Below are positions 1 through 64,000 of a stretch of DNA of 64,000 bases, in pieces. The DNA is taken from NCBI RefSeq assembly GCF_010671565.1, contig NZ_JAABOQ010000001.1:682001-746000 (forward strand), read 5' to 3'. The stretch comes from Spongiivirga citrea. Lineage in GTDB: Bacteria > Bacteroidota > Bacteroidia > Flavobacteriales > Flavobacteriaceae. Every line of letters begins with the position of its first letter. The stretch's first letter is position 1. The position numbers and the translations under genes were made by a program. The notes under the pieces are model-generated. The model ran no database searches and had not been told where the DNA came from. It was given only the letters and a program-made list of their open reading frames with translations.

Positions 1-57
1 AAAAATGGTGCCATCGGCTAATAAAATAAGGGCTTTTTTTCTTGATTGGTACTTCAT
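1..57 (-). CDS. carA: carbamoyl-phosphate synthase small subunit, N-terminal fragment (partial)
   Basis: Only the first 19 codons lie in the window; the gene runs off the left edge. The translation begins MKYQSRKKALILLADGTIF, the usual start of the glutamine amidotransferase subunit of carbamoyl-phosphate synthase, which supplies carbamoyl phosphate for pyrimidine and arginine synthesis. The ATG is read from CAT at 55-57. The gene follows rplQ on the same strand, but a terminator lies between them, so it probably has its own promoter. The identification rests on a short N-terminus and would need the rest of the gene to be certain. Confidence 0.7.
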   Translation of the reverse strand, partial: MKYQSRKKALILLADGTIF

Positions 58-93
58 CTTGTTGTGCTGTTTTATTCTATTTCAATTTGTATT

Positions 94-123
94 CAAAAAT
101 CTCGTCAATACACGAGCTGCAAT
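94..123 (-). promoter_or_regulatory. weak candidate promoter for carA
   Basis: On the minus strand an ATTG (120-123) is followed after 18 nt by GATTTTTG (94-101). This is one mismatch in each half from the Bacteroidota consensus TTTG-N17-20-TAnnTTTG. It sits about 37 nt before the carA start and after the rplQ terminator. A 5-bp inverted repeat, CTCGT/ACGAG at 101-116, lies between the two boxes. Confidence 0.3.
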
Positions 124-164
124 TTATTTTTAAACATTAACCGTTTTCGGTTACAAAAAAACAT

Positions 165-199
165 AAAAAAAAGGATAAACTTAAAAGCTTATCCTTTTT
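165..199 (-). terminator. terminator of the ribosomal superoperon
   Basis: Downstream of rplQ on the minus strand AAAGGATAAGC and GTTTATCCTTT form an 11-bp stem with one G-U pair around a 6-nt loop, followed by a run of T. It marks the end of the long ribosomal protein operon and separates it from carA. Confidence 0.75.
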
Positions 200-220
200 G
201 ATATTAACGAATAATGTTCA

Positions 221-805
221 TTACTCTTTCGTTTCTTCAGCGTTGTCGTCTGCTTTAGGCTCTTCTGCTGGAGCTTCTTCAGCTTTCGTTTCTTCTACAG
301 CTTCTGCTTTCGCCTCAGTTGCAGTTTCTTCAACTTCTGCTTTTACTTCTTCTACTGTCTCTTCAACCGCGACAGGAGCATCAGCTTTTTTCTTAGAACG
401 GCTACGACGTGATTTCTTCTTAGCGGGTGTTCCAGACGTGTAGGTCTCGTTAAAGTCTACCAACTCGATCATTGCCATTGAAGCGTTATCACCTAAACGA
501 TTTCCCATTTTAATGATACGTGTGTATCCCCCTGGGCGATCGCCAACCTTTGTTGCTACTTCTCTAAAAAGTTCACCAACAGCTTCTTTTTGTCTTAAGT
601 AACTAAATACTATACGACGGTTGTGCGTAGTGTCTTCTTTAGATTTTGTAACTAGCGGCTCTACAAATTGCTTTAATGCCTTTGCTTTCGCCACTGTTGT
701 ATTTATGCGCTTGTGCTCAATTAATGAACAAGCCATATTGGCCAACATCGCTTTTCTATGCGCTGTTTTACGACCTAAATGATTAAATTTCTTTCCGTGT
801 CTCAT
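221..805 (-). CDS. rplQ: 50S ribosomal protein L17 with acidic C-terminal extension
   Basis: L17 of the large ribosomal subunit. The conserved core (residues 1 to about 122) starts [13 protein letters not shown] and contains the [10 protein letters not shown] segment. Residues 127-140 are a basic linker rich in Lys, Arg and Ser, and residues 141-194 are a low-complexity tail rich in Ala, Glu and Lys that lies outside the L17 fold. It makes the protein 194 residues long against about 120-130 in most bacteria. It is the last gene of the superoperon, 61 nt after rpoA, and is followed by a terminator. The core assignment is certain; the role of the tail is unknown. Confidence 0.97.
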
Positions 806-830
806 CTTCGTTAGATATGAGATTTTAGAT

Positions 831-850
831 GTTAGATATTAAAATCTAAC
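831..850. repeat. hairpin repeat between rpoA and rplQ
   Basis: GTTAGAT (831-837) and ATCTAAC (844-850) are a perfect 7-bp inverted repeat with a 6-nt loop in the 61-nt rpoA-rplQ gap. The surrounding bases hold further TTAGAT copies. A similar ATTTTAGA/TCTAAAAT hairpin lies between rpmJ and infA. It has no T-run and looks like a small dispersed repeat or an RNA processing or stability element. Confidence 0.5.
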
Positions 851-866
851 TTCTGTAATCTATACG

Positions 867-1859
867 TTAATCCTTGTCTAATTTATATTTGGTAAGGTCC
901 ATACCGAAGTTTAGTCCTTTTACATTTACTAGCTCTTCAAGCTCAGTTAATGATTTTTTACCAAAGTTTCTGAATTTCATTAAATCGTTCTTGTTGAAAG
1001 ATACTAGGTCACCCAATGTATCAACTTCAGCAGCCTTTAAACAGTTTAATGCACGTACTGAAAGATCCATATCAATCAACTTTGTTTTAAGAAGTTGACG
1101 CATATGTAATGACTCTTCATCATAAGTCTCAGTCTGAGCGATTTCATCCGCTTCAAGAGTAATGCGCTCATCAGAGAACAACATGAAGTGGTGAATAAGT
1201 GTTTTAGCAGCTTCGGTTAATGCATCCTTAGGATGGATAGATCCGTCAGAAACGATTTCGAAAACCAATTTTTCGTAGTCAGTTTTTTGCTCAACACGGT
1301 AATTCTCGATGCTGTACTTTACATTCTTAATTGGAGTGTAAATAGAATCGATTGCAATAGTACCGATTGGCGAACTTGACTTTTTGTTCTCTTCAGCAGG
1401 AACATAACCACGACCTTTCTCGATAGTAATGTCCATATTGATGTTTACAGAAGGTTCCATATTACAGATAACCAAGTCTGGATTTAGTACTTGAAAACCT
1501 GAGATGAACTTCTGGAAATCTCCAGCAGTTAACTGCTCTTTTCCTGTTACTGAAATAGCTACTGCTTCGTTGTCAACATCTTCGATTTGACGCTTGAAAC
1601 GAACTTGTTTCAGATTAAGGATGATTTCTGTTACATCTTCTACCACACCATCAATCGTTGAAAATTCGTGATCTACCTTATCCATACGGATTGAGGTGAT
1701 TGCAAATCCTTCAAGTGATGATAACAGCACTCTTCGCAGAGCGTTACCAACTGTCAATCCATATCCAGGTTCAAGTGGACGGAATTCGAATTTTCCTTCG
1801 AATTCAGATGAATCGATCATGATAACCTTATCCGGCTTTTGAAAATTTAGTAATGCCAT
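867..1859 (-). CDS. rpoA: DNA-directed RNA polymerase subunit alpha
   Basis: Alpha subunit of RNA polymerase, 330 residues, the usual length. The N-terminal assembly domain (about 1-235) shows [19 protein letters not shown] and the VLLSSLEG segment used in dimerisation. The C-terminal domain (about 250-330) contains the helix-hairpin-helix [15 protein letters not shown], which contacts UP elements and activators. It lies between rpsD (21 nt upstream) and rplQ, the usual order of the alpha operon. Confidence 0.98.
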
Positions 1860-1879
1860 AATTTAGTTGTGGTAAATTA

Positions 1880-2485
1880 TTATTTAGAATACAATTCGAC
1901 GATTAGTTGCTCTTTAATGTTTTCTGGAATTTGAAGACGCTGAGGAATAGTAACAAACGTTCCTTCTTTCTTTTCAGAATTCCAAGTAATCCATTCGTAA
2001 ACGCTACTGTTTGATTGTAAAGCATCTTCAATAGCCACTAACGATTTTGATTTTTCTCTTACAGCAACAACATCACCAGGTTTTAATGAGTATGATGGAA
2101 TGTTTACCAAGTTACCATTAACCGTAATGTGTCTGTGCGATACTAACTGACGAGCACCACGTCTTGACTTAGAGATACCCATACGGTATACTACGTTGTC
2201 TAGACGACGCTCACAAAGTTGCAATAATACCTCACCGGTTACGTCATTACTACGCTTTGCTTTTTCGAACAAATTGCGGAATTGACGCTCTAAAATACCA
2301 TAAGTGTATTTTGCTTTTTGCTTTTCCATTAACTGAACAGCGTACTCAGATTTTTTTCCACGACGACGGTTGTTACCGTGCTGCCCTGGAGGGTAATTTC
2401 TTTTTTCGAACGACTTATCGTCTCCGAAGATCGCTTCGCCAAATTTACGAGCGATTTTAGTTTTTGGACCAGTATATCTTGCCAT
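1880..2485 (-). CDS. rpsD: 30S ribosomal protein S4, zinc-free form
   Basis: S4 is a primary 16S rRNA binding protein that nucleates assembly of the small subunit. The 201-residue sequence has the [17 protein letters not shown] start and an S4 RNA-binding domain at about 94-155 ([20 protein letters not shown]). The N-terminus lacks the Cys cluster of zinc-binding S4 proteins. S4 represses its own operon in several bacteria, and a strong stem-loop occupies the 79-nt gap just upstream, so autoregulation at that site is plausible but inferred. Confidence 0.98.
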
Positions 2486-2499
2486 TTCTAAAATTTAAA

Positions 2500-2550
2500 A
2501 AGTGGGGTTATGAATTAAGGTCTCTTTCCTTCGATAACCTAGTTCCACTT
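2500..2550 (-). promoter_or_regulatory. stem-loop leader before rpsD (candidate S4 autoregulatory site or attenuator)
   Basis: Between rpsK and rpsD the minus-strand RNA can form AAGTGG/CCACTT (outer, 6 bp), a 5-nt bulge AACTA on one side, GGTTAT/ATAACC (middle, 6 bp) and AAGG/CCTT (inner). Both outer helices are perfect. The structure is followed by TTTTTAAATTTT about 15 nt before the rpsD ATG. This fits either a translational operator or an attenuator. No function is shown by the sequence alone. Confidence 0.5.
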
Positions 2551-2564
2551 CGATTTATACTTAA

Positions 2565-2948
2565 TTAAACTCGACGTCTTTTTGGTGGACGACAACCATT
2601 GTGTGGTAATGGAGTAACATCGATAATCTCAGTTACCTCAATACCATTATTGTGTAAGGTTCTAATTGCCGATTCACGACCGTTACCAGGACCTTTTACA
2701 TATACTTTTACTTTTCTTAGTCCAGCTTCGTGTGCTACTTTTGCACAATCTTCGGCTGCTAACTGCGCTGCGTATGGTGTGTTCTTTTTAGAACCACGGA
2801 AACCCATTTTACCGGCAGATGACCAAGAAATTACATCACCTTTTTTGTTGGTAAGTGATACAATGATGTTATTGAATGAAGCAGTAACATATGCCTGACC
2901 AACTGACTCAATAACCACTTTACGTTTTTTTGCTGCTGACTTTGCCAT
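2565..2948 (-). CDS. rpsK: 30S ribosomal protein S11
   Basis: S11 forms part of the platform of the small subunit near the E-site mRNA path. Residues 1-127 match the family throughout, including [10 protein letters not shown], the [13 protein letters not shown] segment and the diagnostic C-terminus [18 protein letters not shown]. It is 12 nt downstream of rpsM. The gap to the next gene, rpsD, is unusually long for this operon (79 nt) and structured. Confidence 0.98.
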
Positions 2949-2960
2949 AACTACTACTTA

Positions 2961-3335
2961 TTATTTAGTTGCTTTTTTCTTGTTAGCAACCGTTTTACGC
3001 TTACCTTTTCTTGTACGTGAGTTGTTTTTGGTACGCTGACCACGTAATGGAAGACCAGAACGGTGGCGAATACCACGGTAACAACCAATATCCATTAAAC
3101 GTTTGATGTTTAACTGAACTTCTGAACGTAATTCACCTTCGATGGTATAAGTACCTACAGCTTCACGAATACGACCAATTTCGTCATCCGACCAATCTGA
3201 TACTTTAGTACTTTCATCTACTTTTGCAGCTTTCAAGATCTCTTGCGCTCTGCTTTTTCCGATACCAAAGATGTAGGTTAATGCGATAACCCCTCTTTTT
3301 TGCTTTGGTACATCTACTCCTGCGATTCTAGCCAT
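2961..3335 (-). CDS. rpsM: 30S ribosomal protein S13
   Basis: S13 in the head of the small subunit contacts the P-site tRNA and L5 across bridge B1b. The 124-residue protein begins [15 protein letters not shown], has the [10 protein letters not shown] helix-two-turn-helix region and the conserved [18 protein letters not shown] tail, ending in a Lys-rich extension. The rpmJ stop codon lies 3 nt upstream, so the two genes are certainly cotranscribed. Confidence 0.98.
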
Positions 3336-3338
3336 AAC

Positions 3339-3455
3339 TTACCCTTGTCTTTGTTTAAATCTAGGATTCTTTTTATTAATTACGTACAATCTTCCCTTAC
3401 GACGCACAATCTTGCACTCGGGACTTCTCTTTTTTACTGATGCTCTTACTTTCAT
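3339..3455 (-). CDS. rpmJ: 50S ribosomal protein L36, zinc-free form
   Basis: This is a 38-codon gene translating as [19 protein letters not shown] followed by [19 protein letters not shown], a full-length L36. The usual zinc ligands of the Cys-containing form (Cys11, Cys14, Cys27, His32) are reduced to a single Cys at position 14, so it is the C-minus paralogue type that does not bind zinc. It lies between infA and rpsM, the standard position. The gap to infA (53 nt) contains an inverted repeat. Confidence 0.95.
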
Positions 3456-3469
3456 CGTTGTCTATTTAT

Positions 3470-3497
3470 GATTTTAGAAATACGATTATCTAAAATC
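3470..3497. repeat. hairpin repeat between infA and rpmJ
   Basis: GATTTTAGA (3470-3478) and TCTAAAATC (3489-3497) form a perfect 9-bp inverted repeat with a 10-nt loop. It fills most of the infA-rpmJ gap and shares the TTTTAGA core with the hairpin between rpoA and rplQ. It lacks a T-run, so it is not an obvious terminator. Confidence 0.5.
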
Positions 3498-3508
3498 TAA
3501 TATCTTTA

Positions 3509-3724
3509 TTAGTATCTATAAGTAATTCTTGCTTTGGTCAAGTCGTATGGACTCATTTCCAATTTCACCTTATCACCTGGTAACAACTTAATGTAATGCA
3601 TACGCATTTTACCAGAAATGTGAGCGGTTACTACGTGACCGTTTTCTAGTTCGACACGAAACATTGCGTTTGACAATGCTTCGATAATCGTTCCGTCTTG
3701 TTCTATTGCTGCTTGTTTAGCCAT
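3509..3724 (-). CDS. infA: translation initiation factor IF-1
   Basis: IF-1 binds the ribosomal A site during initiation and assists IF-2 and IF-3. The 71-residue protein is a single OB fold of the S1 type, with the conserved [20 protein letters not shown] stretch and the [20 protein letters not shown] strand region. It starts directly after secY (2-nt gap) with no map or adk gene between them, which differs from many other phyla. Confidence 0.98.
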
Positions 3725-3726
3725 AA

Positions 3727-5085
3727 TTATGCAACTACTTTTCTATTTTTTCCGGTTTTCATCAAACCATCATAGTGGCGATTAAGCAAATATGCATTAA
3801 CCTGCTGCATGGTATCGATTGCAACTCCAACCATGATTAATAATGAGGTACCACCATAAAATAGTCCCCAGTTAGGCTGCACTCCCATTAAATTAACCGC
3901 AAAGGCAGGAAAAATAGCAATAGCTGCTAAAAATATCGAACCTGGCAGTGTAATTTGAGACATGATCTTATCTAGATACTCAGAAGTTTCAGTACCCGGA
4001 CGAATACCAGGAATAAAACCACCGCTGCGTTTAAGATCATCAGCCATTTTGTTTGTAGGTACCGTAATTGCAGTATAGAAATATGTAAACACAATTATTA
4101 ATAAAGCAAACACAAGGTTGTACCAGAAACCAAACATATTATTACCAAAGTTGGTTTGTAACCATTGACCAACATTAGAATCTTTTAAGAAAGATGCACT
4201 ACCGATTAATCCAGGAACAAACATAATTGCTTGTGCAAAGATAATTGGCATTACACCTGATGCATTTAATTTTAGTGGAATGTATTGACGGCTTCCCATT
4301 ACATTGCGCTCATAACCACCTGAAGCAGTACGACGCGCATATTGTACTGGTATTTGGCGAACCGCCATTACCAACAATACACTTAACAAAATAATGATCA
4401 ACCATACTACTACTTCAATTAGTACAAGCATCCATCCGCCGTTACCAGCACCTAATCTAGCAACAACTTCTTGAACGAAGAACTGTGGAAGTGTCGCAAT
4501 AATACCTACCATAATTAAGATAGAAATACCATTACCAATACCTTTATCAGTAATTTTTTCTCCTAACCACATTGCAAAAACACAACCGGTTACAAGAATT
4601 AATACTGATGGAATCAACCAATCTAAACCACGACCCATAATGAATGCACTTTCGTCAACTCCTAAAGTACCAAGACTTAATAAGTATGAAGGCGCTTGTA
4701 CCAAACAGATACCAATGGTTAACCAACGTGTTATTTGATTGATCTTTTTACGACCACTTTCACCCTCTTTTTGTAGCTTTTGCAAATAAGGTATAGCAAT
4801 ACCCATTAACTGCACCACAATCGACGCAGAAATGTATGGCATAATACCTAATGCGAATACAGATACATTTGATAAGGCACCACCAGTAAATGCATTAAGC
4901 AATCCACCAATACCACCATCAAAGTTATCACTAAAAGCCGACCCTAAAAGAGAGCTATCAACACCAGGAAGTGCTACTCGCGTACCGAAACGGTATACTA
5001 GTAAAAGACCCAACGTAATCATAATACGATTACGTAGTTCTTCAATCTTCCAGATGTTTGATATAGTTTCTACTAATTTCTTCAT
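3727..5085 (-). CDS. secY: preprotein translocase subunit SecY
   Basis: SecY is the channel of the Sec translocon in the inner membrane. The 452-residue sequence is strongly hydrophobic, with about ten membrane segments, the N-terminal region [20 protein letters not shown], the cytoplasmic loop around [11 protein letters not shown] and the [11 protein letters not shown] segment. It lies between rplO and infA, its normal position in the spc operon. Length and context match the family fully. Confidence 0.98.
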
Positions 5086-5098
5086 TCTAAACGATCAA

Positions 5099-5551
5099 TT
5101 ACAATGTTACAGCTTCTCCGCCTGCTTTTTCGATAGCAGCTTTTGCTGTAGCAGTAAATTTATGTACGGTTATTTTTAAAGAAGCTTTTAATTCACCTCT
5201 TCCTAAAATCTTAACCAAGTCATTTTTACCAGCCATACGGTTTTCAACCAATACGTCCATGTTCACAACATCTTTGATTACACCTGCATCTACCGCTTCT
5301 TGTAAACGATCTAAATTGATACCTGTGTACTCTTTTCTGTTAATGTTGGTAAAACCAAACTTAGGCACTCGACGTTGTAAAGGCATTTGACCACCTTCAA
5401 AACCGATTTTACGAGAATAACCTGAACGTGACTTAGCACCTTTGTGACCACGTGTAGCGGTACCACCTTTTCCAGAGCCTTGACCACGACCTACTCGTTT
5501 TCCAGCATTTTTTACTGAACCTGCAGCTGGTTTTAAGTTACTTAAATTCAT
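5099..5551 (-). CDS. rplO: 50S ribosomal protein L15
   Basis: L15 is a late-assembling protein of the large subunit. The 150-residue sequence opens with MNLSNLKPAAGSVKNAGKR and has the Gly/Lys-rich GRGQGSGKGGTATRGHKG extension that penetrates the rRNA, followed by the GFEGGQMPLQRRVPKFGF motif. It lies between rpmD and secY, with 12-13 nt gaps on both sides. Confidence 0.98.
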   Translation of the reverse strand: MNLSNLKPAAGSVKNAGKRVGRGQGSGKGGTATRGHKGAKSRSGYSRKIGFEGGQMPLQRRVPKFGFTNINRKEYTGINLDRLQEAVDAGVIKDVVNMDVLVENRMAGKNDLVKILGRGELKASLKITVHKFTATAKAAIEKAGGEAVTL

Positions 5552-5563
5552 AACTCTATATTA

Positions 5564-5746
5564 TTATTTAGTTTCTTCAACAGAAACTAGATGATTAACT
5601 GTTCTTACCATACCAAGAATGTTAGGCGTGTTGTCATGCTCTACTACTTGGCCAATTTTACGCAAACCTAAAGCCTCTAACGTTCTCTTTTGATTCTGAG
5701 GACGTCCGATTCCGCTTTTTACTTGCTTTACCTTGATCTTTGCCAT
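5564..5746 (-). CDS. rpmD: 50S ribosomal protein L30
   Basis: L30 is a small peripheral protein of the large subunit. The 60 residues (AKIKVKQVKSGIGRP, then RTLEALGLRKIGQVVEHDN) match the bacterial family at full length. It lies 14 nt after rpsE and 12 nt before rplO, the normal order. Confidence 0.97.
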   Translation of the reverse strand: MAKIKVKQVKSGIGRPQNQKRTLEALGLRKIGQVVEHDNTPNILGMVRTVNHLVSVEETK

Positions 5747-5760
5747 CTCTATTCTTAGTC

Positions 5761-6285
5761 TTAAGCGTTAAATACTTTTTCTACTGAAATACCACGTTGC
5801 TTAGCAATCGTACGAGCATCTCTTAACTGTAATAAAGCATCGAAAGTTGCTTTTACCACATTATGCGGGTTTGATGAACCTTGTGATTTTGAAAGTACAT
5901 CATGTACACCTACTGCTTCTAATACCGCACGAACGGCACCACCAGCAATTACTCCTGTACCAGGAGAAGCAGGCTTGATAAATACACGTGCACCACCAAA
6001 TTTACCTTTTTGTTCGTGTGGTACTGTTCCTTTTACTAAAGGAATACGTACTAGGTTTTTCTTAGCATCTTCAACTGCTTTAGAAATTGCTTCAGCAACT
6101 TCTTTAGATTTACCTAGACCGTGACCTACTACACCGTTTTCATCACCAACCACAACGATTGCTGAGAAACCGAATGCACGACCACCTTTAGTTACTTTGG
6201 TTACACGTTGTACACCAACTAAACGATCTTTTAATTCAAGTCCGCCCGGTTTTACTGTCTCTGCACTTTTATATTTCTGAAACAT
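5761..6285 (-). CDS. rpsE: 30S ribosomal protein S5
   Basis: S5 lies at the mRNA entry site and affects decoding fidelity and helicase activity. The 174-residue protein has the N-terminal double-stranded-RNA-binding-like domain (about 19-85; [20 protein letters not shown]) and the C-terminal domain with [20 protein letters not shown]. It is downstream of rplR by 5 nt. Nothing unusual is seen. Confidence 0.98.
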
Positions 6286-6290
6286 AATTC

Positions 6291-6647
6291 TTAGAATTTT
6301 AATCCGGCCTCTCTTGCACCGTCTGCTAATGATTTAACTCTACCGTGATACAAGTAACCACCTCTATCGAACGCTACTTTTTCAACACCAGCTTTTGTTG
6401 CTTTTTCAGCAACTGCCTTACCTACTAGTGTAGCGATCTCAGTTTTATTACCCTTTGCTTTTGCAATCTCTTTGTCTCTTGACGAGGCTGATGCTAGAGT
6501 TACCCCATTTACATCGTCGATTACTTGAGCGTATATTTCTTTGTTGCTTCTAAAAACAGCAAGCCTTGGTGTTGTTGCAGTACCAGAAATAGTTTTTCTG
6601 ATTCTATAACGAAGACGCTGTCTTCTATCAGTTCTTGATAATGCCAT
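6291..6647 (-). CDS. rplR: 50S ribosomal protein L18
   Basis: L18 binds 5S rRNA together with L5 and L25 in the central protuberance. The 118 residues show the family pattern: a basic N-terminus ([17 protein letters not shown]), the [18 protein letters not shown] strand pair and the C-terminal [20 protein letters not shown] motif. Gaps to neighbours are 11 and 5 nt. Confidence 0.98.
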
Positions 6648-6658
6648 AATACTATTGA

Positions 6659-7201
6659 TTATGCTGATTTACCAGCTTTTCTTCTTATTTGTTCACCTAC
6701 AAACTTCACACCTTTACCTTTATAAGGTTCTGGCTTACGGAAGCCTCTAATTTTCGCTGCTACTTGCCCAACTAATTGCTTGTCATGCGAAGTTAGCTTT
6801 ACGATTGGATTCTTTCCTTTTTCAGATATAGTTTCCACTTTTACCTCAGGAGCAAGGTTTAATACGATGTTATGAGAGAACCCTAAAGCCAAATCTAATT
6901 TTTGACCTTGGTTAGAGGCTCTATACCCTACACCAACAAGCTCAAGCTCTTTTGTGAATCCTTTTGAAACACCTTCAACCATATTATTGATAAGCGAGCG
7001 GTATAAACCGTGCTTAGCTTTATGATCTTTAGATTCCGTAGGACGCTCAAGAACTATATTACCCTCTTCTTGCTTTACAGTAATATCAGCAATTTCTTGC
7101 GTCAATTCGCCAAGCTTACCTTTTACAGTAATCGCTCCTTCTTTTATATCTATTGTAACTCCTTCTGGAATTGCAATTGGACTTTTACCTATTCTTGACA
7201 T
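6659..7201 (-). CDS. rplF: 50S ribosomal protein L6
   Basis: L6 lies near the factor-binding site of the large subunit. The 180-residue protein consists of two similar domains (about 1-82 and 83-180). It starts [15 protein letters not shown] and has the C-terminal [12 protein letters not shown] motif that contacts 23S rRNA. It lies between rpsH and rplR as usual. Confidence 0.98.
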
Positions 7202-7219
7202 TTCTTTGTCTTTTACTAA

Positions 7220-7618
7220 TTAGTAAACGTAACACAGTACTTCACCACCAACGTTTTCTTTTTGCGCTTGCTTACCTGTCATTACTCCGTGAGAAGTAGA
7301 CACGATTGCAACACCCAAACCGTTTAAAACGCGAGGTAGTTCTTGAGCACCAGCATACTGACGTAAACCTGGTGTACTGATACGTTGAATTTTTTTGATA
7401 ACAGGTTCTTTTGTGAACTTGTCATATTTAAGTGCAATTTTGATATTACCTTGAACGGCATTCTCATCAAACTTATAACTTAAAATAAAACCTTGATCGA
7501 ATAAGATCTTAGTCATATCTTTTTTCAGGTTTGATGCAGGCACTTCTACAACACGGTGTCCAGCTGCGCTGGCGTTACGTATTCTTGTTAAAAAATCTGC
7601 TATAGGATCTGTAAACAT
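7220..7618 (-). CDS. rpsH: 30S ribosomal protein S8
   Basis: S8 binds helix 21 of 16S rRNA early in assembly; in E. coli it represses the spc operon by binding the rplE region. The 132 residues begin MFTDPIADFLTRIRNA and end with the diagnostic STSHGVMTGKQAQKENVGGE segment and CYVY. It lies between rpsN and rplF. No S8-like operator was recognised by eye. Confidence 0.98.
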   Translation of the reverse strand: MFTDPIADFLTRIRNASAAGHRVVEVPASNLKKDMTKILFDQGFILSYKFDENAVQGNIKIALKYDKFTKEPVIKKIQRISTPGLRQYAGAQELPRVLNGLGVAIVSTSHGVMTGKQAQKENVGGEVLCYVY

Positions 7619-7640
7619 TTGTTATCCTTTTAAATCGTTA

Positions 7641-7910
7641 TTACCAACTTGCTTTTCGAACTCCAGGAATTAACCCTTTGTTAGCCATTTCACGGAACAT
7701 TACACGAGAAATACCAAACTGGCGCATATATCCTTTAGGTCTACCTGTTAACTTGCAACGGTTGTGCATACGCACTGGTGAAGCATTTTTAGGCAATTTC
7801 TGCAATGCTTCGTAATCACCTGCCTCTTTTAACGCTTTACGCTTAGCAGCATACTTAGCAACCGTTTTCGCGCGCTTACGTTCGCGGGCTTTCATTGATT
7901 CTTTAGCCAT
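7641..7910 (-). CDS. rpsN: 30S ribosomal protein S14, zinc-free form
   Basis: S14 lies in the head of the small subunit. This is the long form, 89 residues, with a single Cys ([18 protein letters not shown]) in place of the two CxxC pairs of the short zinc-binding form. It is therefore the zinc-independent type, like L36 (3339-3455) and S4 (1880-2485) in this cluster. It lies between rplE (3-nt gap) and rpsH. Confidence 0.97.
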
Positions 7911-7913
7911 ATA

Positions 7914-8465
7914 CTAGTTCTTTTTAAAAGGTAATCCTAATTCTGTTAATAATGATTTTGCTTCCTTATCGGTATCAGCCGAGGTCACAAACGTAATATC
8001 CATTCCTGAGATGCGGTTTACCTTATCGATATCGATCTCTGGGAAAATAATCTGCTCTGTCACACCTAAGTTGTAATTTCCGCGACCATCAAAACCATTA
8101 GCTTTGATACCTTGAAAATCACGTACCCTTGGTAAGGCAGCAGTTACCAATCTATCTAAAAATTCGTACATACGATCACCACGTAAAGTTACTTTAGCGC
8201 CAATTGGCATACCCTTACGTAATTTGAATGATGCAACATCTTTCTTGGACATCGTTGCAATTGCTTGTTGACCCGTAATTCTGGTCATTTCATCAACTGC
8301 ATAGTCGATTAGTTTTTTATCAGCTACAGCAGCACCAACTCCGCGAGATACAACAATCTTCTGAAGTTTAGGAACCTGCATTACATTTTTGTAACCAAAC
8401 TCTTCTTTAAGAGCGGAAACAACTCTGTCTTTATATTCGTCTTTTAATCTAGGTGTATAACTCAT
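7914..8465 (-). CDS. rplE: 50S ribosomal protein L5
   Basis: L5 binds 5S rRNA and forms bridge B1b with S13. The 183-residue protein has the family segments [39 protein letters not shown] and [11 protein letters not shown]-like residues ([15 protein letters not shown]), then the C-terminal [15 protein letters not shown]. It begins 2 nt after the rplX stop and ends 3 nt before rpsN. Confidence 0.98.
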
Positions 8466-8467
8466 GA

Positions 8468-8779
8468 CTAGATAACTTCGTTAGATTTTTTTGAATATCT
8501 CACTTTCTTGTCACCTTCCATTTTAAAACCTACACGTGTTGTTTGACCATCAGCGGTTAACAACGATAGGTTTGAAATTTGAATAGGTGCTTCTTTTTCT
8601 ACAATACCACCTTGAGGATTTTGAGCACTTGGCTTGGTATGTTTTTTTACAACATTAATACCCTCAACGATTGCTTTGTTCTTAACACGATCAACGCTTA
8701 GTACTTTTCCTTCTGATCCTTTGTGATCTCCAGCAATTACCTTTACGTTGTCTCCTGATTTTATCTTTAGCTTTGTCAT
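8468..8779 (-). CDS. rplX: 50S ribosomal protein L24
   Basis: L24 initiates assembly of the large subunit near the exit tunnel. The 103 residues carry an N-terminal KOW motif ([18 protein letters not shown]) and the conserved [18 protein letters not shown] segment. It lies between rplN (11-nt gap) and rplE. Confidence 0.98.
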
Positions 8780-8790
8780 CTTCTCTAAAA

Positions 8791-9159
8791 TTAAAGCACT
8801 TCTGGCGCTAATGATACAATCTTCATAAACTGCTTGTCACGTAACTCACGAGCAACAGGACCGAATACACGAGTACCTCTCATCTCTCCTTGTGGGTTTA
8901 ACAATACACAAGCATTATCATCGAAACGAATGTAAGATCCGTCAGGACGTCTTACTTCTTTCTTGGTACGAACTACTACTGCAGTCGATACAGTTCCCTT
9001 TTTAACACTACCATTTGGGGTAGCATCTTTAACGGTTACTACAATCTTGTCTCCAACAGAAGCATATCTCCTTTTTGTACCTCCTAGCACACGAATCGTA
9101 AGGACTTCCTTAGCTCCGGTGTTGTCTGCTACTTTTAATCTAGATTCTGTTTGTACCAT
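8791..9159 (-). CDS. rplN: 50S ribosomal protein L14
   Basis: L14 forms intersubunit bridges B5 and B8. The 122 residues follow the family throughout: [38 protein letters not shown] and the C-terminal [20 protein letters not shown]. Its ATG overlaps the rpsQ stop by one base (TAATG), indicating translational coupling. Confidence 0.98.
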
Positions 9160-9416
9160 TACTTAGCTCTTTCAATGATTTCTACTAACCTCCAACATTT
9201 AGATTTACTTAAAGGTCTTGTTTCCATGATCTTTACAGTATCTCCTTCGTTGCAGTCGTTATTCTCGTCGTGCGCTACGTATTTTTTCGTTTTTAAAACG
9301 AACTTACCATACATAGGGTGTTTTACTTTTTTCACCTCAGAAACCACAATTGATTTCATCATTTTGCTACTAGTAACAACTCCTATACGCTCTTTTCTTA
9401 AGTTTCTTTTTTCCAT
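9159..9416 (-). CDS. rpsQ: 30S ribosomal protein S17
   Basis: S17 is a primary binder of the 5' domain of 16S rRNA with an OB fold. The 85-residue protein has the motif [19 protein letters not shown], then [19 protein letters not shown] and [19 protein letters not shown], all diagnostic. Its stop shares a base with the rplN start. Confidence 0.98.
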
Positions 9417-9431
9417 CTGATCAAGTGACTA

Positions 9432-9623
9432 CTACTGTAGTTCTCTTTTTGTTAATTCAGTCGCAATTCGTGCAATAGTTCTGCGAGCAGAACGAACTTG
9501 AATTGGATTTTCTAATGGAGAAATTGCATGAGCCATTTTCAGGTCAGCGTAACTCTTTTTAAACTCACCAAGCTTTTCTTGAAGCTCAGCTACCGATAAT
9601 TCTTTAATTTCAGATTGTTTCAT
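9432..9623 (-). CDS. rpmC: 50S ribosomal protein L29
   Basis: L29 sits at the polypeptide exit and helps dock trigger factor and SRP. The 63 residues form the usual two-helix hairpin (MKQSEIKELSVAELQEKLGE, then NPIQVRSARRTIARIATEL). It lies between rplP and rpsQ with gaps of 11 and 15 nt. Confidence 0.97.
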   Translation of the reverse strand: MKQSEIKELSVAELQEKLGEFKKSYADLKMAHAISPLENPIQVRSARRTIARIATELTKRELQ

Positions 9624-9634
9624 CGTTAAATAAA

Positions 9635-10054
9635 TTATGCTTCGTAGTCTCTTGCTACAATAAACTTAGTTTTTACTGGCAATTTCTGTGCTGCCAAACG
9701 CAATGCTTCTTTAGCTGTGTCATAAGGAACACCACTAATTTCGAACAATACACGTCCCGGCTTTACAACAGCTGCCCAATATTCTACCGCACCTTTACCT
9801 TTACCCATACGTACTTCTAATGGCTTTTTGGTAATAGGCTTGTCTGGAAATATTTTAATCCACAACTGGCCTTCCCTTTTCATGTAACGCGTTGCTGCGA
9901 TACGAGCTGCCTCTATTTGACGAGACGTTAGGAAATTTGAGTCTAATGATTTAATACCAAACATTCCGTTTGAAAGCTGGTGTCCACGTCCGGCATTACC
10001 TTTCATGCGACCCTTTTGCTGCTTGCGGAATTTTGTTTTTCTAGGTTGTAACAT
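9635..10054 (-). CDS. rplP: 50S ribosomal protein L16
   Basis: L16 is needed for a functional A site and peptidyl-transferase centre. The 139-residue protein begins [19 protein letters not shown] and has the conserved [19 protein letters not shown] region and the [19 protein letters not shown] helix. It lies between rpsC and rpmC. Confidence 0.98.
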
Positions 10055-10074
10055 TTCTTACTTTCCTTTAAAAA

Positions 10075-10797
10075 TTACTTTCTGCGACGTGCGCCATCAC
10101 GGCCACCTTTTCTATCACCACCTTTTCCTGATTGCTTTTTGGACATACCAACAAGCGGAGAAAGTTCTCTTTTTCCGTACACTTCGCCTTTCATGATCCA
10201 TACTTTAACACCCAATCTACCATAAGTAGTGTGAGCTTCAACTAAAGCATAGTCAATATCTGCCCTGAAGGTAGATAATGGAATACGACCATCTTTGTAA
10301 GATTCAGAACGTGCCATTTCAGCCCCGTTTAATCTTCCAGAGATTTGGATCTTAATTCCCTCAGCATTCATACGCATCGCAGCCGCGATAGCCATCTTGA
10401 TTGCACGACGATACGAGATACGATTCTCGATTTGTCTTGCAACACTAGCAGCTACTAAATGTGCGTCTAGCTCAGGACGTTTGATCTCAAAAATATTGAT
10501 CTGTACTTCCTTATTAGTAATTTTCTTAAGCTCTTCTTTTAACTTGTCTACCTCTTGGCCACCTTTACCAATAATGATACCTGGTCTTGCCGTAGTGATA
10601 GTAACGGTTACAAGTTTAAGCGTACGCTCAATAATTACTCTACTTACACTAGCTTTTGATAAACGAGCGTGAACATACTTGCGGATTTTATCATCCTCAG
10701 CAAGTTTGTCTCCATAGTCGTTACCACCATACCAGTTAGATTCCCATCCTCTGATAATACCTAGGCGATTTCCTATCGGATTTGTTTTCTGTCCCAT
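10075..10797 (-). CDS. rpsC: 30S ribosomal protein S3
   Basis: S3 lines the mRNA entry tunnel. The 240-residue protein begins [14 protein letters not shown], has a type II KH domain with [18 protein letters not shown] at about 75-92, and a C-terminal domain with [19 protein letters not shown]. The tail after residue 220 is rich in Gly, Arg and Lys. It lies between rplV (8-nt gap) and rplP. Confidence 0.98.
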
Positions 10798-10805
10798 ACT
10801 ACGTC

Positions 10806-11213
10806 TTAGCTTTGTGTATTATTGTTAGCACCTAACACGATCGTCACGTGGTTAGATCTTTTTCTTATTCTATGAGCACGACCCTGTGGTGCTGGGCGTA
10901 AACGCTTTAACATTGCTCCACTGTCTACTTTTATTTCTTGCACAAAAAGATTTGCATCTTCAATGCTTGCATCTTCATTTTTAGCTTGCCAGTTAGCGAT
11001 TGCAGAAAGTAGTAATTTCTCTACTCTACGTGCAGCCTCTTTTTGACTAAACTTTAAAATAGCAAGTGCTTTTTCTACATTTTCACCACGAACTAAATCC
11101 GCTACTAAACGCATTTTTCTAGGTGATGTAGGGCAGTTATTCAACTTAGCAAAAGCAACCTGTTTGTTGGCTTCTTTTATTTGCTGCGCTCTTTCTCTTT
11201 TACGAACTCCCAT
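10806..11213 (-). CDS. rplV: 50S ribosomal protein L22
   Basis: L22 lines the exit tunnel with a long beta hairpin. The 135-residue protein includes [37 protein letters not shown] and the hairpin region [20 protein letters not shown]. The hairpin is intact, with no insertion or deletion like those described in macrolide-resistant mutants elsewhere. The N-terminus has an extra basic stretch of about 15 residues. Confidence 0.98.
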
Positions 11214-11222
11214 AGCTACTTA

Positions 11223-11501
11223 TTATTTTTTTCCTTTATTCTTCGCACCTGCATGACCACGGAATGATCTTGTTGGTGAGAATTCTCCTAACTTATGACC
11301 AACCATATTCTCAGTTACATAGACCGGTACAAATTGACGACCGTTGTGTACTGCAATAGTTTGTCCTACCATATCTGGAGTTATCATAGAGGCTCTAGAC
11401 CATGTTTTGATAACTGCTTTCTTACCAGACTCTATATTAGTCTGTACCTTTTTTTCTAAACTGTGACGAACGAAAGGTCCTTTTTTAAGTGAACGTGCCA
11501 T
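11223..11501 (-). CDS. rpsS: 30S ribosomal protein S19
   Basis: S19 lies in the head of the small subunit and pairs with S13. The 92 residues begin [11 protein letters not shown] and contain [19 protein letters not shown] and the [17 protein letters not shown] motif. The gene lies 3 nt after rplB and 9 nt before rplV. Confidence 0.98.
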
Positions 11502-11504
11502 ATC

Positions 11505-12329
11505 TTATTTCTTTCTTCGTTCTATTATATACTTATTACTCGCTTTAGTTTTAGAACGTGTTCTAAATCCTTTTGCTGGAAGTCCTTTTCTAGAACGTGG
11601 GTGACCACCTGAAGCACGACCTTCACCACCACCCATTGGGTGATCGACTGGGTTCATTGCCACTGGTCTTGTTCTTGGACGACGACCTAACCAACGACCT
11701 CTACCTGCTTTACCAGATACTAGTAACTGGTGATCAGAGTTAGAGATAGCGCCAATTGTCGCTAAACAATTAACAAGTATCATTCTTGTTTCACCTGAAG
11801 GCAACTTAACCGTAGCATACTTACCATCACGTGCCATTAACTGAGCAAATGCACCAGCACTACGCGCGATAACCGCACCTTGTCCTGGACGAAGCTCGAT
11901 ACAAGAAATGATTGTTCCTAAAGGAATATCACTTAAAGGCATTGCGTTACCAATTTCTGGAGCAACATTACTACCAGAAACTACTTTTTGCCCAACCTGT
12001 AAACCATTTTGAGCAATGATGTAACGTTTTTCACCATCTTCGAATTTTACCAATGCGATAAACGCAGTTCGGTTAGGATCATACTGAATTGATACAACTT
12101 CTGCAGCTGCATCTTTTCTATCGCGCTTGAAATCGATAATACGATACCTTTTCTTATGACCACCACCAATATAGCGCATGGTCATTTTTCCTTGACTGTT
12201 CCTACCACCAGATCTTTTTTTCGGAGCTAACAAGCTTTTCTCCGGCTTATCAGTCGTAATGGCGTCAAATCCATTTACAACTCTAAAACGCTGAGCTGGG
12301 GTTATCGGTTTTAATTTTCTAACTGACAT
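11505..12329 (-). CDS. rplB: 50S ribosomal protein L2
   Basis: L2 is a primary 23S rRNA binder needed for subunit association and peptidyl transfer. The 274-residue protein has an N-terminal OB domain, an SH3-like domain and the invariant C-terminal loop [19 protein letters not shown], whose His is important for activity. The downstream [15 protein letters not shown] segment is also present. Length and order are standard. Confidence 0.98.
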
Positions 12330-12342
12330 TTTGTGTCTTTAC

Positions 12343-12633
12343 TTATATATTACTGTAAAAGTCAATTGCTTCACCTTCTGCAATCTGAACGATTGCTTTT
12401 TTTGTAGCATTGGTTTTACCTCTTTGTAATCCCGTTTTTGTATAACGAACTTTACGTTCAGGATGATAATTTAAGGTTCTAACTTTCTCGACAGTCACAC
12501 CGTAAGTTGCCTCAACAGCGTTTTTAATTTCGATCTTATTAGCCTTAGTATCAACATAAAACGTGTATCTGTTTAGCAATTCGCTATCAGCGTTTGCCTT
12601 CTCGGTAATAATCGGTTTTATTAAGATACTCAT
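12343..12633 (-). CDS. rplW: 50S ribosomal protein L23
   Basis: L23 lies at the tunnel exit and is a docking site for trigger factor and SRP. The 96-residue protein starts MSILIKPIITEKA and has the YTFYVDTKANKIEIKNAVE strand-helix and the GRKVRYTKTGLQRG-like loop (ERKVRYTKTGLQRGKT). It lies between rplD (6-nt gap) and rplB. Confidence 0.98.
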   Translation of the reverse strand: MSILIKPIITEKANADSELLNRYTFYVDTKANKIEIKNAVEATYGVTVEKVRTLNYHPERKVRYTKTGLQRGKTNATKKAIVQIAEGEAIDFYSNI

Positions 12634-12639
12634 GTTGAT

Positions 12640-13269
12640 CTATTTACTTAAATTAGACTCAATTCCTTCTACACTACTTTCAAAAAGCACAACACTGTTT
12701 GCATTAACAATTTTGTAAGTACTTAATTCTGAACTAGTTACAACTTCTGAGCGTTTTAAATTACGCGACGACAAATATACATTATTATTTGAGTCACCCA
12801 ACACAAACAAAGACTTTTTGTTTTCAAGGCCTAAAGAGGCTAAAACATTGATGAAATCTTTTGTCTTTGGCGCATCGAAATTAAAGTCTTCGATTACGGT
12901 AATTGCCTTCTCATTTGCTTTAAGAGTTAAAGCCGATTTACGAGCTAAACGCTTTACGTTTTTATTCAATTTAAATCCGTAGTTACGCGGTCTAGGACCG
13001 AAGATTCGACCACCACCTCTAAACACTGGAGATTTAATACTACCTGCACGCGCGGTACCGGTACCTTTTTGCTTTTTGATCTTACGAGTACTTCCCGTAA
13101 TTTCAGCACGTTCTTTAGCCTTATGAGTACCTTGACGTTGATTAGCCAAGTACTGCTTTACATCTAGATAAACTGAATGCTCATTAGGCTCTATTGCGAA
13201 AACAGCATCAGAAAGCTCAACCTTTCTTCCTGTTTCTTTTCCATTAATATCAACTACTGCTACTTTCAT
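12640..13269 (-). CDS. rplD: 50S ribosomal protein L4
   Basis: L4 forms part of the exit tunnel; in E. coli it also represses the S10 operon. The 209-residue protein has the extended loop KKQKGTGTARAGSIKSPVFR with GGGRIFGPRPRNYGFKLNKN after it. The start codon shares one base with the rplC stop (TAATG). No E. coli-type S10 leader is evident by eye, although the gap before rplC is long. Confidence 0.98.
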   Translation of the reverse strand: MKVAVVDINGKETGRKVELSDAVFAIEPNEHSVYLDVKQYLANQRQGTHKAKERAEITGSTRKIKKQKGTGTARAGSIKSPVFRGGGRIFGPRPRNYGFKLNKNVKRLARKSALTLKANEKAITVIEDFNFDAPKTKDFINVLASLGLENKKSLFVLGDSNNNVYLSSRNLKRSEVVTSSELSTYKIVNANSVVLFESSVEGIESNLSK

Positions 13270-13886
13270 TACTTCTGAATGATTACGTATGAGTTTTTGT
13301 GACCAGGAACTGCGCCTTTAACAACAAGCAAGTTCTTGTCAGCCACTACTTTTAATACACGTAGGTTTTGAACTTTCACCTTCTCGTTACCCATTTGTCC
13401 TGCCATGCGCATACCTTTAAATACCCTTGCTGGGTAAGATGCAGCACCAATAGAACCAGGAGCACGCAGTCGGTTATGTTGACCGTGAGTAGCTTGACCT
13501 ACACCGGCAAAACCGTGACGTTTTACAACACCTTGAAAACCTTTACCTTTTGAAGTTCCTGAAACATCAACAAACTCTCCTTCAGTAAAATGCTCAACTG
13601 TGATAGTATCACCTAATTTATACTCCTCTTCAAATCCTTGAAATTCGACAACTTTGTACTTAGGCGATGTTCCTGCTTTCTTAAAGTGACCTTGAGCCGC
13701 TTTAGGAGCACGTTTTTCTGCCTTGTCATCGAAACCAAGTTGAAGAGCTTCATACCCGTCAACCTCTTCGGTTCTGACTTGGGTAACGACACAAGGGCCA
13801 GCTTCGATTACTGTACATGGTATGTTTTTACCATTTTCGTCGAAGATGCTGGTCATGCCGATTTTCTTTCCTATTAACCCAGACAT
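13269..13886 (-). CDS. rplC: 50S ribosomal protein L3
   Basis: L3 reaches the peptidyl-transferase centre. The 205-residue protein starts [20 protein letters not shown] and has the long loop [17 protein letters not shown] and [20 protein letters not shown], followed by [18 protein letters not shown]. It is the first gene after the 201-nt gap that follows rpsJ, so transcription or translation of the S10-spc-alpha part may be controlled there. Confidence 0.98.
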
Positions 13887-13971
13887 TTCTAATTTAGATT
13901 TGAGCCTCCGAACTCCAGATACTATATCCTTTATTCTTCTTCTCTATTAATAATTATTTAAACTTTATCTC

Positions 13972-14004
13972 AAAATAAACGGGATCAAAACAAATTCGAT
14001 CCCG
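13972..14004 (-). terminator. terminator-like hairpin between rpsJ and rplC
   Basis: On the minus strand CGGGATC (14004-13998) and GATCCCG (13986-13980) form a perfect 7-bp, GC-rich stem with an 11-nt loop followed by TTTATTTTG. This resembles an intrinsic terminator or attenuator. It lies inside the superoperon, so complete termination would need a promoter after it; partial termination would set the ratio between the str-type genes and the S10-spc-alpha genes. Confidence 0.5.
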
Positions 14005-14057
14005 AATATTATTTTGTTTCCGTTTTTCCCTAACCTGTCGTTAAGGACATGTTTTAT

Positions 14058-14089
14058 AATTCTGAATTCAGAATTCTGAATTTAGAATT
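14058..14089. repeat. tandem palindromic repeat after rpsJ
   Basis: The 14-bp unit AATTCTGAATTCAG is followed by AATTCTGAATTTAG and a further AATT. Positions 58-75 of this stretch (14058-14075) are a perfect 18-bp palindrome, and 14072-14089 are a second copy with one mismatch. The repeat touches the rpsJ stop codon (14088-14090). It has no T-run and its role is unknown. Confidence 0.6.
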
Positions 14090-14393
14090 ATACTTTGATC
14101 TCTACTTCAACACCACTTGGTAATTCCAACTTCATTAACGCGTCAATCGTTTTTGAAGATGAGCTGTAAATATCAAGTAATCTTTTGTAAGAACTTAATT
14201 GAAACTGCTCACGTGATTTTTTGTTTACGTGTGGAGAACGTAATACGGTAAAAATCTTTTTATGTGTTGGTAAAGGAATCGGACCTGTTACTACAGCTCC
14301 GGTAGTTTTTACCGTTTTTACGATTTTCTCAGCAGACTTATCTACTAAGTTGTGATCGTAAGACTTTAGTTTTATTCTGATTTTCTGACTCAT
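14088..14393 (-). CDS. rpsJ: 30S ribosomal protein S10
   Basis: S10 (NusE) is a head protein of the small subunit and a partner of NusB in antitermination. The 101-residue protein has [20 protein letters not shown], the [20 protein letters not shown] loop and a C-terminal segment ending in VEIKV. It lies 11 nt after fusA; no tuf gene lies between them. It is followed by the 201-nt gap before rplC. Confidence 0.98.
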
Positions 14394-14404
14394 TTCTCTT
14401 TTAT

Positions 14405-16531
14405 TTAAGCTTCAACACCTTTAGCAGCTTTGATTACCTCTTCTGCAATATTAGTTGGCGTTTCAGCATAGTGTGAAAATTCCATAGTAGATGTTGCTCT
14501 ACCAGATGACAACGTTCTAAGTGATGTTACATATCCGAACATTTCAGATAATGGCACAGTAGCTTTTACCACTTTAGCACCAGCACGATCACCCATGTCA
14601 CTAACTTGACCACGACGTCTGTTTAAGTCACCTACAATATCTCCCATGTTTTCTTCAGGAGTAAGAACCTCTAACTTCATAATTGGTTCCATGATCACAG
14701 CTTTTGCAGCTTTTGCAGCAGCCTTGTAACCAAGTTTTGCAGCAAGTTCGAACGAAAGTTGATCAGAATCCACATCGTGATACGAACCGTCTCTCAATGT
14801 AATCTTCATTGAATCCATTTCGTATCCAGCCAAAGGACCATTTTTCATAGCTTCTTTGAAACCTTTCTCTACAGAAGGAACAAATTCCTTAGGAACATTA
14901 CCACCTTTAATTACAGATTCAAATGTTAAGCCAGTAGTACCTTCTTCAGCAGGCTCCATAGTAAATACGATATCTGCGAATTTACCACGACCACCAGATT
15001 GTTTCTTGTACACCTCTCTGTGATCAGCAGAAGCAGTAATTGCTTCTTTGTACTCAACCTGAGGCTGTCCTTGGTTAACTTCAACCTTGAACTCACGTCT
15101 AAGACGATCTACAATAATGTCTAAGTGAAGCTCGCCCATACCAGAAATAATAGTCTGACCTGAAGCTTCATCAGTTTTAACCTGGAAAGTTGGATCTTCT
15201 TCAGCCAATTTAGCTAAAGACATACCTAACTTATCAACATCGGCTTTTGTTTTAGGCTCTACTGCGATACCAATTACCGGATCAGGAAAATCCATAGATT
15301 CCAATACGATTGGAGATTTCTCAGCCGATAAAGTATCACCTGTTTTAATGTCTTTAAATCCTACAGCTGCTCCAATATCTCCTGCCTCAATATATTCGAT
15401 GGCATTCTGCTTATTAGAGTGCATTTGGTAAATACGAGAAATACGCTCTTTTTTACCAGATCTATTATTAAGGACATATGATCCCGCATCTAAGCGACCA
15501 GAATATGCACGGAAGAATGCTAAACGACCAACAAAAGGATCAGTAGCAATTTTAAATGCGAGAGCAGCAAATGGCTCATTTACATCCGGCTTACGAACTT
15601 CTTCTTGCTCAGTATCAGGATTAACACCTACAATACCTTCTTTATCTGTTGGTGAAGGCAAGTAACGACATACAGCATCTAATAAGAACTGCACACCTTT
15701 ATTTTTAAATGCCGAACCACAAATCATAGGAATGATAGCCATATCCATTACAGCAGCTCGAAGCGCAGCATGCACTTCTTCTTCTGTAATAGAATCTTCA
15801 TCTTCCATGAATTTTTCTAAAAGGTTTTCATCATAAGTCGCAACCTCTTCAATTAAAAGTGCGCGATACTTACGAGCTTCCTCTTTCATATCTTCAGGAA
15901 TATCGATTACATCAAAAGTCGCCCCTTGAGTTTCATCATGCCATACAATAGCACGGTTCTTCACTAAATCGATAATACCTTTAAAATCTGCCTCATCACC
16001 AATGTTTAATACAATTGGCACAGCGTTAGACTTCAACATATCTTTCACCTGCTGACAAACAGCAAGGAAGTTAGAACCTTGACGGTCCATTTTATTTACG
16101 AAACCAATACGAGGCACTTTGTAATTATCTGCAAGTCTCCAGTTAGTTTCCGATTGAGGCTCAACACCATCAACAGCAGAAAATAAGAAAACCAACCCAT
16201 CAAGAACTCTTAATGAACGGTTTACCTCTACTGTAAAATCAACGTGACCCGGAGTATCGATAATATTAAAGTGATATCCTTTAGCATCCGCAGTTGGCTT
16301 CCCATTCTCAGTTGGGAATTGCCATGTACAAGTTGTAGCAGCCGAAGTAATGGTAATACCACGCTCCTGCTCTTGCTCCATCCAGTCCATAGTTGCAGCA
16401 CCATCATGCACCTCACCAATTTTATGAGACACACCAGTATAATAAAGAATACGCTCGGTAGTAGTTGTTTTCCCTGCATCAATATGCGCAGCGATACCTA
16501 TGTTTCTTGTAAATTTTAAATCTCTAGCCAT
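14405..16531 (-). CDS. fusA: translation elongation factor G
   Basis: EF-G is the GTPase that drives ribosomal translocation and, with RRF, recycling. The 708-residue protein has the P-loop [13 protein letters not shown] (about 14-26), the switch motifs RGITITSAA and DTPGHVDF, the NKMD specificity motif, and domains II to V in order, including [10 protein letters not shown]. It has the bacterial length and keeps all G motifs. It lies between rpsG (5-nt gap) and rpsJ. Confidence 0.98.
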
Positions 16532-16536
16532 TTTTA

Positions 16537-17013
16537 TTAGAATCTGAAGTGAGAGAATGCTTTGTTTGCTTCTGCCATTTTGTGCGTATCAATTCTTTTC
16601 TTAACCGCAGCACCTTCTTCTTTAGATGCAGCTAATACCTCTGCAGCTAATTTTGCAGCCATTGACTTTTCATTTCTCTTACGAGAAAAACTAATCAACC
16701 ACTTCATTGCAGTAGAGATTTTACGATCTGGTCGTATTGGCCTTGGAATCTGAAAAGTAGCACCACCTACGCGGCGACTTCTTACTTCTACATGAGGCAT
16801 TACATTAGACAATGCATCTTTCCAAAGCTCTAAAGCTGTTTTTTCGTCGTCTTGTTTCTTTTCTTCCACGATATCAATCGCATCATAGAATACTTTAAAA
16901 GCTACCGACTTCTTTCCATCCCACATCATCATGTTTACGAAACGAGTTACTAACTGATCGTTAAACCTTGGATCTGGAAGAATCGGTCTTTTTTTCGCCT
17001 TTCTTTTTCTCAT
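16537..17013 (-). CDS. rpsG: 30S ribosomal protein S7
   Basis: S7 organises the 3' major domain of 16S rRNA; in E. coli it represses the str operon. The 158-residue protein starts [17 protein letters not shown] and contains [20 protein letters not shown] and [14 protein letters not shown]-like residues ([16 protein letters not shown]). It lies 28 nt after rpsL and 5 nt before fusA. Confidence 0.98.
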
Positions 17014-17041
17014 TACCTTATTATAATACTATATTATACTA

Positions 17042-17416
17042 TTATTTCTTAGGGCGTTTTGCACCGTATTTAGATCTACGCTGTGTACGACCCTCAACAC
17101 CAGCTGTGTCAAGTGCCCCACGAACGATATGATATCTAACTCCTGGCAAATCTTTTACCCTTCCGCCTCTAACCAATACTATCGAGTGCTCTTGTAGATT
17201 GTGACCCTCTCCTGGGATGTAAGCATTCACTTCCTTACCATTGGTAAGACGAACCCTTGCTACCTTTCTCATTGCTGAGTTTGGTTTCTTAGGCGTCGTA
17301 GTGTAAACACGTGTACACACCCCTCTTCGTTGAGGACACGAATCTAAAGCAGCCGATTTACTCTTCTTGGTTATTTTGGCCCTTCCTTTTCGTACTAATT
17401 GTGAAATTGTTGGCAT
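17042..17416 (-). CDS. rpsL: 30S ribosomal protein S12
   Basis: S12 controls decoding accuracy at the A site. The 124-residue protein has [19 protein letters not shown] and [20 protein letters not shown]. Both lysines whose replacement gives streptomycin resistance in other bacteria (equivalent to Lys42 and Lys87 of E. coli) are present, so it is the wild-type, sensitive form. It is the first gene of the minus-strand superoperon, with a good promoter about 45 nt upstream. Confidence 0.98.
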
Positions 17417-17440
17417 AAATAAATTATGATATTTTTAAAA

Positions 17441-17455
17441 CCCTCTTTTTGAGGG
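17441..17455 (-). promoter_or_regulatory. hairpin at the 5' end of the rpsL mRNA
   Basis: CCCTC (17441-17445) and GAGGG (17451-17455) are separated by five T. With the promoter at 17459-17489, the transcript would begin close to this hairpin, so it could protect the 5' end of the long ribosomal mRNA or take part in control. It is followed by TTTTAAAAA, and an early terminator is another reading. Confidence 0.4.
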
Positions 17456-17458
17456 CTG

Positions 17459-17489
17459 CAAAGGTAGAAATATATTTGAACTATTCAAA
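17459..17489 (-). promoter_or_regulatory. promoter of the ribosomal superoperon (rpsL)
   Basis: On the minus strand TTTG (17489-17486) is followed after 19 nt by TACCTTTG (17466-17459). This matches exactly the Bacteroidota primary-sigma consensus TTTG-N17-20-TAnnTTTG. It is about 43 nt upstream of the rpsL ATG, which suits the first gene of a highly expressed operon. Confidence 0.8.
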
Positions 17490-17700
17490 CCTATCAAGAT
17501 TAATTTTAATCAGGTTATTTATTCATTTCAATTTTGATAAATCTTCAGTTCGAAAATAAAGCATAATCACAGAAAAAATCGATCTATTCTCGATCTTCAA
17601 CTTGCAATCGATTTTACGATAATATTCTGTTAATATTTTATAACAATCGACCAATAATCTAACATTTACTTAAAGAAGAGTTAATTTTTATGACAAAAAA

Positions 17701-17732
17701 GTTGTGCGGTTAACATTAAATTATGATTTTTG
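17701..17732 (+). promoter_or_regulatory. candidate promoter of the susC operon
   Basis: GTTG (17701-17704) is followed after 20 nt by GATTTTTG (17725-17732), one mismatch in each box from TTTG-N17-20-TAnnTTTG. It ends 28 nt before the susC ATG. It faces away from the rpsL promoter about 210 nt to the left. Confidence 0.45.
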
Positions 17733-17760
17733 GCGATAGCTAATTCAAATAATTTAAAAA

Positions 17761-20700
17761 ATGAAAACAAAGTTTAGTGGATTTTTAACGCTATTGCTAG
17801 CGTTTGTAGTGCAACTATCCTTTGCTCAGGAAAAAACCATTACTGGTGTAGTAACAGACCAAAGCGGTCTGCCACTTCCTGGCGCAAGTGTAGTTGTTAA
17901 AGGTACCACAACAGGTACGCAAACTGATTTTGACGGTAATTACTCGATTCAAGCGAGTGCTGGTCAGATATTAGTTTATTCTTATGTTGGTCAAAAAACA
18001 GAAGAACGTACAGTTGGAGCTGCCAATACGATTAATGTGCAACTTAATGAAGATGCTACCGCACTTGAGGAGGTAGTTGTTACTGCACAAGGTATTCGTA
18101 GAGAGAAAAAGGCACTAGGTTATGCGGTGAGTACGGTAGGTTCTGAGCAATTAGAACAAAATCCGGAAAATGACATTAACCGTGTTCTTAACGGTAAAGC
18201 TTCAGGTGTTCAGATAACCCAAACAAGTGGTTTATCTGGTTCGGGTACTAACGTTGTTATTCGTGGTTACTCTTCATTTGGAGGAAGTAACCAAGCATTG
18301 TTTATTGTAGATGGTGTTCCTTATAACAATGACACCAATGCTGTTGGTGGCGCTAGGGTTGGTAACAACGGATCAAGTAGATCGTTAGACCTTGACCCTA
18401 ACAACATTGAAAGTGTTAGTGTACTAAAAGGACTTGCTGCGGCAACTCTTTATGGTAACGATGGGCGTAATGGTGTAATTCTTATTACCACTAAATCAGG
18501 TTCAGCTAAAAACACAGTTAAGAAAAATGAAATTACTGTAACCCAGTCTTATTTTGTTAATCAGGTAGCTTCATTACCAGATTATCAAAATGAATACGGT
18601 AACGGTTTTGATCAAGCTTTCGGTTGGTTCTTCAGTAACTGGGGACCAAGTTTTAATAGAGATGGTGCTGCCGGATGGGGAGCTCAAAATGCTATTAACG
18701 GAACAGCCTCTGGAACGCCAGGTTTCTTACAACACCCTTACTCAACATCAACTCCAGCAATTCAAGCTGCATTCCCTGAGTTCCAGGGAGCACTTTACGA
18801 ATGGAGACCATATGATAGTGTTGAAAACTTCTTCCGTACAGGTGGAACAAGTAACACATCGATAAGCTTTAGAGGCGGAAACGAAACAACTTCTTTTGGT
18901 GTTTCTTTTAGTCACCTTGATGAAAAAGGATTTACACCTGGGAATGGTCTTAGAAGAAATAACCTCTCTGTAGGTGGACGTTCTCAGCTTTCTAACAAGT
19001 TCACGATCTCTGGATCTATGAACTATTCTCGTACTGATTTCAAAACTCCTCCGGTAGCAGAGAGTGAAGGTAACGGTACGTTCTCTGCGGGAACTTCATC
19101 GGTTTTCGGACACTTATTCTTTACACCGCGTTCTGTTGATGTAGCCGGACTTCCTTTCCAGAACCCTGTAGATGGCTCTAGTGTTTACTATCGCCAAAAC
19201 AACAGTATACAACATCCTTTATGGACAGTTGCAAATGCACAAATTTCTCAGTTGACAAATCGTATTCAAGGAAATTCAGTTGTACAATACGACTTTAATG
19301 ACAACTTAAATATCTTCTACCGTTTTGGTATGGATGTTTATAGTGAGTTAACGAACAACTACCAAAATAAAGGTGGTATTGATTCAAACGTACTTGGATT
19401 TTTAAATACTTCAACTGTTCTTAGCGAAACTTGGGATCACAGTATCGTACTTAACGGTAATTACAACCTAACTGATAAGATTGATGTTACCTTTAACTTA
19501 GGTGCAACTTCACGAAGTGAAAACATTGACCAATCTGGTGTTGCAAGTTCTGGCCAAAATGCTTTTGGCATTTTAAGACACTTCAATTATGATGTTCAAG
19601 ATGAAATTCAATTCAGCTCAACTTTGAATACTTTGGGTCTTTATGGTCAGGCACAATTTGATTATGATGATTACTTATACTTAACGTTGGCTGGACGTAA
19701 TGATTGGGTTTCAAACCTACCAGGTGAGGTAAACAACTTATTTTACCCTTCTGCAAGTTTGGCATTTTTACCGACTGCAACCATCGAAGGTTTAAAATCT
19801 GAAAATGTTCTTAACTATTTAAAATTAAGAGCTAGTTATGGTACATCTGCACGTTTTGCTGGAGGATTCCCTGCAGTAAACACGCTTGATTTCAACACCC
19901 AACGTTTCCAAACAGATGGTGGAACAAACATTCCTGTAAACACCACTAATGCGCGTTTAGCGAATGCTGCTATTAAGCCAGAGCTTCAAACCGAAATTGA
20001 ATTTGGTATTGAATCAAAATGGTGGCAAAATCGAATTACTTTAGATGCTTCTTACTTTACTAGAGTAACGGAAGATCTTATTATTCAAAACCAACCTTTA
20101 CCGGTATCAACAGGTGTAACAGTTACAGCTACCAATATTGGTGAAATTGAAGGAAGTGGTATTGAAGCTGATTTAGGAATTGATATTTTTAGAAGTGAGG
20201 GAGATGGATTCAACTGGAATTCAAGAGTTAACTTCACGAAGTTTAAAAATACTGTTACTGATCTAGGTAATGATGTTGACCAAATTATCTACATAGGTGG
20301 ATCGGGTCGAACTGGTGGTAACGTTGCTCGTGAAGGTTTTGAACTAGGTTCTATGGTTGGAACACGTATTGCAAGAGATGCTGACGGTAACTTTAGAGTA
20401 AATAGTGGTGGTACTTACGTTATTGAAAACGTAGATGAAGAAGGTTTAACACCTGTAGTTGGTAATCCAACTCCAGATTTTGTAATGAACTACATTAATA
20501 CCTTAAGCTTTAAAAACTTTACTTTAGGTGTTCAAATTAACCATACTAAAGGTGGTGATATTGCATCCTCAACAGTAAGTACTTTATTAGGTCGTGGTTT
20601 AACGACTGATACTGTAGATCGTGAGAATACATTTATCTTGCCTGGTGTTAATCCAGCTGGAGGAACAAATACTGTTCAAATAAACAACTCCACTTATTAC

Positions 20701-20997
20701 TTCTCTAACTTACTTTTCGGTCCAACTGAATTGAGAGTGTATGACGCATCAGTAATTCGTTTACAAGAAGTTTCTTTAAGCTATAGATTCCCGCAAAAGT
20801 TAATTGAAAAGACTCCATTCGGATCTCTTTCTATTACTGCTAGTGGTAATAACCTATGGTATGATGCATACAATACTCCAGAAGGAACTAATTTTGATCC
20901 AGGTGTTGCACTTGGAGTAGGAAATAGCCGTGGTTTTGAATTCATCAACGGACCAAGCGGTAAGAGATGGGGAATTAGCCTTAAAGCAACATTTTAA
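17761..20997 (+). CDS. SusC/RagA-type TonB-dependent outer-membrane transporter
   Basis: A 1078-residue outer-membrane protein of the SusC class, which imports a ligand captured by its SusD-type partner, driven by TonB. A signal peptide ends near SFAQ (residue 22). Residues about 25-105 are a carboxypeptidase-regulatory-like domain (ITGVVTDQSGLPLPGASVVV), then the plug (about 110-230; IRGYSSFGG, ALFIVDGVP, VLKGLAAATLYG) and a beta-barrel ending in an aromatic residue (ISLKATF). The SusD partner follows after 29 nt. No glycoside hydrolase, sulfatase or peptidase lies beside it, so the substrate cannot be read from context; it may be a peptide or a general nutrient rather than a glycan. Confidence 0.95.
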   Translation: MKTKFSGFLTLLLAFVVQLSFAQEKTITGVVTDQSGLPLPGASVVVKGTTTGTQTDFDGNYSIQASAGQILVYSYVGQKTEERTVGAANTINVQLNEDATALEEVVVTAQGIRREKKALGYAVSTVGSEQLEQNPENDINRVLNGKASGVQITQTSGLSGSGTNVVIRGYSSFGGSNQALFIVDGVPYNNDTNAVGGARVGNNGSSRSLDLDPNNIESVSVLKGLAAATLYGNDGRNGVILITTKSGSAKNTVKKNEITVTQSYFVNQVASLPDYQNEYGNGFDQAFGWFFSNWGPSFNRDGAAGWGAQNAINGTASGTPGFLQHPYSTSTPAIQAAFPEFQGALYEWRPYDSVENFFRTGGTSNTSISFRGGNETTSFGVSFSHLDEKGFTPGNGLRRNNLSVGGRSQLSNKFTISGSMNYSRTDFKTPPVAESEGNGTFSAGTSSVFGHLFFTPRSVDVAGLPFQNPVDGSSVYYRQNNSIQHPLWTVANAQISQLTNRIQGNSVVQYDFNDNLNIFYRFGMDVYSELTNNYQNKGGIDSNVLGFLNTSTVLSETWDHSIVLNGNYNLTDKIDVTFNLGATSRSENIDQSGVASSGQNAFGILRHFNYDVQDEIQFSSTLNTLGLYGQAQFDYDDYLYLTLAGRNDWVSNLPGEVNNLFYPSASLAFLPTATIEGLKSENVLNYLKLRASYGTSARFAGGFPAVNTLDFNTQRFQTDGGTNIPVNTTNARLANAAIKPELQTEIEFGIESKWWQNRITLDASYFTRVTEDLIIQNQPLPVSTGVTVTATNIGEIEGSGIEADLGIDIFRSEGDGFNWNSRVNFTKFKNTVTDLGNDVDQIIYIGGSGRTGGNVAREGFELGSMVGTRIARDADGNFRVNSGGTYVIENVDEEGLTPVVGNPTPDFVMNYINTLSFKNFTLGVQINHTKGGDIASSTVSTLLGRGLTTDTVDRENTFILPGVNPAGGTNTVQINNSTYYFSNLLFGPTELRVYDASVIRLQEVSLSYRFPQKLIEKTPFGSLSITASGNNLWYDAYNTPEGTNFDPGVALGVGNSRGFEFINGPSGKRWGISLKATF

Positions 20998-21026
20998 TAA
21001 AGTAACACTATTAGATACTTAAAATC

Positions 21027-22715
21027 ATGAAAAGAATCAAATATTTAGTATTAAGTGTTTTCTGTGGGGCAATGCTTGTTTTCCAATCTTGTGAAACAAC
21101 AGAATTAGATCTTACAGAAAACCCTAACGCACTAACTCCACAGTTCGCATCGATCGATTTGTACTTGAATTCGATCCAACTTGACTATGCCTTTAATATG
21201 GAAGGACTAAGTGGACTTGGCGCATCATTAACGCGAGTTGAATATATGTTTGGAAGAGATTACTTTAATAACTTCTCTCCTGCGACATTAAATCTAACTT
21301 GGACGCGCGCATACAGAGGTATGTTCACCGATCTAAGAGAAATGACAGTTTTAGCTAACGAAGCACAGCTGCCAAGACATATTGCAATAGGTGAGATTTT
21401 ACAAGCCCACATGCTTATCACACTTGTTGATTTTGTAGGCGATATTCCTTGGTCTCAAGCTATCAATCCAGATGAATTCCCGCTACCTGCGGTTGATTCT
21501 GGTGCCGATGTATATGCTGCTGCTGAGGCAATGTTAAACAGTGCCATTGCTAACTTAAACGCTGCTTCCCTAGGTAACCCAGCGAATGACTTATTTTACG
21601 ATAACGACTTTACCAAATGGGAGAAATTGGCAAATACCCTAAAAATGAAAATTTATCTTCAAACGCGCTTAGTTGATGCTTCGGCAGCATCTAAGTTTAA
21701 TGCAGTAGTTGCAACTGGAGATTTCATTTCAGGAAATGCTGACGATTTTCAATTTCAGTGGGGTAAGAACATACAACTGCCCGATTCAAGACACCCTAAG
21801 TACATAGGAGATTATACTCCAACTGGTGCTGGGAACTATCAGTCAAACTGGTTAATGGATCAAATGGATACAAATAATGATACACGTATTCGTTATTATT
21901 TCTTCCGTCAGACTGATGAAACCCCTGGAGCTACTGGCGTAGATCCTAACGAAGAGACCTTAAATTGCTCTTTGGTTGCACCGCCTGCACATTATGTAGC
22001 TGGAGGTTTTACTTTCTGTTATTTAGATAATGGCTATTGGGGCCGTGATTCTGGAGATGATGCTGGTACACCGCCAGACGGTTTCTTAAGAACAGCTTAT
22101 GGTGTTTACCCGGCAGCCGGTAAATTTGATGGAGATAATTTTGCAAATTCAGTGGATGCTGACGATTTCGTTGGACTAAGTCTTGGTGGAGGCGGAAATG
22201 GTATCACTCCTATTATGTTAGCTTCCTATGTTGATTTCATGCGTGCCGAAATGGCAATGGCTGCAGGAGACATGCCAGGTGCTGAAGGTTTCATATCAGA
22301 TGGTATAGAAAAGTCGATCGCAAAAGTGCAATCTTTTGGAACTAAAGATCCAGGTGCTAATTCGGCATTTTTCCCAAGCGCAGCCGACAATACTGCCTTT
22401 GTTACTTCAATCACAACAGCATTCGATGCTGCTGACATGAACGGAAAATGGAATATACTTGGAGAACAATTTTTGGTAGCACAATTTGGTGCGGGTATTG
22501 ATGCCTATAACTTCTACCGAAGAACAGGTTTCCCAACAACCCTTCAGGCAAATATAGAGCCGAACCCTGGAAATTTTGTAAGATCCTTCTTATATCCAGG
22601 AAATGAAATTAGTGCTAATCCAAGCATTACGCAGAAGGCAACTCAAGATGTTCAAGTATTTTGGGACAATAATCCGCCATCAGCACCTTCAGGAGGATTT
22701 CCTGCGGCAAATTAA
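21027..22715 (+). CDS. SusD/RagB-family surface lipoprotein
   Basis: The 562-residue partner of the upstream SusC protein; it forms the lid over the transporter and binds the ligand at the cell surface. A lipoprotein signal ends at Cys22 (VFQSCETTE). The helical, TPR-like body shows the family pattern with a conserved early segment around NLTWTRAYRGMFTDLREM and the later WEKLANTLKMKIYLQTRL, and ends with a segment typical of the SusD-like group (NPSITQKATQDVQVFWD). It is 29 nt after susC and 24 nt before the next lipoprotein gene, so one operon is likely. Ligand unknown. Confidence 0.93.
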   Translation: MKRIKYLVLSVFCGAMLVFQSCETTELDLTENPNALTPQFASIDLYLNSIQLDYAFNMEGLSGLGASLTRVEYMFGRDYFNNFSPATLNLTWTRAYRGMFTDLREMTVLANEAQLPRHIAIGEILQAHMLITLVDFVGDIPWSQAINPDEFPLPAVDSGADVYAAAEAMLNSAIANLNAASLGNPANDLFYDNDFTKWEKLANTLKMKIYLQTRLVDASAASKFNAVVATGDFISGNADDFQFQWGKNIQLPDSRHPKYIGDYTPTGAGNYQSNWLMDQMDTNNDTRIRYYFFRQTDETPGATGVDPNEETLNCSLVAPPAHYVAGGFTFCYLDNGYWGRDSGDDAGTPPDGFLRTAYGVYPAAGKFDGDNFANSVDADDFVGLSLGGGGNGITPIMLASYVDFMRAEMAMAAGDMPGAEGFISDGIEKSIAKVQSFGTKDPGANSAFFPSAADNTAFVTSITTAFDAADMNGKWNILGEQFLVAQFGAGIDAYNFYRRTGFPTTLQANIEPNPGNFVRSFLYPGNEISANPSITQKATQDVQVFWDNNPPSAPSGGFPAAN

Positions 22716-22739
22716 TAGTTAATTAAATTGAATAGTACA

Positions 22740-23606
22740 ATGAAAAAAATATCAAAATATTTATTGAGCTTCGGTTTGCTAGTTGGTGTTATTTCATCAT
22801 GTGATGAAGGCGATGCACTTGTTGATCAAGTTGTAGCAGATACTACAAGAGGGGCTATTTTAAGAACAATCGAAATTGGTAATACAAGTTTTAATCGTTT
22901 CGACACTACTTCTGAGTTTTCAATAAGAATTGAAGAACAGGATATAGAAAATGGTGGACTTTTATCCGAATTACAGGTTTATCTTTCTTTTACTGATAAC
23001 AAGGATGACGGAGTAGATAATAATAAGGCCGAGTCTTTATTAAGAACAATTTCAGCATCAGAATTTGAAACTGGTGACAGAGGATTACCTGTAACAGGTA
23101 TTAGCTTTACCTTAGCAGAGGCTCTGTCTGCATTAGGTCTTGTTGATGGTCAGTTCGATGGAGGTGATGAATTCACCGTTAGACTGGAGTTAGTTCTTAC
23201 TGATGGAAGAACATTTACTAGATCAGACGCTAGTGGTAATGTTACTGGAGGTTCATTCTTCAGCTCTCCTTATCGCTATACTGCTGGAATAAAATGTATT
23301 CCAGTAGCCCCAGTAACAGGTGACTATGAGTTAGACCTTGCTGACAGTTATGGAGATGGTTGGGATGGTGCAAAAATTACTGTTACAATTGACGGTACAG
23401 CCACCGATTATACGTTCACTTCTGGAAGCGCCGCTTCGTTTACAATTACAGTACCAGCGGATGCAATGGAGTTATCATTCGTTTATGTACCTGGTAACTT
23501 TGAGGGTGAACACTCTTATACTTTAACAGCACCTAATGGTGATACTGCTGCGGCTGATGGACCTGGTCCAACACCTGGTGAAATTGTTTTAAATATTTGC
23601 ATTTAG
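22740..23606 (+). CDS. lipoprotein of the SusC/SusD operon with a C-terminal DGWDG-type domain
   Basis: A 288-residue lipoprotein following the SusD gene. I chose the ATG at 22740 because it starts directly at a lipoprotein signal (MKKISKYLLSFGLLVGVISSC); an ATG at 22728 adds four residues. CDEGD after the signal resembles an export signal for surface lipoproteins in Bacteroidota. Residues about 25-180 are a beta-rich region of unknown family. Residues about 195-288 contain YGDGWDGAKITVTIDG, a motif seen in secreted proteins of this phylum. It may be an accessory ligand-binding protein. A strong terminator follows at 23638. Confidence 0.8.
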   Translation: MKKISKYLLSFGLLVGVISSCDEGDALVDQVVADTTRGAILRTIEIGNTSFNRFDTTSEFSIRIEEQDIENGGLLSELQVYLSFTDNKDDGVDNNKAESLLRTISASEFETGDRGLPVTGISFTLAEALSALGLVDGQFDGGDEFTVRLELVLTDGRTFTRSDASGNVTGGSFFSSPYRYTAGIKCIPVAPVTGDYELDLADSYGDGWDGAKITVTIDGTATDYTFTSGSAASFTITVPADAMELSFVYVPGNFEGEHSYTLTAPNGDTAAADGPGPTPGEIVLNICI

Positions 23607-23637
23607 TAAATAATGAAAACTGAAACATAAAGAACGA

Positions 23638-23669
23638 AAAGACCGCCAATTGGCGGTCTTTTTGTTTTA
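23638..23669 (+). terminator. terminator of the susC operon
   Basis: AAAGACCGCC and GGCGGTCTTT form a perfect 10-bp stem with loop AATT, followed by TTTTTG. It lies 32 nt after the lipoprotein stop codon and separates that gene from the propeller lipoprotein gene. Confidence 0.85.
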
Positions 23670-23731
23670 TGTTAAAACTAGGTTGAAATTCATATCTTTT
23701 ATTAAATTTACCGCCATAAACCTTTATTTTA

Positions 23732-25072
23732 ATGAGACTTACAGCCATACTACTTTTGTTCTTCATATTTACGGGGTTTAGTTCTTGTGAAAAGGATACT
23801 CCTGTTACTCCACCCATTGATCAAGGAGATGGAGACAGTGATAGCGGAAATAATGGGGGTGACGACCCGGATCCAGATACTGGTGGTGGAGACAATCCAC
23901 CTTCAGAAGAAACCTCTGTCGAATTTATTAACAGAGATTTAGTTGATAATAATTTGCTACTTGTTAATGACGCTGCTGCGAACAAAGCATATATAATGGA
24001 CAAAGAGGCCAATGTTCTTTTCGATTGGCCATTAAATGGCGAACGACTTGGTAATGACGTATTCCTAATGGATGATGGCAGTGTATTGGCGAATCTTGAA
24101 GCTCCTGATCCAAAAATCCAAATTGGCGGATTCGGAGGTAAATTGCAAATTATTGATAAAGAGGGTAATATTAGTTGGAATTTCGATTATTCTTCAGATG
24201 ATTTTATCGCACACCATGATGCTGCTATGCTACCCAATGGAAACGTGCTTATCATGATTTGGGAAAAGAAAACGGCCTCACAAGCAATAGAGACTGGCTA
24301 TAAGATGAATGTCGATCTTTTTCCTGATGGGATTATTGAAGTAAATAGAACGAGTAATGAAATAGTCTGGGAATGGCATTTATGGGATCATATCATTCAG
24401 GATAATGATATGACTAAACCAAATTTTGGTGATGTCTCGGCGAATCCTCAAAGAATAGATATTAATTACAACCAACGCGCCGATGGCGATATTACTCATG
24501 GAAATGCATTGACATATGATGCCGAGAATGATTTAATCTACCTTAGCGTAAATTTTTATCATGAAGTATGGGTAATTGATCATAGCACAACAAATGAAGA
24601 AGCTGCTGGAACCACTGGAGGAAATTTTGGGAAAGGTGGAGATCTTGTTTACAGGTTCGGAAACCCTACAGCTTATGAAAGCAGTTTTGGGCAACGTTTA
24701 TTCTACAATAACCACTTCCCTAATTTGATTGACTCGCAAGAAGGAAAGTTATTAATATTTTCAAATGGAAATAGCTTAGACCAATCCACCGCTTATGAAT
24801 TAAAACTGCCCTTACCTTTTGATCTAAAAAAAGATGCTGACAACGAACCAGAAGTGGTTTGGAGTTTTACAGATCCTGATTTATACTCCCCTAAGGTTTC
24901 AGGGGTTGTATTATTGCCAAATGGCAACAGATTAATTACGGAAGGCGATTTTGGTATTTGGGAAGTTACGGAAGCAGGTGAAGTAGTTTGGAAATTTAAA
25001 AGTCCAGGTTTTTTCTGGAGAACCTACTCCTATGAAAAAGATCATCCAGCCATAAAAGCGATCGGACTTTAG
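23732..25072 (+). CDS. arylsulfotransferase-like beta-propeller lipoprotein
   Basis: A 446-residue lipoprotein with signal ending at Cys19 (FTGFSSCEKD), then a Gly/Asp/Pro-rich linker (about 25-62), then a propeller domain of the arylsulfotransferase (ASST) type. The repeated blades carry LPNGNVLIMIWE, HHDAAMLPNG, EIVWEWHLWDH, DITHGNALTYDAEND and VLLPNGNRLITEG, a pattern seen in this family. Whether it transfers sulfate is not shown; many Bacteroidota members have no known substrate. It follows the SusC operon after a terminator. Its stop codon overlaps the end of the convergent FG-GAP gene by 4 nt. Confidence 0.8.
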   Translation: MRLTAILLLFFIFTGFSSCEKDTPVTPPIDQGDGDSDSGNNGGDDPDPDTGGGDNPPSEETSVEFINRDLVDNNLLLVNDAAANKAYIMDKEANVLFDWPLNGERLGNDVFLMDDGSVLANLEAPDPKIQIGGFGGKLQIIDKEGNISWNFDYSSDDFIAHHDAAMLPNGNVLIMIWEKKTASQAIETGYKMNVDLFPDGIIEVNRTSNEIVWEWHLWDHIIQDNDMTKPNFGDVSANPQRIDINYNQRADGDITHGNALTYDAENDLIYLSVNFYHEVWVIDHSTTNEEAAGTTGGNFGKGGDLVYRFGNPTAYESSFGQRLFYNNHFPNLIDSQEGKLLIFSNGNSLDQSTAYELKLPLPFDLKKDADNEPEVVWSFTDPDLYSPKVSGVVLLPNGNRLITEGDFGIWEVTEAGEVVWKFKSPGFFWRTYSYEKDHPAIKAIGL

Positions 25073-28000
25073 TTAAGCTGATATACGGCGAGCGGGCCAT
25101 TATTTATACCAAAAAGCAGCAAGGAACCCAATGTCTTATGAGATATTTGGATAGTAGATTTTATACTCCTATCAAAATCAATATTAAGTTCTTCACCTGA
25201 CAAAACCCCTCCTCCTCCATCGAGTCTAGGTGTTTCTACTTCGGTATCATAAATCGTTCCCACTAGGATCATCTCTTTCTGACTACCTTGATTAATATCA
25301 ACATTTACACCATCTAAAATGGGAAACACTTGATTCTCTATGCCTAAATCTTCTTTCTGGAAGCTCCCATCACCATTGTTAATCAAAACACGGGATTTAA
25401 AAGTATTTACTTCGGCCTTGTATGCATTATCCAGATTATCCTCATAAATATCTTCTAAACTTGCGTTAGCATAATCGCTATAAGTACCAAACTTCTCTGA
25501 AATAAAAGGCATTTGCTCAGTAGAGCATTCCTTCCCACGTGAGGGGACATACTTTCCTTTATACTTTTTACTTAATACTATATCGAATGTGCCGTTCCCG
25601 TCAAAATCGCTTGCATACACCTTAAAAGGCTTTTCTTTTGATGCATTATGCTTTAAATTCAATCCTACATTTCCTAATACAAAATCAGCTAAGCCGTCAT
25701 TATCTACATCGGTTTCCGTAACACTAAACCACCACCCTTTTTCATCATCCAATCCGCTATTAACCGAGGTATTTTTAAAGATTCCATTTGTATTCATGAA
25801 AACTCCAGGCGTGCCCCACTCTCCTACTGCTATAAAATCAGGCCAGCCGTCTTTATTGATATCAGATATTGCGACATCATTTACGATTCCTAAGGCTGCA
25901 AATTCTGGAGCCACCACATCAACAACTTCTTTTAAAACTCCACCATCATTTCTAAATATTAGTGATGTTGCTGGTTTAGGGTAATGTCTTGCCTCTATTC
26001 TATTTCCAACTATAATATCAAGATCACCGTCATTATCAAAATCGAAAGCACCGACAGCTTTCCCACTTTGATGTTGTTCATTAAGTCTTGTATTTTTTCT
26101 TCTTTCAAAATTACCCGAACCATCATTGATATATAAACGATCAATATAATTGCGAGAGTTAAACTCCCATTCATTACCACCGCTAACAACATACAAATCT
26201 TGATCACCGTCATTATCAATATCAAAAAATACTGACTCCATATCCTCATATAAAGCATCCTGTTCAAAGGCGATTATCAACTTATTTTCGAATCCCTGTT
26301 TTGTTTGAATATAAAGTTGTGATACCTGTCCAGAAGCACCTCCAATAAAAAGATCATCCAAACCATCACCGTTTGCATCTCCCTTTGACATAAAAGGGCC
26401 TAAGGTTGATTGTTTATACGGTAATAACACTTCTTCATTAAAATCATTAAACTGATTTTCTTTGTGAACAAAATCTAATCCCAGCAATTTAGGATTTAGT
26501 CCATTAATGAACTTGTTACTTACTTCGGGTATTTCCTTTTCTTGAAAACCTGTTTCTTGAAAAGTAAATTTTTGGTTTGTATACATGCCATTAAGCATAA
26601 ACTGTTTACCTGATGGCCAGGTTATGATTACACTATCAATTTTTTCAACTTCACCCAATCCAAAATACATAGCATTATCAACGGATGACAAATAACCCCT
26701 TGTCCGCTTACTTGTGGCTATCTGCTGTTTGCCATTATATTTTAAAGTAACTGTAGCGAAAGTTTCAGATAAATCACCATCGGCAACAATTTTTAAGTAG
26801 TTGCCCCTTTTATTTTCAACGCTAATATTTTTGTATACACCAGCTTCGGCATCGATGTTATTTACCACAATATCAAGATCTCCATCATTGTCGAGATCGG
26901 CGGTCACGGCTCCATTCGAAAATGTCGCATCACTAATTCCCCAATTTTTGGCTACCTCATCAAACTGCAAATCGCCTTGACCTCTATACATCAAATTAGG
27001 TAATTTTTCAGATGGCATTTGGTAGTATAGTTCCTTTTTTACACTCAGAGGCACACGACCGCGATACTTCATCTTAGCCTGGCGTATTTTCTGCTTTAGA
27101 TCATTGTCGAGCGCATAACGTCTATAACCATTAGTTACAAAAATGTCTTTCTTTCCATCCAGATTAAAATCTTCCATGAGCACTGCCCAGCTCCAATCTG
27201 TTTTTGCGACCCTTGTTAAATGAGCTACATTGGTAAATGAATTACTTCCTTTATTAAGCTGAAGGGAATTAAACATGTACTGATGAGGCATTTCCAAGCT
27301 ATCTACCAACAAGCTAAAATTATCGACATTCATAGATGCCATTAAAGTTTTGGCTCGATAATGATCGCTAGACGCCATATCTAAGACAAAAATATCCTCT
27401 TTAGTATCGTTATTTATATCAGCAATATCAACGCCCATACCATAGAATGAGAGTTGCTTTGTGTATTCCTTTATCTTGTCGTCAAAACCGCCTTTACCAT
27501 TATTAATATACATAGCATCGGGTACGTAGTAGTCATTTGCTACATAAATATCCTGCCACCCATCTTTATTAATATCCGCCACACAAAGTCCAAGGCCAAA
27601 AGCAGGCTTCAGCAATCCTGCTTGTTTAGTAATATTTTTAAAATTTCCATTGTCATTTCGATATAAATGAACACTACTTTGTTCTAAAAGCTTTTCATTG
27701 TTGTTTAAAATTTCATAAAAAGTAGATGGGTCTGTTCCGTACAACTCATTTTCATTTGAAACAACACAATCGAGATCACCATCCTTGTCAAAATCAAAAA
27801 ACGAAGATTGGGTACTTATACTTTCATCTGCCAAACCAACCTCAGCTGCAGTCTCATTAAAAGTGAGATCCTTTTTATTTATATACAATCGATTTTTACG
27901 TGCTTCACCTTTATTAGGACCACCTTGAGAAACGTAGATATCAAGCCAACCATCATTATTAACGTCAGCAAAAGTCACACCACTAGACCAACCCTTACTG

Positions 28001-28365
28001 GCATTAATACCCGCCTTATCCGAAATATCTTCAAATACAAAATTGCCCTTATTTAAATAAAGCTTATTCGATTCTTGATTTGCACAGAAAAATAGATCTA
28101 GTAGTCCATCGTTATTGATATCACCAACTCCAACACCAGAACCATTGTAGAAAAAGTCATAATCAAACAAATTCTCTTTCGTATCAATACGATCTGTGAT
28201 AGTATTTGAAAAGGTGATATTTGTTTGATCACTTTTGAGTTGCTCAAATACCTTTTCTAAGGTTTTTTCTTCGTTATTTTCGGCTATAGAATTATCGCTC
28301 TTACCTGCTTCCTGCCTGCAAGAGGTAAATATGATAACAACGAAAATGAATAATCTAAATTTCAT
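25069..28365 (-). CDS. FG-GAP/VCBS-repeat lipoprotein with ASPIC/UnbV domain (CRTAC1-like)
   Basis: A 1098-residue lipoprotein; the signal ends at Cys16 (IIFTSCRQ). The N-terminal half (about 60-510) has repeated Asp-rich calcium-binding loops such as DINNDGLLDLFF, DVNNDGWLDIYV and DFDKDGDLDCVV, typical of FG-GAP/VCBS propellers. An ASPIC/UnbV domain lies at about 520-590 (NYLKIVADGDL, VIITWPSGK). A second set of Asp-rich loops fills about 645-1000. Such proteins are often encoded near SusC/SusD pairs in Flavobacteriia and are thought to be surface binding proteins; the ligand is unknown. It converges on the propeller gene with a 4-nt overlap. Confidence 0.9.
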   Translation of the reverse strand: MKFRLFIFVVIIFTSCRQEAGKSDNSIAENNEEKTLEKVFEQLKSDQTNITFSNTITDRIDTKENLFDYDFFYNGSGVGVGDINNDGLLDLFFCANQESNKLYLNKGNFVFEDISDKAGINASKGWSSGVTFADVNNDGWLDIYVSQGGPNKGEARKNRLYINKKDLTFNETAAEVGLADESISTQSSFFDFDKDGDLDCVVSNENELYGTDPSTFYEILNNNEKLLEQSSVHLYRNDNGNFKNITKQAGLLKPAFGLGLCVADINKDGWQDIYVANDYYVPDAMYINNGKGGFDDKIKEYTKQLSFYGMGVDIADINNDTKEDIFVLDMASSDHYRAKTLMASMNVDNFSLLVDSLEMPHQYMFNSLQLNKGSNSFTNVAHLTRVAKTDWSWAVLMEDFNLDGKKDIFVTNGYRRYALDNDLKQKIRQAKMKYRGRVPLSVKKELYYQMPSEKLPNLMYRGQGDLQFDEVAKNWGISDATFSNGAVTADLDNDGDLDIVVNNIDAEAGVYKNISVENKRGNYLKIVADGDLSETFATVTLKYNGKQQIATSKRTRGYLSSVDNAMYFGLGEVEKIDSVIITWPSGKQFMLNGMYTNQKFTFQETGFQEKEIPEVSNKFINGLNPKLLGLDFVHKENQFNDFNEEVLLPYKQSTLGPFMSKGDANGDGLDDLFIGGASGQVSQLYIQTKQGFENKLIIAFEQDALYEDMESVFFDIDNDGDQDLYVVSGGNEWEFNSRNYIDRLYINDGSGNFERRKNTRLNEQHQSGKAVGAFDFDNDGDLDIIVGNRIEARHYPKPATSLIFRNDGGVLKEVVDVVAPEFAALGIVNDVAISDINKDGWPDFIAVGEWGTPGVFMNTNGIFKNTSVNSGLDDEKGWWFSVTETDVDNDGLADFVLGNVGLNLKHNASKEKPFKVYASDFDGNGTFDIVLSKKYKGKYVPSRGKECSTEQMPFISEKFGTYSDYANASLEDIYEDNLDNAYKAEVNTFKSRVLINNGDGSFQKEDLGIENQVFPILDGVNVDINQGSQKEMILVGTIYDTEVETPRLDGGGGVLSGEELNIDFDRSIKSTIQISHKTLGSLLLFGINNGPLAVYQLN

Positions 28366-28419
28366 GTAAAAAAGAGTTCCGCGCTAATATCTTATTTTTT
28401 TTGAATATTATGCCCCTAT

Positions 28420-28452
28420 ATTGACTAGAACACGCATTTTAAGCTACTTTTG
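28420..28452 (+). promoter_or_regulatory. candidate promoter of rlmB
   Basis: TACTTTTG (28445-28452) matches TAnnTTTG exactly and ends 4 nt before the ATG at 28457; ATTG lies 21 nt further upstream (28420-28423). If used, the transcript would start at or next to the start codon. It also argues against an upstream ATG at 28421, which would put the box inside the coding region. Confidence 0.45.
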
Positions 28453-28456
28453 CTGC

Positions 28457-29191
28457 ATGGAGAAAGCAACTCAAATTTTCGGATTACGGGCTATAATTGA
28501 AGCCATTAATTCTGGTGATACCATTGAAAAAGTGTTTTTACAAAAAGGATTACGAGGTGATCTTTTTAAACAATTGGAGCAAACTGCCAGAAAAAATCGA
28601 ATTTCAATAAGTTATGTCCCAGTAGAAAAGCTAAATAAGCTAAGTGATAAAAACCATCAAGGCGCCATTGCAACACTATCTCCTATCGCCTATCAGGATT
28701 TAGAAACCATAGCTCTACAGGTTGTAGAATCTGGTAAAAATCCGCTTTTTTTGTTGTTAGATGAAATAACAGATGTGCGTAATTTCGGTGCAATTATTAG
28801 AACAGCTGAGTGTGCTGGCGTGCATGCAATTATTGTAGGAAAACAAGGGGCTGCTCCTATTAACGGGGATACCGTAAAAACGAGTGCGGGCGCTGTTTTC
28901 AAAATTCCTATTTGTAAGGTTGATCATATCAAAGATGCTGTTTTTATGCTTCAATCAATGGATATTGTCGTTGTTGCAGCAACTGAAAAAACAGATAGTA
29001 GTATTTATGATATTGATTTAAAAGTTCCTGCAGCAATCATAATGGGTTCAGAAGGCCGTGGCATTAATCCTTCTATCTTGAAATTGGTTAATCATAAAGC
29101 AAAGCTTCCTCTCCTAGGAGATATAGAAAGTTTGAATGTATCTGTAGCCTGTGGTGCACTTTTGTATGAGGCTGTTCGACAACGGATGTAA
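28457..29191 (+). CDS. rlmB: 23S rRNA (guanosine-2'-O-)methyltransferase RlmB family
   Basis: A 244-residue SPOUT-class RNA 2'-O-methyltransferase. The N-terminal substrate-binding domain (about 1-75; MEKATQIFGLRAIIEAINSG, NHQGAIATLSPI) is followed by the SpoU catalytic domain with NFGAIIRTAECAGVHAI, VKTSAGAVFKIP and the cofactor-knot motif IMGSEGRGIN, then LNVSVACGALLYEAVRQR. It most likely modifies G2251 of 23S rRNA as RlmB does, though related TrmH-type enzymes exist. I chose the ATG at 28457 from family alignment and the promoter box just before it. Confidence 0.9.
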   Translation: MEKATQIFGLRAIIEAINSGDTIEKVFLQKGLRGDLFKQLEQTARKNRISISYVPVEKLNKLSDKNHQGAIATLSPIAYQDLETIALQVVESGKNPLFLLLDEITDVRNFGAIIRTAECAGVHAIIVGKQGAAPINGDTVKTSAGAVFKIPICKVDHIKDAVFMLQSMDIVVVAATEKTDSSIYDIDLKVPAAIIMGSEGRGINPSILKLVNHKAKLPLLGDIESLNVSVACGALLYEAVRQRM

Positions 29192-29195
29192 TTGG

Positions 29196-29951
29196 CTAGT
29201 CTTCTAGATTAGATTTCGACTTCTTATCGATATAATTATAGACATACTTTACATTTCCTTCTTCTGATTCTTCCTGTTTTTCCATTTCTGAAGATGGCAC
29301 AAAGTTTCCCTCTTCATCAAAATGCTTTAAAAAAGGATCATTTTCTTGTTTATAGTGGTCTTGCTCCCAATGATATCGTTTAGGAATATAAAGCCTTGCA
29401 TTGATTAAAAAAGCAAGCGCAATACCTGTGATCAATCCCGCTAGGTGACCTTCCCAGGACATGTTTTCTTTAACTGGAAAAATATACCAAATCATACTAC
29501 CATAAATAAATACAACGACAAGTGAAAGTGCGATTAGGCGATAGTATTTAGTGCGTACACCCTTGAAGAAAATGAAACTGACTAAAACATAAATCAACCC
29601 ACTTGCTCCAATGTGATTGGCAGGTCGACCTATAAGCCAGGTAAGCAAACCAGAGACCAAAATTCCTAAAATCAATACTTTTACTGCAATAGATCTATAG
29701 AAGTAGAATAAGCCAAGTGACAACAGAAACAAGGGAATTGTATTGTGGTATAAATGCGATAAGCTACTATGCAAAAACGGGCTAAAGACAACACCAGATA
29801 AGCCTGAAAGCGTTCTAGGTTGTACTCCATAACTACTTAAATTAACCGAAAACCGAAGTTCTAAATAGTACACCACCCAAATTGCCAGAACAATCAACAT
29901 GGGAAATGCAATGGTAATTGCAGTAAATTGAAATGGTTCATTTTGTTTCAC
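29196..29951 (-). CDS. rhomboid-family intramembrane serine protease
   Basis: A 251-residue membrane protein with about six hydrophobic segments. The catalytic dyad is visible: Ser117 in GASGLIY and His169 in WEGHLAGLITG. The HLYHN segment at about 66-70 is the conserved His/Asn region of rhomboids. The last 60 residues are a hydrophilic tail that predicts a cytoplasmic end. It cleaves membrane proteins within or near the bilayer; the substrate is unknown. It is convergent with rlmB, with 4 nt between the stops. Confidence 0.93.
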   Translation of the reverse strand: MKQNEPFQFTAITIAFPMLIVLAIWVVYYLELRFSVNLSSYGVQPRTLSGLSGVVFSPFLHSSLSHLYHNTIPLFLLSLGLFYFYRSIAVKVLILGILVSGLLTWLIGRPANHIGASGLIYVLVSFIFFKGVRTKYYRLIALSLVVVFIYGSMIWYIFPVKENMSWEGHLAGLITGIALAFLINARLYIPKRYHWEQDHYKQENDPFLKHFDEEGNFVPSSEMEKQEESEEGNVKYVYNYIDKKSKSNLED

Positions 29952-30026
29952 AATCTAAAAATACCAAAAACAACACCAAAGACGTTTTGACTGCAAAAAT
30001 GTCATCAATATCATTATTTTTACCTA

Positions 30027-31304
30027 ATGAATGAGCCTTTAGCAGAACGTATTCGCCCAAAAAATTTAGAGGACTATATAAGTCAGCGACATTTAGTAGG
30101 CGAAACCGGTTCATTGACCAATCAAATCAAGCAAGGGTTTATACCATCGCTAATTCTTTGGGGACCTCCTGGTGTTGGCAAAACGACCTTGGCCAATATT
30201 ATTGCCAACGAATCGAAACGCCCCTTTTACACTTTAAGCGCCATTAATTCTGGTGTAAAAGACATTCGTGAAGTAATTGATAAAGCAAAACAAAGTGGTG
30301 GCCTATTTACACCCAAAAACCCCATTTTGTTTATTGATGAAATACATCGTTTTAGCAAGTCACAACAGGACTCATTATTAGCAGCAGTTGAGAAAGGTTG
30401 GGTTACCCTAATTGGTGCTACGACCGAAAATCCGAGTTTCGAGGTTATTCCTGCATTACTTTCTAGGTGTCAGGTTTATGTTTTAAATGAATTTGGAAAA
30501 GACGACCTAATCTTTCTATTAGATAGGGCCATTAAAGAGGATTCGCAAATTGCTACCAAGAAAATTAACCTAAAAGAAACAGATGCACTACTCCGATTGT
30601 CTGGAGGTGATGCTAGAAAATTATTGAATATTTTTGAGCTTGTCGTCAATTCAGAAGGTGGAGATAAAATCACTATCACAAATGATATGGTATTGCAAAA
30701 GGTGCAACAAAATACCGTTCGCTATGACAAAACTGGTGAGCAGCATTACGATATTATATCTGCATTTATTAAATCAATTAGAGGAAGTGACCCTAATGCA
30801 GCCGTGTATTGGTTAGCCAGAATGATCGAAGGTGGTGAGGATTTGAAATTTATCGCAAGAAGGTTACTTATTAGCGCGTCAGAAGATATCGGACTTGCAA
30901 ACCCTACAGCCCTAGTAATTGCAAACAACTGCTTTCAGGCGGTGGCAACTATTGGATATCCAGAAGCTAGAATCGTACTTAGCCAGTGTACTGTTTATTT
31001 GGCAACATCACCAAAAAGTAATGCGAGTTATACGGCTATTGGAAAGGCCCAAAAATTGGTAAGAGAAACGGGAGACCTTCCCGTGCCATTACCTATACGA
31101 AATGCACCCACAAAATTAATGAAAGAGCTTGGCTACGGCCAGGAATATCAATATGCGCATGACTTTGCGAACAACTTTACAGAAATGGAATTTCTTCCTG
31201 AAGAAATTAAAAACACTGCGTTGTATCAACCAGGAAATAACAGTCGCGAAAAAGCGAATCGAGAATTCTTAAAAAACAGATGGAAGGATAAGTATGGCTA
31301 CTAG
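30027..31304 (+). CDS. rarA: replication-associated recombination protein RarA (AAA ATPase)
   Basis: A 425-residue AAA+ ATPase of the RarA/MgsA/WRNIP1 family that acts at stalled replication forks. It has the Walker A motif GPPGVGKTT (46-54), Walker B FIDEIHRF (103-109), the sensor segment IGATTENPSFEV and the C-terminal tetramerisation region with YWLARMIEGGEDLKFIARRL. Length and motifs match the family. A near-consensus TATTTTTA lies 4 nt before its ATG. Its stop overlaps the next, convergent gene by 4 nt. Confidence 0.95.
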   Translation: MNEPLAERIRPKNLEDYISQRHLVGETGSLTNQIKQGFIPSLILWGPPGVGKTTLANIIANESKRPFYTLSAINSGVKDIREVIDKAKQSGGLFTPKNPILFIDEIHRFSKSQQDSLLAAVEKGWVTLIGATTENPSFEVIPALLSRCQVYVLNEFGKDDLIFLLDRAIKEDSQIATKKINLKETDALLRLSGGDARKLLNIFELVVNSEGGDKITITNDMVLQKVQQNTVRYDKTGEQHYDIISAFIKSIRGSDPNAAVYWLARMIEGGEDLKFIARRLLISASEDIGLANPTALVIANNCFQAVATIGYPEARIVLSQCTVYLATSPKSNASYTAIGKAQKLVRETGDLPVPLPIRNAPTKLMKELGYGQEYQYAHDFANNFTEMEFLPEEIKNTALYQPGNNSREKANREFLKNRWKDKYGY

Positions 31305-32146
31305 AATTTGATATTCACTTTTGCCTTTACAACTTTCCCATTTTCAATAGCTTCTATAAACCACTCGCCATTCTCTTTTTTGAGTAATCCCTTGAAAAGG
31401 TCACTGTCCATAAGAAAAGAATCTACATCTGAGGTTTTAAAAATCTTAGCTACTATTTCCGGTTTCGAATTTACTAACTGAAAACCACCGTCGATAGCCT
31501 GTGCATATAGAATGTCGCCATTAAATGCCAAAGTTTCCTTTTTAGTCGGCACTTTTTCGACTGTTTTCTGAACTTTTTCAACTACCGCCGGCTCCGCAAC
31601 CTCAACTTCTGAAGTTATCTGTTCTACTACAACTTCTTCAAATGGCCCATTATCTTCTACAATTTTTGTTTCTTGTTTTTCCTCAACTGCTACATCGGTT
31701 GCAGGTTTCTCTTTAGGTTCTTCATAATAATAGCCCAAAAACTCGACAGATTTAAACGCTTGCCGAATAGCTTCATGATACGCTTTTCTATATTCTTTAA
31801 CCTTACTTTTCCCTTCTTGAGAAACAAAAACCTGCTCTTTATAACAGTTTTTCAGACTAATAATAATTCGTGTTGTTAATAAACCCGACAGATTATCGAC
31901 AGAAACTAATAGACCTTTACAAGGATCATTAATGTATTCTTCGGGTAGAACCTCATTATCATAAAATACTTCAAACCCTTCTTGTTTAAAAAGATGTCTT
32001 GTTAGCGTACTTGTACTGTACTGATCATCTTTCTTAACAAAATCTAATCGTTTAGGAATAATAACGTATTTGTATTTATTTAATGTCTGCCCGATTAAAG
32101 GAAAGCTTATGAATAAGGCAAAAACAACTAGGATGATTTTTTTCAT
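31301..32146 (-). CDS. conserved secreted or periplasmic protein of unknown function
   Basis: A 281-residue protein with a signal peptide (MKKIILVVFALFISFPLIGQ) and no family I can name. Residues about 25-145 include KYKYVIIPKRLDFVKKDDQY and DNLSGLLTTRIIISLKNCYK. Residues about 145-205 are a low-complexity stretch rich in Glu, Val and Lys. The C-terminal 75 residues are a separate folded-looking region. It is the last gene of a three-gene set with a DUF5723 protein and a lipoprotein, so it probably acts in the envelope. It resembles Flavobacteriia proteins annotated only as hypothetical. Confidence 0.75.
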   Translation of the reverse strand: MKKIILVVFALFISFPLIGQTLNKYKYVIIPKRLDFVKKDDQYSTSTLTRHLFKQEGFEVFYDNEVLPEEYINDPCKGLLVSVDNLSGLLTTRIIISLKNCYKEQVFVSQEGKSKVKEYRKAYHEAIRQAFKSVEFLGYYYEEPKEKPATDVAVEEKQETKIVEDNGPFEEVVVEQITSEVEVAEPAVVEKVQKTVEKVPTKKETLAFNGDILYAQAIDGGFQLVNSKPEIVAKIFKTSDVDSFLMDSDLFKGLLKKENGEWFIEAIENGKVVKAKVNIKF

Positions 32147-32151
32147 TTAAA

Positions 32152-33594
32152 CTAATTTTTGTTAGTTGGCACGACAATATTCAGGCCAAACTGTACTGAT
32201 ACTTTTTGAGCATCGGCTAAGTTAGTATATCCTAACAAATTGTCAGCCATTAAATATGCGTTTACTGGACCCAAATGCATCGACATGCCTGCACCGAGGT
32301 TGGTAAGTGAAAAAGAATCAACTGTATAAGCCACCTTTACTCGCAAACCATTAAATAGTCTACGGTAGTAAAACAAGCTTGCTGCCATTTTAGGACTTCG
32401 CGATCTGCCAATCATGAACGTTTGTGCCCCAATTTGATTTAGATAGGTTGTCTTTGCCACTTGTCTACAATCACAATCATCATCCGTTCTTGCTATTCCC
32501 CATTCATAACGCAAGGCCGCGTTAAATTTCGGAGCTCTCCATCGTGTATATGCTTTTGTAATGGTGTCAACCGGCAACGCTTCCTTTAAAGCATCGGCTA
32601 CTTCTCGATAGTAATCGGTACTTTGATTATTGGTTGTGGGAGCCCCTGGAAACAATAATTCAAACCCATCGTAAGTAAAATTTCCCTTCAATTGATAAGA
32701 TTCTACATCTTTACTATGCCTAATAAAGCCTATATCTTGAATGCTCGCGGCAAAACTTAGTTGCTTGTCAAACCGATATGTAAATCCTGCATCAACACCC
32801 AAACCGAGATTTCCGCCTAGTAATGCCCGTTTGCGAAAAGTAGGCGCTATATCTGCCCCTTCGACAGGTGGATTTGCGTCGCTATCACTCCTTAAAGAAG
32901 CAATACCAGAGGTTTGTATCAAAAGATCGGCATTAATGCTATGTTCGAAAAAGTTAGTGTCCGATTCTCTGGTTACAAAAGTACCTTCATTGTTAGTACT
33001 GGAGGCGCTAACAATACTCGAATAAATTTTTGCTCGGCCGCCCACAGTAAGCTTATCATTCACTCTCTTATTGATACCAAAGTGAAAAACAGTTAATAAA
33101 TCAGCTTTTAGGTTGAGATCTGATAAACTGAAAGCCTCATTTATATTAGGCTCATTCCCTTCAAGAGCAAGTTTCGCATAATCATTAGGCCAGTATCCAA
33201 AAAAGTCAAATTCCTGATACATTCCGAAAGAATATCGAATGTCATCATAGTACTTACCTCCTACCTTGAAACCAACATTAAAAATTTCAAGTTGCTGGTT
33301 AATCGATGTGAAATCATTACGGTCTAGTCGTGCAATCGCATTTCTAAACTTTACATTAAAGTCCACACCGTCAACAGCAAAAACGTCAAATGCAGAAACC
33401 CCACCAGTAATTCCAGCCTCAACCGATACTCCAGAAACTAAAGGAATGCCGGTGTACCATTTATAGTCAACTTCTTCGCCAGGATTTACCATTAAAGATT
33501 GTGGTATCTCTTTAAAACCAAAAAGCAAATTTTTGTTTTGAGCGCTTGCAATGCTAAAAGTAAGCAAGAATATCGCTACTAGAATTTTTCTCAT
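32152..33594 (-). CDS. DUF5723-family outer-membrane-like protein
   Basis: A 480-residue protein with a signal peptide ending near SIASAQ. The mature part is rich in alternating beta strands ending in amphipathic segments (FGLNIVVPTNKN), like an outer-membrane barrel of the PorV/SprF-like group. The sequence features (GFKEIPQSLMVNPGEEVDYKW, FHFGINKRVNDKLTVGGRAK) fit the DUF5723 family of Bacteroidota. Function is unknown. Its start overlaps the stop of the upstream lipoprotein gene by 4 nt, and it is 5 nt before the next gene, so the three are one operon. Confidence 0.75.
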   Translation of the reverse strand: MRKILVAIFLLTFSIASAQNKNLLFGFKEIPQSLMVNPGEEVDYKWYTGIPLVSGVSVEAGITGGVSAFDVFAVDGVDFNVKFRNAIARLDRNDFTSINQQLEIFNVGFKVGGKYYDDIRYSFGMYQEFDFFGYWPNDYAKLALEGNEPNINEAFSLSDLNLKADLLTVFHFGINKRVNDKLTVGGRAKIYSSIVSASSTNNEGTFVTRESDTNFFEHSINADLLIQTSGIASLRSDSDANPPVEGADIAPTFRKRALLGGNLGLGVDAGFTYRFDKQLSFAASIQDIGFIRHSKDVESYQLKGNFTYDGFELLFPGAPTTNNQSTDYYREVADALKEALPVDTITKAYTRWRAPKFNAALRYEWGIARTDDDCDCRQVAKTTYLNQIGAQTFMIGRSRSPKMAASLFYYRRLFNGLRVKVAYTVDSFSLTNLGAGMSMHLGPVNAYLMADNLLGYTNLADAQKVSVQFGLNIVVPTNKN

Positions 33595-34151
33595 AGATCG
33601 AAATCAAAAAAGGCTGTTGCCTTAGATTTTAGGTTGAATTCGCTCGTGGTAGTAGCGTCAAATTGAGTGCCTGATGAATTAATTATTGTGGCAGTTAGTA
33701 TTATTATTTTTGATGAAGTAAATCGGTCTAAATCTGCACCTTCAAATACCTCTGTATAGTCTACAATAGCAGGATTTGCTAACGAACCTTCAGGAATAGG
33801 AATATCAAATTCATACTGATCAGCAAACTCATCATCAGTAAAACGAAAATTGAGATTAAAATCCGCCTCTATATTGTTGACAATATTAAAAGTGAGCTCT
33901 GTCCTAATGACATTATCTTTATAAAAATCTTCTCCGATAACATCAAGCCGAACTGTATCAATAACGGATGCATTCTGTATAACTCCGGGCTGGGCGTATT
34001 GCAACGGGCTCGCACTAAAAGTCACTAAACTTGCAGTAAGTACCGGCTGAATACTCAGATCCTTTGCCTGTTCAAAATCTACTTGCTCTGTGCATGATGT
34101 ATAAAACAATACCCCTAAAATGAGATAGCACAACAGTTTGACATTCTTCAT
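33591..34151 (-). CDS. small lipoprotein of unknown function
   Basis: A 186-residue lipoprotein: the signal ends at Cys20 (LGVLFYTSCTEQ). The mature part is beta-rich, without a family I recognise. It is translationally coupled (4-nt overlap) to the DUF5723 gene downstream and may work with it in the outer membrane. It is also likely cotranscribed with the unknown secreted protein at 31301-32146. Confidence 0.7.
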   Translation of the reverse strand: MKNVKLLCYLILGVLFYTSCTEQVDFEQAKDLSIQPVLTASLVTFSASPLQYAQPGVIQNASVIDTVRLDVIGEDFYKDNVIRTELTFNIVNNIEADFNLNFRFTDDEFADQYEFDIPIPEGSLANPAIVDYTEVFEGADLDRFTSSKIIILTATIINSSGTQFDATTTSEFNLKSKATAFFDFDL

Positions 34152-34199
34152 AATTGGTAAACGAATAGGGTCTCAAAATAGTATTGAATTGCCAATTAA

Positions 34200-34889
34200 T
34201 TAAAGATAATTTTTGAGCTGAAGTAAGCTAGAAATATGAAAATCAGCTTTCTGATTATTCGGATCTGGTTCAAAGTGAATAGACTGCATTCCGACTTTTG
34301 AAGCACCCTCGATATCTGCTTCTATATTGTCACCAATCATCAAAGCATTTTTAGATCTTACATTGGCACTTTTTAGGGCAAATTCAAAAATCAACGGATT
34401 TGGTTTTTTCACCCCGACAGATTCCGAATCGACTATCTTGTCGAAGTAATGCTTTATTTTACTCGTTTCCATTTTAACACGCTGCACTTCTCTAAAACCG
34501 TTGGTAATAATATGTAATTTATAGCTTGGTTTTAGGTATTCTAAAATCTCAATAGCCCCTTCAAATAAATGATCGTTATCTGGTAGTCTTTGAATATAAT
34601 CATGCGATAGCCTATTGATTAATTCATCCGTAGAATTAAAATTTAAACCATCGAAGGTTTTTTTGAGTCGACTATATCGCAATTCTTCCTTACTAATTCG
34701 TTCTTCTCGATACAGCTTCCAATACTCAAAATTAATAGGAACGTATACAGCTAGAAATTCTTCTAACGGTAGTTGAACTGAATGCTGACTAAATATTTTT
34801 TTAAATGTAAGTGCTGAGTTTTTTTCAAAATCCCAAAGAGTGTGATCAAGATCAAAAAAAATATCAGTAACCTTATTTTTTAGTGCCAA
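34200..34889 (-). CDS. HAD-superfamily nucleotidase of the YjjG type
   Basis: A HAD hydrolase with motif I DLDHTLWDF near the N-terminus, ITNGFREVQ (motif II), a Lys in VKKPNPLIFEF (motif III) and MIGDNIEADIEGA (motif IV). The FFDLDHTLWDF start and overall pattern fit the YjjG group, which dephosphorylates non-canonical pyrimidine nucleotides. The start is uncertain: a TTG at 34889 gives MALKNKVTDIFFD and overlaps the upstream gene by 17 nt; an ATG at 34937 adds 16 residues and overlaps by 65 nt. I prefer the TTG. Confidence 0.82.
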   Translation of the reverse strand: MALKNKVTDIFFDLDHTLWDFEKNSALTFKKIFSQHSVQLPLEEFLAVYVPINFEYWKLYREERISKEELRYSRLKKTFDGLNFNSTDELINRLSHDYIQRLPDNDHLFEGAIEILEYLKPSYKLHIITNGFREVQRVKMETSKIKHYFDKIVDSESVGVKKPNPLIFEFALKSANVRSKNALMIGDNIEADIEGASKVGMQSIHFEPDPNNQKADFHISSLLQLKNYL

Positions 34890-36177
34890 ATTGCTGTAAT
34901 GTTTTAATGTAAATTTCTCGCCAACCCTTCCATTCATTTTCGATTAATGTATGGTTATGTAATTTGAAGATAAAAGTACCATTTACCGATTTTATCGCTT
35001 TACCGATTTCTGTTATCTTATCTATAATTTGATCTTTATCTCCTATAAGTTTAAGTGCTTCATCTGTAGTAACCACAGGGTTTATTTTTAGAGCCGTTGG
35101 CATCTCTGAACCAATATCATAAAAGTAAAACGGCGTGCAGGTACTCGCTCTAAAACCAATAGTATCAGGATAACCCATGGTATAATCCTCCTTGACTTCA
35201 GAATCTATCAAATTGCGATAACTATCAGGAAAATCTAACTTATTATAGTGCTGCATCACTCGTATGATTGGTCTATGAATTAGATCTGACAAGCGCTTGC
35301 GTTCTTTCTTTAATAGGTCAAAATCATAAAACGCCTCATACGAAACCAGTAAACTAGTAATCGCATGATCCGAAACGGATTTAATGAGCGCCCGAAACAC
35401 ATTACTGTAGACCGAAATATTTTTATCATAGGTCGCATATTTCGCAAATAGAAAAAAGAATATGGCCTGTATATTATAGGTGTTATGTAGATTAATAAAA
35501 TCGTCAAATGTATCGTAGGGGTCTTTTTTTATGCCGAAAAGCACAGCATAACGCAATAGGACTTTTCTTAATCTAAATCGAAACAAATCACCAAATGTCC
35601 CGGAGACCGTACGTAAAATCCCCACCTTTCTGTATGCAAAAACTAAAGGAACTGATATCGCTGGAGTAAATTGAAAAGGTGTTGGTTTCGCTTTGAGGTC
35701 TGGGAAACGTTCCTTCAATACTGTCAACAACTTATATGCCCAAACATCGATTACTGGTTGCTCTAGAAACTTGTTTTTATATGCTAAACTTTCATTCACC
35801 GGATATCTCCCGTGCATATCTTTTACATGAGGTACGTACTCTTCATACCTACTCAATAAATAAAATGCAGCCGCAAAAATGTCAAAAGGCAAGCTACTTT
35901 TATCGCTATTAGTCGCAAAAAAACACGGAGTATCATCCCATTGTTGCATGTTAATTTCAATATCCCCTATACCCTGCTCAAAAAGCAGGTCGTTACTTTT
36001 TACGAAAAACTCATTCTGTAATGCCTGTTTGGTATAGGTAATTTTAAGCGGCCCGTGAGCAATGAACTCCTCTATCCGGGTAGTAAACTCGATAGGAATT
36101 TGTAGCACTCTAGTAAACATATGCTTGAAAGCATATCGCAAACGCGGGGTAAGTTTATGTGTGTATATTAATAGCAT
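34873..36177 (-). CDS. polysaccharide-deacetylase-like protein, probably without catalytic residues
   Basis: A 434-residue protein from the ATG at 36177 (MLLIYTHKLTPRLRYAFKHM, the usual start of this group); an ATG at 36276 would add 33 residues. It resembles Flavobacteriia proteins annotated as polysaccharide deacetylases, with DYTMGYPDTIGFRAST, FYFYDIG and the C-terminal FIFKLHNHTL. The places where I expect the metal-binding Asp (TPAISVPLVFAY) and the HPS motif (HAITSLLVSYEAF) lack the ligands. It may be a catalytically dead or altered member. It lies between radC and the HAD gene on the same strand. Confidence 0.65.
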   Translation of the reverse strand: MLLIYTHKLTPRLRYAFKHMFTRVLQIPIEFTTRIEEFIAHGPLKITYTKQALQNEFFVKSNDLLFEQGIGDIEINMQQWDDTPCFFATNSDKSSLPFDIFAAAFYLLSRYEEYVPHVKDMHGRYPVNESLAYKNKFLEQPVIDVWAYKLLTVLKERFPDLKAKPTPFQFTPAISVPLVFAYRKVGILRTVSGTFGDLFRFRLRKVLLRYAVLFGIKKDPYDTFDDFINLHNTYNIQAIFFFLFAKYATYDKNISVYSNVFRALIKSVSDHAITSLLVSYEAFYDFDLLKKERKRLSDLIHRPIIRVMQHYNKLDFPDSYRNLIDSEVKEDYTMGYPDTIGFRASTCTPFYFYDIGSEMPTALKINPVVTTDEALKLIGDKDQIIDKITEIGKAIKSVNGTFIFKLHNHTLIENEWKGWREIYIKTLQQFGTKK

Positions 36178-36311
36178 ACGTGGCCTATGCCGCTTTAGAA
36201 AGCTTAAAAATACTGTTTTAGGGGGTATTTTGCGTTTTAAAGATTGAAAATTCAGCAATGATTTTACAGAAATCATTTAAAAAATAATGATCGACTTAAA
36301 AACAAGACTAA

Positions 36312-37016
36312 TTAACCGTTTATTAAGCCACTATCTGCGAAACTATAATAGCCACTATCAGTAATTATTAGATGATCGAGCACACGCATATCCATACTCT
36401 TAGCTGCCTGCTGCAACTTTTCAGTTGTTTGAATGTCTGACTTACTAGCTTTTAAGGTTCCTGAAGGGTGATTATGGGTAAGTATTATTCCGGTTGCATT
36501 TAGCTCTAAAGCCTTTTTAAGAACTAAACGAGTATCGACAATTGTTTGACTAATTCCACCTTTACTTAGTTGCATTTTATGCACAACCTTATTCGCATGA
36601 TTTAAATATATGATCCAGAACTGTTCGTGATCGAGATCAGCTAAAATTGGATGCATTATGGCGTAAATATCTTTACTTGAGGTTACTTGAGAGGAAACCT
36701 CTACATTTTCTGCACCACGCCTTCTACCCAACTCTAAAGCCGCTGCGATAGTAATTGCCTTAGCCTCCCCTATTCCCTTAAACTGCATGAGTTGATGAAT
36801 ACTGAGTTTTCCTAAGTCTTGAAGATTGTTATTTACGCTTGCCAAAATACGTTTACTTAAGTCGACAGCGCTTTCGCTTCTATTTCCCGAACCTATTAAA
36901 ATCGCAACCAACTCTGCATTGGTCAAAACGGCTCTTCCCTGTTTCAATAATTTCTCTCGAGGTCGATCATCTTCTGACCAATTTTTTATGGAAAATGATT
37001 CCCTCTGACTAGACAT
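36312..37016 (-). CDS. radC: RadC/JAB-domain protein
   Basis: A 234-residue RadC-family protein. The N-terminal half has a helix-hairpin-helix (FKGIGEAKAITIAAALELGR, about 79-98). The C-terminal half is a JAB/MPN-like metalloprotein domain with the HNHPSG motif at 181-186 followed by a downstream Asp in SKSDIQ, giving the zinc ligand set. The biochemical role of RadC is unsettled; an earlier link to DNA repair is not well supported. Sequence and length are standard. Confidence 0.93.
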   Translation of the reverse strand: MSSQRESFSIKNWSEDDRPREKLLKQGRAVLTNAELVAILIGSGNRSESAVDLSKRILASVNNNLQDLGKLSIHQLMQFKGIGEAKAITIAAALELGRRRGAENVEVSSQVTSSKDIYAIMHPILADLDHEQFWIIYLNHANKVVHKMQLSKGGISQTIVDTRLVLKKALELNATGIILTHNHPSGTLKASKSDIQTTEKLQQAAKSMDMRVLDHLIITDSGYYSFADSGLING

Positions 37017-37088
37017 AGCGTAAAATTTCTCTAAATATAATAAACTTGAAAAAAAGCATTAATTTTAAGTAACCGATAACCAACTAAT

Positions 37089-37538
37089 ATGAAATCACTG
37101 CTTACTGAGGAAGCTTATAAGGAGATTAGGAATCGACTCGAGAACCTAAATACAGAATCGCAAAGAGTTTGGGGTAAAATGAATGTAAACCAAATGTGCA
37201 AGCATTGTCAATTTGCACTGGAAGTTCCTTTAGAGAAAAAAATGATGCCTAGCCCGAATCCCATCATGAAATTGGTCTTCAAAGCCTTTAAAAGCTCGAT
37301 GTATAACGATAAACTTTGGAAAAAAGGTTTGCCTACTCCAAAAGAGTTTCAGGTAACCTACGAACCGAATTTTGAGGTGGAAAAACAGAAGTTAACTGAA
37401 CTAGTTGATGAATTTTATAATAAGAATGATAAGCAAGATTGGATTAGACACCCTGCATTCGGTAATTTTACTTCTGAACAATGGGGAAAGATGCAATACA
37501 AGCATTTAGATCATCATTTAAGACAATTCAACGTTTAA
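37089..37538 (+). CDS. DUF1569 domain protein
   Basis: A 149-residue soluble protein. MNVNQMCKHCQFALEVPL and the C-terminal HLDHHLRQF give the His pattern of the DinB-like metal-binding bundle, and the whole length fits DUF1569. Function is unknown. It stands alone on the plus strand, diverging from radC with a 72-nt gap. Confidence 0.8.
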   Translation: MKSLLTEEAYKEIRNRLENLNTESQRVWGKMNVNQMCKHCQFALEVPLEKKMMPSPNPIMKLVFKAFKSSMYNDKLWKKGLPTPKEFQVTYEPNFEVEKQKLTELVDEFYNKNDKQDWIRHPAFGNFTSEQWGKMQYKHLDHHLRQFNV

Positions 37539-37694
37539 GTGATCGTTTTTATCGAATTTTTAAAATAGCTTGAAAATGAAGTCGTTTTCACTTTGTATTG
37601 ATAAGCCTTAGGGCTAAACCAAAACAGTGAGTAACGTTTAAATCCATATTTTATTATGGTATTTGAACGGTGATTTATGTTGTTTAGTCGATAA

Positions 37695-37729
37695 AACAGT
37701 TAAAACTGTTCAACTTTGGTCTATCTTTG
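37695..37729 (+). promoter_or_regulatory. dyad operator and promoter box before the 53-residue membrane protein
   Basis: AACAGTT (37695-37701) and AACTGTT (37704-37710) form a perfect 7-bp inverted repeat with a 2-nt spacer. TATCTTTG (37722-37729), an exact TAnnTTTG box, follows 11 nt later. No TTTG is found at the -33 position, which is where the dyad lies. An activator or repressor bound there would control the gene at 37766. The rest of the gap 37539-37694 shows nothing clear. Confidence 0.55.
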
Positions 37730-37765
37730 TACTATAAATTAAGTTTAACCTAAAAACCATTAATT

Positions 37766-37927
37766 ATGGGGGCACTATTAGTATTAAAAGAAGCTTACAG
37801 GAGAAAGCTTGCGAATGTAAAAGGTATCGAAGCCGTTACCGTAAAAACCTTTACTTGGGTTTATTTAACGTTGATCGTTTTAGGTCTAGTGACTTTCGCG
37901 TACAACGCAATCGTAAAATTTCTTTAA
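37766..37927 (+). CDS. 53-residue single-pass membrane protein of unknown function
   Basis: A short gene encoding a 53-residue protein. It starts MGALLVLKEAYRRKLANVKG, a basic amphipathic stretch, and has one membrane segment at about residues 30-48 (TWVYLTLIVLGLVTFAYNA), ending VKFL. An A-rich leader precedes the ATG, a promoter box lies 36 nt upstream, and a strong terminator follows 43 nt after the stop, so it is a complete transcription unit. I recognise no family. The basic segment should lie in the cytoplasm; a small regulatory subunit or stress peptide is possible. Confidence 0.75.
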   Translation: MGALLVLKEAYRRKLANVKGIEAVTVKTFTWVYLTLIVLGLVTFAYNAIVKFL

Positions 37928-37969
37928 TTAAGCTACAAACAGTATGAAGTAAAATTACTTTTAAAAAGA

Positions 37970-38003
37970 AACCCTGACAACATCACATCGTCAGGGTTTT
38001 TTT
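37970..38003. terminator. bidirectional terminator between the 53-residue gene and the mpl-type gene
   Basis: AACCCTGAC (37970-37978) and GTCAGGGTT (37990-37998) form a 9-bp stem with an 11-nt loop followed by TTTTT on the plus strand. On the minus strand the stem is followed by TCTTTTT. It can end both the 53-residue gene and the convergent ligase gene. Confidence 0.85.
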
Positions 38004-38032
38004 ATGCCTTTTATTTAAGGATTTTAATAACA

Positions 38033-39388
38033 CTAGTTAATTAGCTCAATAAAATCTTCCTGTTCGATTCCACCATAATTACCCGAACTCATTAATAGCA
38101 ACGAAGTATCATTTAAGTTTTGAGATTGTAGAAATTGATAAAAAGTTTCAGGATCAGTAAATACTTTCAAGTCTTTTCTGGCAAAAGCGTTCTTAATATC
38201 TTTTTCATCTAAATTCGACAATCGTTTTATAGCGACCGCTTTTGGTGAATAAAATACTACAGCCAAATCTGCCTCATCTAATGCGCCTTCATATTCGCCT
38301 ATAAAATCGCTATTTAAACTACTATATGTATGAAGCTCTAAACAGGCGATAAGTTTTTTATCATCATATTGCTGCTTAACAGCCTTTGTAGTTGCTTTTA
38401 CTTTTGATGGTGCGTGTGCAAAATCTTTAAATATTACCGAGTTGTTTTTTGCGGCGATCAGCTCTAACCGTTTCGAAGCGCCTTTAAAACTAGCTATTGC
38501 ATCGTAAAAGTCAGCTTCATCGATACCCATATGTTGGCATATCCATTTTGCGCCAGCAAGATTATTCATATTATGTGCACCAAAAATTTCAACAGGCACT
38601 TCACCTTCAGGTGTTTCTAGTAGGGTCATTCCCCCTTGTATCGAATACGGTGGTGTGGTATAGTTATTCCTCTTAATCGTATTTTCTGAAGCTTCAACAA
38701 TTCGCTTAACCTCTTTATCTTCTTCATTGTAAACAATAATACCTCCATGCACAATGGTATCTACAAAAATTTCAAATTGCCTTGTATAATCTTCGAAAGT
38801 GGGAAACACGTTTATATGGTCCCAAGCAATACCACTCAATAAAGCAATATTAGGCTTATAAAGGTGGAATTTTGGTCGCCTATCTATTGGAGAGGACAAA
38901 TATTCATCTCCTTCCAGGATCATAAAATCATTGTCATCAGTAATCTTTACCATGGTATCAAAACCTTCCAACTGGGCTCCGACCATATAATCTACTTCGC
39001 GACCACAATAATCCATTACATGTAGAATCATGCTAGTAATCGTGGTCTTACCATGGCTACCTCCAATTACTACTCTTGTTTTATTCTTTGCCTGTTCATA
39101 TAAAAATTCGGGATATGAATAAATAGGAATACCTAGCTCTTGTGCCTTGGCCAGTTCAGGATTATCAATTTGTGCATGCATACCAAGAATTACTGCATCT
39201 ATATCCTTAGTAATATTCTCACTAAACCAACCTTCATTTTCAGGAAGTAAACCCGCTTTTTTAAGCCTAGAACGTGAAGGTTCGAATATGACATCGTCAC
39301 TACCAGTTATTGTATCTCCTTTTTGATGCAAGGCCAATGCTAAATTATGCATAGCACTACCACCGATAGCTATAAAATGATATCGCAT
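38033..39388 (-). CDS. mpl: Mpl-type murein peptide ligase (UDP-N-acetylmuramate:tripeptide ligase)
   Basis: A 451-residue Mur ligase family protein. It has the N-terminal nucleotide-binding fold (IAIGGSAMHNLALALHQKG), the ATP-binding loop GGSHGKTTITSMI (about 109-121), the LSGIAWDHINVFPTFEDY segment and the FKDFAHAPSKVKATTKAV region of the Mpl group. Mpl attaches recycled L-Ala-gamma-D-Glu-meso-diaminopimelate to UDP-MurNAc in peptidoglycan recycling. MurC is a related alternative, but the FAHAP and IAWDH motifs favour Mpl. The gene stands alone on the minus strand. Confidence 0.85.
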   Translation of the reverse strand: MRYHFIAIGGSAMHNLALALHQKGDTITGSDDVIFEPSRSRLKKAGLLPENEGWFSENITKDIDAVILGMHAQIDNPELAKAQELGIPIYSYPEFLYEQAKNKTRVVIGGSHGKTTITSMILHVMDYCGREVDYMVGAQLEGFDTMVKITDDNDFMILEGDEYLSSPIDRRPKFHLYKPNIALLSGIAWDHINVFPTFEDYTRQFEIFVDTIVHGGIIVYNEEDKEVKRIVEASENTIKRNNYTTPPYSIQGGMTLLETPEGEVPVEIFGAHNMNNLAGAKWICQHMGIDEADFYDAIASFKGASKRLELIAAKNNSVIFKDFAHAPSKVKATTKAVKQQYDDKKLIACLELHTYSSLNSDFIGEYEGALDEADLAVVFYSPKAVAIKRLSNLDEKDIKNAFARKDLKVFTDPETFYQFLQSQNLNDTSLLLMSSGNYGGIEQEDFIELIN

Positions 39389-39508
39389 AGATTAATTTTT
39401 GGTAAATATAGTTTTTGAAAATGTGAATTTGAAGAGAAAAGATTATAGATCGATGGCTAGCTAGAACCAAGTTTCCTGACAACAATATGCACAAGAATAA
39501 ACTAATAA

Positions 39509-40387
39509 TTAAAGCGCTAAAATTAAGTTTTCTTCTTTTTTAGAATACTTAGCCACTTCTTTATTCTTATTAGCCTTTTTCAAATAAGAAATAGCAGTCT
39601 CTTTATCCTTTTTAATCCGATATGCTTTTGCTAAAAATAAATACCCCCACTCTTTAGCAACACTATCACTTTTCTTGTGCTTAGCTACAAACCAATTTAA
39701 ATGTTTTAGCCCCAGCTCGATATTCTGATTATTGTTAACCGATGCCTTACCTAACTGATAGTGAATAGTATTGCGCTTATAATTTTTTGATATTGTAGTA
39801 CAACTATTCAAAGCTAGCTTTTGGTATTTCTTTTCCCGATCGTACTCCTTTTTATAGTTTGCAATGTAAGCCTTGGCCAAATGGCCTTCAACTTTTGAGA
39901 GCCCTGCAAGTTCATTGGCATAACCGTCAGCTTTTTTATAGCTACCACCTATGATTCCGGGTAGTTGTAAATAGGTTTCAAGCAAAGCCCATCGTACATC
40001 AACATGATCTTTATCCAATTCGGCAGCTTTATGAAATGCCTTTTTCATCTTCTTAACCAAACCCAGTGCTGAAAGCTTATTTTCTAGGGCCTTCATTCCT
40101 AGAGCACCCCCATACCAATAATAATAATCAGCATTATTGGTTTCTAATTCAGTTAAGATTTTATAGTGGTTTATGGCTGCATCCCATTTCTTACTATTAC
40201 CAGCAATATGGCCTAAATAAATATGTGCAGTTTTATTTGAACCATTTTTAGCCAGCAACTGTTTACCCAATTGTTTCGCTTTGCTATAATTTCCAGATTC
40301 GAAATAGTCTTTCAATAGCACATCACTCTCATTTTGAGAAAATAAAAAGATTGGAATTATTAAAAGGAAAAGAAATAAGCGATTCAC
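39509..40387 (-). CDS. secreted tetratricopeptide-repeat protein
   Basis: A protein of about 292 residues with a signal peptide (NRLFLFLLIIPIFLFSQ) followed by TPR-like helical pairs, for example GNYSKAKQLGKQLLAKNGSN, KKWDAAINHYKILTELETNN and DKETAISYLKKANKN. Start codons available are GTG (40387) and TTG (40393); I use the GTG because it is adjacent to the signal peptide. Its partner is unknown. It is separate from the neighbouring obg gene by about 55 nt. Confidence 0.75.
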   Translation of the reverse strand: MNRLFLFLLIIPIFLFSQNESDVLLKDYFESGNYSKAKQLGKQLLAKNGSNKTAHIYLGHIAGNSKKWDAAINHYKILTELETNNADYYYWYGGALGMKALENKLSALGLVKKMKKAFHKAAELDKDHVDVRWALLETYLQLPGIIGGSYKKADGYANELAGLSKVEGHLAKAYIANYKKEYDREKKYQKLALNSCTTISKNYKRNTIHYQLGKASVNNNQNIELGLKHLNWFVAKHKKSDSVAKEWGYLFLAKAYRIKKDKETAISYLKKANKNKEVAKYSKKEENLILAL

Positions 40388-40447
40388 AGACAACTATTTT
40401 ACTCAATAACGAAATAACTATGCAAAGCGTTTAAAGACAATGTTAAA

Positions 40448-41446
40448 TTATGCATTGAGCATTTTCCAAAGCGTATCTTTTAACTCAGTAAGTCCCATTT
40501 GTGCGACTGAAGAGATAAATATATAAGGTGCTTTAAGATCTTTATCCAGTTCGGCTTTCATTTCTGCCTTTAGTTCGTCATCCAACATATCGCATTTTGA
40601 AATTGCTACAAGTCGATCTTTATCAAGCATTTCTGGATTGTAACGACGTAATTCATCCAGTAGAATTTCATATTCCTTGACAATATCCTTTGCATCTGCT
40701 GGGACTAAAAATAGTAACAGCGAGTTACGTTCAATATGCCTCAAAAAATAGTGCCCTAAACCTTTTCCTTCGGCAGCACCTTCAATGATACCAGGAATAT
40801 CGGCCATTACAAATGTTTTGTAATCCCGATAAGCTACTATTCCTAAATTTGGCTTTAATGTAGTAAACTCGTAATCGGCAATTTTAGGTTTAGCCGCAGT
40901 AATAACCGATAGTAATGTTGACTTACCGGCATTTGGAAAACCTACTAGGCCAACATCAGCTAGCACTTTTAATTCGATAGTGATATCTCGCTCTTGACCA
41001 TCAACTCCTGGTTGCGCATAACGCGGAGTTTGATTTGTTGAGCTTTTAAAATGCCAGTTACCTCGACCTCCCATGCCGCCTTCAGCAACAATCTCTTCTT
41101 GACCAGCCTCAGTAATCTCGAATAAGGTTTCTGTGGTTTCGGAGTCTTTTACGACCGTACCTAAAGGAACATCAATGTATATATCCTTCCCATCAGCTCC
41201 AGAGCTTCTTCCCTTTGAACCTGCCCCTCCGTGCTCTGCCTTTAAATGACGTTTAAATTTTAATGGTAATAATGTCCATAAATTTGGGTTACCTCGAATG
41301 ATAACGTGACCACCACGACCACCATCACCTCCATCAGGACCACCTTTGGTAATAAATTTTTCCCGGTGAAGGTGCACAGAACCTTTGCCCCCTTTACCAG
41401 AAGTGACGTGTATTTTTACGTAGTCAACAAAATTACCTTCAGTCAT
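40448..41446 (-). CDS. obgE: GTPase Obg
   Basis: A 332-residue GTPase needed for late assembly of the 50S subunit. The Gly-rich Obg domain (about 1-160; [18 protein letters not shown]) precedes the G domain with P-loop GFPNAGKST (169-177), DIPGIIEGA and SKCD. The protein ends about residue 332 and lacks the C-terminal OCT domain of longer Obg proteins from other bacteria, as is common in this phylum. It starts directly after the HPRT-Adk stop, so the two are coupled. Confidence 0.95.
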
Positions 41447-42562
41447 TTATGCAACTTGTAGTGAATCGATCGCCTCGCTTAGTCGATCGGTTATTTCCTC
41501 AATAGAACCTACTCCATCAACACCAATAAATTTATCTTGCTTTTGGTAGTAGTTTTTTAAAATAGCTGTTTGTTCATAATATACTGATATTCTTCCACGT
41601 ATAACATCTTCATTGGCATCATCAGGACGTCCGCTAGTTTTGCCACGTTCCATTAGTCGGCCTACCAAAATCTCATCATCTACCTCTAAGGCAATCATAG
41701 CATTTACTTGACTCCCTTTTTCTTGCATTAAAAGATCAAGTGAAGCCGCTTGTGCTTCGGTACGAGGAAAACCATCAAAAATAAATCCATTAGCTTGTGG
41801 GTTTTTGTCTACCTCCGCATTTAGCATTTTTATCGTTACCTCGTCGGGTACCAAATGCCCTTTATCCATATAAGATTTGGCCAAAGTACCTAAGTCGGTG
41901 GCATTTTTAATATTATATCTAAAAACATCGCCAGTTGAAATATGTACTAAATTGTATTTTTCTTTAAGTACATCAGCTTGCGTTCCTTTACCTGCTCCCG
42001 GAGGACCAAATAATACCAAATTTGTCATGTTAGTTGCTTTAAGTTGATAAACATCGGACAGGTTTCTTCCCAACCCATCATAATCTAGGCCATAGCCAAC
42101 GATAAAACGGTCGGGTATCTCAAATCCGATATAGTGAATAGTATGTTTTTTTGTGTATGCAGTTGGTTTGAAGAACAAGCTTGCGATCGCAAATTCGCTT
42201 GGCTTTTCTTTCTCGAATAGTTTATAAATTTCTGTAAGGGTATTGCCTGTATCAACAATATCTTCTAACACAACTACTCTCCTATCCCGAAGATTCTGAC
42301 TTAATCCTAATTGGCTAAGTACAGTTCCTCTAGAGGTCAACCCATCATACGATTTCATTTTAATAAATTGCACTTCGCAATCACCATCATAGTGTTTTAC
42401 TAGATCGGCAACGAAACGAAAAGCACCATTTAATACACCAACAAAAATAGGAACCTCATCACCGCAATCTGCCTTAATATCAGCAGCTATTTTTTTTATG
42501 CAGCGCTCAATTTCTTCAGCCTTGATATACGGAGTAAAATATTTGTCGTGGAGTTGTATCAA
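41447..42562 (-). CDS. adk: fused hypoxanthine phosphoribosyltransferase and adenylate kinase
   Basis: A 371-residue two-domain enzyme. Residues 1 to about 175 are a purine phosphoribosyltransferase with the PRPP loop VVVLEDIVDTGNT (96-108). Residues 179-371 are a short-type adenylate kinase starting MTNLVLFGPPGAGKGT, with P-loop 186-194, FDGFPRTEAQA and MERGKTSGRPDD. Together they salvage purine bases to the monophosphate and interconvert AMP, ADP and ATP. The start is a TTG at 42562 (IQLHDKYFTPYI follows; no better ATG). The gene is followed without gap by obg. The fusion is intact and in frame. Confidence 0.93.
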   Translation of the reverse strand: MIQLHDKYFTPYIKAEEIERCIKKIAADIKADCGDEVPIFVGVLNGAFRFVADLVKHYDGDCEVQFIKMKSYDGLTSRGTVLSQLGLSQNLRDRRVVVLEDIVDTGNTLTEIYKLFEKEKPSEFAIASLFFKPTAYTKKHTIHYIGFEIPDRFIVGYGLDYDGLGRNLSDVYQLKATNMTNLVLFGPPGAGKGTQADVLKEKYNLVHISTGDVFRYNIKNATDLGTLAKSYMDKGHLVPDEVTIKMLNAEVDKNPQANGFIFDGFPRTEAQAASLDLLMQEKGSQVNAMIALEVDDEILVGRLMERGKTSGRPDDANEDVIRGRISVYYEQTAILKNYYQKQDKFIGVDGVGSIEEITDRLSEAIDSLQVA

Positions 42563-42582
42563 TTCCCTAATAAATAAAGGCG

Positions 42583-42612
42583 CAAAGATAGATAAATCGC
42601 CCGAAGTACAAG
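42583..42612 (-). promoter_or_regulatory. promoter of the HPRT-Adk/obg operon
   Basis: On the minus strand CTTG (42612-42609) is followed after 18 nt by TATCTTTG (42590-42583), an exact TAnnTTTG box with one mismatch in the upstream element. It ends 20 nt before the TTG start and supports that start. Confidence 0.65.
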
Positions 42613-42709
42613 CCTTTATAAGGTGGTATTTGGGTTACGCCCATATAAAATCAAATTGAACGCTAAAAAAATTGATAAAACTGACGACTCCAAGAATTTA
42701 TTAATAACG

Positions 42710-42717
42710 TATTTTTG
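42710..42717 (+). promoter_or_regulatory. candidate -7 box of the purKE operon
   Basis: TATTTTTG matches TAnnTTTG exactly and lies 23 nt before the purK GTG. No TTTG is visible 17-20 nt upstream, so only the downstream element is supported. No PurR-type operator was recognised. Confidence 0.4.
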
Positions 42718-42740
42718 TGTGCATCATTTAAAATTACCCT

Positions 42741-43898
42741 GTGACTGATTACTTTTCATCGCATTTTAAATTAGGAATTCTAGGTGGCGGACAACTAGGT
42801 AAAATGCTACTTACAGAAACTAGAAAATTTGATATTTACACTTCCGTTTTAGACCCGAGTCCTAATGCCCCTGGGCAATTCGCTTGCAATGATTTTGCGC
42901 AAGGCAGTTTACAAGATTTCGATACCGTATATAATTTCGGAAAAAAGGTCGATGTTCTAACCTTTGAAATCGAATTAATAAATGTCGAAGCACTAGAACG
43001 GTTGGAAAAAGAAGGTGTAATTGTATACCCATCTTCTAAAACGATAAAAACTATTCAAAACAAAGCAGTACAAAAGCTATTTTACCAAGACCACAATATT
43101 CCCACAGCGCCATTTTCGCGTTATGCTTACGTCCATGAAATAGATACGGCTTTAGCGCACGAAAGCCTTTCGTTTCCTTTCGTATGGAAAAGTGCTCAAT
43201 TTGGATATGATGGTAAAGGTGTAAAAGTGATTAAAAATTATGATGATTTAAAAGGTTTACCCGAAGGAGAATGTATTGTTGAGGAGAAAGTAAATTTCAA
43301 GAATGAGCTAGCGGTTATTGTTGCTCGAAATCCTTCAGGAGAGATTAAAACCTATCCCGTTGTTGAAATGGAATTTCACCCAGAAGCCAATCAAGTTGAA
43401 TATGTAATCTGTCCGGCAAGAATTAGTGATGAAGTGGCAAAAAAAGCCAGGTCAGTTGCTTTGAAAGTAAGTGAATCTTTCGAGCACGTTGGGCTTTTGG
43501 CAGTCGAGCTTTTTCAAACTCAGGATGATGAAATTTTGGTAAATGAAGTAGCACCTAGGCCACATAATAGCGGGCATTACAGCATTGAAGCATCATATAC
43601 ATCGCAGTTTGAACAACATTTACGCGCTATATTAGATCTTCCTTTAGGTAAAACCGACAGCAAAGCTGCTGGAGTAATGGTTAATTTAGTTGGTGCAGAG
43701 GGGTTTGAAGGCGAAGTCACCTATAAAAATATTGAAGAGGTTCTTAAAATGGATGGGGTCACACCCCATGTATATGGTAAGAAAACAACACGACCGTTTC
43801 GAAAAATGGGACATATTACCATTGTAGATGCGTCGTTAGATAAGGCAAGGCAAGTTGCCCAGAAGGTTAAAAGTTTAATTGAAGTAATTTCAAAATAG
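42741..43898 (+). CDS. purK: 5-(carboxyamino)imidazole ribonucleotide synthase PurK
   Basis: A 385-residue ATP-grasp enzyme of de novo purine synthesis that converts AIR, ATP and bicarbonate to N5-CAIR. The N-terminal FKLGILGGGQLGKMLL, the ATP-grasp core (FVWKSAQFGYDGKGVKVI, CIVEEKV) and EVAPRPHNSGHYSIEA are diagnostic. The start is a GTG at 42741, giving MTDYFSSHFKLGIL. purE follows 6 nt later. Confidence 0.96.
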   Translation: MTDYFSSHFKLGILGGGQLGKMLLTETRKFDIYTSVLDPSPNAPGQFACNDFAQGSLQDFDTVYNFGKKVDVLTFEIELINVEALERLEKEGVIVYPSSKTIKTIQNKAVQKLFYQDHNIPTAPFSRYAYVHEIDTALAHESLSFPFVWKSAQFGYDGKGVKVIKNYDDLKGLPEGECIVEEKVNFKNELAVIVARNPSGEIKTYPVVEMEFHPEANQVEYVICPARISDEVAKKARSVALKVSESFEHVGLLAVELFQTQDDEILVNEVAPRPHNSGHYSIEASYTSQFEQHLRAILDLPLGKTDSKAAGVMVNLVGAEGFEGEVTYKNIEEVLKMDGVTPHVYGKKTTRPFRKMGHITIVDASLDKARQVAQKVKSLIEVISK

Positions 43899-43904
43899 GA
43901 ACAA

Positions 43905-44390
43905 ATGAGTAAAGTTGGAGTTATTATGGGAAGTACATCAGACCTTCCAGTAATGCAGGAAGCTATCGATATATTAAAAGGCTTTGATATTGAAGTCGAA
44001 GTCGATATTGTATCCGCACACCGCACACCAGAAAAGCTGTTTGAATATGGCAAAAAAGCTCATACAAATGGCTTTAAAGTCATAATTGCAGGTGCCGGAG
44101 GGGCAGCTCATTTACCAGGAATGATTGCTTCTTTGAGTCCATTGCCTGTTATTGGAGTTCCTGTTAAATCAAGAAATTCAATCGATGGCTGGGATTCAAT
44201 ACTTTCAATTTTACAAATGCCACGAGGTGTCCCTGTTGCAACGGTCGCACTAGACGGCGCAAAAAATGCTGGGATATTAGCAGCTCAAATAATTGGCACA
44301 TCTGACAAATGCGTTCTCGATAAAATTTTGGTATTCAAAGAGGGACTAAAACAAAAAGTGATTGATGGCGCAAAAGACCTAAAAAAGTAA
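43905..44390 (+). CDS. purE: N5-CAIR mutase PurE
   Basis: A 161-residue class I PurE that moves the carboxyl group of N5-CAIR to give CAIR. VGVIMGSTSDLPVM, the catalytic SAHRTPE and the GGAAHLPGMIASLSPLPVIG segment are intact. It lies 6 nt after purK and is followed by a terminator at 44395, completing the operon. Confidence 0.97.
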   Translation: MSKVGVIMGSTSDLPVMQEAIDILKGFDIEVEVDIVSAHRTPEKLFEYGKKAHTNGFKVIIAGAGGAAHLPGMIASLSPLPVIGVPVKSRNSIDGWDSILSILQMPRGVPVATVALDGAKNAGILAAQIIGTSDKCVLDKILVFKEGLKQKVIDGAKDLKK

Positions 44391-44394
44391 CAAC

Positions 44395-44424
44395 AAAAAA
44401 CCCTGATTATTCATCAGGGTTTTT
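44395..44424. terminator. terminator of the purKE operon
   Basis: AAAACCCTGAT and ATCAGGGTTTT pair around a short loop (TATTC), with a T-run after the stem on the plus strand and poly-A before it, so it may work in both directions. It begins within 10 nt of the purE stop codon. Confidence 0.85.
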
Positions 44425-44510
44425 ACGGGCTATTAATCAATTAAACACCATTTAGTAAAACTAAACAACCATCTAATGAACTCTTTAATAAGCATTTCGC
44501 TTAAACGACT

Positions 44511-44526
44511 ATCTCAAGTTTGAGAT
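44511..44526. repeat. 16-bp palindrome before the M3 peptidase gene
   Basis: ATCTCAA (44511-44517) and TTGAGAT (44520-44526) are perfect 7-bp half-sites with a GT spacer, about 97 nt before the peptidase ATG. It could be an operator. The rest of the gap 44425-44622 has no ORF or clear promoter. Confidence 0.4.
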
Positions 44527-44622
44527 CAAAATTCATCTATTAGTTGGAGTTTTTAAAAAAGTAAAGTATAATATTTTGGCTTTTCGACCAAAACCCTTAA
44601 AAAGTCGATTAAATACATTAAA

Positions 44623-46662
44623 ATGAATTATTTACTACACAAATTCTCAACCAAACATAATACAGCACCATTTTCTAAAATAAAAAACGCCGATTTTTTA
44701 CCTGCATTCAAGGAAAGCATAAGTCAAGCACAAAAAGAAATCTCAAAAATCACAGGTAATGAGCAAAATCCAGATTTTAAAAACACGGTAGAGTCACTGG
44801 AATATTCAGGAGAACAACTTAATCGTATTTCTAGTATTTTCTTTAATCTGAACTCGGCAGAGACTAATGATGAAATTCAGCAAATAGCTCAAGAGGTGTC
44901 GCCTTTACTTTCTGAATTTCAAAACGATGTCACACTTAATGAAGCTCTATTCAAACGAGTGAAATATGTATATGATAATGAAGATAGATCTGGATTAACA
45001 GCTGAACAACTAACACTACTCGACAAAAAGTATAAAAGTTTTTCAAGGAATGGTGCGAATTTACCAGAAGATAAAAAAGAACAGCTAAGAGAAATCGACA
45101 AACAGCTTTCCAAACTCAAACTCACCTTTGGTGAAAATGTATTGGCCGAAACCAATGCGTTTGAAATGCATATAAAAGATGAATCGGAGTTATCTGGACT
45201 ACCAGAATCGGCCTTAGAAGCCGCTCGAACATTAGCAAAAAGTAAGAAGTTGGATGGATTTGTTTTTACACTGGATTATCCAAGCTATATTCCCTTTATG
45301 ACTTATGCTGATAATCGGGAGCTCCGAAAAAAAATGGCTTTGGCTTTTGGGTCAAAAGCCTTCAACAATAATGAGCATGACAATCAGGAGAATGTTTTAA
45401 AAATTGCCAATTTAAGGCATGAGCGTGCAGCTTTGTTAGGGTATCAATCACATGCACATTTTGTTTTAGAAGAACGCATGGCCAAATCGCCTGAACAAGT
45501 AATTACCTTTCTAGAAGAACTTTTAGTAAAAGCAAAACCCGCAGCCGAAAAAGAGTTTAAAGAACTTACCGATTTTGCAAGAGAACTTGACGGAATTGAT
45601 CAACTGCAAAAATGGGATGGCGCTTATTATTCTGAAAAATTAAAACAGAAATTATTTGATTTAGATGATGAACAGCTGAAACCTTATTTTAAACTTGAAA
45701 ATGTAATTGATGGGGTTTTTAAAGTTGCTCAAAAATTATTCGGACTACAGTTTAAAGAAGTCGATACTATTGACAAATACCATGAGGAAGTTAAAACCTA
45801 TGAGATCTTAGATGATAATAATCAGCTAATATGCGTTTTTTATGCCGATTTTCATCCTAGAAAAGGGAAAAGAGGCGGCGCATGGATGACACTTTTTAAG
45901 GGGCAGCAAAAACGAAATGGAGTTGATGAGCGACCCCATGTATCGAACGTATGTAACTTTACCAAGCCGACCGAAACGAAGCCGTCATTATTAACCTTTA
46001 ATGAGGTTACAACGCTATTTCATGAATTTGGTCACGCCTTACACGGTATGCTCGCCAATACAACCTACCCAAGTCTTGCAGGCACTAATGTATATTGGGA
46101 TTTCGTGGAATTACCAAGTCAAGTTTTAGAAAATTGGTGCTACGAAAAAGAGGCTTTAGAATTACTTGCCTTTCATTATAAAACTGGAGAAGTAATTCCA
46201 ATGGAGTTGGTTGAAAAAATCAAGAAATCGGCAACTTTTCAAGAAGGAATGAAAACCTTAAGACAGTTAAGCTTTGGCATGCTCGATATGGGTTGGCATG
46301 GTAGCGACCCAAGTTCCATTAAAAATGTGAAGGAATTTGAAACAGCGGCATTCGCTGAAACATCATTATATCCCGATGTCCCAGAAAATTGTATGAGTAC
46401 TTCATTTGCTCATATTTTTCAAGGTGGATATTCATCTGGGTATTATTCTTATAAATGGGCCGAGGTATTGGATGCCGATGCTTTTGAATATTTTAAAGAA
46501 GAAGGTATTTTTAATAAAGAGGTCGCGACCAAATTTAAGGATCATGTCCTTTCTAAAGGAGGTACCGAAGACCCTATGGAATTATACAAACGTTTTCGTG
46601 GAGCAGAACCAAAGCCTGAGGCTTTATTAAGACGTGCTGGACTTATCGGAGTTAAGAGTTAA
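44623..46662 (+). CDS. dcp: M3-family zinc metallopeptidase (peptidyl-dipeptidase Dcp type)
   Basis: A 679-residue zinc peptidase of family M3. The zinc site HEFGH is at 467-471 (TTLFHEFGHALHGML), with a third ligand Glu about 25 residues later in FVELPSQVLENW. The N-terminal NTAPFSKIKNADFLPAFKES and the C-terminal FAHIFQGGYSSGYYSYKW fit peptidyl-dipeptidase Dcp or oligopeptidase A. I see no export signal, so it is probably cytoplasmic, degrading small peptides. It stands alone. Confidence 0.92.
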   Translation: MNYLLHKFSTKHNTAPFSKIKNADFLPAFKESISQAQKEISKITGNEQNPDFKNTVESLEYSGEQLNRISSIFFNLNSAETNDEIQQIAQEVSPLLSEFQNDVTLNEALFKRVKYVYDNEDRSGLTAEQLTLLDKKYKSFSRNGANLPEDKKEQLREIDKQLSKLKLTFGENVLAETNAFEMHIKDESELSGLPESALEAARTLAKSKKLDGFVFTLDYPSYIPFMTYADNRELRKKMALAFGSKAFNNNEHDNQENVLKIANLRHERAALLGYQSHAHFVLEERMAKSPEQVITFLEELLVKAKPAAEKEFKELTDFARELDGIDQLQKWDGAYYSEKLKQKLFDLDDEQLKPYFKLENVIDGVFKVAQKLFGLQFKEVDTIDKYHEEVKTYEILDDNNQLICVFYADFHPRKGKRGGAWMTLFKGQQKRNGVDERPHVSNVCNFTKPTETKPSLLTFNEVTTLFHEFGHALHGMLANTTYPSLAGTNVYWDFVELPSQVLENWCYEKEALELLAFHYKTGEVIPMELVEKIKKSATFQEGMKTLRQLSFGMLDMGWHGSDPSSIKNVKEFETAAFAETSLYPDVPENCMSTSFAHIFQGGYSSGYYSYKWAEVLDADAFEYFKEEGIFNKEVATKFKDHVLSKGGTEDPMELYKRFRGAEPKPEALLRRAGLIGVKS

Positions 46663-46711
46663 GAGAAATACTGCTTTTGGAATTTTTAGATCAATTATTT
46701 CGGGCTTGAGA

Positions 46712-47941
46712 CTACTTGTTCTTCTCCTCAATCCACTTTGCCATATACTTTGTGCTTTGTAGCTGATGATGAGTTAATAGCTGTCCAACAGTGTTTTTTT
46801 CTCGATGCTGTCTTAGATTTAACAATAGCTCATTTAGTCGGTCAACAAAAGCCATTTGGTATTTTGATTTTGAAAAGTGATCATTAATGGTGCTAAAACC
46901 AATTTTTTGAGCTCGTTTCCACTCTGCTTTATCGTTATATAATAGAGCAGCTTTTGTTGCAATTTCCTTAGGATCATCTGAAACATAACCAGGCCAATTG
47001 TCATTAATTGACATTCCTTCTGCGCCAATTTTTGTTGTAACAATGGGCGTTCCGTTATTCATTGCGTCTATAAACTTACCTTTTAATCCAGCGCCAAAAC
47101 GCAAAGGAGAGAGGCAAACTCGCGCCTTACTCATTATATTGCTAACAGCTTCGGCTCGTCCTTGAATTAAAAAACCCTCTTTTTTATTATGCAGTCGTTG
47201 TACTTTTTCATAACCATACGCACCATAAATATTGATAACGATATCAGGAATTTTTCTCCTGATTAAAGGCCATACCACTTCCTTTAAGTAAACTACACTA
47301 TCAAGATTTGGTGGATGTAAAAAATTACCAACAGTTACAAAGCCCGTTCTATCATCAAAACTAGGAAGTTCTTGCTGCCTCGTCGCCGAAATTGAATCTT
47401 GAAAAAATGGAATGTAATGAAGCAAATAGGATGGGAAATCGAATTTATTTATCAGCAAATAATATTCAAAAGAAGAAATAATTAAACTTAGATCACATCG
47501 ATACATGGCGGCCACTTCTCTTTTAAAATGATCGTTTAAAAGGTCTCTTTTCTCAGCTACTGTTTCATTTTTAAAAGCCACTTCTCTCCCCTGTCGAAGA
47601 AAGTGCAAATCCTCTGTATCTAAAATTCGAAGCGCATCGGGGCAATGCTCAGCAACTCGCCAGCCAAACTGTTCTTCAATCATAAATCGATCAAACATAA
47701 CAGCAGTTGGCTGCAATGCGCTTATAAACAAATCAAAACTGGAGTCGTTTAATACTATCTTCTTTATGGTGACTCCGAGCTGCTCTAAATTGAATTCAAA
47801 ACCTGAAGAATCAGCAGCAGTGGCAAAAGTAATATCCCATTTATCCTCAATAAATAATTGAATAAGCTGAAGCATTCTAGAACCCGCTGCGGTTGAAGCG
47901 GGTTCGGGAAATACAAAGCCAATTATTAATAATTTCTTCAT
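46712..47941 (-). CDS. glycosyltransferase, GT-B fold, family 1/4 type
   Basis: A 409-residue GT-B glycosyltransferase. I chose the ATG at 47941 (MKKLLIIGFVFPEPASTAAG); an ATG at 47986 would add 15 residues and place a promoter box inside the gene. The C-terminal domain has SPLRFGAGLKGKFIDAMNNG and TKIGAEGM, typical of GT4-type enzymes that use nucleotide sugars. The acceptor is unknown. It diverges from the GbsR-type regulator, whose palindrome lies between the two genes. Confidence 0.85.
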   Translation of the reverse strand: MKKLLIIGFVFPEPASTAAGSRMLQLIQLFIEDKWDITFATAADSSGFEFNLEQLGVTIKKIVLNDSSFDLFISALQPTAVMFDRFMIEEQFGWRVAEHCPDALRILDTEDLHFLRQGREVAFKNETVAEKRDLLNDHFKREVAAMYRCDLSLIISSFEYYLLINKFDFPSYLLHYIPFFQDSISATRQQELPSFDDRTGFVTVGNFLHPPNLDSVVYLKEVVWPLIRRKIPDIVINIYGAYGYEKVQRLHNKKEGFLIQGRAEAVSNIMSKARVCLSPLRFGAGLKGKFIDAMNNGTPIVTTKIGAEGMSINDNWPGYVSDDPKEIATKAALLYNDKAEWKRAQKIGFSTINDHFSKSKYQMAFVDRLNELLLNLRQHREKNTVGQLLTHHQLQSTKYMAKWIEEKNK

Positions 47942-47946
47942 GAAAA

Positions 47947-47954
47947 CAAATGTA
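47947..47954 (-). promoter_or_regulatory. candidate -7 box of the glycosyltransferase gene
   Basis: TACATTTG on the minus strand matches TAnnTTTG exactly and ends 5 nt before the ATG at 47941. No good upstream element is seen. If used, the mRNA would have almost no leader. Confidence 0.4.
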
Positions 47955-47977
47955 CTATTTAGATATCGATAAAAATG

Positions 47978-48001
47978 AACTTTCAATAATTATTGAAAGT
48001 T
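47978..48001. promoter_or_regulatory. 24-bp palindromic operator before the GbsR/MarR-type gene
   Basis: AACTTTCAATAA is followed directly by its reverse complement, making a perfect 24-bp palindrome that contains TTTCA-N8-TGAAA. It overlaps the ATTG upstream element (47992-47995) of the regulator promoter. A second TTTCA-N8-TGAAA site lies at 48550-48567. The site also lies in the region shared with the divergent glycosyltransferase gene. It most likely binds the regulator encoded beside it. Confidence 0.75.
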
Positions 48002-48021
48002 TAAAAATTATCATATATTTG
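47992..48021 (+). promoter_or_regulatory. promoter of the GbsR/MarR-type gene
   Basis: ATTG (47992-47995) is followed after 18 nt by TATATTTG (48014-48021), an exact TAnnTTTG box. The box ends 4 nt before the ATG at 48026, so the transcript would be leaderless or nearly so. The upstream element lies within the palindrome, which fits autorepression. Confidence 0.65.
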
Positions 48022-48025
48022 TCCT

Positions 48026-48529
48026 ATGACTTACAATGAAGCGAAAGATAAATTTATTCAAACTTGGGGCGCGTTAGGTACAACTTGGGGTATTAACAAA
48101 GCAATGGCGCAAATTCAAGCCTTGCTTTTTATCTCGACTGAGGCGTTGACTATGGAAGAGATTATGGACGAATTACAAATATCACGTGGAAATGCAAGCA
48201 TGAATTTAAGACAGCTAATGGACTGGGGAATTGTATTCAAAGAATCGAAACGTGGGGAACGAAAGGAATATTTTACCACAGAAAAAGACGTTCAAGAACT
48301 GGCTAGACAAATTGCCAAAGAACGAAGTCGTCGTGAGATTAAACCAGTAATTAAAGTACTAAAAGAACTTTCTGATATCAAGAAGGACGGATCTGCTAAG
48401 AATGATGAATTCATCAAGCAAACAAAATCGTTGTACGAACTTGCCGAAACGGCGGATACAATGCTAGAAAAAATGGTAAATCACAAGCAAAACTGGATTA
48501 CCAAGTCGATATTTAAAATGATCAAATAA
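48026..48529 (+). CDS. GbsR/MarR-family transcriptional regulator
   Basis: A 167-residue winged-helix regulator. MAQIQALLFISTEALTMEEI, then MDELQISRGNASMNLRQLMD, is the helix-turn-helix and wing region of the GbsR/MarR group, and the C-terminal half is helical for dimerisation (SLYELAETADTMLEKM). A palindrome at its promoter and a related one before the next gene suggest it controls itself and the operon after it. The signal it senses is unknown. Confidence 0.88.
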   Translation: MTYNEAKDKFIQTWGALGTTWGINKAMAQIQALLFISTEALTMEEIMDELQISRGNASMNLRQLMDWGIVFKESKRGERKEYFTTEKDVQELARQIAKERSRREIKPVIKVLKELSDIKKDGSAKNDEFIKQTKSLYELAETADTMLEKMVNHKQNWITKSIFKMIK

Positions 48530-48549
48530 TATTTTTTTTAATATATATA

Positions 48550-48567
48550 TTTCAATAATTTCTGAAA
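48550..48567. promoter_or_regulatory. second TTTCA-N8-TGAAA operator
   Basis: TTTCA (48550-48554) and TGAAA (48563-48567) with an 8-nt spacer lie 18 nt before the ATG at 48586. The shared bases include TTTCAATAATT of the first site. It is an imperfect copy of the 24-bp palindrome and likely binds the same protein. Confidence 0.65.
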
Positions 48568-48585
48568 CTTTAAAATAAAAGAAAA

Positions 48586-48930
48586 ATGAAAACAGTTTAT
48601 AAATTAAATCTCTGCATCTATATAATTACCCTTGGGTTGTATTTAACTATCTATTTTGGTTTGCTCAGCCAAATACTTTTGGGCGTACTTCAACTAATCA
48701 TCTTCTTCTGCTTATTATTCACTTTAAAAAGATACTCTCTTGAAAGTATTAAACGGATTTCTATATACGGAGTATTGGTGCTTTTCTACTTCCTAGTTGC
48801 CTTTATCATAAAAGAAAACAACTTTTCAGGTGCTTTTTATGTATACATAATGTATTGGACTTTAATCCCCATGTCTTTAGCTACTTTCTTTCTTTTTATT
48901 ACTTATAGACTAAAACAAGAGCACTCATGA
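48586..48930 (+). CDS. small membrane protein of unknown function
   Basis: A 114-residue, very hydrophobic protein with about four membrane segments and short charged loops (LKRYSLESIKR, IKENNFSG). I recognise no family. Its stop overlaps the start of the DCC gene by 4 nt (ATGA), so they are coupled. It is the first gene after the second operator, in the operon presumably controlled by the GbsR-type protein. Confidence 0.75.
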   Translation: MKTVYKLNLCIYIITLGLYLTIYFGLLSQILLGVLQLIIFFCLLFTLKRYSLESIKRISIYGVLVLFYFLVAFIIKENNFSGAFYVYIMYWTLIPMSLATFFLFITYRLKQEHS

Positions 48931-49751
48931 AAACACTTACAAATCACACCTTAATATATGACAGCGATTGTCCTTTATGTGTTGGATACACAGATTTGTT
49001 TATAAAAAACAACATGTTGGATAATCAAGGAAGAAAAGCTTTCGCTCAAATAAATGAAGAGGAATCAACTTTACTCGATATCAAACGAGCTCAAGATGAA
49101 ATTGCTTTGATTAATAAAAAATCAGGTGTAGTCACTTACGGCTTAGAAAGTATGCTGCTGGTTATCGGAAATCGGTACAAATGGATAGAAACACTGGCAA
49201 GAATTCCTATTCTATTCTTCCTATTAAAAAAACTGTATAAATTTATTTCGTACAATCGTAAAGTAATCGTGCCAACTCAAAAGTCGACTACGGCAATTGA
49301 GTGCACACCATCTTTTAGTATTCGGTATCGATGGTATTTTATCTTATTCAGCGTATTGATATCTACACTGGTGTTACATCAATACTTTTTGTTAATACCG
49401 AGTATTATTTCATCAACTGGTCTAGAAAAAGCATTAATCATGTGTGCTTTACAAGTGCCATTTCAAGCATTAATGCTTCGGTTAACTACTAGAAACTATA
49501 TCCTGACATATTTAGGAAATATGATAGCGATCTCGCTTATTGGTTCATTATTATTGCTCCCAATACTATTAGCAAGCCAATTTATTTTTCCTGGTGAGGC
49601 GTTTCTAATAGCATATTTCATACTCGTTTTTGGTTTTATGGTGTTATTTCATATAAAGCGAGTTGCTAATCTCGAGCTCCCACCCTATTTAACACTAAGC
49701 TGGATAGTATATCGGTTACTATGGATTCCAATTTTAATTCAATTTATATGA
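48927..49751 (+). CDS. DCC-family (DUF393) thiol-disulfide oxidoreductase-like protein with membrane domain
   Basis: A 274-residue protein. The N-terminal 130 residues form a thioredoxin-like DCC domain with DSDCPLC at 12-18 (Cys15 and Cys18, the redox pair). The C-terminal part has about four to five membrane segments, so the DCC domain is anchored at the membrane. Function is unknown. It is coupled by 4-nt overlaps to both neighbours. Confidence 0.83.
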   Translation: MKTLTNHTLIYDSDCPLCVGYTDLFIKNNMLDNQGRKAFAQINEEESTLLDIKRAQDEIALINKKSGVVTYGLESMLLVIGNRYKWIETLARIPILFFLLKKLYKFISYNRKVIVPTQKSTTAIECTPSFSIRYRWYFILFSVLISTLVLHQYFLLIPSIISSTGLEKALIMCALQVPFQALMLRLTTRNYILTYLGNMIAISLIGSLLLLPILLASQFIFPGEAFLIAYFILVFGFMVLFHIKRVANLELPPYLTLSWIVYRLLWIPILIQFI

Positions 49752-50671
49752 AAAAGATGGTCATCGCAGGTGGTACTGGGTTTTTAGGTCAGATACTCGC
49801 TGAATACTATAAAAATAAATACGAAACGATTTTCATTCTCTCTCGAAGGAAAAAAGATTCCAATGGTAATATTAATTATGTACAATGGGATGGAAAAAGT
49901 AAAGGCAGTTGGTTTTCTCATTTAGAAAATGCCGATGTGCTCATCAATCTTACCGGAAAATCGGTTGATTGTAGGTATAATGAGAAGAATAAAACGGCAA
50001 TACTAAATTCTAGAGTCGACGCAACAGAAATTCTAGGCCATGCTATTAGGATATGCGATAATCCACCAAAAGTTTGGCTTAATTCTTCTACAGCAACTAT
50101 ATATCGCCATAGTATGGATAAAGAAATGGACGAAGAAACGGGCGAGATTGGTACTGGGTTTTCCGTAAGTGTGGCTACATCTTGGGAAGAATCATTCTTT
50201 AGCCAAATAACTCCCAAAACAAGAAAAGTAGCCTTGCGTACCGCAATTGTATTAGGGAAAAAAGGTGGCTCTTTAAAACCTATTGTCAATTTAGTAAAAG
50301 CTGGTTTGGGAGGAAAACAAGGCTCAGGAGATCAATATTTTAGTTGGCTGCACGAAGATGATTTCGCAAATGCAATTGAATATATCATAAGCAATAAACA
50401 TTTAGACGGAGTCTTCAATCTTGTCGCGCCAAAGCCAGCAACTAACAAACAGCTTATGGGAAGGATTCGTTATCTATTAAAAATTCCATTTGGTATGCCA
50501 CTTCCAAAATGGCTTTTAGAAATTGGTGCTATTATGATTCGAACTGAAACCGAACTTGTATTAAAAAGTCGACGTGTAATTCCGAAAAGATTAATGGATG
50601 AAGGCTATTCATTTAAATATGGTGATTTAACAAAATGCATGAATCATCTACTGCTAAACAAGAAAAAATGA
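49748..50671 (+). CDS. TIGR01777-family NAD(P)-binding epimerase-like protein
   Basis: A 307-residue protein from the ATG at 49748; this start makes a 4-nt ATGA overlap with the previous gene, while the ATG at 49721 would overlap by 31 nt. It has the Rossmann motif VIAGGTGFLGQILAEYY and NLTGKSVDCRY, the TSWEESF segment, RTAIVLGKKGGSLKP and the FSWLHEDDF motif, then a C-terminal DUF1731-like region. The family is an extended short-chain dehydrogenase group without a settled reaction. Confidence 0.9.
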   Translation: MKKMVIAGGTGFLGQILAEYYKNKYETIFILSRRKKDSNGNINYVQWDGKSKGSWFSHLENADVLINLTGKSVDCRYNEKNKTAILNSRVDATEILGHAIRICDNPPKVWLNSSTATIYRHSMDKEMDEETGEIGTGFSVSVATSWEESFFSQITPKTRKVALRTAIVLGKKGGSLKPIVNLVKAGLGGKQGSGDQYFSWLHEDDFANAIEYIISNKHLDGVFNLVAPKPATNKQLMGRIRYLLKIPFGMPLPKWLLEIGAIMIRTETELVLKSRRVIPKRLMDEGYSFKYGDLTKCMNHLLLNKKK

Positions 50672-50682
50672 AATAATTATTT

Positions 50683-50690
50683 TACATTTG
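50683..50690 (+). promoter_or_regulatory. candidate -7 box of the sigma factor gene
   Basis: TACATTTG matches TAnnTTTG exactly and lies 19 nt before the ATG. No TTTG is present upstream at the right distance. The sigma gene may therefore be expressed both from here and by read-through from the operon above. Confidence 0.4.
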
Positions 50691-50709
50691 GGTGGTCTCA
50701 TAAAGCATT

Positions 50710-51264
50710 ATGACGAAAGAAAAAATAGAACCGAACAAATGGATAGACCGCTATGCGGATTATCTTTTTAACTACACTATAACCCGTGTAAACGATCGAG
50801 AGATTGCACAAGACTTAGTACAGGAAACATTTTTCGCTGGTTTAAAGTCAATGAAAAATTTTAAAGGAGAAGCAAGCGAGCGAACTTGGCTAGTTTCGAT
50901 TTTAAAAAGAAAAATCATTGATCACTATAGAAAAATAAATAGTAAAAAAGGCCAAGCTGAAGTACGAATAAACTACAATAGTAGTGAGGAAGGTGAAGGC
51001 GATTGGCTCGAAGAGCGTGTTGCCGACCTTTCCGATCTTGGTGCAGCGGGTAACATGGAAAATGAAGAGCTAGGAGATGCCATAAACAACTGTATATCTA
51101 AATTACCTGAAAAACAAGCGGCGGTTTTTAAAATGAAAACACTGCAAGGCTATGAAACCGAAACTATTTGTAATGAATTAGATATTACCGCGTCTAATTT
51201 GTGGGTAATAATCCATAGAGCACGAACTGCATTAGCGGAGTGCCTAGAAGAAAATTGGTTTTAA
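50710..51264 (+). CDS. ECF-type RNA polymerase sigma factor
   Basis: A 184-residue sigma factor with only regions 2 and 4. Region 2 includes DREIAQDLVQETFFAGLKSM and FKGEASERTWLVSILKRKII; region 4 includes LPEKQAAVFKMKTLQGYET and DITASNLWVIIHRARTALAE. The linker (about 80-115) is acidic. It is followed 16 nt later by a small Cys-containing protein that looks like its anti-sigma factor. Target promoters are unknown. Confidence 0.9.
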   Translation: MTKEKIEPNKWIDRYADYLFNYTITRVNDREIAQDLVQETFFAGLKSMKNFKGEASERTWLVSILKRKIIDHYRKINSKKGQAEVRINYNSSEEGEGDWLEERVADLSDLGAAGNMENEELGDAINNCISKLPEKQAAVFKMKTLQGYETETICNELDITASNLWVIIHRARTALAECLEENWF

Positions 51265-51280
51265 AAAAAGAATTATAACA

Positions 51281-51544
51281 ATGGCATATAAGAAAAGTGT
51301 CTTATTTATTAGCTGCGATGAAGCCAAGCACATTTGCGACAAAGTCCAATACGGTGAAGCAAGTGGATGGGAAAAGTTCAAATTGAACCTAAGACTATCA
51401 TGGTGTAGATTTACAAAAGCATATAGTAAGCGTAATAACAAGTTATCAGAATTAGTTCAAAAAGCTGAGGTTAAGACGTTGGATAACGATCTTAAAAACA
51501 AGATGCAAAAAGAACTAGAAAGAGAATTATCAAACAGTAAGTAG
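51281..51544 (+). CDS. small zf-HC2-like protein, probable anti-sigma factor
   Basis: An 87-residue basic, soluble protein. It has Cys in SCDEAKHICDKVQYGEASG and SWCRFTKAYSKRN, the layout of a zf-HC2 anti-sigma domain, but the usual His-x3-Cys-x2-Cys is reduced (LRLSWCRF), so the zinc site is incomplete. No membrane segment follows. Position directly after the sigma gene (16 nt) supports an anti-sigma role; this is an inference. Confidence 0.7.
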   Translation: MAYKKSVLFISCDEAKHICDKVQYGEASGWEKFKLNLRLSWCRFTKAYSKRNNKLSELVQKAEVKTLDNDLKNKMQKELERELSNSK

Positions 51545-51558
51545 TATTGAATAAAAAA

Positions 51559-52395
51559 TTACTTTAAAATTAAGATGAGTACTAACCAAAATATGGGAAT
51601 TCCTTCTACCCACAATGCACTGTAATACTTGTTCTGTTTAGGAGTACTTCGAATTAGCAGTACAGATAAGAGTAGTAATACAAATAATGAAATACCCACT
51701 TGAAAAGTGGAAAAATCATCCCTAAAAAATTCCAAAGCGAATAGAATTATCACCAAAAATAATGCTATTCGTTTTGTTCTTTTTATACCTATTTTTTGAG
51801 GTATGGTTCCCAATTTAATACTATCATATTTCATATCTCTAATTTCGAATGGAATCATCAATAAAATGACCCATAGAAATCGTTGCGCAGTTTCAATCCA
51901 AACATCATGATATAGCGCTATTCCCATTTCAAAAAAAGGTAGGATTACTGTAACACCAGCCCAAACCAATGCAATCACATAAATTTTAATACCACTTATG
52001 CTTCGTAAATTTTTGTTCTCATCAATTGGACTTAATAGTTTAGGTACAAACGGTATAGCATAGAAAAAAGTGATTGCAGCAAAAACTGCCACTAACTTTA
52101 TAGTGGGCATTGATAGCTGAAAGAAAAAATATACCATCAATACAAAACAGAAAAATGAGAAAATCTGAATGATACGCAAACTTTTAGTAAGACTACGATG
52201 ATGAAATTTCGCTACCCCAGCGTATTTAATAAAATTATAACCTGTAATTGTCGAAAAAAAAACAAAGAACAAAAGCTCGTACTTATACATAATGTTGAAC
52301 CTTTCTTGTGTAATTACTAAAAAAGAAACAACAGATAAAGCAACATGAATGCTACTATTTAAATAAAACTCTAAAAGTCGAGTAAACCACTTCAT
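51559..52395 (-). CDS. UbiA-like membrane protein
   Basis: A 278-residue protein with about eight membrane segments. FEIRDMKYDSIKLGTIPQKIG, placed between membrane segments, resembles the second Asp-rich motif of UbiA prenyltransferases. The first motif (NDxxD type) is not evident; the matching place reads GYNFIKYAG. It may be a divergent prenyltransferase relative without activity. Similar proteins in Flavobacteriia are annotated as hypothetical. It converges with the sigma/anti-sigma operon. Confidence 0.6.
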   Translation of the reverse strand: MKWFTRLLEFYLNSSIHVALSVVSFLVITQERFNIMYKYELLFFVFFSTITGYNFIKYAGVAKFHHRSLTKSLRIIQIFSFFCFVLMVYFFFQLSMPTIKLVAVFAAITFFYAIPFVPKLLSPIDENKNLRSISGIKIYVIALVWAGVTVILPFFEMGIALYHDVWIETAQRFLWVILLMIPFEIRDMKYDSIKLGTIPQKIGIKRTKRIALFLVIILFALEFFRDDFSTFQVGISLFVLLLLSVLLIRSTPKQNKYYSALWVEGIPIFWLVLILILK

Positions 52396-52493
52396 TAAAC
52401 AAAAATACAGCTTATGTTAACAACCGCTTATTTTGTGAAAAACTTGCCTGTATTTGTCTATCGAAAACGTTATCAAACGAACCTTTTTTGGTT

Positions 52494-52501
52494 TATTTTT
52501 G
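52494..52501 (+). promoter_or_regulatory. candidate -7 box of gcvP
   Basis: TATTTTTG matches TAnnTTTG exactly, 19 nt before the chosen gcvP ATG. No upstream TTTG at the right distance. It argues that translation begins at 52521 and not at the in-frame ATG at 52488. Confidence 0.4.
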
Positions 52502-52520
52502 CAGGACTAATTGTTTTTTA

Positions 52521-55370
52521 ATGAATACGCACCTATTCGCCAATCGCCATATAGGCCCTACGGAAAATGAAAGAGATTTAATGCTCAAGGCTTTAAATCT
52601 TGATACTATTGATCAGTTAATGTTTGAGACCATTCCTGATAATATTAAATTAAAGGAGCCTTTACAACTTGACGACGCACTAAGTGAATTTGAATACACC
52701 AAACATATCAACGCACTTGGGGCTGAAAACAAAATTTTCAAAAGCTATATTGGCCTTGGATATCACGCAGCTGTTTTACCTGCTGTTATTCAGCGTAACA
52801 TTTTAGAAAACCCAGGTTGGTACACGGCTTATACTCCGTACCAAGCCGAAATTGCTCAAGGTAGGTTAGAAGCATTGCTAAATTACCAAACCATGATCAC
52901 CGATCTAACTGGTATGGAATTGGCCAATGCCTCGCTTCTAGATGAATCAACTGCTGCCGCAGAAGCAATGACCTTATTGTATTCAGTTAGAGAAAGAGCC
53001 CAGAAAAAAAATGATGTAGTAAAATTCTTTGTTTCAAGTGAAGTATTACCGCAAACTATATCCTTATTAAAAACTAGAGCCGTTCCATTAGGAATTGAAT
53101 TGGTTATTGGTGACCATGCCGAATTCGATTTTGATGAATCATTTTACGGTGCCCTATTGCAATATCCTGGCAAAACAGGACAAGTTTTTGACTATCGCGA
53201 CTTTGTTTCTAAGGCAAAAGACGCTCAAATTAAAGTTGCCGTTGCGGCTGATATAATGAGTTTGGTCTTACTAGAGGCCCCAGGTGATTTTGGTGTTGAT
53301 GTTGTTGTTGGTACCACACAACGTTTCGGAATTCCTCTTGGATATGGTGGACCGCATGCTGCTTATTTTGCAACTAAAGAAGCCTATAAACGAAATATTC
53401 CAGGGCGGATTATCGGTGTAACAAAAGACACTAATGGGGAACGTGCTTTGCGAATGGCATTGCAAACTAGAGAGCAACATATAAAAAGAGATAAGGCAAC
53501 TTCAAATATTTGTACGGCTCAAGTATTACTTGCCGTAATGGCTGGAATGTATGCTGTTTATCATGGCCCCAAAGGCTTGACTCATATTGCAAAAACAATA
53601 AATGACAATGCTGCGGCCCTTACAGATGCGCTTGAAAAAATGGGATTGTATCAAGCAAATGAGTCCTATTTTGATACTATTCAAATAAAAGCAAATGCAG
53701 CTAAAGTAAAAGAGGTTGCCGAGAAAACTGAGGTGAACTTTTGCTATCCAGATACGGAGACAGTTACTATCTCAATAAATGAGACGACATCAACGGAAGA
53801 TCTTAATGAAATTGTATCCATTTTCGCTAAAGCGGAAAATAAATCTGCAGTTTCAATTAAGAATGTATCAAATTCAAATACCATTCCGGAATCCTTGCAA
53901 CGCTCCTCAGAATTCATGCAGTTGGATGTTTTCAACTCATATCATTCCGAGACTGAATTAATGCGTTACATAAAAAAATTAGAACGAAAAGATCTTGCTT
54001 TAAATCACTCGATGATCAGTTTGGGTTCATGTACTATGAAATTAAACGCAGCAGCTGAAATGTTGCCATTGAGTAACGCCCAATGGTCTAATATTCATCC
54101 ATTCGCACCAATAAATCAAGCTAATGGATATCAAAAAATAATTAAAAAACTAGAAGAACAATTAACTGAAATTACCGGTTTCGCTGGCACATCATTGCAA
54201 CCCAATTCGGGAGCTCAAGGCGAGTTTGCAGGATTAATGGTAATACGTGCATATCATAAATCAAGAGGAGATCACCACAGAAATGTGGTGTTGATTCCTT
54301 CTTCTGCTCACGGGACCAATCCAGCATCAGCAGTTATGGCCGGCATGAAAGTAGTGGTAACAAAAGCCATGGACAACGGTAATATTGATCTTGAAGACAT
54401 TAAAATTAAGGCAGCTGAATATGCTGATACCCTTGCAGGATTAATGATTACCTACCCCTCTACTCACGGAGTTTTTGAATCGGCAATTAAAGAAATTACA
54501 CAAACCATTCATGATTTTGGTGGTCAAGTTTATATGGATGGCGCCAATATGAACGCACAAGTAGGCTTAACAAATCCAGGGTCGATTGGCGCTGATGTTT
54601 GTCACCTAAACCTTCATAAAACATTCGCTATTCCTCACGGTGGTGGCGGACCTGGTGTTGGACCAATATGTGTTGCAAAACACCTAGTGCCATTTTTACC
54701 AACGAACCCACTTATTCCAACAGGTGGCGAGCAAGCAATCGATGCTATATCAGCAGCACCTTGGGGTTCCGCATTAGCTTGTTTAATTTCCTACGGATAT
54801 ATTACTATGCTTGGCGAAGCTGGACTTAAAAAGTCAACAGAATATGCCATTTTAAATGCAAACTATATTAAAGAACGTTTAAAAGACCACTACCCAACAT
54901 TGTATTCTGGTGAAATGGGACGTGCAGCGCATGAAATGATTATTGATTGCCGCCCGTTCAAGGAACATGGTATCGAGGTTGTTGATATTGCAAAGCGTTT
55001 AATGGATTACGGTTTTCATGCGCCAACAGTATCTTTTCCAGTTGCTGGTACAATGATGATTGAGCCAACTGAAAGTGAGAATTTAGCAGAGCTAGATCGC
55101 TTTTGTGATGCGATGATATCCATCAGAAAGGAGATTGATAACACTGATAAGGACGATTCTAATAACATCTTAAAAAATGCGCCGCATACTTTGGCAATGT
55201 TAACCGCAGATGAATGGGATTTACCCTATTCAAGAGAAAAGGCAGCCTATCCACTATCATATTTACACGAAAACAAGTTCTGGCCATCAGTACGCCGCGT
55301 TGACGATGCTTATGGCGATCGAAATTTAATTTGTACTTGTGCGCCGATCGAGGCTTATGCTGAGGCATAA
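52521..55370 (+). CDS. gcvP: glycine dehydrogenase (decarboxylating), P-protein of the glycine cleavage system
   Basis: A 949-residue single-chain P-protein that decarboxylates glycine and passes the aminomethyl group to the H-protein lipoyl arm. Starting at 52521 (MNTHLFANRHIGPTENERD) gives the usual length. The N-terminal half has YTPYQAEIAQGRLEALLNYQ; the C-terminal half has the PLP lysine K700 in LNLHKTFAIPHGGGGPG and SSAHGTNPASA. It has its own terminator, and the other gcv genes are not in the window. Confidence 0.97.
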   Translation: MNTHLFANRHIGPTENERDLMLKALNLDTIDQLMFETIPDNIKLKEPLQLDDALSEFEYTKHINALGAENKIFKSYIGLGYHAAVLPAVIQRNILENPGWYTAYTPYQAEIAQGRLEALLNYQTMITDLTGMELANASLLDESTAAAEAMTLLYSVRERAQKKNDVVKFFVSSEVLPQTISLLKTRAVPLGIELVIGDHAEFDFDESFYGALLQYPGKTGQVFDYRDFVSKAKDAQIKVAVAADIMSLVLLEAPGDFGVDVVVGTTQRFGIPLGYGGPHAAYFATKEAYKRNIPGRIIGVTKDTNGERALRMALQTREQHIKRDKATSNICTAQVLLAVMAGMYAVYHGPKGLTHIAKTINDNAAALTDALEKMGLYQANESYFDTIQIKANAAKVKEVAEKTEVNFCYPDTETVTISINETTSTEDLNEIVSIFAKAENKSAVSIKNVSNSNTIPESLQRSSEFMQLDVFNSYHSETELMRYIKKLERKDLALNHSMISLGSCTMKLNAAAEMLPLSNAQWSNIHPFAPINQANGYQKIIKKLEEQLTEITGFAGTSLQPNSGAQGEFAGLMVIRAYHKSRGDHHRNVVLIPSSAHGTNPASAVMAGMKVVVTKAMDNGNIDLEDIKIKAAEYADTLAGLMITYPSTHGVFESAIKEITQTIHDFGGQVYMDGANMNAQVGLTNPGSIGADVCHLNLHKTFAIPHGGGGPGVGPICVAKHLVPFLPTNPLIPTGGEQAIDAISAAPWGSALACLISYGYITMLGEAGLKKSTEYAILNANYIKERLKDHYPTLYSGEMGRAAHEMIIDCRPFKEHGIEVVDIAKRLMDYGFHAPTVSFPVAGTMMIEPTESENLAELDRFCDAMISIRKEIDNTDKDDSNNILKNAPHTLAMLTADEWDLPYSREKAAYPLSYLHENKFWPSVRRVDDAYGDRNLICTCAPIEAYAEA

Positions 55371-55398
55371 ATTAGATTTGGGTATTGAGATATTAGAT

Positions 55399-55437
55399 AA
55401 GCCTTTCTGTATATTTATTATACGGAAAGGCTTTTTC
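55399..55437 (+). terminator. terminator of gcvP
   Basis: AAGCCTTTC and GAAAGGCTT (55399-55407 and 55425-55433) form the outer stem, with GTATA/TATAC inside and a small loop, followed by a T-run. It ends where the next promoter begins (55439). Confidence 0.85.
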
Positions 55438-55438
55438 T

Positions 55439-55468
55439 TTTGCTCCAATGTTAAAATGTTTATGTTTG
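55439..55468 (+). promoter_or_regulatory. promoter of the lipoprotein gene at 55488
   Basis: TTTG (55439-55442), 18 nt, then TATGTTTG (55461-55468) match the Bacteroidota consensus perfectly. It lies 19 nt before the ATG and directly after the gcvP terminator. Confidence 0.8.
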
Positions 55469-55487
55469 ACAAACTTTTAATTGCATC

Positions 55488-56075
55488 ATGAATTCTTTCA
55501 AGCCTCTTTTTACATCAATTATTCTCTTACTTTTAACCAATAGCTGTCTCGATGGTTTTAAAACTTCTCCCGAAAAATTGTCTCCAGCTAAAGACTTTCA
55601 AGAGGTAAACATACAGGACAAGTACATCATTTCAGTGCCTAATTACATGAAAAGCACCACTATTTTAAATGATGAAGCATCTATGCAATATATGAATGCC
55701 CTGAAAGAAACTTATATGGTGGTAATCGATGAAGACAAAGCCCAAATGATAGAAGCCTTAAAAATGGTTGACGAATACAAAGAAGATCAATCTGTACTTG
55801 ACAATTACGCTAGATTTCAGACTACATCGATTATGGAAGGATTAAATGTAGGCTCGCAGTCAGAGATCAAATCAGTTACAGTTGATGGCAAATCAGCCCG
55901 AGTTTTTGAAGCGGATGGGCGTTTGGATGGCGTACCCTATGATATTCAATATATTTTAGGTTTTACTGAAGGTGAAGAAGATGTGTATATGATCATGACA
56001 TGGACGTTGAAGAGTAGAGCCGAGAGATATTCTGGGACCTTGCGTCAAATAATTAAATCGTTTAAAGAAATCTAG
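55488..56075 (+). CDS. small lipoprotein of unknown function
   Basis: A 195-residue protein with a lipoprotein signal ending at Cys20 (LLLLTNSCLDGF). The mature part alternates strands and helices (IISVPNYMKSTTILNDEASM, IMEGLNVGSQSEIKSVTVDG), giving a compact fold that I cannot assign; it is reminiscent of PsbP/MOG1-like proteins but this is weak. It has its own consensus promoter. It converges with the glycosyltransferase gene with a 4-nt overlap. Confidence 0.75.
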   Translation: MNSFKPLFTSIILLLLTNSCLDGFKTSPEKLSPAKDFQEVNIQDKYIISVPNYMKSTTILNDEASMQYMNALKETYMVVIDEDKAQMIEALKMVDEYKEDQSVLDNYARFQTTSIMEGLNVGSQSEIKSVTVDGKSARVFEADGRLDGVPYDIQYILGFTEGEEDVYMIMTWTLKSRAERYSGTLRQIIKSFKEI

Positions 56076-57082
56076 TCAACATCTATCAATTCAAGTAATT
56101 GATTTTCTCGAATCGTGATGTCATAATTCGATTTACAATGCTCTTGGATTTTTGGAAGATACTCGGTTCCGTTTTCAAGAGCATTTTGCAAGGTTTTCTC
56201 AAAGGCTTCGATAGTCAATTTATCAAAAACCAGCGCGTCAGTATTTATAATTTCTTTTGTCGTTTCAATACCATAACCTATGGGAATGCATCCTGACAAA
56301 ATTCCCTCTACCAAGGCAATTCCAAACGATTCGATATAGGAAAATTGCAAGTAGTGTTTTTTGGTTTGAAGCAACTTCAAAAGCTCATTATGATTTGTTG
56401 GAGGTAATATTTCAAGATTTTCTAATTCAAAAGACTTAAGATACTGAGCTGCCCTGCCAAAAGGACCGACTACCATGAAATGTTCATCAGGAAACGCTTT
56501 AGCCACCTCCACTAAAAAATCCGCTCCTTTTATCTTTAGGCGCCTCAGGTCTTCCACTTTATATATCGTTATGAACCCTGCTCGTTCAGACTCTACTTCA
56601 ATAATACTTTCGACAGCCACACCATTATAAATTACCTCGGATTTGTTAAAAACCTTTTCCCCTAAATTCTCTTGTGTTAGAGCCGCTGTATATTGACTTA
56701 CAGGCAACACCTTTTTAGCTAATAATGCAATTTTCCGAATAAAATAACTGCGCCAAGGTTTGATATGCGCTCCATAATTAAACTCAGGGTTCTTATCCGC
56801 ATCAAAACCTCCGATTACCAAATAGCTTTGCTTTCCGTAAAGCTTAGCGAAAAATAAAGGCCAAAATCCATGATAATCAGCAAACCAACAAAACACAAAA
56901 TCGAATTTACCTAGATTAAAAAGACAATACCAAAAGGATTTAAAAAGTTCCCAAAAAAGAAAAATGGGGTTTTTAGGCATTTTCATTTGATACTGACGCA
57001 TCTTAAAATACTTCTTTAGTAACTCAAAATCTTGAGTTATAAAAGTAGTTTGATGTCCAGAAATAAAAAGCCCTTTTTTCAT
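56072..57082 (-). CDS. glycosyltransferase, GT-B fold
   Basis: A 336-residue glycosyltransferase. LVIGGFDADKNPEFNYGAH and SQYTAALTQENLGEKVFNKS are in the N-terminal half; the C-terminal half has VVGPFGRAAQYLKSFEL, then LQFSYIESFGIALVEGILSG, the acidic E-x7-E region that contacts the nucleotide sugar. The donor and acceptor are unknown. It is the last gene of a minus-strand set with an acidic unknown protein (6-nt gap) and an MFS transporter. Confidence 0.85.
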   Translation of the reverse strand: MKKGLFISGHQTTFITQDFELLKKYFKMRQYQMKMPKNPIFLFWELFKSFWYCLFNLGKFDFVFCWFADYHGFWPLFFAKLYGKQSYLVIGGFDADKNPEFNYGAHIKPWRSYFIRKIALLAKKVLPVSQYTAALTQENLGEKVFNKSEVIYNGVAVESIIEVESERAGFITIYKVEDLRRLKIKGADFLVEVAKAFPDEHFMVVGPFGRAAQYLKSFELENLEILPPTNHNELLKLLQTKKHYLQFSYIESFGIALVEGILSGCIPIGYGIETTKEIINTDALVFDKLTIEAFEKTLQNALENGTEYLPKIQEHCKSNYDITIRENQLLELIDVD

Positions 57083-57088
57083 CCTTCA

Positions 57089-57622
57089 CTAATCGTCATC
57101 ATCATTAAAAAAGTCTAAGGGATCAAAAGGCAAATCGTCATCAGGGTCATGATCATCGTAATTCACTCCCGGCGGATTGAATAAGCCCCAACGATCAATA
57201 CTATAATTTTCAGGATCAAAAGTTTTCACCCATTCAGCAAATAGTATTCGAAACTCATCCACTTCATTACGTAAAATCTCCAAGTAGTCAACATCCTTAA
57301 AACCGAGTGAAACTAGACCCGTAGAATCGGTTAATAACTCCCTTGCAGATTTTCTAATAATGACTGCATTTTCCATTTGAATATCATAAAGATCAGCACT
57401 TACGGCTCCAGCAATTTTTGCAGGGATAATGCTTGCATTTTCGACCATATAGTCAATATGAGTTGCTATAGCATCCCTTTCATAATCGCTTAAACCCTCT
57501 TCTTCTTCTGCATCAATTTTCTCGATACGCATTACGATATCGTAAATCGCTTCCGCCTTTTTATACACTGGCAAATCCCCCCAATTTGCTCTATTTTCAT
57601 CAAAATCATCATCGTCAAACAT
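57089..57622 (-). CDS. acidic conserved protein of unknown function
   Basis: A 177-residue acidic, soluble, helical protein. It begins MFDDDDFDENRANWGDLPVY and ends in FFNDDDD. The middle (about 18-135) is regular and helical (KAEAIYDIVMRIEKIDAEEE, THIDYMVENASIIPAKIAGA, SARELLTDSTGLVSLGFKDV). I recognise no characterised family; it looks conserved in Flavobacteriia. It lies between an MFS transporter and a glycosyltransferase in one operon. Confidence 0.75.
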   Translation of the reverse strand: MFDDDDFDENRANWGDLPVYKKAEAIYDIVMRIEKIDAEEEEGLSDYERDAIATHIDYMVENASIIPAKIAGAVSADLYDIQMENAVIIRKSARELLTDSTGLVSLGFKDVDYLEILRNEVDEFRILFAEWVKTFDPENYSIDRWGLFNPPGVNYDDHDPDDDLPFDPLDFFNDDDD

Positions 57623-57634
57623 GGTACGATAGTA

Positions 57635-58792
57635 TTATAATTTCTTATTAAAAAACAACATAATTGTCATCGCGATTGCCACTCCTATTAAAATTGCTGT
57701 AAAACTAATGCTTAAATCATATTGTTTAGATAACCAGCCTAAAAAAGCTGGACTTATCAAAAAGCCGACATAACCAAAACCAGCTACAAATGAAATCCCT
57801 TCAGCCGGTGATACCTCTTTACTTTTTCCTGCAAGGCGAAACAACTCCGGAATGACCACGGAAAAACCAAGACCCACAAATGCAAAACCAATAAGCGCTA
57901 TTGTAAAATCGGCTAACAAAACTCCAATCAAACCAATAATTGCAATTAGACAACTAGCTATAATTAGTTTTCTTGCCCCAAATCGCGAGCTAATAGCATC
58001 ACCAAAAAAACGCCCAATAGTCATGGTCACAGAAAAAGCCACGAAACCATAACCAGCAATTTTATCGGTTGATACCTTTACAATATCTAATAAATATAGC
58101 TTGCTCCAATGCTCGACTGCTCCTTCTCCCCCCATAATCAAGAATGCAATTATGGTCAGACCTAGCAGCGGTCTTAAAAGTTTTATATTGAACTTATTCT
58201 TCTCGCGAGTTACCTGTTTTCCTTTGATATTGATATAATTCTTTAGCAATAATACATTCGTAATAATTACCAAAATTGAGGCAGCCAGAATATGATGCAA
58301 TGGAATTTTAAAATAGGTAATTATCAATGTACCAATACCTGCGCCGATCACGCCACCTAAACTAAAAAAGCCATGAGCAGCAGACATGAAGTGTACCTCA
58401 TCATTCGTTTCGATTTCAGAAACAAGGGCGTTCATGGCCACATCTGTTAAACAAGCGAATAAACCCACAACATACAGTGCGAGGCATAATAGCACATAAG
58501 AAGATGCAACAAATGGAAATAAAAATACCAGCGAAAAAACAACAATCCCAGCAAAGGTGGTTTTTCCCAAGCCCAGCCGTTTGATGATTATTGATGAGAA
58601 TGGCACCATAGATAAGGTCCCAGCCGCAATACAGAACAAGGCAATACCTACTTGACCGTCATCAAGAACAAGTTTGTTTTTAATAGTGGGTATATAAAGT
58701 ACCCAAGTAGCTATTAAAATATTAAGAGATGTAAAAACCCAGGCAGGGGCAAAATATCGAAATTTCGATAGAATGAGTACTAGTGATTGCAT
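57635..58792 (-). CDS. major facilitator superfamily transporter
   Basis: A 385-residue membrane protein from the ATG at 58792 (MQSLVLILSKFRYFAPAWVF); an ATG at 58822 would add 10 residues but overlaps the promoter box. It has about 12 membrane segments and the MFS-type loop after segment 2 (IIKRLGLGKTTFAG) and GRFFGDAISSRFGARK between the halves. The substrate is unknown. It diverges from the kynurenine operon 94 nt away, so a link with tryptophan breakdown is possible but not shown. Confidence 0.88.
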   Translation of the reverse strand: MQSLVLILSKFRYFAPAWVFTSLNILIATWVLYIPTIKNKLVLDDGQVGIALFCIAAGTLSMVPFSSIIIKRLGLGKTTFAGIVVFSLVFLFPFVASSYVLLCLALYVVGLFACLTDVAMNALVSEIETNDEVHFMSAAHGFFSLGGVIGAGIGTLIITYFKIPLHHILAASILVIITNVLLLKNYINIKGKQVTREKNKFNIKLLRPLLGLTIIAFLIMGGEGAVEHWSKLYLLDIVKVSTDKIAGYGFVAFSVTMTIGRFFGDAISSRFGARKLIIASCLIAIIGLIGVLLADFTIALIGFAFVGLGFSVVIPELFRLAGKSKEVSPAEGISFVAGFGYVGFLISPAFLGWLSKQYDLSISFTAILIGVAIAMTIMLFFNKKL

Positions 58793-58795
58793 ACT

Positions 58796-58823
58796 CAAAA
58801 ATAATCCAAATTGTATTAGCAAA
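58796..58823 (-). promoter_or_regulatory. promoter of the MFS transporter gene
   Basis: On the minus strand TTTG (58823-58820), 16 nt, then TATTTTTG (58803-58796). Both boxes are exact; the spacer is one nt below the usual range. The box ends 3 nt before the ATG at 58792, so the mRNA would be leaderless. Confidence 0.55.
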
Positions 58824-58852
58824 ATGAATTAAAAAAGACCGCAATAAATCGC

Positions 58853-58860
58853 TATTTTTG
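58853..58860 (+). promoter_or_regulatory. candidate -7 box of the kynurenine operon
   Basis: TATTTTTG matches TAnnTTTG exactly, 25 nt before the kynU TTG start. A TTTG upstream element is absent at 17-20 nt, so the promoter may need an activator. A short dyad AATA-N6-TATT overlaps its left side (58843-58856). Confidence 0.45.
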
Positions 58861-58885
58861 TTAGACCACCAATACTATTATTTCC

Positions 58886-60154
58886 TTGAGCGAGCACACC
58901 AAAGCTATTGAATTTGCCAAAGAATTAGACCTAGCTGATCCTTTAAACTCCTATCGCGATCGATTTCATATTCCAAAAGATAGTTCGGGCAATGAGCTCA
59001 TTTATTTTTGTGGAAATTCATTAGGACTTCAACCCAAAACGACGAAATCATACATTGACCAAGAACTTCATGATTGGGCTAATTTAGGCGTTGAAGGTCA
59101 TTTTGAAGCGACAAACCCATGGATGCCATATCACGAGTATTTGACCGAAGCAATGGCAAAAATTGTTGGGGCTAAAAAAAACGAGGTAGTGGTGATGAAT
59201 ACATTGACCACTAATCTTCATTTAATGATGGTTTCTTTTTACCGCCCTACCCCTACTCGATATAAAATTTTAATCGAGGGTGATGCATTTCCTTCTGATG
59301 ATTATGCTGTGAGTTCTCAATTAATTAATAATAATATCGATCCTAATGAAGGTCTGATCAAATGGACGGCAAGAGAAGGTGAAGACCTTCCTAGACTAGA
59401 AGATCTTGAAGCTATTTTAAAAGATCAAGGGCATGAAATTGCGCTTATAATGATTGGCGCGGTAAATTATTATACAGGTCAATTTTTCAACTTAAAAAAA
59501 ATAACAGAACTAGGCCATCAATTTGGATGTAAAGTCGGATTTGATTGTGCTCATGGTGCGGGTAATGTGCCGCTTGATTTACATGATTCTGGTGCTGATT
59601 TCGCTGTTTGGTGTTCATACAAATATTTGAACTCCGGACCCGGAAGTTTAGCCGGCTGTTTTGTGCATGAACGACATGCAAATGACAAAACGCTAAAACG
59701 CTTTGCTGGTTGGTGGGGTCATAATAAAAATACTCGTTTTAATATGCGCCATGGTTTTGATCCTATTCCAGGTGCTGAAGGCTGGCAGTTAAGTAATCCG
59801 CCTATTTTATCAATGGCTGCAATTAAAGCTTCGCTCGATATTTTTAATGAAGCGGGCATTCATAACATTACAAAAAAATCAAAAAAACTTAGTGGCTACT
59901 TGCAAAGTCTTATTACTAATATGCATAATGATCGTATTTCAATCATTACTCCTAAAGACGAAATACGGCGAGGTTGTCAAGTATCTATTAAAGTTAGTAA
60001 GGCTGACAAAAGTCTTCATGATAAGCTTACCGAAGCCGGTGTTATAACCGATTGGCGAGAACCTGATGTTATTCGCGCTGCGCCGGTGGCGCTTTACAAT
60101 ACATTTGAAGAAGTTTTTGAAATGGTAGAAAGATTGAAGTTCGTTTTAAATTAA
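58886..60154 (+). CDS. kynU: kynureninase
   Basis: A 422-residue PLP enzyme of fold type I that cleaves kynurenine or 3-hydroxykynurenine to anthranilate or 3-hydroxyanthranilate plus alanine. FCGNSLGLQPKTT, the ATNPWMPYHE segment and the PLP lysine K246 in WCSYKYLNSGPGS are intact, as is the C-terminal VITDWREPDVIRAAPVALYN. The start is a TTG at 58886 (SEHTKAIEFAKELD follows); no in-frame ATG lies near. With kmo and the later genes it probably works on 3-hydroxykynurenine. It is the first gene of the operon. Confidence 0.95.
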   Translation: MSEHTKAIEFAKELDLADPLNSYRDRFHIPKDSSGNELIYFCGNSLGLQPKTTKSYIDQELHDWANLGVEGHFEATNPWMPYHEYLTEAMAKIVGAKKNEVVVMNTLTTNLHLMMVSFYRPTPTRYKILIEGDAFPSDDYAVSSQLINNNIDPNEGLIKWTAREGEDLPRLEDLEAILKDQGHEIALIMIGAVNYYTGQFFNLKKITELGHQFGCKVGFDCAHGAGNVPLDLHDSGADFAVWCSYKYLNSGPGSLAGCFVHERHANDKTLKRFAGWWGHNKNTRFNMRHGFDPIPGAEGWQLSNPPILSMAAIKASLDIFNEAGIHNITKKSKKLSGYLQSLITNMHNDRISIITPKDEIRRGCQVSIKVSKADKSLHDKLTEAGVITDWREPDVIRAAPVALYNTFEEVFEMVERLKFVLN

Positions 60155-60157
60155 AAG

Positions 60158-60769
60158 ATGTACACACCTAAATACTATAAAAATGAAGACCTTGATGAGA
60201 TATTGGCTTTCTTGAAAGCGAATAGCTTTGGTATTCTAGTTTCTAAAACGGAAAAACTTTTAGCCACTCATATCCCAATCGAGTTAATTCAAAAAGAAGA
60301 CAAAAAATGGTACTTACAAGGTCATGTTGCAAAAGGAAATCCGCAATGGAATGATTTTAAAAATGAAGAAGTACTAGCTATCTTTAACGGGCCGCATAGC
60401 TACGTATCATCTTCTTGGTATGATTTTGAAGAAGTACCAACGTGGAATTATATCGCAGTTCATGTGTATGGAAAAATAAGAACTACCACTGAGGATGAGC
60501 TTTTAACAATGCTACATGCATTAGTAGATAAATATGAGGCGGATTCAAAAGACCCGATCAAATTGGAAAATTTATCCCCCAAAACAATACGTCAAATTCG
60601 CGGAATAGTAGGTTTTGAGATTGAGATTACCGATATACAAGCGACCTACAAACTATCGCAATCACATAGTGACCATAATTATCATAATGTTGTTGACGAA
60701 CTTGCAAAAGTGCCTAACGAAGGTTCCAAAGAAATTGCTCAAATAATGAAGAAGAAAAGATCGAAGTAG
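60158..60769 (+). CDS. PaiB-type FMN-binding protein
   Basis: A 203-residue protein of the PaiB family, an FMN-binding split-barrel fold. FNGPHSYVSSSWYDFEEVPT is diagnostic, with WNYIAVHVYGKI after it. The family is often called a negative transcriptional regulator, after Bacillus PaiB, but most members have no shown DNA binding. It lies 3 nt after kynU and 3 nt before kmo, inside the catabolic operon, where a flavin-related or detoxifying role is as likely as regulation. Confidence 0.88.
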   Translation: MYTPKYYKNEDLDEILAFLKANSFGILVSKTEKLLATHIPIELIQKEDKKWYLQGHVAKGNPQWNDFKNEEVLAIFNGPHSYVSSSWYDFEEVPTWNYIAVHVYGKIRTTTEDELLTMLHALVDKYEADSKDPIKLENLSPKTIRQIRGIVGFEIEITDIQATYKLSQSHSDHNYHNVVDELAKVPNEGSKEIAQIMKKKRSK

Positions 60770-60772
60770 CGA

Positions 60773-62188
60773 ATGAAAAAAGATGATACCATATTAATTG
60801 TTGGTGCAGGCTTGTGTGGCAGTTTGCTGGCTTTGCGTTTAGGTCAACGTGGTTTTACAGTGAATGTTTATGAAAAGCGACCTGATCTGCGTAAAGTAGA
60901 TATTAGCGCAGGACGTTCTATTAATCTAGCTTTTTCAGATCGAGGAAATAAAGGCATGAAATTGGTCGACCTTGAAGAAAAAGTAAAAGAATTATGCATC
61001 CCGATGAATGGGCGTATGATTCATGATAAAGAAGGTAATACATTCTTGTCCAACTACAGCGGCCGTGATTATGAATATATCAACTCGATTTCTCGGGGTG
61101 ATCTTAATGCATTGTTATTAGACGAAGCAGAGAAACACCCTAAAGTGAATGTTCATTTTAATACCTCATGTAAGAAGGTAGACTTTGAAAATACCAAGGC
61201 CTATTTTAAAAATTACAATACAAAATCTGAGTTTACCCAAACGGCAGATGTTATTATCGCCACGGACGGTGCCGGATCAGCATTACGGAAAAGCTATTAT
61301 TTAGAACGTAAATTCTTATTTAGTTTTTCACAAAACTACCTTACTCATGGGTACAAAGAATTAAGCATCCTTCCTACCGAAAACGGAGGTTATAAAACCT
61401 ATAAAAATGCCTTACATATTTGGCCAAGAGGTGATTTTATGATTATCGCGCTACCAAATCTAGATGGCAGCTTTACCGTTACCTTGTTTTTAAGTTATGA
61501 AGAAGGTGAATACAATTTTAACAATCTCACCAATCCAGAAATCGTTACTGAATTCTTTAAAAAGGAATTTCCAGATGCTTTAGAGATTATGCCCAATTTG
61601 GTCGAGGACTTTTTTGAAAATCCGACAGCTCCATTGGGCACGATAAAATGCTCACCATGGCATTATAAAGGCAATACATTATTAATGGGTGATAGTGCCC
61701 ATGCCATAGTACCTTTTTACGGTCAAGGCATGAATGCTTCTTTTGAAGATGTAGTTGAATTTGATGCAGTATTAGATGAAGAGCATGAAAGTTGGGAAGC
61801 AGTTTTTAAAGCCTATCAAAAACGTCGAAAAAAAGATACTGATGCAATTGCCGATCTTGCTATTGACAATTTTCATGAGATGAAAGATCATGTCGCAAAT
61901 CCGATTTTTCAGGAAAAAAGAAAATTGGAAATGGCTCTTGAAGACCAATTTCCAAAAGACTATTCCTCAAAATATTCCTTGGTGACTTTTAATGAACATA
62001 TAGGTTATCGAGAAGCCATGATAAAAGGTCGCGCTCAGGATGAAGCAATTTTAAATATGATTGCTGATGGTGATATTGAAATTAAAGATAATATGTCAAA
62101 AGAAGTACTTGCCGACGCTTTAAAAAGGGTACAAGAAGTAACCAATACCATTTTAAAGCATGACCGTATAGCCGAATTAAAAGAATAA
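60773..62188 (+). CDS. kmo: kynurenine 3-monooxygenase
   Basis: A 471-residue FAD-dependent monooxygenase that makes 3-hydroxykynurenine from kynurenine with NADPH and oxygen. The dinucleotide motif GAGLCG is at 11-16, followed by YEKRPDLRK and AGRSINLAFSDRG; the second FAD motif is GDSAHAIVPFYGQGMNASFE near residue 306. The C-terminal part (about 385-471) is helical, as in the family. The gene is 3 nt from both neighbours. Confidence 0.95.
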   Translation: MKKDDTILIVGAGLCGSLLALRLGQRGFTVNVYEKRPDLRKVDISAGRSINLAFSDRGNKGMKLVDLEEKVKELCIPMNGRMIHDKEGNTFLSNYSGRDYEYINSISRGDLNALLLDEAEKHPKVNVHFNTSCKKVDFENTKAYFKNYNTKSEFTQTADVIIATDGAGSALRKSYYLERKFLFSFSQNYLTHGYKELSILPTENGGYKTYKNALHIWPRGDFMIIALPNLDGSFTVTLFLSYEEGEYNFNNLTNPEIVTEFFKKEFPDALEIMPNLVEDFFENPTAPLGTIKCSPWHYKGNTLLMGDSAHAIVPFYGQGMNASFEDVVEFDAVLDEEHESWEAVFKAYQKRRKKDTDAIADLAIDNFHEMKDHVANPIFQEKRKLEMALEDQFPKDYSSKYSLVTFNEHIGYREAMIKGRAQDEAILNMIADGDIEIKDNMSKEVLADALKRVQEVTNTILKHDRIAELKE

Positions 62189-62191
62189 CTA

Positions 62192-62596
62192 ATGGAAGAA
62201 AAGAAAGTTACGCCCCGAGGCGCTTACCCGCATACAAAGAGAGTTGGCGATTTTATTTTTGTTTCTGGAACCAGTTCACGCCGTGCAGACAATACTATCG
62301 CTGGAGTTGATATCATTGATGAGATGGGAACGAAGCGACTAAATATTGAAGTCCAAACACGTGAAGTCATAAACAATATCGAGAAAAATTTAGGAAATGA
62401 AGGCGCTACTCTAGCCGATGTGGTTGATGTCACCTCTTTTCTAGTTAATATGAATGACTTTGCAGGATACAATAAAGCCTATGCAGAGTTTTTTAATTCA
62501 GAAACCGGTCCAGCCAGAACAACAGTTGCCGTGCATCAATTACCACATCCCGATTTAGTAGTTGAGATTAAAGTGATGGCTTATAAGCCAGTTTAG
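62192..62596 (+). CDS. RidA-family protein, probable 2-aminomuconate deaminase
   Basis: A 134-residue protein of the YjgF/RidA fold, with [33 protein letters not shown] and the C-terminal [19 protein letters not shown]. The Arg and Glu typical of the active site (ARTTV and VEIK) are present. In this operon, between kmo and an aldehyde dehydrogenase, it is most likely the deaminase that removes ammonia from 2-aminomuconate in the 3-hydroxyanthranilate route. A general imine deaminase is the alternative. Confidence 0.8.
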
Positions 62597-62617
62597 AATT
62601 TAGAAACGTTGAAAAAC

Positions 62618-64000
62618 ATGACCATACAAAACTTCATAAATGGCGAATATATAAATCCAGTTGATAATAATTGGATAGATAACTATTGTCCAGCGAATGG
62701 TGAAGTGTATGGTAAAATCCCTGATTCTTCATCAAAAGATATTGAAACAGCGGTTGATGCAGCTGAAAAAGCATTTAAGCAATGGTCTAATACCAATATT
62801 GATGAGCGTAGTGCTATTCTTTTAAAAATTGCAGACAGAATTGAATCTCAAATTGATTTACTAGCTAAAGCAGAAAGCAAAGACAATGGAAAACCTGTTA
62901 ATCTAGCAAAATCTGTTGATATCCCGAGAGCTGCAAGCAACTTTCGGTTTTTTGGGCATGCCATAACACAATTCGCTAGTGAGTCGCATGAAAGTATTGG
63001 TCAAAACGCAATAAATTATACCCTAAGACAACCATTGGGTGTTGTTGGCTGTATCTCTCCCTGGAATCTGCCTTTGTATTTATTCACATGGAAAATCGCG
63101 CCAGCAATCGCAACTGGTAACTGTGTAATTGCAAAACCCAGCGAGGTAACGCCAATGACTGCTTATTTACTTGGAGAAATTTGCAATAAAGCTGGATTAC
63201 CAAAAGGAGTGCTAAATATTGTTCATGGGAAAGGCTCATCAACAGGTCAAGCTATTATTGAACATTCACAAATAAAAGCCATTTCATTTACTGGTGGCAC
63301 AAAAACAGGAGCTCATATCGCATCTGTTGCCGCTCCAAAATTCAAGAAACTATCTCTTGAATTAGGTGGAAAAAACCCAAATATCATTTTTGCTGATTGT
63401 GACTATGATGAGATGTTAAGTACTACGGTAAGATCTTCCTTTTCTAATCAAGGGCAAATATGTTTATGCGGTTCACGAATCTTTATTGAAGAGCGCATTT
63501 ACGAAAAATTCAAAGCCGATTTTATCCAAAAAGTAAGTCAGTTAAAGGTCGGAGATCCAGCCGACAGTAATTCTGATCTCGGTGCATTAGTATCTAAAGA
63601 ACATTTAGATAAGGTAATAACTTACATAGCATCCGCAGATAAAGAAGGAGGAAGCATTTTGTATGGAGGAGAAAAAATAACGGTTTCCGGTTTGGAAGAT
63701 GGTTACTACCTAAACCCGACAATTATTGAAGTTGAAAGTAATTCATGTAAACTAAATCAAGAGGAAATTTTTGGCCCTGTAGTTACCATAATGCCTTTTA
63801 AAAATGAAGACGAAGTTTTAAAAATGGCAAACGATACTATTTATGGTTTATCAACCACTTTGTGGACCAACGACCTAAAACGCACAATGCGAATGACAAA
63901 GGCACTACAAAGTGGTATTGTTTGGGTAAACACTTGGATGATGCGAGATCTTCGCACTCCTTTTGGTGGAGTAAAAAATAGCGGAGTCGGTCGAGAAGGT
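62618..64000 (+). CDS. aldehyde dehydrogenase, probable 2-aminomuconate-semialdehyde dehydrogenase (partial)
   Basis: The reading frame runs 461 codons from the ATG at 62618 to the window end without a stop; about 20-25 residues are missing. It has WNLPLYLFTWKIAPAIATGN, SFTGGTKTGAHIA, the catalytic Glu248 in LELGGKNPN and Cys282 in GQICLCGSR, then EEIFGPVVTIMPF and RTPFGGVKNSGVGREG. Sequence and operon position fit the dehydrogenase that oxidises 2-aminomuconate semialdehyde (or the hydroxymuconate analogue) with NAD. Other aldehyde substrates cannot be excluded. Confidence 0.88.
   Translation, partial: MTIQNFINGEYINPVDNNWIDNYCPANGEVYGKIPDSSSKDIETAVDAAEKAFKQWSNTNIDERSAILLKIADRIESQIDLLAKAESKDNGKPVNLAKSVDIPRAASNFRFFGHAITQFASESHESIGQNAINYTLRQPLGVVGCISPWNLPLYLFTWKIAPAIATGNCVIAKPSEVTPMTAYLLGEICNKAGLPKGVLNIVHGKGSSTGQAIIEHSQIKAISFTGGTKTGAHIASVAAPKFKKLSLELGGKNPNIIFADCDYDEMLSTTVRSSFSNQGQICLCGSRIFIEERIYEKFKADFIQKVSQLKVGDPADSNSDLGALVSKEHLDKVITYIASADKEGGSILYGGEKITVSGLEDGYYLNPTIIEVESNSCKLNQEEIFGPVVTIMPFKNEDEVLKMANDTIYGLSTTLWTNDLKRTMRMTKALQSGIVWVNTWMMRDLRTPFGGVKNSGVGREG

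Follow-up and report, generated by a model that had tools for sequence, protein, structure and literature searches.

Conserved paired palindromes at a GbsR-type regulator gene and its neighbouring membrane and redox genes in Spongiivirga citrea and related Bacteroidota

The regulator, its two sites and the neighbouring genes

The window, a stretch of 64,000 nucleotides from Spongiivirga citrea, contains a regulator gene, two palindromic sites and a set of three cargo genes, followed by a sigma factor gene and a small gene after it. The regulator gene (48026..48529, forward strand) encodes a GbsR-type MarR regulator of 167 amino acids with a winged helix, an assignment on which sequence, Pfam and fold matches agree and which a preliminary description of this DNA had already made. 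Its closest solved relative by both sequence and fold, compared here by protein alone, is Mj223 (PDB 1KU9, E 4.7e-17), the same entry (1ku9) being the best Foldseek match by E-value (6.8e-10), while Pfam MarR_2 is matched at 34 bits against a cut-off of 27. The AlphaFold model (pLDDT 89.2) consists of an N-terminal winged helix and C-terminal helices. The protein missed the cut-off of NF047500, the equivalog model of the choline regulator CudC, with 53.6 against 218 bits.

Site 1, located upstream of the regulator gene, is a perfect 24-bp palindrome, AACTTTCAATAATTATTGAAAGTT (47978..48001, unstranded), with the core TTTCA-N8-TGAAA at 47981-47998, and is a probable autoregulatory operator. Promoters of Bacteroidota carry a -7 box with the consensus TAnnTTTG together with a -33 element. 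A -7 box of this form, TATATTTG (48014..48021, forward strand), lies between site 1 and the regulator's ATG, and a TTG within the right arm of site 1 (47993..47995, forward strand) occupies the position of the -33 element. Among orthologues, the first base of this triplet is T in 109 of 132 rows and C, giving CTG, in 23 of 132, and of 131 distinct loci, 126 have TAnnTTTG downstream of site 1, at 12-14 nt from the palindrome in 124 of these. Since the -7 box ends only 4 nt before the ATG in the window and in 103/132 rows, its position suggests that the regulator transcript would be near-leaderless.

Site 2 is an imperfect copy of site 1 (48547..48570, unstranded; core TTTCAATAATTTCTGAAA, 48550-48567) that retains the half-sites and the 8-nt spacer, and its core ends 18 nt upstream of the ATG of the next gene at 48586. 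The pair of operator-like elements that had been reported before is thus present as described. Across 133 loci, the distance from the end of the 24-mer to the ATG of the next open reading frame (ORF) is 13-17 nt in 116, with a median of 15. Site 2 is consistently asymmetric among orthologues (TTTCTGAAAGTTTAAAA), and a TTT stands 7-9 nt upstream of the 24-mer, conserved at 90-95% per column in 129 rows. Besides this TTT, column counts across loci brought out no conserved block within 40 nt upstream of site 2. The window itself carries TATATTTC near site 2, one base away from TAnnTTTG.

The cargo begins with a small membrane protein (48586..48930, forward strand), a predicted four-helix bundle without a Pfam match, belonging to a cargo family designated f8. 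Its model is confidently four-helical (pLDDT 93.6), no Foldseek match was obtained below E 0.001, and the best VIA-align Z of 9.1 falls within the range given for unrelated helical bundles. The second gene (48927..49751, forward strand) encodes a DCC1-like thiol-disulfide oxidoreductase domain with a membrane C-terminal part (40.1 bits, cut-off 27.8), and the third (49748..50671, forward strand) a short-chain dehydrogenase/reductase (SDR) of the TIGR01777 family (268.5 bits, cut-off 207.35). Neighbouring genes overlap by 4 nt, and this arrangement, along with the two scores above their cut-offs, confirms the coupled set previously recognised.

Downstream, the unit is taken to end at a separate -7 box, TACATTTG (50683..50690, forward strand), which precedes an ECF sigma factor gene (50710..51264, forward strand; TIGR02937 86.5 bits, cut-off 42.9) that is a neighbour outside the unit. 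The small gene after it (51281-51544) is called anti-sigma-like from its position, its score with NF052368 (14.8 bits) missing the cut-off of 50.

Conservation of the sites, the cargo and the flanking genes

The regulator was found in 59 of 299 genomes of the family (E up to 1e-10). For comparison, 139 loci were assembled: the window, 58 others from those family genomes and the best 80 of 112 named loci, which include Aquimarina, Kordia, Psychroserpens, Algibacter and Winogradskyella. The family-genome and named sets overlap, and removal of 7 loci with duplicate upstream DNA left 132 distinct rows. A matrix scan placed site 1 in 138/139 loci, the exception (L054) beginning within the gene, and site 2 in 136/139; one further locus (L154) also carries site 2, which leaves L080 and L116 without it. 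The count for site 2 is an independent test, because only first sites went into the training of the matrix. An untrained check found both half-sites of site 1 exact in 131 of the 132 distinct rows, the row of L054 being actually its site 2 and the one failing row, L146, being due to a misplaced gene start. The scan of related genomes for sites before orthologues, which the preliminary description had suggested, therefore located them where they were expected. Gelidibacter japonicus has the locus twice, on scaffolds whose upstream DNA is identical (L109, L110), a duplication or an assembly artefact.

The cargo is modular. In counts out of 139 loci, duplicates included and with one representative scanned per family, the small membrane proteins fall into families f8 (62), f12 (51) and f13, mostly paired (49), and relatives of the window's TIGR01777 protein occur in 94/139 loci. 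A methyltransferase is present in 75/139, an SRPBCC-like protein in 52/139 (a weak Pfam match below the cut-off), DUF2071 in 34/139, DoxX_3 in 15/139, and the DCC protein or just its membrane part in 20/139, while a fatty-acid-desaturase-family protein was encountered in two tested loci (L071 and L242). The window combines f8, DCC and SDR. A number of Aquimarina loci, including L096-L098 and L100-L102, have a DCC-matching gene of about 146 amino acids that seems to encode the membrane part alone. Some loci (for example L071, L079, L159, L160, L165 and L168) contain a third operator copy deeper inside the cargo.

In most family loci, two stable blocks flank the regulator-cargo unit. The upstream block is marked by a peptidase gene in 117/139 loci, which we take to be of the M3 type, and the downstream block, comprising the sigma, anti-sigma-like and UbiA-like genes, is found in 128/139. 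In L093 and many other Aquimarina loci, the small anti-sigma-like gene behind the sigma factor has two matches. The preliminary description had included a sigma/anti-sigma pair among the genes behind the second site; both the sigma gene and the small one behind it are indeed present, yet no evidence links either to the sites. The pair looks like an independent neighbour of the unit, because the sigma factor occurs in many more family genomes than the regulator does (239 of 299 at E up to 1e-50, the regulator in 59), is preceded by its own -7 box in 114/120 loci, and among 39 distant regulator loci gave a single match, a weak one on the opposite strand (L246).

These distant loci extend the comparison. 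The regulator occurs in 67 of 246 order-level and 138 of 395 phylum-level genomes (E up to 1e-8), sets that overlap each other and the family set. A total of 40 distant loci were chosen, of which 39 had a regulator match and the one without (L263) was dropped. Site 1 was present in 19 of the 39, and a second copy accompanied it in 16 of the 19. Relatives of the cargo were recognised in 17 of the 19 loci with site 1 versus 0 of the 20 without; the two loci with site 1 and no recognised cargo are L245 and L248, and in L248 and L260 the contig breaks off shortly behind the regulator. Among the 20 loci without the site are a clade with longer proteins and four loci (L227, L230, L241, L244) whose short regulators have other surroundings. 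A tree groups 14 of the long regulators with a support of 91/100, on a branch that is not starred, and site presence requires five label changes on it. The recognition helix of the four short regulators is very similar, yet they have no site, and the helix sequence was rejected as a predictor of the site within Bacteroidota, closely similar helices occurring with and without it.

Specificity of the motif and its occurrence in other relatives

The bare pattern TTTCA-N8-TGAAA is weak by itself, matching 4 times in the window where 0.48 matches are expected, the two other than sites 1 and 2 lying inside long ORFs. Considerably sharper discrimination came from full-length scoring. The matrix trained solely on site 1 of other loci, with the window left out, gave 36.8 for site 1 and 21.4 for site 2, compared with 7.8 for the next-best place in the window and a maximum of 10.3 in the reversed window. 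Likewise, a profile built from 74 sites of other genomes (32 first and 42 second sites, the window left out) ranked site 1 and site 2 first and second in the 4.15-Mb genome with 27.8 bits and 22.5 bits, respectively; 16.0 bits (E 0.09) was reached by the next distinct place, and no place beyond these two fell below E 0.01 in the genome. Because just two places pass this threshold, the regulon is local in S. citrea, with strong sites solely at the regulator and the next operon, and the wider regulon suggested earlier does not appear in its own genome. Other family genomes might still hold a wider one. Three of the places ranked after these two were inspected, and one of them, the third-ranked place, L192:1970-1987 (G000:C17:95770-95787; TTTCAGTAAAAACTGAAA), lies in the gap upstream of a gene taken by eye to be recA or RecA-like.

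Some profile match at E up to 0.1 occurs in 258 of 299 family genomes, and among the matches listed, five places lie in genomes without a regulator match at 1e-10. The places in G149, G027, G102 and G270 are situated within or between ordinary genes and look like chance matches. In G286, a strong site (L189, G286:C1:21554-21577, matrix score 32.2) remains in the stretch from the peptidase side to the sigma gene, beside two other ORFs. The sigma gene is kept there, the regulator and the cargo are absent, and a remote GbsR relative (26% identity) is encoded elsewhere in the genome. L189 is probably an operator remnant after loss of the regulator-cargo unit.

The same motif is known from a distant relative. 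CydE of Alishewanella sp. WH16-1 is a GbsR-type repressor of cytochrome bd genes that was footprinted on TATTTCAGAAATTTCTGAAAGTTCA (PMC6096048). This footprint holds TTTCA-N8-TGAAA exactly and scores 20.8 with the matrix, against 6.9 for the best of 20000 shuffles; a second footprint of CydE (PMC6096048) does not fit the motif.

Additionally, relatives of the regulator were examined in 15 loci chosen by hand out of 158 plasmid records carrying such a gene, a set that represents few independent lineages and in which five gene starts were set by hand in records unannotated there, that of L276 being unsure. In 13 of the 15, TTTCN-N8-NGAAA was found between positions -200 and +25 relative to the gene start, the exceptions being L271 and L279. 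Six loci with the recognition helix SRSNVSM adjoin cytochrome bd or cydD genes, and all six have the site TTTCA..TGAAA. Six others with the helix ARSNVS[N/T] (L266, L277, L270, L272, L267 and L276) have TTTCT..AGAAA as site 1 in 6/6, with a second copy 3' of the regulator in 4/6, two of these with mixed arms (TTTCT..TGAAA). L269, with the helix SRGNVSM, also has mixed arms, which speaks against a strict Ser/Ala rule. In Cupriavidus campinensis and Burkholderia, the regulator is followed by a gene for a fusion of an SDR with DoxX_3. Novosphingobium has a DUF4166 gene at this place with an SDR gene behind it, and Methylobacterium oryzae, by annotation, a DUF4166 gene and an SDR.

Proposed regulation, alternatives and relation to known systems

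The sequence, its conservation, the protein family and the position of the sites relative to the promoter boxes are directly established, and binding of the regulator to the sites is made likelier by analogy with the CydE footprint (PMC6096048). The reading that we prefer, at a probability of roughly 80%, is that a GbsR-type repressor dimer binds both palindromes, represses itself at site 1, blocks read-through at site 2, and is released by an inducer that switches on regulator and cargo together. With both palindromes occupied by the dimer, the repressor at site 1 would sit over the -33 element of its own gene's promoter and so cause autorepression, which the arrangement of site and promoter boxes favours. 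At site 2, the repressor would halt RNA polymerase arriving from the regulator gene, a roadblock like that reported for GbsR of Bacillus subtilis. No housekeeping promoter is recognisable for the first cargo gene itself, so that it would depend on read-through. An inducer would then free the repressor, and the regulator, the small membrane protein, the DCC protein and the TIGR01777 SDR would be expressed together. A roadblock at site 2, with the cargo mostly read from the regulator's promoter, is favoured because the -7 box is rare before site 2, TAnnTTTG occurring in the 250 nt upstream in just 3/136 loci (0/139 in a regulator-internal control), and because the first called ORF 3' of the regulator is co-directional in 138/138 loci.

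The most serious competitor, appreciably less probable than the roadblock but still worth weighing, accepts both sites as operators of the regulator and proposes that the cargo has a separate promoter of non-consensus type, perhaps of an alternative sigma factor, which site 2 overlaps and at which the repressor would act by steric exclusion. The asymmetry of site 2, the conserved TTT before it and the near-match to TAnnTTTG in the window are compatible with such a promoter, as are terminator-like hairpins, found by a crude pattern upstream of site 2 in 23/129 loci; at these loci read-through would be partial, or a non-consensus promoter would exist. Against this proposal stand the rarity of TAnnTTTG and the column counts before site 2 given above.

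It is improbable that the palindromes are bound by another regulator, with the GbsR-type gene merely a conserved neighbour. The strong sites adjoin this very gene, the related CydE binds the same architecture (PMC6096048), and plasmid-borne relatives of other phyla also carry the motif beside the regulator gene. Still harder to maintain is the suggestion that the elements act as RNA hairpins, serving as a terminator, a leader or a translational control. Site 1 folds well as RNA (-7.7 kcal/mol, equalled by 1/200 shuffles), but it lies upstream of the -7 box and would presumably not be transcribed from that promoter. Site 2 reaches only -1.4 kcal/mol (20/200 shuffles as good), its 71-nt region does no better than shuffles (113/200 as good), and the site 2 region of L140 gives -5.6 kcal/mol with 40/200 shuffles as good; this weak folding of site 2 compared with shuffles led to rejection of the hairpin as the main reading. 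Chance palindromes in AT-rich DNA, for which one could cite the modest excess of the bare motif in the genome (26 versus 17 in the reversed control), are refuted by the conservation of two fixed places in nearly all loci and by the full-profile ranking.

The proposed repressor resembles CydE in being GbsR-type, in having TTTCA-N8-TGAAA as its probable site and in probably acting on its own promoter region, and differs in its targets: CydE controls cytochrome bd genes and is reported to be derepressed by sulfate (PMC6096048), whereas the present cargo is of the membrane, SDR and DCC kind and has a second operator before it. No cydAB or cydCD genes lie beside the regulator at this locus, where the neighbours are the membrane, DCC, SDR and sigma genes. 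In B. subtilis, OpcR is reported to act over the -35 element and GbsR by a roadblock at a position downstream of the start site (PMC7396694). These proteins share with the present one the GbsR type and AT-rich inverted-repeat operators; however, the GbsR half-sites are 4 bp apart and the targets are choline and betaine genes (PMC7396694), compared with the 8-nt spacer and the different cargo here, and two regulators serve the two modes, whereas here a single regulator would use both. A 2018 survey reports Bacteroidetes GbsR-type genes without a consistent neighbourhood (PMC6207618); the present regulator belongs to the same phylum and family and represents one sub-branch with recurrent cargo and a conserved operator pair. 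No described operon of this regulator-cargo kind was recognised in the literature searched, which was thin on subscription journals. The unit is real and conserved, acts locally, is probably autoregulatory and belongs to a known kind.

A broader proposal joins these observations, and we regard its chances as even. One operator code, TTTC[A/T]-N8-[T/A]GAAA, would span a large GbsR branch of Bacteroidota and Proteobacteria, with residue S53 (Ser/Ala) of the recognition helix tracking the last base of the half-site. The two-operator unit, in which the regulator with site 1 is followed by site 2 and an SDR/DoxX_3/DUF4166/DCC membrane module, would form an unrecognised GbsR class beside the osmoprotectant and cytochrome bd classes, and one repressor would employ both promoter occlusion and roadblock. 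The sites found so far offer a hint of such a cross-phylum code.

One sub-branch of Bacteroidetes GbsR proteins can now be assigned a probable operator and a probable target operon, as well as unnamed membrane and redox genes that recur with it, which makes its function testable. Further, the operator links these regulators to CydE, and GbsR targets in other phyla can be sought with it as a simple pattern.
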